A stretch of DNA of 64,000 nt. Origin: Lamellibrachia columna. Lineage: Eukaryota > Annelida > Polychaeta > Sabellida > Siboglinidae. Positions 1 to 64,000 of this stretch are shown here, piece after piece. The position numbers were made by a program, and so were the translations under genes. Positions within the stretch are counted from its first letter, which is position 1; each line of letters opens with the position of its first letter. The DNA is taken from positions 38,354,345 through 38,418,344 of the forward strand of contig OY759271.1 of NCBI GenBank assembly GCA_963662155.1, given 5' to 3'. The notes under the pieces were generated by a model, which did no database searches, was not told where the DNA came from, and was given only the letters and a program-made list of their open reading frames with translations.

Positions 1-910
1 GTCTGAGAAATCTAATAGAGCAGTCAGAATGAGCATGCGTTCAGACCACCTAACTATGGGAACATATTAGTCTATTTTATTTGTACTGCAGAGTACTGTT
101 CAGAGACTTCTCTCTGTGGGACAGTGAGAACAACCCCTGGTTCTCTGGTCTCTCCACACACATGGGCCATGTCCCAGGTAGAGCATTTCAGTCATGGCAC
201 CAAACAAAATTAATCATTATCTTTTCAAATGGATGCACTGTCACTGTTCACCAGATTACACTGTACAAAACTAGTATTTATTTTCTTGAGTTGTCAGTGA
301 AAGACCTTAGTCCCAGCACAGTATTTCACCAGTGTTGTTCTTGAGGCTTGAGCAGTTATAAACTATTTTGTTGAGACATCTATAATAAATACCTATATTA
401 GATGGGAAGTGTAGATGCAGTGCTGCCACACTGTGGCTAATGTGACAACTAAGCATTGCCATTCATAATGATGCTGCCATCTAGCGAATCAAACATTAAC
501 AACATATAATTCAAACAAGATCTACAACTGGGGAAAGATCATTATTTATGTGCTGATGGTAGACAAATACAGTGATGATGAGATTGTACCCCCTTTTCAG
601 GAATGCTTCCACCCTGAAAAAATAGTTGATGAACAGGAAACAACACTTCTGCTGTGCACAGGTTTAAATTTCTAGTTGCTGGTCGGCAGTGTGGACGCGT
701 CAATGACGGAAGGATCCCTGGTGTACGCGTCAATTACGGAAGGATCCCTGGTATACGAAGACTGAATCCAGTTTGTTTGGGCAACAAATGACAGGAAACA
801 TCTTCCATATTGATTTTAACAAACAATACTAAGACAGACACGGACGGCAGGCCAACACAGACATGGATGATACTTATACAACTGATAAAAAGGACAGGAA
901 ACAAACTCAC
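1..910. other. CECR2 intron 6 sequence, no exon recognised
   Basis: The next CECR2 exon (basic, coiled-coil region before the bromodomain) was looked for on the minus strand and not found. The sequence at 695-750 carries a short direct repeat around GGAAGGATCCCTGGT. Nothing else can be supported. Confidence 0.5.
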
Positions 911-1206
911 CTTCTGCTTGTAGAGGGTTTCAACCAATGGAATGATGTCATACAACTGATAAGAAGAAGGACAGGAAACAATCTCACCTTCTGCTCATAG
1001 AGTGTTTCAACCAATGGGATGATGTCTTACAACTGATAAGGACAAGAAACAAACTCACCTTCTGCTTGTAGAGGGTTTCAACCAATGGAATGATGTCATA
1101 CAACTGATAAGGAGGACAGGAAACAATCTCACCTTCTGCTCATAGAGTGTTTCAACCAATGGGATGATGTCTTACAACTGATAAGAAGGACAAGAAACAA
1201 ACTCAC
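911..1206 (-). repeat. Tandem array of CECR2 exon-6 ends (four extra donor/acceptor/mini-exon units)
   Basis: Immediately downstream of the exon 6 donor, a unit of about 74 bp is repeated four times. Each unit has a GTGAG donor, a 26-32 base pyrimidine-rich spacer ending in TTATCAG, and a 45-base copy of the exon end finishing GAGCAGAAG or AAGCAGAAG. Mini-exon positions on the minus strand are 1177-1133, 1103-1059, 1032-988 and 955-911. The first and third read TTG TAA (stop). The second and fourth are open and read [15 protein letters not shown]. The spacers are too short to be ordinary introns, but splices that skip units are possible. Confidence 0.85.
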
Positions 1207-1888
1207 CTTCTGCTCGTAGAGGGTTTCAACCAATGGAATGATGTCATCGGTGAGCCGTCGATACAGTTTGCGTTCACAAGCTACACTGCTCTTGTGGAAC
1301 TGTTCTGACAGAGTCGTCCAATCCTCAATAGTCACACACACCACGTGCCAACACCCTGAACCGCTGTCTGATGTGTCACACTGTCTTCCCTGCGACATCT
1401 TCCCAGCTGAAGAAATGTTGTCAACATCTGAATCGCTGTCACTGCTGCTCTGATCTGCCGGCTCCTCTTTCTTCACTTTCACTGCTTGGTAGCATGTTGT
1501 TGTGGACCGTGTACGTGAACTACGCCTTGGGGTGGAGCTATCAAAGATAGAGACATCTTTCTTGGCCAGTGAGTTGTCGCTGCTCCTTCTCGTGTTCACA
1601 TTTCTGCCTTCAGCTTCTGTTTTCTCTGATTCCGATTCTTTCTTGACATGTTTCCTCAGTGGAGATTCATCACTGCTATCACTCTGTACATCAGAAGTTA
1701 CTTTGCCACGTGTGCTCCTAAAATTGTGCACACTTCTAGTCCGTAGATGTGTTGTCGCCTCGCTTTTCAATTTTGTACTTTGGCCTCCTTTTGAATTTGC
1801 TATATTTCCCAAAGATCTTGACTGTCTTTGCTGTTTTGTTTTTGGTTGCTTGTCTTGCTTTTTAGCATTGGTGCTTCGTTTCCTAGAA
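1207..1888 (-). CDS. CECR2: CECR2 exon 6
   Basis: The acceptor is CCTATTTTTTAG and the donor AAG|GTGAGT. The 682 bases encode a lysine- and serine-rich, low-complexity acidic linker containing a VKKEE motif (a possible sumoylation site). It ends with [19 protein letters not shown], a conserved segment (human WWLLCQTEEEWRQVTESF), then [19 protein letters not shown]. The last 45 bases are the source of the downstream repeat array at 911-1206. Confidence 0.88.
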
Positions 1889-4800
1889 CTAAAAAATAGG
1901 TTTCAAAACGTGGGCAATCCAAAAAGCAACTGACATCATGGTAACATTAAACTGATGCACGTAAGCCTTCGGAGTTTGTGCCCTTTCGTAAAATCTAACA
2001 GCCCTGTCATTTAAAATCCACAAAGCACATTTCTTTTCTACTTACATAGACACTGGTTATTGTTTCCACTAATTAATTTAGATTAATTATTTGAGTTTTT
2101 TGCATTTGTTTCTAAATAAAAAATGTGGCTTGAAACATGGAGAAATGTGTACTTTTGGCTTGCTTACACAGCTGTTTTTTGTACAATGTTGATAATAAAG
2201 TTTAGTATTGAACTGAACATTTCTTGGTTGGTGTTTTTAAAGACTACAACGATGTCAATATTTGCACAGTTTTGTGTATCTTTAAATGAAACTAATGGAA
2301 ACTGGGGACTTTTTACTACAAAGGTTTGATATTAGACATGTGCAATGGTGAACAGTTGTGCAAGCATTGCAACTCAACAGTATTTTATTCACCTCTAATC
2401 AGCACACATTTGATAAATATTGTATATCAACAGTTTGCACATATTATCTAGTTTCTGCTTGCACAATTCCCCTGTTGTAGAACTTGTACATATTTTATAA
2501 TAATTTTAATGTCATGCAACAAAAATGTTAATGCTTCAACAATATTAAAATGTTCATGTGTGGTGCCCTTTCTAGCTGCTATGTAGATGTCCAAATTGAA
2601 AAAAAAAAAAAAGGGTTTTTCACATGGTCTAAATGAGTAGTAGTTACTGCTTCGTTTCAAGTATTGTAGTTGGTACATGGGTGACAAATTTTATCCACAA
2701 AGTGTATTTTCATGTGTGAGAATTTTTTACAATTTGTCTCTAGTGTATGTACTGGTGTATGCTAAACAATGTAGTTGGTATGGGAGCTCAACATGGTGAA
2801 ACTGAGACTTCATCCAAGCAGCAAATATCCTAACCAACTAATCATACTCACGTTTTCCTTCCATTTGTTTTTTTCTTCACAGGAGCCCGCTTTGGTGGCT
2901 GTGGATCTTCCTTGTACAGCCTAGTGTCATCAAAATACCAATAGGTGGCACCACTGTTGTCTGTGCCAATCGGCTCAATTCTCAAGTCATCTCCATCGAG
3001 GCCCTGGCAACACAAGATAAAAACTGTAACTGCAACAAACCTGTTTATATATATATATAAGCCTTCATCTTTACTATAACTAAACTTGGTGGTTTCACAA
3101 GCTGTTAAAGTGGCTGCAGTGAGATATATCCTACTTTACTATAACTAAACTTGGTGGTTTCACAAGCTGTTAAAGTGGCTGCAGTGAGATATATCCTACT
3201 TTACTATAACTAAACTTGGTGGTTTCACAAGCTGTTAAAGTGGCTGCAGTGAGATATATCCTACTTTACTGTAACTAAACTTGGTGGTTTCACAAGCTGT
3301 TAAAGTGGCTGCAGTGACATATATCCTACTTTACTGTAACTAAACTTGGTGGTTTCACAAGCTGTTAAAGTGGCTGCAGTGACATATATCCTACTTTACT
3401 GTAACTAAACTTGGTGGTTTCACAAGTTGTTAAAGTGGCTGCAGTAACATATATGCTACTTAGGTTCTTATGTCATGAAATGAGTCTGAAACGAGACAAG
3501 CAAAACATCTAATTGAGGATTTTGTCAGAAAATCGACTACACAGGAACACCATATATATTCTGAAAGTAGAATAATCAACAAGTAAAAATAAGCCAGACA
3601 ATTTTAGTTATCATCATTGTGATAACCAACAATCCAAGAATTATGTCAATTCACCATCAAAGTAGCGAACGAATATGTTAGTAACAAGTTCATCACCATT
3701 GTTAACTTCTACATTGTCATTTTTCCGGTCATCGCGAACATCTTACATAAATCCATTGCTAAAGCTTTAAAACAGTCTAAGTAAGATACAATGTGGCAAA
3801 TCACTGTCATAAGTAACATCGTGCACCATTGTTGATGTCAGAGATTTTGGCAATCAGCTACAGAAAACTGCCAAAATCTTGAAAAAATATACTGAGCGAT
3901 AATACACCATTAATGCTCTATGTAATATAACATAAGTGGCTCCACATAGTGCATAATGGTGAATAAAAATTATTTGAATTGTGGACATCGTCAAAACTGC
4001 AACACAGGCATGTTGTACCATAGCATCACAGACAGCGCAGTCGGTATAGCGGCATGTCATACTGGTTAATGTACCTTGAGTAAATCAGCCACATCAATGC
4101 TGTTGAGTCGAACATGACAGAGCATATAGAGCAACTCGACCTTGATATGCTGCGGCACGTTGTGAAAGTCACTGGTGGAGTCAACATCGCTGAATCGAGT
4201 ATCTTGACAAGTGTTGTGTTTGTACACATTGTGTAGGTACTTTATGTACGAATCCTCACTGGCAAGATAAGACAAACAGTCAATTAGCGAGAGAAATGGA
4301 CAATGAAAAATAACAAGAAATAATCTTACCCACAACTGTAGGAAATCCAGCAAACACAGATGTTCTACTTACAGATTAATGCAATTTTACAGAAAACGAA
4401 AACTATTCTGTGCAGTGAATGTGCTAGGAAAATTTTTTTCAATGGCTTATTTTTTTTTTAAATGCCAGTAAGCGTTATTCTTGGTATGATATATTCTTTG
4501 CTGGCACAAATTCTGTTTACCTATTTGTGGAGTAGGAACAGATCGGGCACCAAGGACTAATGCAGAGACTCATCATATCCCCGTCAGATATGTATTATAT
4601 ATTCATTGACATATGTTACATTATGCACAATAGGCGTCACAGCTAGGTTATTTCATGTAGTTTCTGTGGTAGTTAATATTACCTATTTTTGACTGGTTGG
4701 TCAGATTTACCTATTTTTGACTGGTTGGTCAGATAAGGTCAAACAGTGGACCCCCTTCTTAAGAGTTCATTCTGTAGACTCGCTACTCACCCGATTCCCC

Positions 4801-5649
4801 TATGCGGGTAGCAACCTTTCAGTAGCTGGATGAAAAGTTGTGTCAACAAGGTGCTGCCATCTGGTGAGCCGGATGCAATGAAGGCCTCTTCTAATTCCTG
4901 CGTTAAAATAATAAATTGAAAAATATTACGTATGTATTGTATAAACAAAAAACACTCAGATGCTTACTGAAATAACATCAAACAATGAACATCAACCAAT
5001 AATTATGATTCTAGTTTTATTACTAGATGGTCTAAAAATAGACTGGGGATCCCACAATATAGATTCACCACAATACAGAATCAACCACTTTTCATAGGGG
5101 TGTCAAGGTAATGTTCAAAGCATTTTATTTGTTTCTTGAATACTTTTAATAATAAATTGACTAATGGTGTTATACAACTGTACTAGTATGCACTGCATAA
5201 CATACTTTTACAATGATAATACAGATATGTAATTCATTATTAATATTGGTGATATCTCATTTAAATCCCGCCTTGTTGTGACAAAATGGAATGATCCAAA
5301 AAACTTATTACTAGCCGGGAATTGTCTGAATCCGACAGAAATCTACAAACCACTTAAACATTATCTGCGGTATTATATATACTAGGCACAGCTTGGTCGT
5401 GTCAGTGAGCTTTAAAGTACATATAATACTTACATCAATGTCAAAGTCCGGAAGACGGAAAGGCTTCCGAAAAATTTCGCAGTAATGAGCGATACTCGGA
5501 ACTTCCCAACCCGCGCGTAACTCTGCAACAAATAGCATTGTGAGTAGAACGAATACGCTAACCGTCCTGTAAAAGTATAATGATACTGGAATTGGATTAT
5601 TAATCTTTTGAGCACTGCGTGTTTGGAGGAATGAAACTTCACCTTCCAT
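1207..5649 (-). CDS. CECR2: CECR2 homologue, N-terminal part (exons 1-6, gene continues off left edge)
   Basis: Six coding exons at 5649-5643, 5522-5434, 4897-4791, 4258-4075, 3003-2852 and 1888-1207 join with GT-AG introns and compatible phases (1, 0, 2, 0, 2, 0) to give 407 codons. The start ATG at 5649 is the only ATG between an in-frame upstream TGA and the first donor, and gives [17 protein letters not shown]. This matches the CECR2 N-terminus (ELRxWWEVPAIAHFC), followed by [25 protein letters not shown], a helix-rich segment ending in SIDVADLLK, then [24 protein letters not shown], an acidic serine-rich tract, and CWHVVC...[16 protein letters not shown] sequence. In vertebrates CECR2 is a bromodomain subunit of the ISWI (SNF2L/SMARCA1) remodeller CERF and acts in the nucleus. 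The bromodomain exons should lie left of position 1. The lysine-rich [15 protein letters not shown] segment sits where vertebrates have an AT-hook-like stretch. Confidence 0.88.
2852..3003 (-). CDS. CECR2: CECR2 exon 5
   Basis: The acceptor is GTGTTGCCAG and the donor GTGAGT. The exon encodes [34 protein letters not shown] and a basic [15 protein letters not shown] tail. It is highly similar to [28 protein letters not shown] of vertebrate CECR2. Confidence 0.92.
3070..3460. repeat. 65-bp minisatellite, about 6 copies, CECR2 intron 4
   Basis: A unit running from TTTACTATAACTAAACTTGG to ATATATCCTAC is repeated about six times with few differences. It ends about 65 bases upstream (in gene orientation) of the exon 5 acceptor, so it sits close to the branch-point region of that intron. 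Confidence 0.93.
4075..4258 (-). CDS. CECR2: CECR2 exon 4
   Basis: The acceptor is CTTATCTTGCCAG and the donor GTACAT. The 184 bases encode [15 protein letters not shown] and, at the end, [19 protein letters not shown] with VADLLK. This matches the [23 protein letters not shown] region of CECR2. Confidence 0.88.
4791..4897 (-). CDS. CECR2: CECR2 exon 3
   Basis: The acceptor ends in GCAG and the donor is GTGAGT. The 107 bases encode [14 protein letters not shown] then [22 protein letters not shown], corresponding to ELE-AL...LLQGCYQRRDI in the vertebrate protein. It leaves in phase 2. Confidence 0.88.
5434..5522 (-). CDS. CECR2: CECR2 exon 2
   Basis: The exon lies between acceptor TTTGTTGCAG and donor GTAAGT (GAT|GTAAGT). 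It encodes [15 protein letters not shown] followed by [15 protein letters not shown], the most conserved N-terminal stretch of CECR2. It enters in phase 1 and leaves in phase 0. Confidence 0.9.
5643..5649 (-). CDS. CECR2: CECR2 exon 1 (coding part)
   Basis: Seven coding bases, ATG GAA G, are followed by the donor GTGAAG at 5642. An in-frame TGA lies upstream near 5694, so translation must begin at this ATG. The 5' UTR extends to higher coordinates, and its start is not visible. Confidence 0.8.
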
Positions 5650-7089
5650 TGACGTTTTTATATCGACGTGCTGACAAAGTTGCGCTTTCAATCAGAGAGC
5701 ATGATTTTTCGGACTGCTCGCTTTTGAATTCCGAGTACTCCCGAATGTTACCGAAAGTATACATCCGGGCACCTGTTGCTTAATGCACCATTACAATTTG
5801 AGTTAATTTATAATTGAAGTAATGTCAGTGTTGAACGCTTGTTTCAACGAGATACCAAAGTCACTATTAACATATTTACAGTGCAAAGTATCCAACAGTT
5901 GGCTAAATAATTGTTATTAAGTAACATAACATTTGTCAGACGCCCGGATATCTGGGTAATTCAAAATGGCGACGCCCGCGTGAGTAAGTTAGGGAAGTTT
6001 GCGACTGAGTTTGGTTCAACATATTTTTTAATCCGTAATATATTGACGATAATTGTAAAACGTAGACAAAGTACAACACAATCTTTCCAATGATACGTTG
6101 TGTTGGATTAATTAATTTGAAATTGATAGGAGTACGGTTTTGTGAAAGGATTTGTGCGAAGTTACCACTACCAGGTCCTCCCAGCCCCACGGGCAGGACC
6201 AGGGCAGGCGGGCAACCCATAGCCTGCCCTGGCCTAGGCATATATGCCATAGACGTCACATAGGCGAGTTATTTATTTGAAAGTTATTCGACAATAATAT
6301 AACCATCCACAATATAAAATTATGACTGCATGCGTTGATTTCGGACAATAATATCGCCTACTAATCACTGTTAGACCATAAACTTGCTCATAATCTTTTC
6401 TAGAATCCGGGCCAACCTCAATTTTGCTGTTATTAACATGCAATGTCATGCCAATATGTGTATAGTAACAATGCACAATGCATATTTTTCTACAGAACAT
6501 TTAGCATTATTTAGCATTTAATCACCTTTTTCGAAGTTCGAATTATTTGCCATATATATATATATAGTGCCACTCAAAGCATGTTAAATATGCGAATTCG
6601 AGCATAAAAAATTATTAAATGTCAGGACTGGGTCCAATTATGTAATTGAAATTGTAATTGATTACTGTTGTAATTGAAATATGTTGTGTAATTTCATCAA
6701 TTACAGTATTTTTGTATAACAAACTACCAGAAAAAACTCTACAAAATATAAATACTCTCTCACACAAATTGAAAATCAATATCTTAATTATAACACCTGT
6801 AGGACCTGCTCATATAATCAAAGGAATATTCAGATATAATAAGTGCACCAACAGAATACCTTGATCTGGCCTTCCTAAGCAATGTTTAATTGCAATCTGC
6901 CAGAAGACAGTTCACACCTGGCTTCAAAAGGGTTCCAAATATGCCAAAAGGCATCACCATTTTTCTTTGATTCTGTAATCTACTATCAGTGAAGGGCCAG
7001 GTGGTGGTTTCTGTTGATACAGTATTTAGATGTAATTAACCCTGCCTAAGTCAGTAAATAAGCTCAATTGAGATTGAGCTACAGCCCAC
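5650..7089. other. CECR2 5' flank with MITE-like hairpins
   Basis: This holds the CECR2 5' UTR and promoter. No TATA box in a convincing position was seen. At 6190-6235 a GC-rich hairpin has arms CCAGGGCAGGC / GCCTGCCCTGG, followed by CCTAGGCATATATGCC and TAGGCGAGTTATTTATT, resembling sequence near 25310-25390 and 25124-25180. A (TA)n run lies at 6552-6567. No gene is supported. Confidence 0.4.
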
Positions 7090-7161
7090 AGGTTTATTAG
7101 GTAAGAATACTGACTGGGCTTGAAGCCAAGAGACTCATGGTAGGCAAACTAGGGTACAACT

Positions 7162-7497
7162 TCAAAACACAACTGCCAAGTAAACCAATCTGGGTATAAA
7201 ACAGTAGTTGAAATGGGTGTCCATAGGCAGAGTGTAGTCTCGAAGAGACGATGCTGATGCGCCCCGTTGTAAAATTTTGGCACTGTGGCTGTGAAGGCCG
7301 ATTCTTGAGTGGCAGTCCTTGCCGCAGACGAAACAGGATGACATTGGTGGTAGTGCTGCGTTTTGTTTTCGCCGCATCCTTTTCTCCGCCACATGCTGGT
7401 GTCTCTTCATCTCCCCTTTCAATGCCTCTGTGTGTTGCCTGAAGCCAAGCAGTGCGGTCTTCGGCCACTGCTTCCCAGTCTTTGGGGCTGATGTCAC
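7162..7497 (-). pseudogene. LINE C-terminal tail with C2H2-like zinc finger
   Basis: DWEAVAEDRTAW is in one frame (7552-7497) and the finger CFVCGKDCHSRIGLHSHSAK (CxxC...H) in another (ORF at 7497-7162), so at least one frameshift separates them. This tail is typical of this LINE family and probably binds nucleic acid. Confidence 0.7.
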
Positions 7498-7573
7498 AGG
7501 CCTTCATGTCACGATTGCAGGCATCCTTGAATCTGAGGGCTGGGCGTCCCACTGGCCTCGTGCCACTGGTGAG

Positions 7574-9345
7574 TTATCCATAGAGGATGTCTTTCGGCAA
7601 GCGGCCGTCCTCCATGCGAAGTACATGGCCCAACCAGCGCAGGCGTCTCTGGCTCAGCAATGAATGCATGCTGCGGATCCTGGCATGGTCCAATATGTCG
7701 CTGTAGGGGATACGATCCTGCCATGTGATGCAGAGGATACGCTTGAGGCACCGCATGTGGAAGGTGTTGAGGCGGCGCTCCTGGCACATGTATGTTGTCC
7801 ACGATTCGCTGCCATAGAGGAGGGTGCTCAACACACAGGCCTGGTAGATTCTCATCTTGGTGTTCTCAGTGAGCATCTTATTTTCCCATACTCTTTTGGT
7901 CAGCTTGGCCATAGTGCATGCGGCTTTTCCGATGCGCCTGTTTATCTCCGTGTCCAGCGAAAGGTTGTTAGAGATGTTTGACCCGAGGTAGGTGAAGTCT
8001 TCTACTACCTCCAGGGTGTAGTCATTGATCTTGACGGAGGGGACTTGGCTGGCATCCCGTGCAATGACGTTCGTCTTCTTCAGACTGATTGTGAGTCCAA
8101 ACTCTCTGCAGGCGTGTGCAAAGCGATCGACCAGCCTCTGGATGGCCTCTCCTGAGTGGGCATCTGTAAACAGCATCTCCCTGGCGTATACCTCTGTCAA
8201 CTTTGTTTTGGCACGCAGTCGTGCCAGGTTGAACAGCTTCCCATCAGATCTGGTGTGCAGGTAGATACCATCTGAGGAAGAGTCGAAGGCATATGACAGA
8301 AGGAGGGAGAAGAAGATCCCAAACAATGTTGGAGCAAGGACACAGCCTTGCTTAACACCGCTGCAGACAGTGAAGGGCTCCGATGTCGAACCATTCTACA
8401 CAACTGTACCCTTCATGTTCTCATGGAAGGAGACCACCATGCTGCATAGCTTGGGAGGGCAGCCGATCTTCTCAAGTAGGCGGAAGAGTCCCTTCCTGCT
8501 GACAAGATCGAAAGCCTTGGTTAAGTCAATGAACGCCCTCTTCTCTGCACTTTTCTTGGAGCTGAGAAGATCATATCTATGGTGGATCTTCCTGCACTGA
8601 ACCCGCACTGGGATTCTGGGTAGACACGTGAGCCAAGTTTCTGAAGTCTGATTAGTAGGACCCGAGCGAAGGCCTTCCCCACAATGCTCAATAATGATAT
8701 GCCCCTATAGTTGTTGCAGTCACTGCGGTCGCCTTTGTTTTTGTACAAGGTGACTATTGTAGCATCCTGCATTTCTTGAGGGACTGTTCCTTCATTCCAG
8801 CAGAGACAGAGCAGTTGATGTAGGTGCTGTAGTAAGGCGGGCTTCGCACACTTGATCACATCTGGCGGTATGCTGTCACATCCTGGTGCCTTGCCGCAAG
8901 AGAGGGAGTCAATAGCTTTGCTCAGGTCCTCGATTGTGGGCTCGTTGTCCAGCTCCTCCATCATAGGTAAGTCCCTGAGGGCGTTGAGAGCAGCATTAGT
9001 AACGACTGTTTCTCGGGAGTACAGTTCTGAATAATGTTCAACCCATCGTTCCATCTGTTTATCCCGGTCTGGGAGCATCTCTCCTGATGTGGATTTCAGT
9101 GGAGCCATCTTCCTTACAGTGGGGGCAACAGTTTTCTTGATGCTATCGTACATGCCGCATACGTTTCCGCAGTCGGCTGAGTTTTGGATACTCTCGCACA
9201 GTTTCAGCCAGTAGTCATTTGCACAGCGTCTTGCTGTGCATTGTGCGATGCTCCATGCAGATTTGAGAGCCGACAGTGTCCTCTCACATGGATTGTGTTT
9301 GTATGCAAGCAGGGCTTCTCGTTTGGTTTCAATGATGGGTACCAT
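7574..9345 (-). pseudogene. LINE reverse transcriptase, frameshifted, stop-containing, catalytic motif deleted
   Basis: From 9345 the frame encodes a helical linker, then WNEGTVPQEMQDATIVTLYKN, NNYRGISLLSIVGKAFARV and QCGFSAGRSTIDMIF (RT motifs 1-2). A frameshift near 8540 moves the frame to FIDLTKAFDLVSRKGLF (motif A). An in-frame TAG lies near 8393, followed by VKQGCVLAPTLFGIFF (motif B). Motif C should read about FADDAAL but here reads LFTDAHSGEA, consistent with an in-frame loss of about four codons and one catalytic aspartate. GLTISLKKTNV, VEDFTYLGSNIS and QRRLRWLGHVLRMEDGRLP follow. Confidence 0.85.
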
Positions 9346-9513
9346 AACATGTAGGTTAGCATTGAACCAGTCTTGGTTTGGTCTTTCTCTCTTGCCAAAT
9401 GCAGTTATCGCTGCATTGTAGATGGTATTACTGAGGGTGTTCCACCTTGCTGTGGCGTCCTGATCCGGAAGGTCCTGAAGGGACTGCTCAAGGGAGGCTA
9501 CAAACTGCTCCCT

Positions 9514-10338
9514 TCATTGGGGGTCTGCAGTTCTAGCAACATTGATGCGAGTGCGACCTGTGGGCTTGGAGCGGTGCAGCTTACGCGGAGAGAGTCTCAC
9601 TTTACTGCACACCATGGCATGGTCTGTATCACAATCTGCACTGGGGTAGCTACGTGTTGCTAGGACATTGTTCAGAGCAGAGCGTCTGGCGATGACAAGG
9701 TCTAGTTGATACCATTTATGAGACCTTGGATGCTTCCACGACACTTTTTGCTGATGCTTTGACTGGAAGAAGGTGTTGGTGATGCAAAGACCATGAAATG
9801 AGCATAGCTCCAATAATCTTTGTCCATTGTCATTCATCCTCCCAGTGCCGTGGTGTCCAATGCAGGACGGCCATGACTGATGGTCTGAGCCTACTCTGGC
9901 ATTAAAGTCGCCAAGAAGGATGAGCGGCTCAACTTTGGGAATCTTGCCAATCAGGCTGTCAAGCTCATCATAGAAATGGTCCTTGATATCTTCAGAGGCC
10001 CCCAATGTAGGGGCGTAGATGCTGAAGATGTGGACAAACCCTGCAGCAGTGGCGAGACGGATAGATAGAATGCGCTCAGTGCCACCAGTGGGAGGCTCCA
10101 CAGTATCAAGGAGAGAATTCTTGACAGCAAAACCAACTCCGTACAAGCGGGGTTCCTCGGGCTCCTTCCCTTTCCAGAAGAAGGTGAAATTCTCTTCCTT
10201 GAGACATCCGCTGGAGGCAAGTCTGGTTTCCTGGAGAGCTGCGATGCTGACATCGAGTCTGGTTAGCTCCCTATCGATAATAGCTGTTTTCCTGCTGTCA
10301 TTGACCTGTTGCAGGTCATCTGAGATACCGGGACACAT
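9514..10338 (-). pseudogene. LINE endonuclease domain (EEP/APE family), broken
   Basis: The 274-codon open stretch contains the endonuclease hallmarks in order: IAALQETRL (Mg-binding glutamate), VGFAVKN, ILSIRLAT, IFSIYAPTLG, LILLGDFNARVG (catalytic DFN), and KWYQLDLVIARR with DTDHAMVCSKVRL (final aspartate-histidine pair). The chain then loses frame at about 9514 before the linker to the reverse transcriptase. It would nick target DNA during target-primed reverse transcription if intact. Confidence 0.85.
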
Positions 10339-11160
10339 GGTCCGTACATTTCAGCTTGCGAAGCGAAGTGCTGGGTACTTCTTAGTTTTTCATTGTTTGC
10401 CTGGTGCAGGGATACCATCTGCTTGTTGTGCCTAAACACTAAGTTCCAAGCATCCATTGAAGCAGGCAGATGTTGGCGAGTCAGCACCTTATTGGCTGGG
10501 GGCTGCCCAACTTAGGCGGGCGGTAGCTGACCAGTGAGACACGATGATCTCTCCCACCGTCAGAGACAACCCGTAGCGCCCGTACTCTATGCCAATTGAG
10601 TTGGGCTTATTACTCGTAACTGCTGTCTCCCGTGTTAGTTCCACACTGTGAAGTGAGGCTGGAGTAGCAGGGCGCAAGCCTGGGCAAGAGTTACGAGATC
10701 CTGGGTTGCCCAGTCATCAGGATCCCGCTCTCGGCCTTACCGGTGGGATCCAAAGGAATGCGAAACATGACGTTTGGCACCAGCTTGGCTGCAGGAGCTG
10801 CCAGAAAAGTGACAACGTGATCACCAGACCGTCTTCGGGGCTCCACCCCGAATTTGTGTAGGGTTTACTCCCATAGCCTTCCCCATGAGAGGGTATAGCC
10901 GCAAGGCAGCGGAGGTTTGAAATAAGAGTTTACCTTCTCCTAGACGGGCGACCAGTCAAGGTTAACGAGCCCCATCTGCCCGAAGCTTCTGGTTTTCAGG
11001 CGCCAGATATCCGCCTTTGCCCGTTCTCCTGTCAGTAAAAACAGTTCTGCCACAAGAAGGCCAGGAGCTGGACTGGACTGTCAGAGGCTTTACGAGACGC
11101 ACATCGTTGGGGCATTTTATAAGTAGTGAGAGCTTGAAATGGGTGTACACCAAGGAGTAT

Positions 11161-14100
11161 ACACAAAACCCCTCGGGACGTATCTTGATGTAAACATTGG
11201 TAATGTTCTGGTATGAATTATTTGTGGTTACATTTTATGAGTGGAATTGCTTTGAAATGGCTTAGTAGATTTGAGAGACTCATTCGGATTTCAAATGGTT
11301 GTGGCCTTTGTTTATAGTTGTACTGTACTCCGTGTAATTAAACATTAATTAATGAACCTAGCAAACATTACATTGTATTTATAAAGAACAATAATATTTA
11401 TCTAGCTAACTGTATATGAAATCATGAAGTCATGGTTCAACAAAATGTACAAACATCACTAAGTTCATTATATTTGTTTATCAATCGTACTATTCGTACA
11501 CACAATCAGCAACACGCTACATAAATTAATTAACAAATGGCTCTCCATGTTTAATAATTGATATGTTCCATAGTTCAGTATGCATTGTACAAGGTTACTA
11601 TACATATTGTATGTTATAACAGTAACATATTTGAGGTTGGCTGGATAATTGAAAAGTTACCCAATTATTTGGAGCAATATTTCTGTTTCTTGACGTCAAT
11701 GTGCAGTTCCTATGTCATGGTATACAACTGTAAAGCAGTTAGTGTGTGTGTGTGTGTTTTAAATCGAAAGTTGCTAATTTATTAATTCTGATTGGTGTAG
11801 CAAGTGCAAAATATATACAAGTTAGTTTTAAATATGGGGGAACTACGCCCCTACTGGGGCGTTTGACTATGCCTAGTTATCTCAGACTAGCTAAGGCCAG
11901 ACTTGGGTCAATTACATTATATCAATTCAAATTACACACGAATTACATAATAATACATATGTACATGAATTTTCAAAAGGTCATTCCATAAATGTGACAA
12001 ATGTGATAGATTTTTTATTTTCTTAACAAATTTAAACATACAAATAAAATACAAATCTTAGACTATGGAGATTAGACTTGGGTTCAAATCTGAGTCGACG
12101 CAATTAAATACAAATGCAAATGTTTTAAATAATGCAAATGCAAGTGTTTGAAATTATACGAATGCAAGTGTTTGAAATTATGCAAGTGCTTGAAATGATG
12201 CAAATGCAAGTGTTTGAGATGATGCTAATGCAAGTGTCTGAAATTATGCAAGTGTTTTTTTTATGACTGAAAAGTGCCACAAAGTACATCAACTTTATGA
12301 AATATAGTTACATAAAACATATGCTTTATTACTATTAAATAATGTTTTAGTAATCAATCCAAAAAAATATTACACTCAAAGGATATGTAAGAGCACTACA
12401 GGGAAACCTTTGGGTTGAACACTAGCCTTGGATAAACGGTGGATTTATTCAAGTGGAGAGGTTTCTTTCCCCCATAAAGGGAATGAGCAGGCAGCTGCCC
12501 TTAATTGCCCAACTCTGTAAATAAACCTTGTCCATTCAGAAAGATAATGAGATAAGATCTGAAGGATCTGGCATATTTGCTTAGTAAAAAAAATACTTGG
12601 GCTTTACTGTCTGTAGCAGAAACTTGGCATTTGGTAGGAAGAAAGAGTGTAGTGACAGAATTACTCGATGAAATACAAACAATAGTTAACATATAATGTC
12701 ATTCATTGACAAAACTGTGTTAAGTGTATGTTGTCATATAGTATATGATGATTAATGATGACAATGATTGACAAATATGTAGTGTGTGAATAGTTTATGT
12801 AACATCTGCAGTCGATTTAATAAAAAAAATGCCTATTTTGTTCAAATCATCAAAAGAATTGAGTCAGTAGACTTTAGTTGTTAGATCTGGTAAGGATCAA
12901 AATAGTGGATATCCAAAATGGTTAACACCATGTGGGTCAATGCTGATCATGGGTGTGACTTCCATACTCTCGCCAATCGCCTGACAAAGTTAAAAAAAAA
13001 TTCACCAAGGAAGAAAATCGTGTTTTTTCAATAATTGTATTTTCACTTCAGTTAATGCTTGAACAAGCAAAAGTTGCACAAATAAGCTAGCATGTTGCAG
13101 TTGGTACTGGGTAGGTTTGGTTTTTTGCAAAATTAATTTGAAATGAAACGAGCAAATAAATCGAATTGATTAAGCACCTTTAATATTAAGGTGCTTAACT
13201 TCAACTGAAGTCGATTTATAAAATTGTGATAAGAACCTGACATGATGTGGCGTACTGTTTTATTAATACAACGTGAAAACGGTAGTTAGGTAGCATTTAA
13301 TCTAAAATAATGTGTTTATATATGGTTGGTCATAATTGGACATCACCGTTACGGCCAAATGCAATATGTTATCATATATTGAATGACCACAGAATGTAAC
13401 AGTATTTGTTGTCCAGCATCACTATATGTCACAATAAAGCCTATATAGACAAGTGAGTGGTTATTAACATGAAGTGTGGCATACGATCAACGATATGTGC
13501 AACGGTTGTAATTATGTTGATGCCAAGAAGCCGCTGGTACACAATTTTAATTCGGTCGTGACGTGACTATTTGCATTTTTTTCGATGACGCCACGATGTT
13601 TCAAAATCCTCTTACGACAACAGCCACCATTTTCTGTTGACTGCTTGTGAATATTCATTACCGTCATCGTCAATGATGTTGCGCTGATGATCTGCATTTT
13701 TTTTTTCATATTGTGCATTTCCATTCGTGTGTAATAAAACGACACCGCTGATTCTTGTAGCATTAAAATTATTCTTGCGCTTAAAAGGGGACACTAATTA
13801 AAAGTACTGTAGTTTACCACGCATGACAGAATATGCTGTATCATAAATGTTACTTATATTAACTAATGAAACAATGCTGACAGTGCATGCACATTTTTAG
13901 TATACTGCTTTTGAAATTTTCGTAAGCAATGCCGCTGCAGATTATGTATATATTGTTAAACTTTGAAGACTTGTGTTCGTAAAATGATATGTACTCCAGT
14001 CCATTCTAGATGTAGTTAAGTTAGATATCATGGTATTGTCAGAGAAATATTACTTAGAATTATGTTTGCAAAACTATCATTAGATTAATATTACGGTACA

Positions 14101-14646
14101 TAATATGATATTTACAATGCAGACAGACTGGCTAACTGCATCACATTTTCAACGTATTTCTATAGCCAACATTATGGAAATGTCGGGCGTAAGAAAAAGA
14201 AATATAGCAAGCATACATGCAGTTGATCATATGTTTGTCTTAGTTGTCTTTATTACTAGAGCATCACAACATATTGCATATGTTTATACATTAAAGACAT
14301 ACATTTTTTAATGGTTAATTACGATATGTATATTCAAAATGGCGACCTTTTGAGAATTGCTCATATACCAAATCCACCTCAAAAATATCAATTGAATTCA
14401 AAATACAAAATCAAATTATCGATTCAAAATTAAAATAACAGCAACATACAAGAGCTAATGTAAATGTACAGTTTGTAAATAAATAGCTCCAGCCCAGTCC
14501 CATTGAATCACGTGTCTATCTAGTCATTCATTGAATGACCTCCAAGTTTCAACAATTAATGTTCCTTCATTATTTCTGTCTGTTTGCGTCTGATAGGAAC
14601 AGACACAGGTGACCAGTGCAGTGGTAGTTCATTAACTTGCTGAGCC
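11161..14646. other. AT-rich intergenic region upstream of the QSER1-like gene
   Basis: No coding exon is supported. A short GT run lies at about 11742-11757. At 12110-12250 a loose 20-24 bp repeat around ATGCAAGTGTTTGAAAT occurs about six times. TATATGG and CCATTTTG words are scattered. The 5' UTR and promoter of the downstream gene should fall in the last few hundred bases, but no TATA box or CpG-rich island was recognised there. Confidence 0.4.
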
Positions 14647-14785
14647 ATGGATCCTAATAACTGGGCAAGCAACTTCAACCAACAGTATGGCCAACTGACC
14701 GATGGATCAAATCTGTCGCAAAACCCTACAATTCTTGGTCATCACGAGTTGTCTGCTGTTCAACAGGCAGGACTGACCGCCACAG
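14647..14785 (+). CDS. QSER1-like exon 1
   Basis: It starts MDPNNWASNFNQQYGQ and ends in phase 1 at CACAG|GTAATT. The ATG context is GCCATGG, close to the animal optimum. Upstream non-coding exons are not excluded. Confidence 0.75.
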
Positions 14786-17700
14786 GTAATTTAGACTAAC
14801 TAATAGGGTCAATATGGACACCAAATTTACTACATTGGTTAAAGCATATTATTGAATTCAGTTGAAGAAAACTATTCCAGTTACTGCACACTGCTGTTCT
14901 CAATAGACAGGTTAGTTTTATGTAATGGGAGAGAACTATTCCAGTTACTGCACACTGCTGTTCTCAATAGACAGGTTAGTTTTATGTAATGGGAGAAAAC
15001 TATTCCAGTTACTGCACACTGATGTTCTCAATAGACAGGTTAGTTTTATGTAATGGGAGAGAACTATTCCAGTTACTGCACACTGATGTTCTCAATAGAC
15101 AGGTTAGTTTTATGTAATGGGAGAGAATGAGATTTTATTCGTAAAGAATCTTGTCAATGCAAGTTTTTTTAGTCCCAGTTGTCTCTACTCATTCAGCTGA
15201 TAAAAAAATTACTGTCAGTATGATGGAATCACAATGACTCACTGAACAGATTGTCATTAAGGTAGCTGGGGTGGCTATTATATGCTTGTCTTGAATTGAT
15301 TAGTTTCAATAGAAGTTTTAAAGATAAATTAACCATTTCTTCACATATTGTAGTTGTAATACTATATAATATACCAGTCATTTGATTACCAGATTAAAAA
15401 AATGGAGTTTTTAATTTATTTGTTTATGTTACAAGGTTTTTAAAACATTTTTGTAAATGTGAAAAAATAGCCACTAAAACGAAGTTTAATTGTTTTAAGA
15501 AAATCCCCAAAGAATTAAATGACATACATATAAGCATGACACTATAACTGTTAACATAAACCAATTATGTATGCTACGCCATCGTGAATTAATTAAGCAA
15601 AAGTTGAATGACAGCCTAAAGTGGCAGCGTATTTTTGACACAAACCTTTCACCAATCATAATTTACTGCTGTATTATGTTCATACGCAAAATTGCAATGT
15701 CGTGAGTGTTGTAGTTTTTCTCAGACAATATTTGAAACATCATTTCCTGATTATTAATGAAAACACATCCCTGGTGTTTTATGTATTGTTGACAAAACAT
15801 AATGGCCATTTGTAATATTGATATGTCCCCTTAATTTTCCGCCACAATAGGCCTTGAATCTGTACTTGTAACATGTTGTCGTCTATGGTATAAGATCACG
15901 CCAGCCATCTAACAAACACATGGCAGGGTGTGTGTACAGTCAATTTAATTGGCCCGCTGTCCGGCAGGGTCACCAGGTCATATACACATCGGCATTTCCA
16001 TTCTTGTCAAAGGCATGATAAACAATATAAATGCTCACTGAATGCTGATATTTGCTGGTTTAAGTTCCTCATTTAGTTAGGTAGATATAATATTGATGTG
16101 TACTAGCATTACAGTAACCAGACGATGTGATCCGCTTTCACGGCGTATGAATATAGCTGGTTCAAACATCGTAGTGCACGTGGCCATTACTATGGAAACA
16201 TTGTCACTTTTCTGGGAACTCAAGGGGATTTCCAAAAGGACTGTGTTTTTTAAGGATTGATTGGCGAAATATGATGTTAGTGCCAGCACTGCCAGGTAAT
16301 TTTTTGTGGTGTTGACGTTTTGTTCAGTATATCCTAGCAAGTTATGAAGAAAAAATGTTTGGTGTTTGAGTGAACAAGTTTGCTTAACTACCATAAAAGA
16401 ACAATACTATTTTGCTTGCAGAGAACACAGTGGTGATTGAAACACAGAAGGATTGGAACATGTCAACAACTGTGCCAAGTGGATATGTGTTGACCAAGCA
16501 GCCAGGCACTATAAAGCAGCCGCAGCAGCAGAATGTGGAAGTACTGTTGAATGCACCACAGCCGGCACCACAGCAGATACAGCAGCTGTCACAGTGTGTG
16601 TATCAGGAGACTATTCAAACGAGCAATGTTTTCACAGACTACACAGACAATTCGTTGTGTTCGCTGGCCTCTGTGGCACAGCAAACACAATACGCAGGTT
16701 ATGATGCACCAATTGAAAGTAGTGCTCCGTCTTTTGTGGTTCAGTCAGCTGACCAGTACAATGGTGCTGCCCCCACGGCAGCAATTTCCAGTGACGTGAC
16801 AACCCAAAATTCGCATACACTGTCTGGCATTCACGGTAACTTAAACTCGACAATATCGCTAGAGGATCTGGCTGCTGTGCGTTCACATGATATAGTACAA
16901 CCCAGTGGAGTGGCAGTTAGTGCAGGTCCTGTCACTGTGCAGGCCATTGCTGACTCGACAACCGGTAATAGAAAACTTGTCTCTGTTGGCAGAAACATAG
17001 GGAAAGTGAAGGAAGCCAGTAAAGTGGACACTGACACCAGTGTCGCTGGACAGTTAGCGCTGCCTGCTGGGGTTGTTTATGACACTGTCACCATGTACGA
17101 CCCCACTGGCGTTGACACCGACAAGGTAGCGACTCAATACAGTGCAGTTGTTTACGATGGCCAGCAGGTGGAGCCAGGACTGTCTAGTAGTGGCGAGCAG
17201 GTTTACCTGATGAACACTGAAGGAAGCACTTTCCTTGTGCATGGGGATACAGCAGTGTCTGTGTCAAACACAGATGACAAGGAGATAGCCACTGATGCAG
17301 CACAGCTAACAACAGCAGTTGTGGTTGAATCAAAACCAGTGAAAGTGAGGACTGTTCCAAGGAAGTCGGCTCCCACTACTCCAAAGCTGACTGTCAGTAA
17401 GAAGGAACTCGACACTTGTGGTCCATTCGACGACCTGAATCATGCACCAGTACCACGGGCACCAAAACCTGTTCCTGGTGTCACTTCTTTTCAAAATTCT
17501 TTCCTTAGTTTTCTGCAAGGCAGGAGACAGGAGACTCTGTCGAGTGTCACAACCAGCATTGTCAGCAAGAAGCCAGTGCTGCCAAAGTACATCCCTTTAC
17601 CAAAGTCAGCAGTAAAGCCTCCAAGTAGCAATGAGAAAGCTTCATCACAGAATTTATCTGGTGAGAGTATATCTGCAAACTCGTCACCGGTGACACTCAC

Positions 17701-20700
17701 TAAGAAAGTTGAACATATATTACCAACTAGTGGCGATGATGCGAAGGCTGCAGTTTCAACGCCAAAGACAGTTTGCACAGCAGTAGCCACTGTGAAGTCT
17801 GTTGGAAATTCAGCAAGACATGGACGCCGATTGAAGAAGATAGGTCGCCAGTTGAGTGGTACACCAAAGACTGCTGCTGCCTCTGACGATGAGGAGTTTA
17901 ACCCTGTTGAGGAGGGTGAAGTCATGGAGGAGGCACCCCCTGTCGCCCCTCGGGTGAGGCCCATGCGGAAAGCAAAGGAGAAGTTTGAGCAGAAACGCAA
18001 CAAAATGAAGACGAAGAGTAAGACGTGTTTGTGTCACACACTGGTAATGCAGATGTATACTAAATGTTAAATCTCCCTCTTCAATTCATTTAGCCCATTG
18101 CGAATCAGCTTTGTTGATATTCAGATCTGTAGAGTGTGAATAGTAAGTAATATGCGCAGCCTTTTTAATAAGAGTGCATACTTTTTAATAACAGTGCATA
18201 CTTTTTAATAACAGTGCATACTTTTTAATAACAGTGCATACTTTTTAATAACAGTGCATACTTTTTAATAATAGTGCATACTTTTTAATAAGAGAGCATA
18301 CTTAATAAGAGTGCGTACTTTTTAATAAGAGTGTACTTTTTAATAAGAGTGTACTTTTTAATAAGAGTACTTTTTAATAAGAGAGCATACTTTTTTAATA
18401 AGAGTACTTTTTAATAAGAGTGTACTTTTTAATAAGAGTACTTTTTAATAAGAGTGCATACTTTTTTAATAAGAGTACTTTTTAATAAGAGTGTACTTTT
18501 TAATAAGAGCACATACTTTTTAAAAATCACCAAAAGTATTGACTTTGATCATTTGAGTGGGTAACTTACGAAAGTGCAAATAGCCTTATGCTGCAGCTAT
18601 AGTAAATATATAGCCAGACCACTTTTATATTTCTGTTGAATTTTGACCAGATCTGGTAAAAAAAATATTTTAATAGTTTGTCCGATGATTTCATCAAAAC
18701 TAAATAAAAAAATTGTACAAACGAACTAACATGTCATGTCGTAGTAGATACTAAATAGTTTTGATTGTTTAGAAACGAGTCGGAAACGAGACTTGAAAGT
18801 TGAAATGCCTTAAAGATCAGGGAAACTTGTTCCAATATTAGGTGATTACCATGTAATTTGTTTCAGAGAGTAAAAGAAGTGCGAGTGATTTGTCTGATAC
18901 CAGTTCTGATGAATTTTTGTCGACGCTGATTCATTCTGACGAGGACGCAGTAGACTCAGACAGTGATCCTTCCTGGATGCCAGCTGCTGAGGTACGTGTA
19001 CGGTCTTTGTAATTCTACTTCTGCCCCTGTGCTAACTGTGGTGTAGACCCTGAAATGAATACTTCATGTTTGAATCATTATTATTGTAGTCTATTTGTTA
19101 TTGTTGTAGTCTATTTGTTATTGTTGTAGTCTATTTGTTATTGTTGTAGTCTATTTGTTATCGGTGTAGTCTATTTGTTATTGATGTAGTCTATTTGTTA
19201 TTGTTGTAGTCTATTTGTTATCGATGTAGTCTATTTGTTATCGATGTAGTCTATTTGTTATTGTTGTAGTCTATTTGTTATTGTTGTAGTCTATTTGTTA
19301 TTGTTGTAGTCTATTTGTTATTGTTGTAGTCTATTTGTTATTGATGTAGCCTATTTGTTATTGATGTAGCCTATTTGTTATTGATGTAGCCTATTTGTTA
19401 TTGTTGTAGCCTATTTGTTATTGTTGTAGTCTATTTGTTATTGATGTAGCCTATTTGTTATTGTTGTAGCCTATTTGTTATCGATGGAGTCTATTTGTTA
19501 TCGTTGTAGTCTATTTGTTATCGTTGTAGTCTATTTGTTATTGATGGAGCCTATTTGTTATTGATGTAGCCTATTTGTTATTGATGTAGCCTATTTGTTA
19601 TTGTTGTAGCCTATTTGTTATTGTTGTAGTCTATTTGTTATTGTTGTAGTCTATTTGTTATCGATGTAGTCTATTTGTTATTGATGGAGCCTATTTGTTA
19701 TTGATGGAGCCTATTTGTTATTGATGTAGCCTATTTGTTATTGATGGAGCCTATTTGTTATTGTTGTAGTCTATTTGTTATTGTTGTAGTCTATTTGTTA
19801 TCGATGTAGTCTATTTGTTATTGATGGAGCCTATTTGTTATTGATGGAGCCTATTTGTTATTGATGTAGCCTATTTGTTATTGTTGTAGTCTATTTGTTA
19901 TTGTTGTAGTCTATTTGTTATCGATGTAGTCTATTTGTTATTGTTGTAGTCTATTTGCCGTCAGAAATTGTATAAAACAGGAATTTGACAGACCAATAAC
20001 TCCAATAATCCAATGAAATACTCCAATGAAAAACATTATTTTTCACTTTCAAAGCATGAAGATTTAGTGTTCTGCCTTTTAATGCTGTAAAGTGATCTGT
20101 ATATATGTTGTAAAACTGGTATATTTTATTTCATCACAAAATTGTGTATTTCTTAAAATACAAAAAGAAATGAAATATCATGGTAATACATGTTGTGTGG
20201 ATATTATTTTTTAGCAACCGAAATGTTATAGCTTCTAATACATTGTAACTGAAACAGTGTCGCAATGTCCTGTAGGGTAGTCGTTCAGTTAACCAATGAA
20301 AATTGTTGAACATTGCCTTTAACCGGTGAACAGCATGGCTGTAACGTTTTAGGTTCACACAAATGCCACCAACAGAATGATGGGTCTGACATGGTTCCTA
20401 GTACCACAACGCCATCTTGTGTATTGTTAGGAACTACAGATAGTACAAAAAGTAACATTGTCAGTTGACACAGTATGGAGCGTGGCCACGTGCTGAGTCA
20501 GTGTAACATTGCCAGTTGACACAGTATGGAGCGTGGCCACGTGCTGAGTCAGTGTAACATTGTCAGTTGACACAGTATGGAGCGTGGCCACGTGCTGAGT
20601 CAGTGTAACATTGCCAGTTGACACAGTATGGAGCGTGGCCACATGCTGAGACAGTGTAACATTGTCAGTTGACACAGTATGGAGCGTGGCCACGTGCTGA

Positions 20701-23700
20701 GTCAGTGTAACATTGTCAGTTGACACAGTATTGAGCGTGGCCACGTGCTGAGACAGTGTAACATTGTCAGTTGACACAATATGGAGCGTGGCCACGTGCT
20801 GAGTCAGTGTAACATTGTCAGTTGACGCAGTATGGAGCATGGCCACGTGCTGAGTCAGTGTAACATTGTCAGTTGACGCAGTATGGAGCATGGCCACGTG
20901 CTGAGTCAGTGTAACATTGCCAGTTGACACAGTATGGAGCGTGGCCACATGCTGAGACAGTGTAACATTGTCAGTTGACACAGTATGGAGCGTGGCCACG
21001 TGCTGAGTCAGTGTAACATTGTCAGTTGACACAGTATGGAGTGTGGCCACGTGCTGAGACAGTGTAACATTGTCAGTTGACACAATATGGAGCATGGCCA
21101 CATGCTGAGTCAGTGTAACATTGTCAGTTGACGCAGTATGGAGCATGGCCACATGCTGAGACAGTTTAACATTGCCAGCTGACACAATATGGAGCGTGGC
21201 CACGTGCTGAGTCAGTGTAACATTGCCAGTTGACACAATATGGAGCATGGCCACGTGCTGAGACAGTGTAACATTGTCAGTTGACACAATATGGAGCATG
21301 GCCACATGCTGAGTCAGTGTAACATTGTCAGTTGACGCAGTATGGAGCATGGCCACATGCTGAGACAGTTTAACATTGCCAGTTGACACAGTATGGAGCG
21401 TGGCCACGTGCTGAGTCAGTGTAACATTGCCAGTTGACACAATATGGAGCATGGCCACGTGCTGAGACAGTGTAACATTGTCAGTTGACACAATATGGAG
21501 CGTGGCCACGTGCTGAGTCAGTGTAACATTGTCAGTTGACGCAGTATGGAGCGTGGCCACGTGCTGAGTCAGTGTAACATTGTCAGTTGACACAGTATGG
21601 AGCGTGGCCACGTGCTGAGACAGTAACATTTTCATGTTAATTTACTTTGTTATCAGCAACTAATTACTATTATCTAATGCTGTCACGGTTCTGGGTCTGG
21701 AGTTGTACATAACCAAGACCCACAGACCTGGAACCCTTAAATGGTGTAGTTTGGATTGGTCAGCAGCAGTGCCATAATGTTTTCGTTTCAGGTTAGTTTG
21801 ATGCAACCAACAGAATTTTTCCAGCATGCAGCTCAACAATTTTGGTAGTGTCTAATTTCATGAAACTGTTTCAACTGCCTTAACGTTTACAGGGAGCAGA
21901 TACAGAGAAGAGGAGACCCGTGTCGGACGAGGAGGGAAGGACAAGGCGGGGACGTGGGAGAGGGAAGAGACCGAGACTGAGCCCATCCAGGCCAGGGTAG
22001 GGAAGGTTTAGCAATGGTTATGTCATCTGTCTCTGAACCATTTCACAGATTTCTAAGTCAGTCGTTGATGAACAAATCAGATACACTAATGCTATTTTGA
22101 CTAAATCTGCTATTTCGACTAAATCTGCTGTCTATATATGACCTCCACTTTTGCCCACCTAAAAAACACAAGAAGATCTCATTAATATGGTACAAGTTAT
22201 TAGGAGTAAGATGGGTACTGTTACTTTCTGGTAAAAAAAAATGGGCGCGTCAAATTCCAGTGTGTCAAGCTCCAGGGGCAACATCTGGAACTTGTGCTCA
22301 ATCCTCAGCCAAATCAACTGCATTAAAGATATCCATGCAACACCTCTACAGTGGTCAGTCATCATGCATGCCAGAGAACGTCTCATTTGAAATAATAATA
22401 AAGTTATATCAAGTTTAGAAGTGTACCCTTTCTGTGGTCCCCTGTAGCTGTTGAGTATGTGACTGCTTGTAGAGGCGTGCATGAAGGGTCTGCTGCTACA
22501 GACGCCACTAAAGTTATAGCACTGCCAGGATTCCAGGTGAGCTGCTCTTTCTTATCTGAACGCCTAATCTCAGATGGCACATAGATCTCAGCTGATATAC
22601 TCTTACCGATACTCCAAATTATGTAAGCAAAGCGCAATCAGCTAGTCCGATGTCCCCCCCACACGAATCTTTAAATTACATTGACCTGTAGATACATATC
22701 CATGAAACTGTCTTGGTCCGTCATGCTGTAACCAATGGTAGAACAAGCACAATGGTAGAACAGGCAGCTTTAACGAAGCAATTTTGAACACATGAACTGG
22801 CAAATGTTGGAGAAGAACAGTAGAAATTGAACATTTTGCTTAACATTGGTGAATGATGGTTGCTTACAGAGAGGCACGTTTGTCATTGAGAAGAGTCACC
22901 TGGAGAAGGGAAGTGGGTGGAAGTCACAACCTATCTGGAAGGTAGACGTCAGTCGACTGCTCAAGAAATATGAACCAACAAAAATTGGGGACCGTCTCAC
23001 GCACACAGCCAAGACTACAGTGAGTGTGCCAACTGTTTTTGTTTATGGAATATGTAGAACAACATGTAAATAGATGATTGGTTAACTTTTATAGAATTTT
23101 TAGTTAGGTTCTACAATTCTGTCCAATTTCCTCACAACAAAATAAATATTTGAGTTTCTAGCATTTGGTCGAATGTGGATAATCTAAGCTAAATGATTAT
23201 TTACAAAACATGCTTGGATCGGAGTGATTGGATTGATCGAAATATTAAAACTGATTAATGTTGTCATAATTTCTGCTGGTGTCTGCACTGTCACCATCAA
23301 CATGATACCTCTCTTCACGCATCTCACTTGTGCCATCACCCTCAGGTATCACTGCATGTCGGTCTGTGTCCCTCACCATGATACCTGTCTTCACGCATCT
23401 CACTTGTGCCATCACCCTCAGGTATCACTGCATGTCGGTCTGTGTCACTCACCATGATACCTGTCTTCACGTATCTCACTTGTGCCATCACCCTCAGGTA
23501 TCACTGCATGTCGGTCTGTGTCACTCACCATGATACCTGTCTTCACGCATCTCACTTGTGCCATCACCCTCAGGTATCACTGCATGTCGGTCTGTGTCGC
23601 TCAATCACTCCATCTAGCCAGCTTCTTCATGTTCTCCCTCTAAATTTTTGCCCTCTCCCCTAATGTTGTTCTTTCCCTAATGTTCTCCCTATCCCCTAAT

Positions 23701-26700
23701 GTTGTACGTCTTCACTAATGTTCTCCCTCTCCCCTAGTGTTTTCCATCTCCCCTAATGTTGTTCCTCTCCCCTAATGTTGTCCTTTTCCCTTAATATTCT
23801 CCTTCTCTAATGTTGTCTGTCTCCCCTAATATTCTCCCTCTCCTCTAATTGACTCCCCTGTCATCCACTTCCAGTCATGTGCTGCAGGTATCTGTGATGT
23901 GTGTTGTGTGATGTGTGTTGTGTGGTTACAGTACACGAGTTGGAACAACCATGACGAGGCCAACTACTGCGCAGTGAGGGTGCGGTCAGTGGCGTCCAGC
24001 AACAATGAGGACATTGTTGAAGTCATTGAGGTCGGACCTCCCCCTCAGTAAGTTCTTTATAATGTCACCTCACAGTCACACACTCTGTGGCCTCATCAGC
24101 ACTGACCTCAGCTATGTTCACACATTATTGAACTTTTCTCAGGATAGTTCATTTTCACACAGACTTAGGATGGATAGCTAAAATGAATAACCCATCCATC
24201 TTACCTGTCTATTTTAAATGTGGGTTGTTCACCCATGCAGAAGAAGTTAGGCAGGCTAAAGTTTTGACCAGCTGAAAGTTGTCAAGTTTGCAGGCTAAAT
24301 CAACAGGTTTCGCTTTGTTTGTCATGTGATCTGTTGAATCGTTCTTCCGATTCCCACCTCGCCCATATTGTATGCCTTTGTGTTCTACTGTTTACTCTCC
24401 ATTTTACTCTAGATTTATTCATCTCTCCACAATGATACCAAAACCCCAATTCCTTACAAGAACTTTTAATAGCAAATGCACATTTTGTACCTGTACTTTT
24501 ATTCAATCTCATGACTGCCAAAAAAATAAATTATTATTAAACTTCTGCTGCAGCGCACCTTCTGGTATAGTGTATAGAACACCAGTTTTTGAACAACTAG
24601 ATCCTCTATCCGTATTAGTATACAAACTTATCCATCCTACATTTAGACTGGTCTGAAGTCAAGACGACTAACCTCTTCTGTGTGAACACAGCTTTTGAGT
24701 CTCATTTAATTAGTTTCATTAGCCAAACATTTAATTTCCTGCAGAAACATGCACATTGTGACTGTGGCAATGTAACAATGGGTATTGTTGATAAAACTGT
24801 ACTGAAAACATCAGGGTTTGGAAACATGAAATATGGTAATTACCATATTCGTCCTAAGAAGTGTACAGTATACTTGAAAAAAAATAGGCCATGGAAAACT
24901 TTCAAGGAATCTGTTCTTATAGGCGTACACCAAATTGTTCTCTAGACAATAAGGTAACTGGTTAACAATGGTGTGTCATTTGTTGAATAATGTAGAAGAA
25001 CTGAAAAGAGGTGCCAACTGTTAAACACCAGATGGCGACACTTTTCAGTTGTTCAAATTACAATAATTATGGATCCTGTTGATTAAAAAAGGGGCGTACC
25101 AGTGCTTCACGTTGGAAAACAACAGGCGAGCGATTTATCGCTCGCCTAAATATGCCAAATTAATTTAGGCGAGTAATTTGTTAGTTGGTTTTCTTTCTTA
25201 TATGATGGCACCACCATTTCCCATTCAGATTCTGTCGTTACATCGCCATGAATTTTTAATAGGTACTTGTTGGGGCAATTGGTGAAACGGCTTTGAATTG
25301 CAACATGTCAGCGATCACTATAGGCGTAGCCTAGGCAAGGCAAGTGTGCCATGGCAGTGTGCTGCCACTGCCATGCCACTGGCTTCACGTTTGGCTTCGC
25401 TTAGGTGGTTTAATATATATATATTTTTTTTCCTATTACCATTATTGTTTTATGTAATAATATCATTTTATTATTAGTTTTTTATATTATGTACAGCACC
25501 AAAAATAATAAACATTAAGGTTTTTGGGCCTAGATGTGTTTGTTTGGTTTCTACAGACCATCCAGTGACGACATGCTGGTGCAGCCATTTGACGTGTACG
25601 TCCAGATCCTCTTGAGCCAAGCCCTCGAGCCGGGATTCCTTTCTGCTCTACAGGATCAACCAGGTACCACTCAGTTTCTCCATCAGAATATCTCATTTAT
25701 GCAATCAACAACACAACACAGATATAGAGATATGAAAAGGCCAAATGAATGACGTTTATTGTGGGGATTAAGGGTAAGCCCACTTTCAAAGAAATGTAAA
25801 ACAAAGAAATGTGGGCTCCACAACCCAACGCCAGGCTGACTACGCCCCATGCGAGTCTCCTGCACGTCGGGTTCAATAGAGCCCACATTTAAACACAAAG
25901 CAGTAGCAGTATTCCTAGAATAAATAAAAGAAACAATGGCATTACTATTGTCATAGAACACCCTTAAACCAAATAGCATAATGCCCTACATGCTATCACG
26001 CAGTCTATGAATACAACTACCTGCTTAAAAATACACTAGCTCTAACTAGAATAACTACAAAGGTGGGGCCAATTCGCCACCGGTCACCGACACGTGACCA
26101 CCCCACCATCGTAACTCAAGTTTTTCGTAAATATGGCAGCGAAACAGTATCCAGACGGCTTTATGGATCTTGACGGCATCCAGGTATGTACCAATTATGC
26201 ATTTTGTCAATTTTTATTGTACGTTGTACTTGCATCAGCCGTCTTTTAAAAGCAGCAGCCAAGCCTTACCAGTGCCAATGCATAGTGTTGCATGAAAAGT
26301 GTCAACAAACGGGACCGATTATTAATTGACTGCATTGATTTGCAGAATAGTCACAGTGTTCATGGAAAAGTCACTGTAACAGTGTTCATGGAATAGTCAC
26401 AGTGACACAGTGTTCATGGAATAGTCATAGTGACACAGTGTTCATGGAATTGTGAGATTACAAGCTTTTTCAGCCGCTAAAATGTCATCTTTGGTGCTGC
26501 AGTATTTGCAATTTGCATCTTTTAATTTCAAGATGCAGCAGTTCTTTCTTTCTATCAAGTTTCCTTCTGAAAATACCCATGTAGGCTGTGATGTAGCACT
26601 TCATAAGTCATTTATATTTAATAAAATAAAAATAAAATAAAAATGAAGGCCTTACTTGAGACACACCGTTTTTACTGTACTAACTAGTGACACACATAGA

Positions 26701-29700
26701 TAATCATGTTGTGTATACATATGATACATATTTGTGTTTAGTATCCATTGTATATACATAGGCAAGGCAGATACTAGTTATGTGTCATTTAATTAATGTA
26801 ACAGCTTTTGTGTATCTTTTATAACCTACATGTAGTAATACAGTCACTGCTTCTACTTAAATCATCATTTTGAAATCCTGCATTAGTCACTGGAATAAGT
26901 ATAGGTCGTGTGGTATACAGCATTATTTATATGGATCATGTGTGGTATACAGCATTATTTGTATGGGTCATGTGTGGTATACAGCATTATTTGTATGGGT
27001 CATGTGTGGTATACAGCATTATTTGTATGGGTCATGTGTGGTATACAGCATTATTTATATGGATCATGTGTGGTATACAGCATTATTTATATGGATCATG
27101 TGTGGTATACAGCATTATTTGTATGGGTCATGTGTGGTATACAGCATTATTTGTATGGGTCATGTGTGGAATACAGCATTATTTGTATGGATCATGTGTG
27201 GTATACAGCATTATTTGTATGGATCATGTGTGGTATACAGCATTATTTGTATGGGTCATGTGTGGTATACAGCATTATTTGTATGGGTCATGTGTGGTAT
27301 ACAGCATTATTTGTATGGGTCATGTGTGGTATACAGCATTATTTGTATGGATCATGTGTGGTATACAGCATTATTTGTATGGGTCGTGTGGTATACAGCA
27401 TTATTTGTATGGGTCATGTGTGGTATACAGCATTATTTGTATGGATCATGTGTGGTATACAGCATTATTTGTATGGGTCATGTGTGGTATACAGTATTAT
27501 TTGTATGGGTCGTGTGGTATACAGCATTATTTGTATGGATCATGTGTGGTATACAGCATTATTTGTATGGATCATGTGTGGTATACACATTATTTGTATG
27601 GGTCATGTGGTATACAGCATTATTTGTATGGATCATGTGTGGTATACAGCATTATTTGTATGGGTCATGTGTGGTATACAGCATTATTTGTATGGGTCAT
27701 GTGGTATACAGCATTATTTGTATGGATCATGTGTGGTATACAGCATTATTTGTATGGATCATGTGTGGTATACAGCATTATTTGTATGGGTCATGTGTGG
27801 TATACAGCATTATTTGTATGGATCATGTGTGGTATACAGCATTATTTGTATGGATCATGTGTGGTATACAGCATTATTTGTATGGATCATGTGTGGTATA
27901 CAGCATTATTTGTATGGATCATGTGTGGTATACATCATTATTTGTATGGGTCATGTGTGGTATACAGCATTATTTGTATGGATCATGTGTGGTATACAGC
28001 ATTATTTGTATGGATCATGTGTGGTATACAGCATTATTTGTATGGATCATGTGTGGTATACAGCATTATTTGTATGGGTCATGTGTGGTATACAGCATTA
28101 TTTGTATGGATCATGTGTGGTATACAGCATTATTTGTATGGATCATGTGTGGTATACAGCATTATTTGTATGGATCATGTGTGGTATACAGCATTATTTG
28201 TATGGGTCATGTGTAGTATACAGCATTATTTGTATGGGTCATGTGTGGTATACAGCATTATTTGTATGGATCATGTGTGGTATACAGCATTATTTGTATG
28301 GGTCATGTGTGGTATACAGCATTATTTGTATGGGTCATGTGTGGTATACAGCATTATTTGTATGGATCATGTGTGGTATACAGCATTATTTGTATGGATC
28401 ATGTGTGGTATACAGCATTATTTGTATGGATCATGTGTGGTATACAGCATTATTTGTATGGATCATGTGTTGTATACAGCATTATTTGTATGGATCATGT
28501 GTGGTATACAGCATTATTTGTATGGGTCATGTGGTATACAGCATTATTTGTATGGGTCATGTGTGGTATACAGCATTATTTGTATGGATCATGTGTGGTA
28601 TACAGCATTATTTGTATGGATCATGTGTGGTATACAGCATTATTTGTATGGATCATGTGTGGTATACAGCATTATATGTATGGATCATGTGTGGTATACA
28701 GCATTATTTGTATGGATCATGTGTGGTATACAGCATTATTTGTATGGATCATGTGTTGTATACAGCATTATTTGTGGGCCAACAGAGTTTCAGATCATTT
28801 TTATCCAATTAGTCACAGCAACAGGCCATCGTTTCAATCGCTTGTTCTTGCCATCCACCCCAACGCTACAATTAAACACATACACATCTTCATCTCATCT
28901 GATTTTGTGTTGTCGCTTCGTATAGTTGCCATGTTGTTTTGATATGTGAGAGCCTGATATGTGAGTTTTACCAGTATAATATCTGTATATCGCAGCATTT
29001 TCTTCTGCGCAATACGTATCAGCTACCGTGATACACCTTCGACGTACCGATTTCATATAAACCGACTGGTTCACGGACTGTCCACTAGGTGTCATGACAG
29101 TGCCTAACATACATTCCAGGACCCGCTAGGGCGCAGATAGCTAAGTTTACCGTAACTTTGTACTTCAGTCCAAAAGTTTATATTCGAAAGAAATAAACCC
29201 AGTTGCAACAGTCATATACAGTGTCAGGTCCGGTTCGCCCATCGATACGCATCACCCGTCGTTCTAAAAACGCAACCTGGTTTGCCTGCGACTTTGACAC
29301 AGGGCATATGATTCTCAAATGATTCCTGCAGCAACATTGTCTGCCATACGCAATACTGACTGAAAGGATGAAAGTAAATCACCAACAGCAAAATAAATAA
29401 CAGCCAAACTTACATTATTCAACTTATAATGCAATGTATTGCAAAACAATAGTGGTTTTTTAAATAATTTTTTTGGGGGACCAGTCATTTTTAACATCTA
29501 CTGGCCTGACGGGCCACTGGGTACAAAAGCTTATTGTCGAGGCCTGTATTTATTGCTAATTGTGTAACAAAATGTGACACCACCACACAAGGAATATGCT
29601 TTGTTGCGATAGCATGTAAATAATGCATTGATGATATGTCATTATAATATATTATGTGTGTATTGCAGTTATTATTACACACTATTACATTCGGCATTAT

Positions 29701-32700
29701 GTAGGTTTGTTTAACATGTTGTAAGTATTATTTATTATATTTACCTAAGGGCTTTGACACCTGTAAGTGCCTCTTCATATCAACTTTATCATAACATGAC
29801 CATGTCATATAACTTACCTTGTTATTTCTTGGGTCGCAGAGGTTGACGGTGTTGGGTCAGTGCTGTAATATTAAAAGAGATTTTAAATAGGTTATTTCAT
29901 ATAGAACACGAGTATGAATACTAATCATAATGTGTATACATAATGTGTATATGTTATATTCTTAGTCTTGTATAAATGAATATATTTAAATTGTTTTTTA
30001 TAAAAAAAAATTATGGTTAATTGTGTTAACAGTTTCATGATAATTTTCTTACTTTTACTTGTATTACTAATTATATTTAAAGTAGTCTTATAGAATATTT
30101 TATCATGTTTATTTTGTTTTTATACTTATCATATGTTTAGACAGAATTATTCTCTTAGCAACTTATGGCCTGTAAAGTACTACTATGTATGTGAAGTACT
30201 ACTATGTATGTGAAGCACCTGAGAGCAATGTTGATTGATCGGTGCTATTATTTATATTATTACAGAGAAGTGTGTGTTATTTTTTACATTATTATTATGT
30301 GTGTTGTGTATTACTTTTCCCTTAAATTATTCCTACATAGACTCACAGCCGTAGTCATAGATGAATAGAAATGTAACTTATGTTGGACACTCAAATCAGT
30401 AAGACAATACTATTGTTTTCCTTTTTTCTTTATTTGGCAGTTTTGAGTCTTGTTAAATTCACACATGCACACATTACTGCTGACAGATAACGCATAAAAA
30501 TTTACAATATAACAATGTCCATGTTTTCAACTTCGATTCTTTCAAAAAGATGAATAGTCACAGTCAATTGCGACAGTACACTAGTCGGAACGGTATACAA
30601 ATACGTCTTGTCAAGAACTTTCTGACTTCGTATATTATATATACATTACTATTTTTAAATGTCATTGTTCCAGTATGTTTTGCATAGTTCTTATATCGAC
30701 AACTCGCCAGTTTTCCATGAATGTTTATCCATTTTGACATATTGTCATTCATCAACACAAACACATATGCAGATATAAAATGGCAAAACATTGCTTAAGC
30801 AGAAGTCAATTTTAGTGACTAGCCATTGCAATGTGGGCAAAACATCGCGAGAATTTCATAAGTAAGTTGTGATTTTCGTAGCTGCTCAAATTCTCAAGTT
30901 GTTCGAGAATACGAATTCATGAAATTTTGTGGCTACGAAATTTATCCGCTATATATTTGCACAACTTCTTACGTACGAAAAAATTTCTTCGAGAATACAG
31001 ACCTTGAGGTGTAATTTGTAGAAATTGCATTTGTTTTCAGATGATTACTACATGGGACCACTGAATTTGATTGACGTGTCGCTGGCAGAATGCAAGACAT
31101 GCATGTTGGACGTACTACACTGGACAACAACATTCACAGTGAGTCTTGTTATAGTTGACTTTAGATCAGTCCAGACAGATGCATTATGTCCTGGTCACTT
31201 AAGTAACATGTACAATCAGTTTCATGAAGGAGTGTGTACTTCTATATAAACAAAACATCAAAGCAGTTAGCTTTAATCATTAGAATTTTGACTGGATCCA
31301 ATTAAATAATAATTTCATTATTTGTCTTTTAAGTCACCAAAAGTGAGTAACAGATTTGCACAAACGAGCTAGCAGGCATGGGTTAATTTCAATTGCTAAT
31401 TGAATTAACTCAATTAATTTAATTTAATTAATTAACTTTTCCAGAAAGTCTAATTTAATTTAATTAATTAACTTTAACAAAAGGGGTTAATTTAGTTTAA
31501 TTTAATTGACAAATTCCCAATTAACTTTCAATTAAGTGATCATTTAACAGTTGATATTACTGGACAGTTCACACCCCTGTTATCCAGGCGTTTCCAGAAG
31601 GCCCTCAGTCACTAGCCTGAGAGAGATCAGGTTGAGACCTGTGAATGGGAGGGACATAGACTCTATCAACCAGGGTGGGCTGGTCATTCAAGCACCTGTG
31701 AATTGGAGGGAAGGCCTAGACAATAGAATCTCCTCTGGTTTAGTATATATAACTTGTGGCTAATCCTGGCTTCTGCAAATCTCTGTTTAAAGTAAACATT
31801 TGGGGCTAGCAACTTGCAACCAAGTGGACCATTACACTATGCATCTATAATTTGTTTACATATAACGGTTAATGGGGAAATGTAACGAAAGGTAACATAG
31901 CTTCAGTTTGGGATATTTTGACAGTGATAATTATATCAAAAGCATGCCAGGTAGGGAACTATGCTGTTTGCCTCATTACCCATACAAGGAAATACAAACA
32001 CATCACAACCCTGTTGCAGCGTTTACACTGGCTGCCTTTTTACACTGGCTGCCTGTTAATTTGTGACCAACTTACAAAGTGCTTTTGTTTACTTGTGCTG
32101 TGTTTACACTGGTGCCTGTTTACTTGTGCTGTGTTTACTTGTGCTGCGTTTACTTGTGCTGTGTTTACTTGTGCTGTGTTTACTTGTGCTGTGTTTACAC
32201 TGGTGCCTGTTTACTTGTGCTGTGTTTACTTGTGCTGTGTTTACTTGTGCTGTGTTTACTTGTGCTGTGTTTACACTGGTGCCTGTTTACTTGTGCTGTG
32301 TTTACTTGTGCTGCGTTTACTTGTGCTGTGTTTACTTGTGCTGTGTTTACTTGTGCTGTGTTTACACTGGTGCCTGTTTACTTGTGCTGTGTTTACTTGT
32401 GCTGTGTTTACTTGTGCTGTGTTTACTTGTGCTGTGTTTACACTGGTGCCTGTTTACTTGTGCTGTGTTTACTTGTGCTGTGTTTACTTGTGCTGTGTTT
32501 ACTTGTGCTGTGTTTACACTGGTGCCTGTTTACTTGTGTGTGTTTACTTGTGCTGCGTTTACTTGTGCTGCGTTTACTTGTGCTGCGTTTACTTGTGCTG
32601 CATTTACTTGTGCTTCGTTTACTTGTGCTGCGTTTACTTGTGCTGTGTTTACACTGGTGCCTGTTTACACTGGTGCCTGTTTACTTGTGCTGTGTTTACT

Positions 32701-35700
32701 TGTGCTGTGTTTACTTGTGCTGCGTTTACTTGTGCTGCGTTTACTTGTGCTGCATTTACTTGTGCTGCGTTTACTTGTGCTGCGTTTACTTGTGCTGCGT
32801 TTACTTGTGCTGTGTTTACTTGTGCTGCGTTTACACTGGTGCCTGTTTACTTGTGCTGTGTTTACTTGTGCTGTGTTTACTTATGCTGTGTTTACTTGTG
32901 CTGTGTTTACTTGTGCTTTGTTTACTTGTGCTGTGTTTACTTGTGCTGCGTTTACTTGTGCTGTGTTTACTTGTGCTGCGTTTACTTGTGCTGTGTGCTC
33001 TTCCTCCTTGTTCCCTGCTGTACAGGGGTGAGGGTCAAGTAAAGTATTGTCGAGCCACTCTTTCTGTACACTTATTGTGCTTTAAATGGTCTGGCGCCAG
33101 ACTACCTGGCTGAGTTAGTTAGCTACCGCCCAATTAACAGAACTCTATAATCTGCTTCGCTGCCAGCGCTTTTATTCATACCGGCTTTACTGACTGTCAC
33201 ACATGGTGATCGCCGTTTTGCTGTTTGCTCAGCCGTTCTATGGAACAATTTAACACCTCTGAGGACAGCGAAATCGTTACAAGTGTTTAAGACACTTTTA
33301 AAGACTCACCTTTTTAAACTAGCTTTTTAATAACTCACCGATGAGGACATTTTATGGGCATTCATTAGATAGTGTAAATATTATTTTTATAGCATATTTA
33401 TTTTATTATTTTCACATGTATTACTGGACTTATTTAAAGTAGAGTTCTTAAGAATAGTTTTTTTATAATTGTATTTATAATTTTTATGGTTATATTCTGA
33501 GTTTTGTATAAATGAATATATTTAAAGTAGTTTTTATAATATTACTGAACATTCTTCAGGATAGTTCATTTTCAAATCAGATAACTTTCATTTTTCAAAT
33601 ACAAAGTGTGTTTAATTTACCTGGTAGAGGCTTTCGTCAACATATCACGTTGACTTCATCAGTACTGATGACGCTGAATGACGTCATCGTACACGTGAGG
33701 TAGACTACTAAAAACACGACTGTAGGAACACAGAAAGAATGTAGACAACACGAAAAAAGAGAAATACACAAGGAGTGAGAGAAAAAGATTGATGTCTACC
33801 ATCAATAAATCCGCCCTTACAGACCATGCGACGACTGAAAACCACATCATAGACTGGGAGGGAGTGAAACATGTAGACAAGGAACCCAACCGAAGAATCC
33901 TGCATATCAAAGAAGCCATCTGGATCAGGAAGCTAGAACACCCATCAACAGAGACGAGGGCAATTACGAACTGCCTCACGTGTACGATGACGTCATTCAG
34001 CGTCATCGGTACTGATGAAGTCAACGTGATACGTTGACGAATGCTTCTACCAGGTAAATTAAACACACCTTGGATATGAAAAATGAAAGTTATCTGATTA
34101 GTTTTTACAATATTTTAGTATATTTAATTTGTTGGCAGTTTCATGATCATTTTTTACTTTTATTACAAACTAAATTTAAAGTAGGATATTTTAACATGGT
34201 TATTTTGTTAGCATTGTTTAGCATTTGTGTAGACTATTCTCAGTATAATTATTCTCTTAGCAATTTTATAGCGTGTAAAATACTACTATGTATGAGCCTG
34301 AGAGCAATCTTGACTGATCGGTACTTTTATTATTATTATTATGCATAAAAAATAGTGTATACATATATAAATGCTAGTGAGTAAAGGGAAACCTAATGAT
34401 TTAGTATAAACACTGCACAAATAACAAATTGGTGGTAGAAATTATGTGTGTAGCTGCCTGGTTTTGTTAAGTTACAAAACATATTCCTGGTACAAGTCAT
34501 GTGATTTTAGAAATGTTTTAAATGACGTGTAAACATCTCTACCAACACATGATTTAATTGTTAATTTAATTTAATTGAAGAATTTGGGAAGTTAATTTAG
34601 TTTTATTTAATTGACCTGAGAAATGAGTGAGGTTAATTTAATTTAATTAGAGAATTTCTTAGTTAATTGTAATTTAATTAATTAACTTTTCAAGTTAATT
34701 GCCCCATGCCTGCGAGCTAGATAGGTACAACTTTTTGAAAAATTAGTCAAAAATAGAAATGAGGAGGGGCATTATTTATTTAGAGTCCCCAATCCCAGCA
34801 CATCTTTCAGTAACAGTAAAGCAGTTCTAATGTAAGAAAACTAATTAGATTTTTCCTGTTGGCAGAACTGGGATTATGTAGATGTAATAAATAATAGTGT
34901 AATATGGAAAACATGTAAAAATGGCTACCTGAGATTGAACGCTAGTAAATTAATTCTGTTAACAGACAACATCTAACAAAAGACTGCAAATTCTGTTGTG
35001 GATAGTCACAGCGAAGGTTTAGTGTACATCCATAAACATAATGGATGTATCTATGATGGTTTTTATGGACATAAATGTTGCCAATGTTGTGTTTGATTGC
35101 AGGAGGCAGTGGAGCATTATCCCTACATACATGTTGTCCAAAGTTCAGACTTAAAAGATCACTGCCAGGTTAGTGCACACTACTACAGACAACTACTGTT
35201 ATGCTTCAGCATTATTTGGTATTTCTGTATTGATGTTTTCAGTGCAGTGTCGACTTTAATCATTAGTTTATAGTACTTCACAGTTGGTGAATGGGTGTTA
35301 TAAGTCAATTGTGGGCAAAGTTGTGGGACGTTGAAGAGACCCACTCCAAGAATTCGAGTTTTGAGAAATCAGGGTTCACAGTTTTCCACAACTCTTCCAT
35401 AGCAGTGCGCCATTTATGTGTAAGGTAGCTCAATGACATTTATGTGTAAGGTAGCTCAATGCCATTTATGTGTAAGGTAGCTCAATGACATTTATGTGTA
35501 AGTTAGCTCAATGACATTTATGTGTAAGGTAGCTCAATGACATTTATGTGTAAGGTAGCTCAATGACATTTATGTGTAAGGTAGCTCAATGCCATTTATG
35601 TGTAAGGTAGCTCAGTGACATTTATGTGTAAGGTAGCTCAGTGACATTTATGTGTAAGGTAGCTCAATGACATTTATGTGTAAGGTAGCTCAATGACATT

Positions 35701-38700
35701 TATGTGTAAGGTAGCTCAATGACATTTATGTGTAAGGTAGCTCAATGACATTTATGTGTAAGGTAGCTCAATGAAATTTATGTGTAAGGTAGCGCAATGA
35801 AATTTTACAATCTTATTTTGCCATATGCAATGAGACTATCGCAATTTTGGGAAGTGGCATCTTTTCACGAAATGTCTTTGATAATCATAGATTTTTCACT
35901 CAAAACCAAATTTTCTAACAATTTGTTTGCACTTGATGCATGAAGTAATTGAGCAGTGGTAATGTAGAATATTGGTCTGTTGCAGGCGTGTGAGGATGCG
36001 TCTGAGGAGGCAGTCAAGGCTGTCATGTTGACAGGAAACAGCTACGACCGCATCACACTCGTGACCAACACTGATGAATCAGTAACTCTTAAACAGAAGG
36101 TACATATACTTTTGTTATATTGAATACATCATGCCATTTATATTGGTTTGCATAAAATATGGTGTTTGTTTATGCGTGAATGCACTTTTGCATTGCTGAC
36201 TCGGTAGTAGTAGTGGGAATCATTTTGCATGTGCTGCTTTCAGTATGTTCCGACTAAGGTTCTGCCATTGCCTTCGGTCATCTGACCTCAGCCAATCTAT
36301 GTCTTTCTCGATGCGAAGATGCTAATTGTTGCTGTATTTGTAGGTGATCTCCATATAATTGTTGCTGTGTTTGTAAGTGTTCTCCTTGTAATTGTTGCTG
36401 TGTTTGTAGGTGTTCTCCATGTATTTGTTACTGTGTTTGTAGGAGTTTGTGTAATTGTTGCTGTGTTTGTAGGTGTTCTCCATGTATTTGTTACTGTGTT
36501 TGTAGGAGTTTGTGTAATTGTTGCTGTGTTTGTAGGTGTTCTCCATGTATTTGTTACTGTGTTTGTAGGTGTTCTCCATGTAATTGTTCCCGTGTTTGTA
36601 AGTGTTCTCCATGTAATTGTTCCCGTGTTTGTAAGTGTTCTCCATGTAATTGTTCCCATGTTTGTAAGTGTTCTCCATGTAATTGTTCCCGTGTTTGTGG
36701 ATGTTCTCCATGTAATTGTTCCCGTGTTTGTAAATGTTCTCCATGTAATTGTTCCCATGTTTGTAGGTGTTCTCCATGTAATTGTTCCCGTGTTTGTAGG
36801 TGTTCTCCATGTAATTGTTCCCGTGTTTGTAAATGTTCTCCATGCAATTGTTCCCGTGTTTGTAAATGTTCTCCATGTAATTGTTCCCGTGTTTGTAGGT
36901 GTTCTCCATGTAATTGTTCCCGTGTTTGTAGGTGTTCTCCATGTAATTGTTCCCGTGTTTGTAAGTGTTCTCCATGTAATTGTTCCCGTGTTTGTAAATG
37001 TTCTCCATGTAATTGTTCCCGTGTTTGTAAGTGTTCTCCATGTAATTGTTCCCGTGTTTGTAGGTGTTCTCCATGTAATTGTTCCCGTGTTTGTAAGTGT
37101 TCTCCATGTAATTGTTCCCGTGTTTGTAAATGTTCTCCATGTAATTGTTCCCGTGTTTGTAAGTGTTCTCCATGTAATTGTTCCCGTGTTTGTGGATGTT
37201 CTCCATGTAATTGTTCCCGTGTTTGTAAATGTTCTCCATGTAATTGTTCCCGTGTTTGTAGGTGTTCTCTCCATGTAATTGTTCCCGTGTTTGTAAATGT
37301 TCTCCATGTAATTGTTCCCGTGTTTGTAGGTGTTCTCCATGTAATTGTTCCCGTGTTTGTAAGTGTTCTCCATGTAATTGTTCCCGTGTTTGTAAATGTT
37401 CTCCATGTAATTGTTCCCGTGTTTGTAAGTGTTCTCCATGTAATTGTTCCCGTGTTTGTAAGTGTTCTCCATGTAATTGTTCCCGTGTTTGTAAGTGTTC
37501 TCCATGTAATTGTTCCCGTGTTTGTGGATGTTCTCCATGTAATTGTTCCCGTGTTTGTAAATGTTCTCCATGTAATTGTTCCCATGTTTGTAGGTGTTCT
37601 CCATGTAATTGTTCCCGTGTTTGTAGGTGTTCTCCATGTAATTGTTCCCGTGTTTGTAAATGTTCTCCATGTAATTGTTCCCGTGTTTGTAAATGTTCTC
37701 CATGTAATTGTTCCCGTGTTTGTAGGTGTTCTCCATGTAATTGTTCCCGTGTTTGTGGATGTTCTCCATGTAATTGGTCCCGTGTTTGTGGATGTTCTCC
37801 ATGTAATTGTTCCCGTGTTTGTAAATGTTCTCCATGTAATTGTTCCCGTGTTTGTAGGTGTTCTCCATGTAATTGTTCCCGTGTTTGTAGGTGTTCTCCA
37901 TGTAATTGTTCCCGTGTTTGTAAATGTTCTCCATGTAATTGTTCCCGTGTTTGTAGGTGTTCTCCATGTAATTGTTCCCGTGTTTGTAAGTGTTCTCGAT
38001 GTAATTGTTCCCGTGTTTGTGGATGTTCTCCATGTAATTGTTCCCGTGTTTGTAAATGTTCTCCATGTAATTGTTCCCGTGTTTGTAGGTGTTCTCCATG
38101 TAATTGTTCCCATGTTTGTAGGTGTTCTCCATGTAATTGTTCCCGTGTTTGTAAATGTTCTCCATGTAATTGTTCCCGTGTTTGTAAATGTTCTCCATGT
38201 AATTGTTCCCGTGTTTGTAGGTGTTCTCCATGTAATTGTTCCCGTGTTTGTAAGTGTTCTCCATGTAATTGTTCCCGTGTTTGTGGATGTTCTCCATGTA
38301 ATTGTTCCCGTGTTTGTAAATGTTCTCCATGTAATTGTTCCCGTATTTGTAGGTGTTCTCCATGTAATTGTTCCCGTGTTTGTAGGTGTTCTCCATGTAA
38401 TTGTTCCCGTGTTTGTAAGTGTTCTCCATGTAATTGTTCCAGTGTTTGTAGGTGTTCTCCATGTAATTGTTCCCGTGTTTGTAAGTGTTCTCCATGTAAT
38501 TGTTCCCGTGTTTGTGGATGTTCTCCATGTAATTGTTCCCGTGTTTGTAAATGTTCTCCATGTAATTGTTCCCGTGTTTGTAGGTGTTCTCCATGTAATT
38601 GTTCCCGTGTTTGTAGGTATTCTCCATGTAATTGTTCCCGTGTTTGTAGGTGTTCTCCATGTAATTGTTCCCGTGTTTGTAAGTGTTCTCCATGTAATTG

Positions 38701-41700
38701 TTCCCGTGTTTGTAGGTGTTCTCCATGTAATTGTTCCCGTGTTTGTAAGTGTTCTCCATGTAATTGTTCCCGTGTTTGTAAGTGTTCTCCATGTAATTGT
38801 TCCCGTGTTTGTGGATGTTCTCCATGTAATTGTTCCCGTGTTTGTAAATGTTCTCCATGTAATTGTTCCCATGTTTGTAGGTGTTCTCCATGTAATTGTT
38901 CCCGTGTTTGTAGGTGTTCTCCATGTAATTGTTCCCGTGTTTGTAAATGTTCTCCATGCAATTGTTCCCGTGTTTGTAAATGTTCTCCATGTAATTGTTC
39001 CCGTGTTTGTAGGTGTTCTCCATGTAATTGTTCCCGTGTTTGTAGGTGTTCTCCATGTAATTGTTCCCGTGTTTGTAAGTGTTCTCCATGTAATTGTTCC
39101 CGTGTTTGTAAATGTTCTCCATGTAATTGTTCCCGTGTTTGTAAGTGTTCTCCATGTAATTGTTCCCGTGTTTGTAGGTGTTCTCCATGTAATTGTTCCC
39201 GTGTTTGTAAGTGTTCTCCATGTAATTGTTCCCGTGTTTGTAAATGTTCTCCATGTAATTGTTCCCGTGTTTGTAAGTGTTCTCCATGTAATTGTTCCCG
39301 TGTTTGTGGATGTTCTCCATGTAATTGTTCCCGTGTTTGTAAATGTTCTCCATGTAATTGTTCCCGTGTTTGTAGGTGTTCTCTCTCCATGTAATTGTTC
39401 CCGTGTTTGTAAATGTTCTCCATGTAATTGTTCCCGTGTTTGTAGGTGTTCTCCATGTAATTGTTCCCGTGTTTGTAAGTGTTCTCCATGTAATTGTTCC
39501 CGTGTTTGTAAATGTTCTCCATGTAATTGTTCCCGTGTTTGTAAGTGTTCTCCATGTAATTGTTCCCGTGTTTGTAAGTGTTCTCCATGTAATTGTTCCC
39601 GTGTTTGTAAGTGTTCTCCATGTAATTGTTCCCGTGTTTGTGGATGTTCTCCATGTAATTGTTCCCGTGTTTGTAAATGTTCTCCATGTAATTGTTCCCA
39701 TGTTTGTAGGTGTTCTCCATGTAATTGTTCCCGTGTTTGTAGGTGTTCTCCATGTAATTGTTCCCGTGTTTGTAAATGTTCTCCATGTAATTGTTCCCGT
39801 GTTTGTAAATGTTCTCCATGTAATTGTTCCCGTGTTTGTAGGTGTTCTCCATGTAATTGTTCCCGTGTTTGTGGATGTTCTCCATGTAATTGGTCCCGTG
39901 TTTGTGGATGTTCTCCATGTAATTGTTCCCGTGTTTGTAAATGTTCTCCATGTAATTGTTCCCGTGTTTGTAGGTGTTCTCCATGTAATTGTTCCCGTGT
40001 TTGTAAGTGTTCTCGATGTAATTGTTCCCGTGTTTGTGGATGTTCTCCATGTAATTGTTCCCGTGTTTGTAAATGTTCTCCATGTAATTGTTCCCGTGTT
40101 TGTAGGTGTTCTCCATGTAATTGTTCCCGTGTTTGTAGGTGTTCTCCATGTAATTGTTCCCGTGTTTGTAAATGTTCTCCATGTAATTGTTCCCGTGTTT
40201 GTAAATGTTCTCCATGTAATTGTTCCCGTGTTTGTAGGTGTTCTCCATGTAATTGTTCCCGTGTTTGTAAGTGTTCTCCATGTAATTGTTCCCGTGTTTG
40301 TGGATGTTCTCCATGTAATTGTTCCCGTGTTTGTAAATGTTCTCCATGTAATTGTTCCCGTATTTGTAGGTGTTCTCCATGTAATTGTTCCCGTGTTTGT
40401 AGGTGTTCTCCATGTAATTGTTCCCGTGTTTGTAAGTGTTCTCCATGTAATTGTTCCAGTGTTTGTAGGTGTTCTCCATGTAATTGTTCCCGTGTTTGTA
40501 AGTGTTCTCCATGTAATTGTTCCCGTGTTTGTGGATGTTCTCCATGTAATTGTTCCCGTGTTTGTAAATGTTCTCCATGTAATTGTTCCCGTGTTTGTAG
40601 GTGTTCTCCATGTAATTGTTCCCGTGTTTGTAGGTATTCTCCATGTAATTGTTCCCGTGTTTGTAGGTGTTCTCCATGTAATTGTTCCCGTGTTTGTAAG
40701 TGTTCTCCATGTAATTGTTCCCGTGTTTGTAGGTGTTCTCCATGTAATTGTTCCCGTGTTTGTAAGTGTTCTCCATGTAATTGTTCCCGTGTTTGTAAGT
40801 GTTCTCCATGTAATTGTTCCCGTGTTTGTGGATGTTCTCCATGTAATTGTTCCCGTGTTTGTAAATGTTCTCCATGTAATTGTTCCCGTGTTTGTAGGTG
40901 TTCTCCATGTAATTGTTCCCGTGTTTGTAGGTATTCTCCATGTAATTGTTCCCGTGTTTGTAGGTGTTCTCCATGTAATTGTTCCCGTGTTTGTAGGTAT
41001 TCTCCATGTAATTGTTCCCGTGTTTGTAAATGTTCTCCATGTAATTGTTCCCGTGTTTGTAGGTGTTCTCCATGTAATTGTTCCCGTGTTTGTAAGCGTT
41101 CTCCATGTAATTGTTCCCGTGTTTGTAGGTGTTCTCCATGTAATTGTTCCCGTGTTTGTAGGTGTTCTCCATGTAATTGTTCCCATGTTTGTAAATGTTC
41201 TCCATGTAATTGTTCCCGTGTTTATAGGTGTTCTCCATGTAATTGTTCCGTGTTTGTAGGTGTTCTCCGTTGGTGCATTGACCTCCCAGCATGTGACGGC
41301 ATACCACTCAATGCAACACTTCAAGTTCAGGCTGTATCAGACATGTGTCGCCAAAGTAAGCGGAATAACAGTGGGAATAATGCTGTGATCGAAAGTGCTC
41401 GTGCTTCTCGTGAATCACGATATGTAAAGAGAGTTCATGACCCCTTGAACTCGTAAATACAAGTCATCATAAATAGAATTTAAATTTTTAGTTCTCGACC
41501 TGTAATTACGAGTTCACCGGGGTCGTGAGTATTTACCCAAAGAGAACTTTGCAACAATTGTTATGCATCGGTTCGATAAATTAGTGTTAGTTATTTTGTA
41601 GATGCATATCTTACATACATACATATGTTTCCGTGATATCAAGAACTTGTTGGTACCTCAAAACCCACCAAACCAGTATTCATCCAGTCAGCACGGCTGT

Positions 41701-44700
41701 TCACATCATCTGTGGCATGGTTGAACCTGTTTGAAACACATTTGCATGAAAACAAATAAACACAATATCCATAGCTGACTGTGCTAGCACAACAAAGAAT
41801 TATTCACTTGTTTCACCTGTAATTTGTTAAATGATCTTTATAGAGAATATCTGTTGTTTGTGTGCAGGTAAATTGGTTGAAGAGTAAGAACGTGAAGGAA
41901 CACAGTGAGATTCTGGAGCAGTGTTTACAGGACAGAGAATGGATTCAGAAGGTAAACGCCAGTAGAAAGTAGAACTGTGTTGGTTAGTGCTGGATTCTCT
42001 TACATTTGTTATTGCTTACATTATAAGGTGTAACTGTAATGAACCTATGTAATTTATTACGATCAAAGGAATGTTTACACTGTAACTTGACGAGAACAGT
42101 AAATACACCTTCTAGTGACTAGTGCCAATATACCAGATGTTATTGTTAGCGTAGCCATCATCCTGTACAATACCAGATGTTATTGTTAGTGTAGGCATCG
42201 TCCTGTACAATACCAGATGTTATTGTTAGTGTAGGCATTGTCCTGTACAATACCAGATGTTATTGTTACGTGGGCATCGTCCTGTACAATACCAGATGTT
42301 ATTGTTAGCGTGGGCATCGTCCTGTACAATGTTAGATGTTATTGTTAGCATGGGCATCGTCATGTACAATGTTAGTGTTAGCGTGGGCATCGCCTGTGCA
42401 ATACCAGATGTTAGTGTTAGCGTAGGCATCATCCTGTGCAATATGAGGTGTTAGCGTAGGCATAATCCTGCGCAATACCAGATGTTAGTGTTAGCGTAGG
42501 CATAATCCTGCGCAATACCAGATGTTAGTGTTAGCGTAGGCACCATCCTGTGCAATACCAGATGTTAGTGTTAGCGTAGGCATCATCCTGCGCAATACCA
42601 GATGTTAGTGTTAGCGTAGGCATAATCCTGCGCAATACCAGATGTTAGTGTTAGCATAGGCATAATCCTGCGCAATACCAGATGTTAGTGTTAGCGTAGG
42701 CATCATCCTGCGCAATACCAGATGTTAGTGTTAGCGTAGGCAATGCCAAATGTTAGTGTTAGCGTAGGCATCATCCTGCGCAATACCAGATGTTAGTTTT
42801 AGCGTAGGCATCAGCCTGTACAATGCCAGACGTTAGTGTTAGCATAGGCATCAGCCTGTACAATACCAGACGTTAGTGTCAGCGTAGGCATCAGCCTGTA
42901 CAATACCAGATGTTAGTGTCAGCGTAGGCATCAGCCTGTACAATACCAGATGTTATTGTCAGCGTAGGCATCAGCCTGTACAATACCAGATGTTAGTGTC
43001 AGCATAGGCATCAACCTGTATAATACCAGATGTTATTGTCAGCGTAGGCATCAGCCTGTACAGAACCAAATGTTAGTGTCAGCGTAGGCATCAGCCTGTA
43101 CATTACCAGATGTTATTGTCAGCGTAGGCATCAGCTTGTACAATACCAGATGCTAGTGTCAGCGTAGGCATCAGCATGTACAATACCAGACGTTAGTGTC
43201 AGCGTAGGCATCAGCCTGTACAATACCAGATGTTAGTGTCAGCGTAGGCATCAGCCTGTACAATACCAGACGTTAGTGTCAGCGTAGGCATCAGCCTTTA
43301 CAGTACCAGATGTTATTGTCAGCGTAGGCATCAGCCTGTACAATACCAGATGTTAGTGTCAGCGTAGGCATCAGCCTGTACAGTACCAGATGTTAGTGTC
43401 AGCGTAGGCATCAACCTGTACAATACCAGATGTTATTGTCAGCGTAGGCATCAGCCTGTACAGAACCAAATGTTAGTGTCAGCATAGGCATCAGCCTGTA
43501 CAATACCAGACGTTATTGTCAGCGTAGGCATCAGCCTGTACAATACCAAATGTTAGTGTCAGCGTAGGCATCAGCCTGTACAATACTAAATGTTAGTGTC
43601 AGCGTAGGCATCAGCCTGTACAATACCAGACGTTAGTGTCAGCGTAGGCATCAGCCTGTATAATATCAGCAACATTTTCAAGCCCCTCCAATTTGGATAC
43701 TTGTTGATCCTTCTGGGGTCTGAAGTTTGACATCAATAAGCTTCCTCCACAGTTGTCTTATAGTAGAGGTAATGCCAGGACCAGTTATCTCACCAAATAA
43801 AATCCTACTAATGTATCTCAAGGAGGGCAGGCAGAAATGTATTCAACTTGATTTTGCAAATTATTAAAGGTACGTTCTTATATAGTGCGGTTCAAAAGCG
43901 CTTTACACTTCACTCCCTCCAGACCTGTTCATTCCAATGCCATCTCGAATTCTCTGGGAAGCATTCAGCCACACTGCAATTACTGTGTGAAGACTATTCG
44001 TTCAGATATCCACCTCTGTCTGTAGCCAGGTACTCATTTATATAGCAGAGTGAACTGTGGCAACGTGGGATGAATGATATTGCCAAAGCTTCGAAACAGC
44101 AGCAAGAGGATTCGAAACAATTGAGAGCCCAACATTCTAACCACTCCCCACCCATTAAAACCTGGTTCTCTCAATTGAGAGCCCAACGTTCTAACCACTC
44201 CCCACCCATTAAAACCTGGTTCTCTCAATTGAGAGCCCGACGTTCTAACCACTCCCCACCCATTAAAACCTGGTTCTCTCAATTGAGAGCCCAACGTTCT
44301 AACCACTCCCCACCCATTAAAACCTGGTTCTCTCAATTGAGAGCCCAACGTTATAACCACTCTCCACCCATTAAAACCTGGTTCTCTCAATTGAGAGCCC
44401 AACGTTCTAACCACTCCCCACCCATTAAAACCTGGTTCTCTCAATTGAGAGCCCAACGTTATAACCACTCCCCACCCATTAAAACCTGGTTCTCTCAATT
44501 GAGAGCCCAACGTTATAACCACTCCCCACCCATTAAAACCTGGTTCTCTCAATTGAGAGCCCGACGTTCTAACCACTCCCCACCCATTAAAACCTGGTTC
44601 TCTCAATTGAGAGCCCAACGTTCTAACCACTCCCCACCCATTAAAACCTGGTTCTCTCAATTGAGAGCCCGACGTTCTAACCACTCCCCACCCATTAAAA

Positions 44701-45604
44701 CCTGGTTCTCTCAATTGAGAGCCCGACGTTCTAACCACTCCCCACCCATTAAAACCTGGTTCTCTCAATTGAGAGCCCAACGTTCTAACCACTCCCCACC
44801 CATTAAAACCTGGTTCTCTCAATTGAGAGCCCAACGTTCTAACCACTCCCCACCCATTAAAACCTGGTTCTCTCAATTGAGAGCCCGACGTTCTAACCAC
44901 TCCCCACCCATTAAAACCTGGTTCTCTCAATTGAGAGCCCAACGTTCTAACCACTCCCCACCCATTAAAACCTGGTTCTCTCAATTGAGAGCCCGACGTT
45001 CTAACCACTCCCCACCCATTAAAACCTGGTTCTCTCAATTGAGAGCCCAACGTTCTAACCACTCCCCACCCATTAAAACCTGGTTCTCTCAATTGAGAGC
45101 TCAACGTTCTAACCACTCCCCACCCATTAAAACCTGGTTCTCTCAATTGAGAGCCCGACGTTCTAACCACTCCCCACCCATTAAAACCTGGTTCTCTCAA
45201 TTGAGAGCCCAACGTTCTAACCACTCCCCACCCATTAAAACCTGGTTCTCTCAATTGAGAGCCCAACGTTCTAACCACTCCCCACCCATTAAAACCAAAC
45301 ATCATTGATTTTTTCTGATGGGATATTGGTGGGAGATAATATTTGGGGGATTATGGTCTCTTACAAGGATGGTCATCAGTCCTTGGTATCAGGACGTAAT
45401 ATAATGCATGTTGTTGTACAAGAAACGTTGCAGACTGAGTCTAATGGAGCAGTATCTAAAGCTGTACATACTTTCTTCATCTGTTTCATTAGTGACTTGA
45501 GAGCTGGTTTCAGATGTGAAGTGTTGTTTGTTCTTCTGTTACAGCTTTATAGGAGTTTGAAGGAACTCCAGAAGCAGAGCCACACTATTAAGTCATTGAC
45601 GTAG
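14647..45604 (+). CDS. QSER1/PRR12-like DUF4211 protein, 12 exons, 918 aa
   Basis: Coding exons: 14647-14785, 16422-18017, 18867-18991, 21893-21996, 22872-23019, 23932-24047, 25557-25663, 31041-31138, 35103-35168, 35986-36099, 41868-41951, 45545-45604. All junctions are GT-AG with matching phases, and the sum is 2757 bases, exactly 918 codons plus TAG. Residues 1-150 are Gln/Asn/Pro-rich. VTSFQNSFLSFLQGRRQETLSSV (about 400-425) resembles the FLSFLQG motif of the QSER1/PRR12 family. Basic and acidic linkers follow (RHGRRLKKIGRQL, DEEFNPVEEGEVMEE). Residues about 655-899 fit the C-terminal DUF4211 domain: TFVIEKSHLEK...PIWKVDVSRLLKKYEP, YTSWN, FDVYVQILLSQALEPGFL, DDYYMGPLNLIDVSL, HCQAC...VMLTGNSYDRITL, ILEQCLQDREWIQKLY. 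In vertebrates QSER1 is a chromatin protein linked to protection from DNA methylation; whether that holds here is inference. CCDC82, which shares the domain, is the alternative family. The protein is about half the vertebrate QSER1 length. Confidence 0.8.
14866..15125. repeat. 64-bp minisatellite, 4 copies, QSER1-like intron 1
   Basis: A unit from GAACTATTCCAGTTACTG to TTTTATGTAATGGGA is repeated four times with only a few substitutions. Confidence 0.93.
15126..16421. other. Remainder of QSER1-like intron 1
   Basis: AT-rich sequence. No exon, RNA gene or repeat could be supported. Confidence 0.5.
16422..18017 (+). CDS. QSER1-like exon 2 (large exon)
   Basis: The acceptor is TTTTGCTTGCAG and the donor AAGA|GTAAGA. 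The 1596 bases encode the Q-rich region, Ser/Thr/Val-rich linkers, the FQNSFLSFLQGRRQETLSSV motif and a basic/acidic tail. The open frame runs on to 18072 only as intron read-through. Confidence 0.88.
18155..18520. repeat. 17-20 bp minisatellite, QSER1-like intron 2
   Basis: The core ACTTTTTAATAA(C/G)AGTGCAT is repeated. It begins as a regular 20-mer and shortens to 17-18 bp units (ACTTTTTAATAAGAGTGT) toward the 3' side. There are about 20 copies. Confidence 0.93.
18867..18991 (+). CDS. QSER1-like exon 3
   Basis: The acceptor is TTTGTTTCAG and the donor GAG|GTACGT. It encodes SKRSASDLSDTSSDEFLSTL followed by an acidic DEDAVDSDSDPSW segment. It enters in phase 1 and leaves in phase 0. Confidence 0.85.
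19080..19957. repeat. 20-bp minisatellite, about 44 copies, QSER1-like intron 3
   Basis: The unit is CTATTTGTTATTGTTGTAGT with a few recurring variants (TTGATGTAGC, TCGATGTAGT, TTGATGGAGC). The variants recur in blocks, suggesting amplification of multi-unit segments. Every unit offers a TTGTAG/TTATTG T-rich stretch. Confidence 0.95.
20448..21625. repeat. 51-bp minisatellite with CACGTG and TGAGTCA motifs, 23 copies, QSER1-like intron 3
   Basis: By direct count there are 23 units. Seventeen contain the E-box CACGTG (the other six have CACATG). Fourteen contain TGCTGAGTCA, which fits the AP-1/NF-E2 core (nine have TGAGACA). Each unit also carries TGTCAGTTGACA or TGCCAGTTGACA. Because 51 is divisible by three, a 402-codon minus-strand frame is open, but it lies inside an intron and is not treated as a gene. 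Confidence 0.93.
21893..21996 (+). CDS. QSER1-like exon 4
   Basis: The acceptor is AACGTTTACAG and the donor CAGG|GTAGGG. It encodes GADTEKRRPVSDEEG and then RTRRGRGRGKRPRLSPSRPG, a basic RGRGRGKRPR stretch that looks like an AT-hook or nuclear localisation signal. It leaves in phase 2. Confidence 0.8.
22000..22871. other. QSER1-like intron 4
   Basis: Ordinary AT-rich intron. No repeat array or foreign gene was recognised. Confidence 0.5.
22872..23019 (+). CDS. QSER1-like exon 5, uses the second AG of a tandem acceptor
   Basis: The acceptor region reads GCTTACAGAG|A. Only the second AG (22870-22871) keeps frame with exon 4; the first would shift into an early stop. It encodes GTFVIEKSHLEKGSGWKSQ, PIWKVDVSRLLKKYEP and DRLTHTAKTT, the beginning of DUF4211. 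The donor is ACA|GTGAGT. Confidence 0.8.
23300..23610. repeat. 76-bp minisatellite, about 4 copies, QSER1-like intron 5
   Basis: A unit from CATGATACCTGTCTTCACG to GTCTGTGTCACTCAC is repeated about four times. Each unit holds CCCTCAG|GTATCA, resembling fused acceptor and donor signals. It is followed by a pyrimidine-rich stretch with repeated TCTCCCCTAATGTT (about 23640-23860). Confidence 0.9.
23932..24047 (+). CDS. QSER1-like exon 6
   Basis: The acceptor is GTGGTTACAG and the donor CA|GTAAGT. It encodes YTSWNNHDEANYCAVRVRSV and EDIVEVIEVGPPP, the beta-rich part of DUF4211. It leaves in phase 2. Confidence 0.85.
24048..25556. other. QSER1-like intron 6 with hairpins
   Basis: At 25123-25146 there is a perfect hairpin AGGCGAGCGAT-TT-ATCGCTCGCCT followed by TAGGCGAGTAATTTG. 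At 25345-25380 a second hairpin has arms CATGGCAGTG / CACTGCCATG next to GCCTAGGCAAGGC. Both look like short foldback or MITE pieces related to the 6180-6265 sequence. No exon is supported. Confidence 0.45.
25557..25663 (+). CDS. QSER1-like exon 7
   Basis: The acceptor is GGTTTCTACAG and the donor CAG|GTACCA. It encodes PSSDDMLVQPFDVYVQILLS then QALEPGFLSALQDQP, the conserved LISQALDPxFL segment of the domain. It leaves in phase 1. Confidence 0.88.
25664..26908. other. QSER1-like intron 7, 5' part, with inverted-repeat element and orphan exon-like sequence
   Basis: AAATGTGGGCTC at 25807-25818 and GAGCCCACATTT at 25879-25890 form a perfect 12-bp inverted pair around 60 bases. At 26134 an ATG opens MAAKQYPDGFMDLDGIQ and ends exactly at a good donor (CAG|GTATGT), so it could be an alternative first exon. 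At 26350-26450 CACAGTGTTCATGGAATAGT is repeated about four times. Confidence 0.4.
26910..28778. repeat. 32-bp minisatellite, about 58 copies, QSER1-like intron 7
   Basis: The unit is about 32 bp around TGGTATACAGCATTATTTGT, with GGGTCATG/GGATCATG variants and a few shortened copies (GGTCGTGTGG, GGTCATGTGG). All three plus frames stay open for hundreds of codons because the unit contains no stop in any frame. The frames are inside an intron and give the same 32-residue repeat, so they are not genes. Confidence 0.95.
28779..29940. other. QSER1-like intron 7, middle part
   Basis: Mixed AT-rich sequence. No exon or recognised element is supported. Confidence 0.4.
29945..30290 (+). mobile_element. 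LINE 3' tail fragment (second copy of the tail at 33490-34345)
   Basis: The order of words TATATTCTTAG, TTGTATAAATGAATATATTT, CAGTTTCATGAT, TTTAAAGTAG, ATTATTCTCTTAGCAA, TACTACTATGTATG, CTGAGAGCAATGTTGA and TGATCGGT also occurs in 33490-34345, there interrupted by a Penelope-like insertion. This copy therefore acts as the uninterrupted form of the same 3' untranslated tail. Confidence 0.75.
30291..31040. other. QSER1-like intron 7, 3' part
   Basis: At about 30850-31000 nested imperfect inverted repeats (AAGTTGTG / CACAACTT, TTTTCGTAGC / GCTACGAAA, CGAGAAT-type ends) suggest a decayed foldback element. No exon is seen before the acceptor of exon 8. Confidence 0.4.
31041..31138 (+). CDS. QSER1-like exon 8
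   Basis: The acceptor is TTGTTTTCAG and the donor ACA|GTGAGT. It encodes DDYYMGPLNLIDVSLAECK and VLHWTTTFT. The junction with exon 7 recreates the (D/E)xYF...IDxxL pattern of the family. Confidence 0.85.
32088..32998. repeat. 15-bp minisatellite inside the LINE fragment
   Basis: The unit is TGTGCTGTGTTTACT with C/T variants. It is interspersed with 16-bp units ACTGGTGCCTGTTTAC at fairly regular intervals, giving a higher-order pattern of roughly 80-95 bp. The flanking LINE text TTTACACTGGCTGCCT (LHWLP codons) resembles the spacer unit. All three plus frames are open but contain only the short repeat. Confidence 0.93.
33544..34100 (+). mobile_element. Small Penelope-like retroelement remnant with inverted ends and target-site duplication
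   Basis: A 126-bp inverted repeat (33575-33700 and 33974-34099) flanks a short stretch encoding NKSALTDHATTENHIIDWEG, NRRILHIKEAIWIRK and, after a frameshift, RDEGNYELPHVYDDVI. That is the C-terminal end of the GIY-YIG endonuclease typical of Penelope-like elements. The element is bordered by GTTTTTATAATATT (33530-33543) and GTTTTTACAATATT (34101-34114), a 14-bp duplication with one mismatch. The related tail at 29945-30290 lacks the insertion. Confidence 0.7.
34346..35102. other. QSER1-like intron 8, 3' end
   Basis: AT-rich, including a TTTAATTTAATT-rich tract at 34550-34690. No exon is supported before the acceptor at 35102. Confidence 0.45.
35103..35168 (+). CDS. QSER1-like exon 9
   Basis: The acceptor is TTTGATTGCAG and the donor CAG|GTTAGT. 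The 66 bases encode EAVEHYPYIHVVQSSDLKD then HCQ, leading into the CxxC of exon 10. Both ends are phase 0. Confidence 0.82.
35408..35810. repeat. 26-bp minisatellite, about 15 copies, QSER1-like intron 9
   Basis: The unit is GTGTAAGGTAGCTCAATGAC plus ATTTAT, with rare substitutions (GCC, CAGTG, GTTAGC). It contains GTAAGG in each unit, a weak donor-like word. Confidence 0.94.
35986..36099 (+). CDS. QSER1-like exon 10
   Basis: The acceptor is TCTGTTGCAG and the donor AAG|GTACAT. It encodes ACEDASEEAVKAVMLTGNS and YDRITLVTNTDE. With exon 9 it makes the CQAC...V.L.G..YDR.TL pattern, the best landmark of DUF4211. Confidence 0.87.
36340..41262. repeat. 33-bp minisatellite, about 150 copies (4.9 kb), QSER1-like intron 10
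   Basis: The unit is CCATGTAATTGTTCCCGTGT plus TTGTANNTGTTCT, with phase-variable NN (AG, AA, GG) and GGATG variants. The first 250 bases are degenerate units. Two junctions carry extra CT pairs (GTTCTCTCC at about 37262, GTTCTCTCTCC at about 39380) and reset the reading frame. Unit length divisible by three leaves 1600-codon frames open on both strands; they lie in an intron and are repeat artefacts. Confidence 0.96.
41263..41867. other. End of QSER1-like intron 10
   Basis: Unique sequence after the array. No exon is seen before the acceptor at 41867. GTTCTCGACC...GAGTTCACCGG words occur, but no element was recognised. Confidence 0.45.
41868..41951 (+). CDS. QSER1-like exon 11
   Basis: The acceptor is TTGTGTGCAG and the donor AAG|GTAAAC. 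It encodes VNWLKSKNVKEHSEI and LEQCLQDREWIQK, matching the terminal helix (xxLxDExWLxQLF) of the family. Confidence 0.82.
42125..43675. repeat. 40-bp minisatellite, about 38 copies, QSER1-like intron 11
   Basis: The unit reads CAATACCAGATGTTAGTGTC followed by AGCGTAGGCATCAGCCTGTA. The 5' third uses a GTTAGCGTAGGCATAATCCTGC variant and shorter copies. The 3' two thirds are the homogeneous CAGCCTGTA form. Confidence 0.95.
43676..44115. other. Unique sequence between two arrays of intron 11
   Basis: No exon or known element is supported. It ends with GATTCGAAACAATTGAGAG, which leads directly into the 54-bp array. Confidence 0.4.
44116..45298. repeat. 54-bp minisatellite with perfect palindrome, about 22 copies, QSER1-like intron 11
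   Basis: The unit contains CTCTCAATTGAGAG (a perfect 14-bp palindrome), CCCAACGTTCTAACCACT and CCCACCCATTAAAACCTGG. Copies differ mainly at CCCAACG/CCCGACG and TTCTAA/TTATAA. The array ends about 245 bases before the last coding exon. Open frames on both strands (412 and 423 codons) are artefacts of the 18-codon period. Confidence 0.95.
45545..45604 (+). CDS. QSER1-like exon 12, stop
   Basis: The acceptor is TTCTGTTACAG. It encodes LYRSLKELQKQSHTIKSLT followed by TAG at 45602-45604. Confidence 0.8.
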   Translation, partial: LYRSLKELQKQSHTIKSLT

Positions 45605-46345
45605 CCGACGCGTCAGATTGTCGAGGCCAGCATGGATGGACTGAGCAGACACAGGGGGAGGGGCATAGTATCAGAGTTGTGTGTTGTGGCTGACACACGC
45701 TGGCTAGGGTGAAGTCAATGTTGTGAGAAGACTTGAAGGAAAGCCAATGTTTTAGAAGCTTATGTTTATCAGAGCATGCATGTAGGTGATTTTGTATTAT
45801 GCAATATAATCATTCTAGGACATGGACCAACAAATATTTATCATATTGTCTGTGTTATATGTTGGCTTCCACAAGTTCGGATTATTTCTGTATACTGTGT
45901 AGTAAAGCCTTTTTCTAGGAGTCCATGTCTTTATAAGTGAATTATATCAATTAGCCTTAACTGCTATGACTCGGATTGTCTTGATCGACACTCCTGCTTC
46001 TACAAGATAAAGACAAAACTGCAAGAAAGTGTTTGTGACACAGGCGTAACATTTAATTAGATGACCATCCAAAGCAGAAAACATAACCCAGATGGCAAGT
46101 GGACACTGGTCACCAACTGTTGGTGATGCTTGCGAATGTGCCCTGAGAACAAGGCACTGGTCACCAACTGTTGGTGATGCTTGCAAATGTGCCCTGAGAA
46201 CAAGGCACTGTTATCTCGCAGCAAGGTAGAAGTGTTTATTTTATATCTGTCTAGACAATAACGTCACTGTGGACACATGGCATAATTTGGTGGTGCATTA
46301 TTCAACATTGGCCACTCTGTTGACCTCACTTTGTCATTAAAAGTG
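45605..46345 (+). other. Probable 3' UTR of the QSER1-like gene
   Basis: Sequence after the TAG with no further exon. ATTAAA at 46336-46341 followed by T/G-rich sequence is the best candidate polyadenylation signal, but no AATAAA is well placed. A 51-bp direct repeat with CACTGGTCACCAACTG occurs twice at about 46107-46208. Confidence 0.4.
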
Positions 46346-46447
46346 TATTGGTTCATCTGTTTGTATACGTGTCTAGTGCTTTCAGTTATCTGTTGGTGGC
46401 GTCTCATGCTCTAAGTGATTCTACCATATTAAATGAGATGGTTTTTT

Positions 46448-46797
46448 GAAGACACTTGTGAGATGGGTGTCTAAGACACCTGTGAGATGGGTGTCTAAGA
46501 CACCTGTGAGATGGGTGTCTAAGACACCTGTGAGATGGGTGTCTAAGACACCTGTGAGATGGGTGTCTAAGACACCTGTGAGATGGGTGTCTAAGACACC
46601 TGTGAGATGGGTGTCTAAGACACCTGTGAGATGGGTGTCTAAGACACCTGTGAGATGGGTGTCTAAGACACCTGTGAGATGGGTGTCTAAGACACCTGTG
46701 AGATGGGTGTCTAAGACACCTGTGAGATGGGTGTCTAAGACACCTGTGAGATGGGTGTCTAAGACACCTGTGAGATGGGTGTCTAAGACACCTGTAC
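46448..46797. repeat. 24-bp minisatellite, about 14 nearly identical copies
   Basis: The unit is ACCTGTGAGATGGGTGTCTA plus AGAC, almost without variation, so it is probably recent. It contains GGTGTCTAAGACACC, a 15-bp palindrome with a single central base. Open frames on both strands are period artefacts. Confidence 0.95.
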
Positions 46798-47261
46798 CAA
46801 TGGTGGTTGATTCAGTCACTACTGCTGGGACGATGCAGGTTTGAATCACGCTACAGCCGAGATTGCTTGCCTACACATTGTTTTAAATTCTTGTTAAAGG
46901 TGGCTCGATGTATTCCCCTCTTCACCCTAGACATCCATTGTGTGGTTGAACTCTGACCTCATGGCTCAGTTGCATATCTAGGTTCTCGCGAAGGGGGGGG
47001 GTTTAGTCATCCACTAGTTTACCATGCAGTGCAACATGTTACATATGGAAAACATCAGGCCAGGAATTATCACACTTCATTAAGCATAATTTCTAAGTTG
47101 AGCTTTGATATACTATTTTTGACCAAAAACTTTGATCTATGAATACTTAATCAACTGTTTGTTTTGTCTGTGGCATAATCAACAAAAGCGTTTGTTGGAG
47201 ATGAAAACGTTGAGTTATAGTGAAACTTAATTGAAAATAAATTATTTTGCTGACTCTTGTT
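46798..47261. other. Unique spacer between two arrays
   Basis: No gene is recognised. A G run lies near 46991-47000. Confidence 0.4.
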
Positions 47262-49385
47262 TAGATTTCTTCCTGTTGCCCGTGCCGTCTTCTTTCTGTT
47301 GTCAGTGCCGTCTTCTTCCTGTTGCCAGTGCCGTCTTCTTCCTGTTGCCCGTGCCGTCTTCTTTCTGTTGTCAGTGCCGTCTTCTTTCTGTTGTCAGTGC
47401 CGTCTTCTTCCTGTTGCCAGTGCCTTCTTCTTCCTGTTGTCAGTGCCGTCTTCTTCCTGTTGTCAGTGCCGTCTTCTTCCTGTTGTCAGTGCCGTCTTCT
47501 TTCTGTTGTCAGTGCCGTCTTCTTTCTGTTGTCAGTGCCGTCTTCTTCCTGTTGCCAGTGCCGTCTTCTTCCTGTTGCCAGTGCCATCTTCTTTCTGTTG
47601 CCAGTGCTGTTTTTTTTCTGTTGCCAGTGCCGTCTTCTTTCTGTTGTCAGTGCCGTCTTCTTTCTGTTGCCAGTGCCGTCTTCTTTCTGTTGTCAGTGCC
47701 GTCTTCTTTCTCTTGCCAGTGCCGTCTTCTTCCTGTTGCCAGTGCCTTCTTCTTTCTGTTGTCAGTGCCGTCTTCTTCCTGTTGCCAGTGCCGTCTTCTT
47801 CCTGTTGCCAGTGCCATCTTCTTTTTGTTGCCAGTGCTGTTTTTTTTCTGTTGCCAGTGCCGTCTTCTTTCTGTTGTCAGTGCTGTTTTTTTTCTGTTGC
47901 CAGTGCCGTCTTCTTTCTGTTGTCAGTGCCGTCTTCTTCCTGTTGCCAGTGCCGTCTTCTTTCTGTTGCCAGTGCCGTCTTCTTCCTGTTGCCAGTGCTG
48001 TTTTCTTTCTGTTGCCAGTGCCGTCTTCTTTCTGTTGTCAGTGCCGTCTTCTTTCTGTTGTCAGTGCCGTCTTCTTCCTGTTGCCAGTGCTATTTTCTTT
48101 CTGTTGTCAGTGCCATCTTCTTTCTGTTGCCAGTGCTGTTTTCTTTCTGTTGTCAGTGCCGTCTTCTTCCTGTTGCCAGTGCTGTTTTCTTTCTGTTGCC
48201 AGTGCCATCTTCTTTCTGTTGCCAGTGCTGTTTTTTTTCTGTTGTCAGTGCCATCTTCTTTCTGTTGCCAGTGCTGTTTTTTTTCTGTTGCCAGTGCCAT
48301 CTTCTTTCTGTTGCCAGGGCTGTTTTTTTCTGTTGTCTGTGCCATCTTCTTTCTGTTGCCAGTGCTGTTTTTTTTCTGTTGCCAGTGCCGTCTTCTTCCT
48401 GTTGCCAGTGCTGTTTTCTTTCTGTTGCCAGTGCCATCTTCTTTCTGTTGCCAGTGCTGTTTTTTTCTGTTGCCAGTGCCATCTTCTTCCTGTTGTCAGT
48501 GCCGTCTCCTTTCTCTTGCCAGTGCCATCTTCTTTCTCTTGCCAGTGCCGTCTTCTTTCTCTTGCCAGTGCCGTCTTCTTTCTCTTGCCAGTGCCATCTT
48601 CTTTCTCTTGCCAGTGCTGTTTTCTTTCTCTTGCCAGTGCCATCTTCTTGCTGTTGCCAGTGTCATCTTTCTCTTGCCAGTGCCGTCTTCTTTCTCTTGC
48701 CAGTGCCGTCTTCTTTCTCTTGCCAGTGCCGTCTTCTTTCTCTTGCCAGTGCCGTCTTCTTTCTCTTGCCAGTGCCGTCTCCTTTCTCTTGCCAGTGCCG
48801 TCTTCTTTCTCTTGCCAGTGCTGTCTTCTTTCTCTTGCCAGTGCTGTTTTCTTTCTCTTGCCAGTGCCATATTCTTGCTGTTGCCAGTGTCGTCTTCCTC
48901 TTGCCAGTGCCGTCTTCTTTCTCTTGCCAGTGCCGTCTTCTTTCTCTTTCCAGTGCCGTCTTCTTTCTCTTGCCAGTGCCGTCTTCTTTCTCTTGCCAGT
49001 GCCGTCTTCTTTCTCTTGCCAGTGCCGTCTTCTTTCTCTTGCCAGTGCCGTCTTCTTTCTCTTGCCAGTGCCGTCTTCTTTCTCTTGCCAGTGCCGTCTT
49101 CTTTCTCTTGCCAGTGCCGTCTTCTTTCTCTTGCCAGTGCCGTCTTCTTTCTCTTGCCAGTGCCGTCTTCTTTCTCTTGCCAGTGCCGTCTTCTTTCTCT
49201 TGCCAGTGCCGTCTTCTTTCTCTTGCCAGTGTCGTCTTCTTTCTCTTGCAAGTGCCGTCTTCTTTCTCTTGCCAGTGCCGTCTTCTTTCTCTTGCCAGTG
49301 CCGTCTTCTTTCTCTTGCCAGTGCCGTCTTCTTTCTCTTGCCAGTGCCGTCTTCTTTCTCTTGCCAGTGCTGTCTTCTTTCTGGC
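47262..49385. repeat. 23-bp minisatellite, about 92 copies
   Basis: The unit is GCCAGTGCCGTCTTCTTTCT plus CTT. The left part (to about 48490) mixes CTGTTG(C/T)CAGTGC variants, including TTTTTT-bearing ones. The right part (48495-49380) is the nearly uniform CTCTTGCCAGTGCCGTC form. Because 23 is not a multiple of three, each frame cycles through a 23-residue repeat with no stops, which explains the 690-727 codon frames. They are not treated as genes. Confidence 0.95.
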
Positions 49386-50038
49386 AGTCGAAAATAGAAA
49401 ACATTGGTAATTAGTAGAGGATCTCAGGGAGTGAGCATTGGCATGTAGTAGTGGATTCAGTGAGTGTAAGTGAACATTTGATAAAAAACCACCCAAGAAA
49501 CCAGAAAATCTGCAAATATATTCGTTTCTAGTGACAATGAAGAACTCATTCAAGGTTTGTCCGTTATTCGTTACTTTTATTGAGTGATGCTATTAGGTCT
49601 ATAATGACGTCCCCACTCGCAGGATCCACCCAGGTACACACCTTCGCTGTGTGTCTTAGTCCGGTGGCTTAGTGAAATTATCGTTACCTGACGGACCAAA
49701 GCATCAAATTTGGCATGAAGCACCCTCAGGGCCAATTAATTAATTTTAGAAGGGGAGCCCTCTTGAAATTATTCAGCTTTTCATTAAAAAAAATCCAAGA
49801 TGGTCGACACCTATGGTTGGAAATCAAGTATCTCGGATTCTACTTGTCAAAGAAAGGTTATTATTTTTTCAAAATCGGGTTTATGACGTCACGTTGATGT
49901 TGTATACGACAATACTACCGGTACACTAATAATACTTGTCATCACCGTATTTATTCTAATAAAGACCTAATTTATAACAATGTCCCATTCTTTTTCTTAA
50001 TTAATTCTTTATATATCTAAAATACTCACAGGTCGGAT
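49386..50038. other. Unique sequence before the broken CXC-family gene
   Basis: The stretch around 49690-49900 (CATCAAATTTGGCATGAAGC through GACGTCACG) has the look of an old interspersed repeat. No family or gene could be named. Confidence 0.35.
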
Positions 50039-50504
50039 CTACGAGCTGCATTTGCACTTGCAAAGTGGTGAGCTCTCCAGGGTAACTTTGCAGTTTGAGC
50101 AATCTCGTTTGTAGCAGCAATTGATGAGCTCTTGACATGCTTTGGATACCCCCAGAAGTGTCACCCAAACTGGCTGCCATGATTCAGATACCTTGGCCCG
50201 GGCATATTCCTGGTGAGAAGGAACCACTTGTTGGGTCTGTAAGCTGGTGGTCCAGATTCCAGCTTGGCCCGTCGGGTATACTGCAGTAGAGCATCCTGTG
50301 TTGGTGGCATTCTTTCTATGGACTGATTCTTCAGGCAGAAGATGTCTTTTTTGTGTGGTTGAGCTCAGTGGACTGCTCTTGTCGTACAAGATGACAGTTG
50401 GTCTCTCATACAAGAGCTCGAACGGGTGGCATGCCAAATACTCAAATGTTTCTGTGATCTCCCCATAGGCCTGCCAAGCCTTCCACGTGGATTGCCTTTG
50501 CCCT

Positions 50505-51465
50505 TGAAGGCAGATGTTGGTCTCAACGAGAGAAAGGATGGAATAGTGGCAGCGCTCTTGATCTTGGCTCTCCGAGGCTTACGCAGATGTTGGTCTCAAC
50601 GAGAGAAAGGATGGAATAGTGGCAGCGCTCTTGATCTTGGCTCTCCGAGGCTTACGCAGATGTTGGTCTCAACGAGAGAAAGGATGGAATAGTGGCAGCG
50701 CTCTTGATCTTGGCTCTCCGAGGCTTACGCAGATGTTGGTCTCAACGAGAGAAAGGATGGAATAGTGGCAGCGCTCTTGATCTTGGCTCTCCGAGGCTTA
50801 CGCAGATGTTGGTCTCAACGAGAGAAAGGATGGAATAGTGGCAGCGCTCTTGATCTTGGCTCTCCGAGGCTTACGCAGATGTTGGTCTCAACCAGAGAAA
50901 GGATGGAATAGTGGCAGCGCTCTTGATCTTGGCTCTCCGAGGCTTACGCAGATGTTGGTCTCAACCAGAGAAAGGATGGAATAGTGGCAGCGCTCTTGAT
51001 CTTGGCTCTCCGAGGCTTACGCAGATGTTGGTATCAACGAGAGAAAAGATGGAATAGTGGCAGCGCTCTTGATCTTGGCTCTCCGAGGCTTACGCAGATG
51101 TTGGTCTCAACCAGAGAAAGGATGGAATAGTGGCAGCGCTCTTGATCTTGGCTCTCCGAGGCTTACGCAGATGTTGGTCTCAACGAGAGAAAGGATGGAA
51201 TAGTGGCAGCGCTCTTGATCTTGGCTCTCCGAGGCTTACGCAGATGTTTGTCTCAACCAGAGAAAGGATGGAATAGTGGCAGCGCTCTTGATCTTGGCTC
51301 TCCGAGGCTTACGCAGATGTTGGTCTCAACGAGAGAAAGGATGGAATAGTGGCAGCGCTCTTGATCTTGGCTCTCCGAGGCTTACGCAGATGTTGGTCTC
51401 AACCAGAGAAAGGATGGAATAGTGGCAGCGCTCTTGATCTTGGCTCTTCGAGGCTTACGCAGATG
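50505..51465. repeat. 73-bp minisatellite, about 13 copies, made of pseudogene coding sequence
   Basis: On the minus strand each unit reads CVSLGEPRSRALPLFHPFSR in one frame. This corresponds to the SLGEPRSRALPxFHAxSGCD segment that normally occurs once, directly before TSAFKGKG and AYGEITE. Copies are nearly identical (AACGAG/AACCAG variants). The unique continuation of the gene resumes at both ends. Confidence 0.9.
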
Positions 51466-51540
51466 ACATTGAAGCTTTAGAATCTGCAATGCTTGCTTAT
51501 GCCAAAAGCCACCCAGACATCTCCCAACGGTTGTATCAAA

Positions 51541-51692
51541 GCCAGATCATGGTATATACCAACAACGATGGTAACGACATCTTTGTCCACAGTACAGATC
51601 ATGGTATATACCAACAACGATGGTATATACCAACAACGATGGTATATACCAACAACGATGGTATATACCAACAACGATGGTAACGACATCTT
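51541..51692. repeat. 19-bp and 52-bp-class duplications in pseudogene
   Basis: GGTATATACCAACAACGAT is repeated in tandem about four times, and the neighbouring GGTAACGACATCTTTGTCCA block is duplicated. On the minus strand it is a stutter of the DVVTIVVGIYHD codons upstream of DLALIQPLGDVWVAFG. GGTATATACC is itself a palindrome. Confidence 0.88.
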
Positions 51693-52366
51693 TGTCCACA
51701 GTACGCACTTGGATAGTCATCCAACCCTACTTTAGTGCACGCATTGCATGTACTACAACCCTCGTGGCAGTTTGGCATGGAGGTGCTGGAACCAGTGTAT
51801 ACAAGGCAAACAATTCCTTCTTGTTGTTTGGGTCACGGATGTCCGTCCAATTGCCTGGTAGCTTGGTTTGGCCTGACACTTTTCTGTGCACACCTTTCCC
51901 TCTTTTTTCCTGGGTCATCTCTGTTAAGCTGTCTCGCAGGTATTTGTCCTACACAACATCTAACCTTGAACGTACTGACACCGGTAGTTGGCAGGCAGTG
52001 GACGATGACAACACCATCCAGGACTTTGCAGTCGTAGGTTGAAGGCGGTTCAGGTTACCCAGCAGCTCAATACATGTCAGTAGTTCAGATTTCGTGCTTG
52101 TTAAATGGAGCTTGCCAAAGTCTGAGAGGGAAGGTGGGAAATATTGTATCTCGTGGGCAAAGAATTCCCTCAAGTCACCGGTCACGGCTCTGCATGGTGA
52201 CGTACAACTTACCAGAAAGTTCCACGTTGTTCTGTAGCACTTTGATCTTCTTTCCCTGCTTTGTCGTTGCCTTGAGTTTAGGTTTCTTGAAGCGGGCTAA
52301 AGAATTCTTGATCGGGTCATGGATGGAACGAGTACGATCTGTATTTTGTTGACGAAGTCCTGGTAC

Positions 52367-52626
52367 TGTTTATTTCCTTTCTCCTCCAAGGTGTGCAATG
52401 TTTATTTCCTGTCTCCTCTAAGGTGTGCAATGTTTATTTCCTTTCTCCTCCAAGGTGTGCAATGTTTATTTCCTGTCTCCTCCAATGTGTGCAATGTTTA
52501 TTTCCTGTCTCCTCCAAGGTGTGCAATGTTTATTTCCCGTCTCCTCCAAGGTGTGCAATGTTTATTTCCTTTCTCCTCCAAGGTGTGCAATGTTTATTTC
52601 CTGTCTCCTCCAAGGTGTGCAATGCA
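52367..52626. repeat. 32-bp minisatellite, 8 copies, made of pseudogene coding sequence
   Basis: The unit is AATGTTTATTTCCTGTCTCC plus TCCAAGGTGTGC. On the minus strand it reads HTLEETGNKH, a segment that should occur once between ADESVV and QDFVNK. Eight copies show C/T and G/T variants. Confidence 0.9.
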
Positions 52627-53105
52627 GCTACTACTGATTCATCCGCACAGTCGGGACGGTCGAATGTCAATGGATCTGGAAATTGATCCAAGAATGGGTT
52701 ACCCATTCTTCTGATGGTCTTAGAGAGTCGGCCAACCTGCCTTTAAAATGTTTTCTGCGCTGAAAGACCCTGTTCATGATCCTTAAAGTTCTTGGGATTC
52801 TCTGGGTCATCACCGGTAAGGTATTCGCACTCAAACTGCTTCTGCAACATTTCCAGGTCTGGTCCTGAGAGTATCCAGCGCCTGAAAGCAATGGAATTTC
52901 TGTCAGGCCAATACAACTCCCTGAGCCTTTCACATAGTCGTTCCCTTGCTCATGAGCCTGGTCAATTGGGATTGTAGAGAACTTGTTGTTGGTCTTGGAA
53001 AGGATCCACTGGCCGTGCTTCTCAAACTCCTTATTGATGGGATCGGGCAAAGACTTCTGTATCTGGTGTGAACAGGCAATCATCTCGCGTAATTCACATG
53101 ATCCA

Positions 53106-53243
53106 ATGCAAAGAAGAGAGGTGTCAGCTCCTCCATAAGAAGAGAGGTGTCAGCTCCTCCATAAGAAGAGAGGTGTCAGCTCTTCCACAAGAAGAGAGGT
53201 GTCAGCTCCTCCATAAGAAGAGAGGTGTCAGCTTCTCCAAGAC
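53106..53243. repeat. 26-bp minisatellite, 5 copies, made of pseudogene coding sequence
   Basis: The unit is AAGAAGAGAGGTGTCAGCTC plus CTCCAT. On the minus strand it reads EELTPLFF, the segment joining YVEVLEKLTPLF to ALDHVNYAR. Since 26 is not divisible by three, the repeats shift frame. Confidence 0.9.
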
Positions 53244-53367
53244 TTCCACATACAGAGGGAAGTTCTCTCTTTGAGCCCTGGTGAAGATGAGAATGAGAGT
53301 TTCGTATCTCATGATCAGGTCCCAGAACATAAAGGTTGTTGTGGTGTTTGCTATGTTGATGCTGGAT

Positions 53368-53685
53368 TTAAAACGTCGAGTGAGTAGTCAATCTGGTTGT
53401 GTATGTTCCATTAGGCGAGCGACTCATTGTTTTTCTTGATAATTTGTGCGGGTGTAAGGTGTTCGCCAAGGTGAGTTTATATTCGAATTCAAGAAGTCGT
53501 AGTCCTCTATCATTAGTTTCTCCTGTACCAAAGCGGCCTATAGTTCCAGCCCATTGTCCATGTGCATCTGGACCGATTTTTGCATTCCAATCTCCTTGCA
53601 CGACGAGGAACTCTTTTCTTTGAGCTTTCTTGATAGTGTTCTCCACTAGTACATGTATCACCTCCACCCTGGAGGGTACCAGTGG
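53368..53685 (-). pseudogene. LINE endonuclease fragment
   Basis: FLVVQGDWNAKIGPDAHGQW, GRFGTGETNDRGLRLLEF and LTLANTLHPHKLSRKTMS match the middle of a LINE AP-type endonuclease (catalytic GDWNAK). The frame breaks after SPNGTYTT and neither end of the domain is present. It is a different subfamily from the LINE at 7-11 kb. It abuts the upstream end of the CXC-family pseudogene. Confidence 0.8.
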
Positions 53686-53689
53686 AGGG

Positions 53690-55915
53690 CGCGGTCGTTG
53701 TTCATCCGGGCCCTGACCGATCCGGCAGCTGTTCTGTTGTGTGTTCCTGGCATTTCTGTGGGCAAAATATCCCCTTAGAAAGATAAAATGTATATTTTAT
53801 AAGGTTTATCGTGAATAAAATGCTTTTATTATTTTATTTATCTCCTCTCCAAGCGTTACTATTTATCCATAGTTGGGACATGGGTTCGTGACAGCGACAG
53901 AGCGTGTCCACTCTTGGGTGTGACATGTACCTCTGGGGCCCCATGCTGCTCCGAGATCCCTTCGCCTGGTGCCTCCCGGTGACCAGTATCCATTGGTTAC
54001 CCCGAGGAAGTTACGACGAGGGTCTTGTGTTAGGAGAGGCTGCTGTACTGGTGGACAAGGCTTATCCACACGGTGTCATAAGCTAGCCAGCGGTGGAAGC
54101 TGAAGGCAGTCACAATCACACTTGACGCATCACTCAAACCTGCAGAGCAAGCAGCACTAACCTTGATAACTTGGTAGTTCTTAATGAACGTCAATGTTTA
54201 CACGACTTCGTCATACACAACATTAATTCGATTGTTCGTAAAAATGGTGCAGATATATAACATGTAATTTCTCGTGCGTGCGTGCGTGCGGGCGTGCGGG
54301 CGTATGTTGCTGTTGCACTTATCAGCAACATACACTTGTAAATACGGTCCGTGTTATAGTTCACTTGTTTTATCTTGTCAGAGGTCGTAGATTGTTTTCT
54401 GACGTACCTAGCTCATCAGCAAGGGAAACTACCACAGAGGCAAATGTATGAGATAATTGTTGACATACTGCAGTCCTGATGCACGCCGACTGTTTGTGAG
54501 GTTATACCATTAATTGCATCTCGGGAGCAGCGACCACATCCGCGGCGCAGTCGTCGCGTCTGTGGCTGCGTTATTTATTTAGGCGAGGCGCTGGCTAAAG
54601 TGGCCGCGCTCCCAGCGCGGCGTTTGAGCACCGCCTGGCAGCAGCCGACGTTCCGGTAGCGTCGCTCTGTGGCTTCCAGACGCCGCGCATTATAATCAGA
54701 TTAGATCCACTTTGTTTTGTCGGACAAACTCCATGCAGTATTAATCTGTGTTTAACACGTGTCCCGGTGTTTGACGCTGAACAAAGGACAGTAGATGTCG
54801 ATAATTGCTCAGTAAAATGATGTTTGACGGCAGCGCCATGAAATTACCATGGCGTCTTGAAAGCAGACACAGTACATAGCATTAGTATCATAAAATTGGT
54901 ATTGGGCTATGGTATATTAACCAGTTAGCAAAATTACCCATAGTACATAGTGCTTCTGCAAACAAATTAAATTGAAGAAATTAATTTATTCTTATAATTA
55001 ATTCGATATATGCCTTGTTTATGCGAGTGTTGTTCTGCGTTATGCATGCTTACTCATGCTACGCTTAAACGTAATCCGTCCAGTTGTTTTTGATATGGGT
55101 ATTGACATTATTTCTGAAACAATACATGTGTCTTTATTATATGTTTGCATGATTGAGACATCTCTTCTGTTCCCGTTCACGGTCACAGACTTGCCAACTT
55201 TAAACATAAAACACAATTTATTTACTTTACGTATAAAGATGAAGTAGGCGAAAAGGAGAAAGATTGGAACAGTCCATACTAAACCAACACACTGACAACT
55301 AATTGAGTGTGCAGGTGACGTTTGGTAAACAACGCTTCAAGTGAACGTGTAGTCAACGTATGGTAAATTATAAGTCCACTCAGTTACGTCGACTAGATGT
55401 GTATGCTTGCATTGCCAGGATAGCGCGTGTCCATGTGTGCACACGTGCGCGTGCATGTGTGTGGGTGTGATATAGGAACAGCATACTTAAGAAGCATTTC
55501 CCGATGTATCAAATGTAATCAAAAGTATATTGTATTATTGAGGATGTCATTAATGTGTGTCAGGACGTTTGACGTGACGGTCATGTCATACCATTTCATT
55601 GAACTATGACCTCCTACGGGAATAAGAAGACCGTAGGCTGAGTGGATTAATAGGGTTTATAGATCCCTGTGTATGTTGTCCTACGCTGTCCCATTGTACA
55701 CATTGTGTACCCACGTTGTACAGACAATATGCCAACTGGGTCAACCTATTTCAATATCGACTATCCCATGAATATAAATGAATGTATATCATGTTACATA
55801 CTGTTAAAATAACAACACTGTATCGGCCGACTGTTGAATAATTAACGTAGATATATTACAATATCACACCACACGTTTCGATTTACAATGCCCGCGAAGC
55901 CTGAATTAGGTGTCT
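53690..55915. other. Intergenic region with GC-rich island at 54500-54690
   Basis: The segment 54530-54690 is strongly CpG-rich (GCGGCGCAGTCGTCGCG, CCCAGCGCGGCG) amid AT-rich sequence, and could be a promoter remnant or an unrecognised element. A CGTG(C/G)G microsatellite lies at 54273-54303. 53860-54090 is GC-rich unidentified sequence. No coding exon is supported. Confidence 0.4.
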
Positions 55916-56118
55916 GAGAGTGGGCCCCCTACTGGTGTCGTTAATCATGCGTGACAGTCGCCACGAGTGGCCCCCCTACTGGTGTCGTTAATCATGCGTG
56001 ACAGTCGCCACGAGTGGCCCCCCCCCCCCTACTGGTGTCGTCAACCATGCGTGACAGTTGCCACGAGTGGCCCCCCTACTGGTGTCGTCAACCATGCGTG
56101 ACAGTCGCCACGAGTTGG
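55916..56118. repeat. 47-bp minisatellite, 4 copies
   Basis: The unit contains CCCCCCTACTGGTGTCGT and CATGCGTGACAGTCGCCACG. One copy has an expanded C run (56022-56031). Confidence 0.9.
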
Positions 56119-57275
56119 CCGCAAGACTGCTAAAACACTTATGCAATCTTCATGTCGGACACTTATTCGGTGTCACACTCAGCCTCCGTCACCCGGGCCA
56201 CTCGCTTCGTTTCCTCGGCTATTCGTATCGTGTCACCTGTTGTGAACTTACATTAAAATAAACATGAAAAACATAGGAAATACGGGGAAATACTCATAAA
56301 ACATGAGTAAGCGCACAATTCTTAATTTGTCATGCCCAGTATACACCCAGTATACGCCCAGACCATTCCGCACTGGAAGCTTTCACGAGTGTACATGCTT
56401 TTTATCATGCATGACTGCTCATAGTGGGCAGACTAAACACAACGTCTCAGGAAGTAGACACCCCTTGTGACGGAGACTACCCAGCGCCAGGTCAACGACA
56501 AACATTGGCCTTGCTGTCACTGGTCAGCGACACGGCTAGTATGGCTGCACCCAATCACCCACACGCACGACTGCGTATATAATTTCATAATCGCATAAGT
56601 GAGCACACTGCAGGTTACGACAAGCATATTACGGCGCTGAGGTAAAGGGAAAACCCGCGTGACGGAGACAACACCGACTGACGGGCACAGATTAATGACA
56701 AACACAGTTGTCAGTGGTGGCCGTCGACACGGTCCCGAAAGGTGACGGCCAGTAAACACGCGACCACTCAAAAGCGGCGGCGTGTGTACGTGAAGACGCA
56801 TGCTACAAACGACCATCGCCGGTCCAAGGACGACACAGTCGCGACAACACACCTGCCTACAGACCGGGCAGGTAAGCGTGCGCCGGTCGATATCGACGGC
56901 TTTCGTTTGTCGCGGTGACGACCCACAGAGCGGCCTCGCTGACGACGACCCACAGAGCGGCCTCGCTGACGACGATCTGTATTGGTCGACGAACACTGAG
57001 CGCTCTCGGTTCGGGAGACGGCACCAGCGCGCTCCCGACTCGATGGCACGGATCTACGACAAATGCCATTACTCAGGTGTCGCTCAGGTAGCGTGTGACA
57101 GCGCCGTCTGTTGACGCGCACACACGCAACTCACAGTGGGTATCTGTGACGGCGTAGCAGCCTTGTACCAACCCGTGTACCGTTCACCGAGCTGTCTACG
57201 TGTTCCACGAAGACGTCGGCTGCGCAGTGAAAGCCAGCACCAGAACCGAACAGCGACCAGACTGAAGCTAAAGAC
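56119..57275. other. Fucosyltransferase 5' flank and 5' UTR
   Basis: Base composition becomes GC- and CpG-rich from about 56690 to the start codon, consistent with a CpG-type promoter. A 24-bp direct repeat (GACGACCCACAGAGCGGCCT plus CGCT) lies at about 56926-56973. Donor- and acceptor-like words are present, but no 5' UTR exon can be fixed. Open frames in this GC-rich DNA are not convincing genes. Confidence 0.4.
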
Positions 57276-57964
57276 ATGAGGCTGCACTTGAGACGCGCTG
57301 TCTTTGTCGTCCTCAGTCTCTTCCTATTGCTCTTCCTCGCTGTCACTTTGCTCCAGAACAGCGACGTGACGACCCTTGAGAACTCCCCGCCCCGCCACGG
57401 CAACAGCGCCGCCCACCTACGCCGTCGACATCCCCGTCGGAGCCGGCCAGCACCCGGCACCTTCCACCCCATCACTCGATACCTGGACAAGTACGGTCCG
57501 AAGGTCACCAGGACTGGGTCCTACCCCAACCTATGGCCGCATGCCGGACGCTGGTCAATCGGCGCAAACTTTGATCGGATAGTTTCTCAAATGAAGTTTG
57601 TTCCGCGTGGTCACAACGCCGCTACAATACGCCGCAGTAAGTACAAGACGATTGCTCTGTACGAAGGCGATGATATACCGATGGGCCAACGGAAGTTCAT
57701 CACCGACAGTTGTCCAGTGGACACGTGTCTATTGACCAGCTCGGACTTCAGTAGTGCTGACGCATTGCTGTTTAAAACAGGCGTCCACACGTCGCTGCAG
57801 AACAAGCCTCGGCACCAGACGTGGATCTTGTTCTCGCTCGAGTCGCCTCTCAACACCGGGCTCTACGAGGTCGGTCTCAACCAAGTCAACTGGACAGCCA
57901 CCTATCGGCCGGACTCGTCCATTGTCGCGCCCTACGAGAAGTTCCAGTTCTTCGCCAATGTCAG
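57276..57964 (+). CDS. Fucosyltransferase exon 1
   Basis: It starts at ATG 57276 (AGACATGAGG), directly before the signal anchor. It ends at AATGTCAG|GTTTGT, phase 2. The open frame beyond (to 58082) reads into the 58-bp array. Confidence 0.85.
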
Positions 57965-60706
57965 GTTTGTATTCCTACTTCTTCTTCCCATTGGTCCGTC
58001 GCGGGGTGGGACAACATCACTTAGTCTGCTCACCCCTCCTCTCCTCCATTGGTCCATTGCGGGGTGGGACAACATCACTTAGTCTGCTCAGCCCTCCTCT
58101 CCTCCATTGGTCCATTGCGGGGTGGGACAACATCACTTAGTCTGCTCACCCCTCCTCTCTTCCATTAGTCCCTTGCGGGGTGGGACAACATCACTTAGTC
58201 TGCTCAGCCCTCCTCTCTTCCATTGGTCCATTGCGGGGTGGGACAACATCACTTAGTCTGCTCACCCCTCCTCTCTTCCATTGGTCCATTGCGGGGTGGG
58301 GCAACATCACTTAGTCTGCTCACCCCTCCTCTCCTCCATTGGTCCCTTGCGGGGTGGAACAACATCACTTAGTCTGCTCAGCCCTCCTCTCTTCCATTGG
58401 TCCCTTGCGGGGTGGGACAACATCACTTAGTCTGCTCACCCCTCCTCTCCTCCATTGGTCCATTGTGGGGTGGGACAGCATCACTTAGTCTGCTCACCCC
58501 TCCTCTCTTCCATTGGTCCCTTGTGGGGTGGGACAACATCACTTAGTCTGCTCAGCCCTCCTCTCTTCCATTGGTCCATTGCGGGGTGGGACAACATCAC
58601 TTAGTCTGCTCACCCATCCTCTCCTCCATTGGTCCATTGTGGGGTGGGACAGCATCACTTAGTCTGCTCACCCCTCCTCTCTTCCATTGGTCCCTTGCGG
58701 GGTGGGACAACATCACTTAGTCTGCTCACCCCTCCTCTCCTCCATTGGTCCATTGTGGGGTGGGACAGCATCACTTAGGCTGCTCACCCCTCCTCTCTTC
58801 CATTGGTCCCTTGCGGGGTGGGACAACATCACTTAGTCTGCTCACCCCTCCTCTCCTCCATTGGTCCATTGCGGGGTGGGACAACATCACTTAGTCTGCT
58901 CAGCCCTCCTCTCTTCCATTGGTCCCTTGCGGGGTGGGACAACATCACTTAGTCTGCTCACCACTCCTCTCCTCCATTGGTCCATTGCGGGGTTGGACAA
59001 CATCACTTAGTCTGCTCACCCCTCCTCTCTTCCATTGGTCCATTGCGGGGTGGGACAACATCACTTAGTCTGCTCAGCCCTCCTCTCCTCCATTGGTCCC
59101 TTGCGGGGTGGGACAACATCACTTAGTCTGCTCACCCCTCCTCTCCTCCATTGGTCCCTTGCGGGGTGGGACAACATCACTTAGTCTGCTCAGCCTTCCT
59201 CTCCTCCATTGGTCCATTGCGGGGTGGGACAACATCACTTAGTCTGCTCAGCCCTCCTCTCTTCCATTGGTCCATTGCGGGGTGGGACAACATCACTTAG
59301 TCTGCTCACCCCTCCTCTCTTCCATTGGTCCATTGCGAGGTGGGACAACATCACTTAGTCTGCTCACCCCTCCTCTCCTCCATTGGTCCCTTGCGGGGTG
59401 GGACAACATCACTTAGTCTGCTCAGCCCTCCTCTCTTCCATTGGTCCCTTGCGGGGTGGGGCAACATCACTTAGTCTGCTCAGCCCTCCTCTCCTCCATT
59501 GGTCCCTTGCGGGGTGGGACAACATCACTTAGTCTGCTCAGCCCTCCTCTCTTCCATTGGTCCCTTGCGGGGTGGGACAACATCACTTAGTCTGCTCAGC
59601 CCTCCTCTCTTCCATTGGTCCCTTGCGGGGTGGGACAACATCACTTAGTCTGCTCAGCCCTCCTCTCCTCCATTGGTCCATTGCGGGGTGGGACAACATC
59701 ACTTAGTCTGCTCACCCCTCCTCTCTTCCATTGGTCCATTGCGGGGTGGGACAACATCACTTAGTCTGCTCAGCCCTCCTCTCTTCCATTGGTCCCTTGC
59801 GGGGTGGGACAACATCACTTAGTCTGCTCACCCCTCCTCTCTTCCATTGGTCCATTGTGGGGTGGGACAACAGCACTTAGTCTGCTCAGCCCTCCTCTCC
59901 TCCATTGGTCCCTTGCGGGGTGGGACAACATCACTTAGTCTGCTCAGCCCTCCTCTCCTCCATTGGTCCCTTGCGGGGTGGGACAACATCACTTAGTCTG
60001 CTCACCCCTCCTCTCCTCCATTGGTCCATTGCGGGGTGGGACAACATCACTTAGTCTGCTCAGCCATGTCGACTCCATCCATCGTGATCTTCTGCCATTC
60101 TCTCCTCTTCTCCTTCTACCATCTTCTTCTGTTTTCCATGTTCTCTACTTCGATAACTGACACGGTCTACGAGTCACGGTTATGATACATCGACGCAATT
60201 CAAATACCAGCTCTGTCAGTCAACAACAGATTACACAGTTATCTGTTATGTTAGAATCCTTTACTTCCCATGGCATAGGTAACTGTGACAAACGACAGTA
60301 ACACCTGCCAGTGACGTCTGACGGTGACTACTGATTGCGATTTCTGACCGCCCGCCATCTCTCTTTACGACACACTTTCATGTCGTGATAACTTATCGTC
60401 AGAGATCACATACTGCCTGCCCATCTATATTCACCTGTTCCTCCATTCTGTCTGGCTCGCTCAAAACAGTGATCCTTGGCGCCGGTGACCCGACTGCGAA
60501 AATGTAACACATTTAGATTCATCCTTCAACGAGTCTGAGTGCATTGAAGACTCACCAATGATGCTGTGTTCTGCAGCAAACTGCCCCGGACGGCGCCGCG
60601 CAACTTCGCGGCCGGGAAGCGAAAGTTGGTCGCGTGGTTCGTGTCCAACTGCGACACGACGAATGGACGCATGGACTACGTGCGACAGCTGCAGAAACAT
60701 ATCCAG
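57276..60706 (+). CDS. Alpha-1,3-fucosyltransferase (GT10), exons 1-2, continues off right edge
   Basis: Exons 57276-57964 and 60577-60706 join in phase 2 to give 273 codons with no stop. MRLHLRR is followed by a hydrophobic stretch (VFVVLSLFLLLFLAVTLL, residues about 9-27), a type II Golgi signal anchor, and a Pro/Arg-rich stem. The GT10 N-terminal domain follows: KTIALYEGD, CPVDTCLLTSSDFSSADALL, WILFSLESPLNT, NWTATYRPDSSIVAPYEKF. Exon 2 starts the conserved KRKLVAWFVSNCDTTNGRMD then YVRQLQKHIQ (family KxxLVAWxVSNC...RxxYVxxLQKxI). Such enzymes move L-fucose from GDP-fucose to GlcNAc of N-glycans or Lewis-type acceptors in the Golgi lumen. NWT is a possible glycosylation site. The donor-binding C-terminus should lie beyond 64000. 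Family assignment is firm; the exact specificity is not. Confidence 0.9.
57985..60066. repeat. 58-bp minisatellite, about 36 copies, fucosyltransferase intron 1
   Basis: The unit contains CATTGGTCC(A/C)TTGCGGGGTG, GGACAACATCACTTAGTCTG and CTCA(C/G)CCCTCCTCTC. The first unit begins about 20 bases after the exon 1 donor. Each unit carries ATTGG, the reverse complement of a CCAAT box. Confidence 0.95.
60067..60576. other. Fucosyltransferase intron 1, 3' end
   Basis: Unique intron sequence up to the acceptor at 60576. No other feature is supported. Confidence 0.5.
60577..60706 (+). CDS. Fucosyltransferase exon 2
   Basis: The acceptor is GTGTTCTGCAG and the donor CAG|GTGAGG. It encodes KLPRTAPRNFAAGKRKLVAW, FVSNCDTTNGRMDYVRQLQK and HIQ. 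It leaves in phase 0. Confidence 0.9.
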
Positions 60707-60734
60707 GTGAGGCTTCGTCCAGATAACGTGGCGG

Positions 60735-63700
60735 GGCAATGTTGATACCCATTCTAATAGTACAGGGGCAATGTTGACACCCATTCTAATAGTACAGGGG
60801 CAATGTTGACACCCATTCTAATAGTGCATGGGCATTGTTAACATCCATTCTAATAGTATAGGCACATTGTTAAAATCCATTCTAATAGTATAGACACATT
60901 GGTGACATCCATTCTAATAGTACAGGGGCATTGTTAACATCCATTCTAACAGTATAGGCACATTGATAACATCCATTCTAATAGTACAGGGGCAATGTTG
61001 ACACCCATTCTAATAGTATAGGGGCATTGTTAACATCCATTCTAATAGTACAGGGACATTGTTAACATCCATTCTAATAGTACAGGGGCATTGTTAACAC
61101 CCATTCTAATAGTACAGGGACATTGTTAACATCCATTCTAATAGTATAGGCACATTGTTGACATCCATTCTAATAGTATAGGGGCAATGTTGACACCCAT
61201 TCTAATAGTATAGGGATATTGTTAACATCCATTCTAATAGTATAGGGGCATTGTTAACATCCATTCTAATAGTACAGGGACATTGTTAACATCCATTCTA
61301 ATAGTACAGGGGCATTGTTAACATCCATTCTAATAGTACAGGGACATTGTTAACATCCATTCTAATAGTATAGGCACATTGTTGACATCCATTCTAATAA
61401 TATAGGGGCAATGTTGACACCCATTCTAATAGTATAGGGACATTGTTAACATCCATTCTAATAGTATAGGGACATTGTTGACATCCATTCTAATAGTACA
61501 GGGACATTGTTAACATCCATTCTAATAGTACAGGGACATTGCTAACATCCATTCTAATAGTACAGGGGCATTGTTAACATCCATACTGATATTACAGGGA
61601 CATTGCTAACATCCATTCTAATAGTACAGGGACATTGTTAACATCCATTCTAATAGTACAGGGACATTGCTAACATCCATTATAATAGTACAGGGGCATT
61701 GTTAACATCCATTCTAATAGTACAGGGACATTGTTAACATCCATTCTAATAGTACAGGGACATTGTTAACATCCATTCTAATAGTACAGGGACATTGCTA
61801 ACATCCATTCTAATAGTACAGGGGCATTGTTAACATCCATTCTAATAGTACAGGGACATTGCTAACATCCATTCTAATAGTACAGGGACATTGTTAACAT
61901 ACATTCTAATAGTACAGGGACATTGCTAACATCCATTCTAATAGTACAGGGGCATTGTTAACATCCATTCTAATAGTGCAGGGACATTGTTAACATCCAT
62001 TCTAATAGTACAGGGACATTGTTAACATCCATTCTAATAGTACAGGGACATTGCTAACATCCATTCTAATAGTACAGGGGCATTGTTAACATCCATTCTA
62101 ATAGTGCAGAGACATTGCTAACATCCATTCTAATATTACAGGGACATTGCTAACATCCATTCTAATAGTATAGGGTCATTGTTAACATCCATTCTAATAG
62201 TACAGGGATATTGCTAACATCCATTCTAATATTACAGGGACATTGCTAACATCCATTCTAATAGTACAGTGGCATTGTTAACATCCATTCTAATATTATA
62301 GGCGCATTGTTAACATCCATTCTAATAGTATAGGCGCATTGTTAACATCCATTCTAATAGTACAGGGACATTGTTAACATCCATTCTAATAGTACAGGGG
62401 CATTGTTAACATCCATTCTAATAGTATAGGTGCATTGTTAACATCCATTATAATAGTATAGGCGCATTGTTAACATCCATTCTAATAGTACAGGGACATT
62501 GCTAACATCCATTCTAATAGTATAGGGACATTGTTAACATCCATTCTAATAGTACAGATACATTGCTAACACCCATTCTAATAGTATAGGGGCATTGTTA
62601 ATATCCATTCTAATAGTACAGGGACATTGTTGAAATGCATTCTAATAGTACTGGGGCATTGCTAACATCCATTCTAATAGTATAGGCGCATTGTTGACAT
62701 CCATTCTAATAGTACAGGAGCATTCTTGAAATACATTATAAAAGTACAGGGGCATTGATAACATCCATTCTAATAGTACAGGGACATTGTTAACATCCAT
62801 TCTAATAGTATAGGGGCATTGTTAATATCCATTCTAATAGTATAGGGGCATTGTTAACATCCATTCTAATAGTATAGGGGCATTGTTAACATCCATTCTA
62901 ATAGTACAGGGACATTGTTAACATCCATTGTAATAGTATAGCCGCATTGTTAACATCCATTCTAATAGTACAGGGACATTGTTAACATCCATTCTAATAG
63001 TATAGGGGCATTGTTAACATCCATTCTAATAGTACAGGGGCATTGTTAACATCCATTCTAATAGTATAGGCACATTGTTGACATCCATTCTAATAGTACA
63101 GGGGCATTGATAACATCCATTCTAATAGTACAGGGGCATTGTTAACATCCATTCTAATAGTATAGGGACATTGTTGACATCCATTCTAATAGTACAGGGA
63201 CATTGTTAACATCCATTCTAATAGTACAGGTACATTGCTAACATCCATTCTAATAGTACAGGGGCATTGTTAACATCCATTCTAATATTACAGGGACATT
63301 GCTAACATCCATTCTAATAGTACAGGGACATTGTTAACATCCATTCTAATAGTACAGGGACATTGCTAACATCCATTCTAATAGTACAGGGGCATTGTTA
63401 ACATCCATTCTAATAGTACAGGGACATTGCTAACATCCATTCTAATAGTACAGGGACATTGTTAACATCCATTCTAATAGTACAGGGACATTGCTAACAT
63501 CCATTCTAATAGTACAGGGGCATTGTTAACATCCATTCTAATAGTACAGGGACATTGCTAACATCCATTCTAATAGTACATGGACATTGTTAACATCCAT
63601 TCTAATAGTACATGGACATTGCTAACATCCATTCTAATAGTACAGGGGCATTGTTAACATCCATTCTAATAGTGCAGGGACATTGTTAACATCCATTCTA

Positions 63701-64000
63701 ATAGTACAGGGACATTGTTAACATCCATTCTAATAGTACAGGGACATTGCTAACATCCATTCTAATAGTACAGGGGCATTGTTAACATCCATTCTAATAG
63801 TGCAGAGACATTGCTAACATCCATTCTAATATTACAGGGACATTGCTAACATCCATTCTAATAGTATAGGGACATTGTTAACATCCATTCTAATAGTACA
63901 GGGACATTGCTAACATCCATTCTAATATTACAGGGACATTGCTAACATCCATTATAATAGTACAGGGGCATTGTTAACATCCATTCTAATATTATAGGCG
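60735..64000. repeat. 32-bp minisatellite, over 100 copies, fucosyltransferase intron 2, runs off right edge
   Basis: The unit is CATCCATTCTAATAGTACAG plus GGACATTGTTAA. It has recurring variants (TATAGGG, TACAGGGGC, TATAGGC(A/G)C, TTGCTAAC, TTGTTGAC, ATATTACAG). It starts about 30 bases after the exon 2 donor with ACCCATTCTAATAG. Some blocks of variants recur hundreds of bases apart. Every unit holds a stop in most frames, so no long frame arises. Confidence 0.96.

What the first reader, a model, noticed from the sequence alone, without database searches (positions are those of the whole stretch)
50039..53380. Four minisatellites inside one broken gene, each grown from that gene's own coding sequence
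The units (26 bp = EELTPLFF, 32 bp = HTLEETGNKH, 19 bp = VVGIYH region, 73 bp = SLGEPRSRALPLFHPFSR) sit at the colinear position where the protein family has that segment once, and unique coding sequence resumes on both sides. So the arrays are local amplifications, not inserted satellites. Four independent events in 3.3 kb suggest a genome-wide process that converts neutral DNA into minisatellites. The colinearity is visible. The family assignment rests on memory of unnamed invertebrate proteins.
Basis: partly seen in the sequence, partly recalled or inferred. Interest (0 to 1): 0.75.

Follow-up and report, generated by a model that had tools for sequence, protein, structure and literature searches.

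The report
Minisatellites born inside a dead gene
A decayed animal gene contains four tandem-repeat arrays that each grew from a single short piece of the gene itself, and the way these and many neighbouring arrays begin and end fits a known kind of copying slip between tiny matching sequences.

Summary
Four arrays (73, 19, 32, 26 bp) lie in a decayed minus-strand gene at about 50039-53345. Each unit is the gene's own sequence at the colinear site, which homologs carry once: single-copy spacing in 69 of 71, 59 of 59, 29 of 32 and 62 of 63 homologs with both anchors (26-, 32-, 19-, 73-bp sites; 127 examined). No period is a multiple of 3. A nested 52-bp duplication was missed.

New here: two units are bounded by short direct repeats, CATCTGC (73 bp) and TACCAT (19 bp). 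The 32-bp array shares only CA; the 26-bp array ends one base short. Window-wide, 17 of 29 testable arrays show a 3-9 bp founder overlap, against 13.7% under simulated blunt duplication (P 2e-8; stricter ends, 10 of 33, P 0.0013). This is the ABA-to-ABABA duplication of the Haber-Louis model, also seen in flap-endonuclease-deficient yeast. A 74-bp array crossing an exon-intron border of a CECR2 homolog shows the process is not confined to dead DNA.

The mechanism is known; the density (about 39% of the window) stands out. Genome-wide extent is untested.

The parts
50039..53345 (-). Decayed copy of a multi-copy animal gene (homolog P0008 and 245 others), split by frameshifts, stops and five tandem duplications; upstream limit approximate
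50510..51465 (-). 73-bp array, 13 copies + 7 bp; unit = ICVSLGEPRSRALPLFHPFSG(stop)DQ; all 13 copies have a stop where the family has a conserved Cys
51459..51465 (-). CATCTGC, upstream founder direct repeat of the 73-bp unit
50510..50516 (-). CATCTGC, downstream founder direct repeat of the 73-bp unit
51601..51682 (-). 19-bp array, 4 copies + 6 bp; unit = TIVVGIYH region; begins and ends with TACCAT
51544..51704 (-). Nested 52-bp tandem duplication (second copy starts at 51595); the 19-bp array lies in one of its two copies
52367..52624 (-). 32-bp array, 8 copies + 2 bp (CA); unit = ALHTLEETGNK region
53111..53239 (-). 26-bp array, 4 copies + 25 bp (last unit one base short); unit = LEELTPLFF region
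53371..53796 (-). Fragment resembling a LINE endonuclease directly upstream of the gene
   Evidence: 38% identity over 80 columns to the endonuclease ORF at 9517-10350; no Pfam match of its own
876..1247 (-).

Best explanation
Each array began as one tandem duplication of a unique piece of the gene. In two of the four arrays here, and in over half of the testable arrays of the window, the duplicated piece lay between two short direct repeats (A-B-A became A-B-A-B-A), as expected from strand slippage or from re-annealing of an unprocessed Okazaki flap; the others arose with little or no overlap, in the 26-bp case with one extra junction base (end-joining-like). The duplications then grew to 4-13 copies by slippage or unequal exchange. 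The gene was probably already dead when the 73-bp array grew. Shown: own-sequence origin, single-copy homologs, the overlaps, their window-wide excess. Inferred: the replication-slippage or flap step and the later expansion.
For: Colinearity with intact P0008. Single-copy spacing in 69/71, 59/59, 29/32 and 62/63 of the homologs with both anchors, out of 127 examined. Array length modulo period gives overlaps of 7 (CATCTGC), 6 (TACCAT), 2 (CA) and -1 bp. Same measure over 29 arrays with period of 15 bp or more (33 less four with poor end phase): overlap 3-14 bp in 17 of 29 (all 3-9) vs 13.7% in 4,126 simulated blunt duplications put through the same pipeline (P 2.1e-8); 5-14 bp in 12 of 29 vs 6.8% (P 1.7e-7); overlap -1 to 9 in 24 of 29 vs 11.1 expected if the two ends were unrelated in phase. 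Excluding the four arrays: 15 of 25; arrays with 3 or more copies only: 10 of 18, P 3.5e-5. No similarity between units of different arrays (0 pairs at E 0.05), so births look independent. Overlaps of 3-9 bp and periods of 15-76 bp among those 17 arrays fall within the rad27-deficient yeast range quoted in PMC5677150 (5-108 bp, mediated by repeats of 3-12 bp). All 13 copies of the 73-bp unit share a premature stop.
Against: Two of the four arrays (32 bp, 26 bp) have overlaps no larger than chance gives, and the nested 52-bp duplication and the CECR2-homolog array have only about 1 and 2 bp. A stricter way of trimming ends weakens the window result (10 of 33 vs 10.2%, P 0.0013; at 6 bp or more 4 of 33, P 0.05). 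Seven of 29 overlaps are negative, five of them below -1 and unexplained. The simulation used substitutions only, no indels. No DNA of an intact relative was obtained, so the founder repeats are inferred from the array's own edges. The shared stop could also have been spread by homogenisation. Overlap alone does not separate slippage, flap re-annealing, microhomology end joining and template switching.
Confidence: 0.83

Rival explanations
1. The repeats are ancestral in-frame repeats of the protein family.
For: None found.
Against: Single-copy spacing at all four sites in nearly all homologs with both anchors. A looser motif scan of 127 proteins found second matches in 36, 2, 1 and 0 of them (26-, 32-, 19-, 73-bp units), all at least 29 residues away, none at unit spacing. 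None of 73, 19, 32 and 26 is a multiple of 3.
Confidence: 0.01
2. Satellites inserted from elsewhere.
For: The window is full of arrays.
Against: Units match the gene's own segment at the colinear place and have no match elsewhere in the window; gene sequence resumes on both sides.
Confidence: 0.02
3. The founding duplications were made by double-strand-break repair (microhomology end joining or template switching) rather than by slippage or flap re-annealing during replication.
For: The 26-bp array has no usable overlap and an extra junction base; the nested 52-bp duplication has about 1 bp of overlap. Seven of 29 arrays have negative overlaps. Overlaps of 3-9 bp also fit polymerase-theta joining (recalled).
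Against: 17 of 29 have an overlap of 3 bp or more, and unit sizes match the rad27 range; this favours but does not prove replication slippage.
Confidence: 0.3
4. Assembly artefact inflates or invents the arrays.
For: Near-identical copies; copy numbers in assemblies are often wrong (recalled).
Against: Copies differ by point variants scattered along the 73-bp and 32-bp arrays, and each array has its own unit and defined edges.
Confidence: 0.05

Closest known systems
Minisatellite birth by duplication between 5-10 bp direct repeats (Haber and Louis 1998; original not read, seen as described in passages of PMC3389668 and PMC2820488)
   Same: The 73-bp and 19-bp units are bounded by 7- and 6-bp direct repeats; 12 of 29 arrays in the window have overlaps of 5 bp or more.
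   Different: PMC3389668 reports that 300 of 7,276 human TE-derived repeats fit this model (two models together about 6%); the fraction here is far higher, though the measure is not the same and this is one window.
[quoted passage not shown] original not read, seen as described in PMC3389668)
   Same: The 26-bp array ends in a unit one base short; an incomplete terminal unit is the model's key feature as described there.
   Different: Only two of 29 arrays have overlap -1; 17 have an overlap of 3 bp or more.
ABA-to-ABABA duplications in rad27 (FEN1) deficient yeast (PMC5677150: passages and the section on hotspots read)
   Same: Same structure, overlapping unit sizes and repeat lengths.
   Different: There the flap nuclease is deleted; nothing is known of flap processing in this animal. 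Arrays here have grown to many copies.
Amphioxus 'mirage' minisatellites (PMC3087553, passages read)
   Same: Tandem units arising in gene sequence; the CECR2-homolog array here spans an exon-intron border as mirages do.
   Different: The four arrays of the finding lie inside a decayed reading frame; that paper calls the mechanism unclear, whereas edge overlaps are measured here (about 2 bp for the CECR2-homolog array).

Membership tests
Haber-Louis minisatellite origin | Unit bounded by a 5-10 bp direct repeat, 73-bp array | tested here: met
   CATCTGC, 7 bp
Haber-Louis minisatellite origin | Same, 19-bp array | tested here: met
   TACCAT, 6 bp
Haber-Louis minisatellite origin | Same, 32-bp array | tested here: not met
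   CA only, 2 bp
Haber-Louis minisatellite origin | Same, 26-bp array | tested here: not met
   Overlap -1
Taylor-Breden minisatellite birth | Incomplete terminal unit, 26-bp array | tested here: met
   4 x 26 + 25 bp
Mirage minisatellites | Tandem units spanning an exon-intron border | tested here: met
   Array 876-1247: five exon ends, each followed by GTGAG; the four arrays of the finding do not show this
Ancestral protein repeats | Units repeated in frame in intact homologs | tested here: not met
DUF6589 (PF20231) | Score above Pfam's gathering cut-off | tested here: not met
   15.3 and 16.2 bits vs 27 for P0009 and P0012, no match for P0008; some other listed homologs carry the precomputed domain
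FEN1/EXO1/XPG-type 5' nucleases (the broken gene's family) | Fold of the nuclease domain | tested here: met
FEN1/EXO1/XPG-type 5' nucleases (the broken gene's family) | Conserved active-site acidic residues | tested here: inconclusive
   Seven acidic positions conserved among the rows of a 75-sequence alignment that have a residue there: D359 67/69, D401 59/61, E489 48/50, D492 51/51, D516 51/52, D518 51/52, D579 49/52; equivalence to FEN1 residues is recalled, not read off a structural alignment

The most novel reading that the evidence does not exclude
This animal carries a standing, genome-wide excess of ABA-to-ABABA tandem duplications like that of flap-endonuclease-deficient yeast, so that ordinary sequence, dead genes and exon edges alike, is continually seeded with minisatellites until they make up a large share of the genome. 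A bolder, untested addition: the gene broken here belongs to a multi-copy animal family with a FEN1/EXO1-like nuclease fold, and such copies might interfere with normal flap processing.
Probability: 0.15. Interest if true: 0.8.

Novelty: new member of a known kind. Interest (0 to 1): 0.48.

Why it matters
How minisatellites start is hard to see because the pre-duplication sequence is normally unknown. A decayed copy of a well-populated protein family gives an outside reference, so five founding duplications in 3.3 kb can be placed on a known single-copy protein. The remainder of array length over period is a simple readout of the founding overlap that can be applied to any genome, and here it favours short-direct-repeat duplication over blunt copying. 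PMC3389668 (passages and section 3.4 read) says that two published models account for only about 6% of human TE-derived tandem repeats, so a genome in which one of them seems to explain much more would be a good place to study the process.

Tried and rejected
Searching the window's own genome for other copies and other arrays: the genome search did not complete (the same request each time).

Getting DNA of an intact homolog: viral contigs with the 156-aa C-terminal piece and with P0008 and genome contigs with P0008 gave no relative; phage records gave none with the 156-aa piece.

Naming the organism: only an indirect hint, a hit to Lamellibrachia satsuma (P0003) and two unnamed ENA hits (P0002, P0005) that read like close relatives of this copy. 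I do not claim a species. Passages of the Ridgeia and Paraescarpia genome papers gave no tandem-repeat percentage.

Rfam: no match at gathering score. Pfam on nine fragments, the LINE piece included: nothing above cut-off. PDB sequences with the family alignment: none up to E 1. A library search for 'DUF6589' listed no paper. A search for papers with at least three of flap endonuclease, transposable element, domesticated, PIN domain listed six, none about this family by title or start of abstract; none was opened.

A stricter end-trimming of arrays was tried first; it also trims internal variants in degenerate arrays and gave a weaker result in the same direction, reported above.

Full report
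What is there. They sit in minus-strand coding remains that are broken by stops and frameshifts. After overlapping TRF rows are removed the window holds 37 arrays, 25,018 bp or about 39% of it.

Which gene. The C-terminal 156-aa piece found seven proteins, one named from Lamellibrachia satsuma. A 670-aa read-through found 246 proteins, of which 120 were listed; the best, P0008, is 57% identical over 99% of the query. Listed names include Synaphobranchus (eel), Entelurus (pipefish), Myxine (hagfish), Nematostella, Montipora and Paramuricea (corals), Haliotis, Petrolisthes (crab) and Nymphon (sea spider); the common names are recalled. Tblastn of P0008 and P0010 gives colinear blocks across the window copy.

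Single copy elsewhere. For each array I took 16-residue anchors on both sides of the segment in P0008 and measured the gap in all 127 fetched homologs (7, 120). Both anchors were found in 71, 59, 32 and 63 homologs for the 26-, 32-, 19- and 73-bp sites; 69, 59, 29 and 62 have exactly the single-copy spacing. The exceptions are 6 (one) and 590 (one, P0011, a gene model in which a long stretch of the protein occurs twice) at the 26-bp site, 6, 6 and 8 at the 19-bp site, and 28 at the 73-bp site; none is an added unit. P0002, which reads like a close relative of this copy, has the 19- and 73-bp segments once. None of the periods is a multiple of 3, so repeats of these units cannot be in-frame protein repeats. 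None of the four units has a match elsewhere in the window at E 0.1, and no two of the window's arrays with period of 15 bp or more share a unit at E 0.05.

How they began. An array grown from one duplication of A-B-A has a length of n periods plus the length of A. The 73-bp array is 13 x 73 + 7, A = CATCTGC; the 19-bp array is 4 x 19 + 6, A = TACCAT; the 32-bp array is 8 x 32 + 2, A = CA; the 26-bp array is 4 x 26 + 25, one base short. A further 52-bp tandem duplication surrounds the 19-bp array; by eye its overlap is about 1 bp. Direct repeats of this kind are plentiful: 38 pairs of 6 bp or more and 11 of 7 bp or more at offsets of 15-100 bp in 1,881 bp of the gene's unique sequence.

Window-wide test. 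Of 37 arrays I dropped three with period under 15 and the one cut by the window edge, leaving 33; four more (starts 877, 23651, 36323, 46434; overlaps -72, 14, -3 and 1) were dropped for poor phase identity at an end, leaving 29. The overlap lies in 3-14 bp in 17 of 29, against 13.7% of 4,126 simulated blunt duplications of unique window DNA with the same periods and copy numbers and a substitution rate set from TRF's match percentage (4,350 made; P 2.1e-8). For 5-14 bp it is 12 of 29 against 6.8% (P 1.7e-7). Overlap -1 to 9 is seen in 24 of 29, against 11.1 expected if array ends were unrelated in phase. Without the four arrays of the finding it is 15 of 25; with only arrays of three or more copies, 10 of 18. 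A stricter end rule gives 10 of 33 against 10.2% (P 0.0013), and 4 of 33 for 6 bp or more (P 0.05). Of the 29, 17 have overlap 3 or more, 5 have 0-2, 2 have -1 and 5 are below -1 and unexplained.

Timing. All 13 units of the 73-bp array carry a stop codon where 47 of 52 homologs with a residue there have cysteine, next to an aspartate kept in 49 of 52. The simplest reading is that the gene was dead before the array grew; later homogenisation is the alternative.

Not only dead DNA. At 876-1247 a 74-bp unit repeats five times an exon end followed by GTGAG. The exons are those of a CECR2 homolog: a protein search with the joined exon pieces returned nine proteins, one of them the window's own and one named 'cat eye syndrome critical region protein 2 homolog' from Haliotis rubra (P0135). 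P0129-P0131, 56-57% identical over 62-66% of the query, read on past the exon end for some 20-30 residues with no sign of a second unit in that frame. This resembles amphioxus mirages (PMC3087553, passages read). By eye the overlap of this array is only about 2 bp, and it is one of the four dropped from the window test.

Comparison with print. PMC3389668 (passages and section 3.4 read) gives the two origin models and states that 159 plus 300 of 7,276 human TE-derived repeats fit them. PMC5677150 (passages and one section read) describes ABA-to-ABABA insertions in rad27-deficient yeast, with B of 1-91 bp and A of 1-21 bp, and earlier data of 5-108 bp duplications mediated by 3-12 bp repeats. 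The 17 arrays with overlap here have A of 3-9 bp and B of 12-73 bp. The originals by Haber and Louis and by Taylor and Breden were not read. The mechanism is therefore known; what is unusual is how many births lie in one window.

Limits. The genome could not be searched, no DNA of an intact relative was obtained, array copy numbers depend on the assembly, and one window cannot speak for a genome. After checking, confidence in the explanation was lowered from 0.85 to 0.83 because the nested duplication and the CECR2-homolog array also have small overlaps.

Noticed in passing
50039-53345, and homologs P0008-P0127: The broken gene belongs to a taxonomically scattered multi-copy animal family whose C-terminal half is predicted to have a FEN1/EXO1-type 5' nuclease fold with conserved acidic residues; Pfam covers it only weakly (DUF6589), and a library search for that name listed no paper.
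   Followed up: partly
876-1247: A 74-bp array repeats the end of an exon and its splice donor five times in a CECR2 homolog, like amphioxus mirages.
   Followed up: partly
57983-60062: A 58-bp array of about 36 copies begins about 50 bp after the end of a fucosyltransferase domain match (Glyco_tran_10_N in the ORF 57231-58079, plus strand).
   Followed up: no
7577-10350: LINE-type element on the minus strand in three ORF pieces (endonuclease above Pfam's cut-off, reverse transcriptase just below it); TRF lists no array in it.
   Followed up: partly
53345-53796: The broken gene directly abuts a LINE-endonuclease-like fragment on the same strand; how the two came together is unknown.
   Followed up: partly
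26352, 26908, 44118, 55925, 57983 (array starts): Five arrays have end phases that fit neither an overlap nor a blunt duplication (overlap -5 to -11); eroded ends or inserted bases are possible.
   Followed up: no
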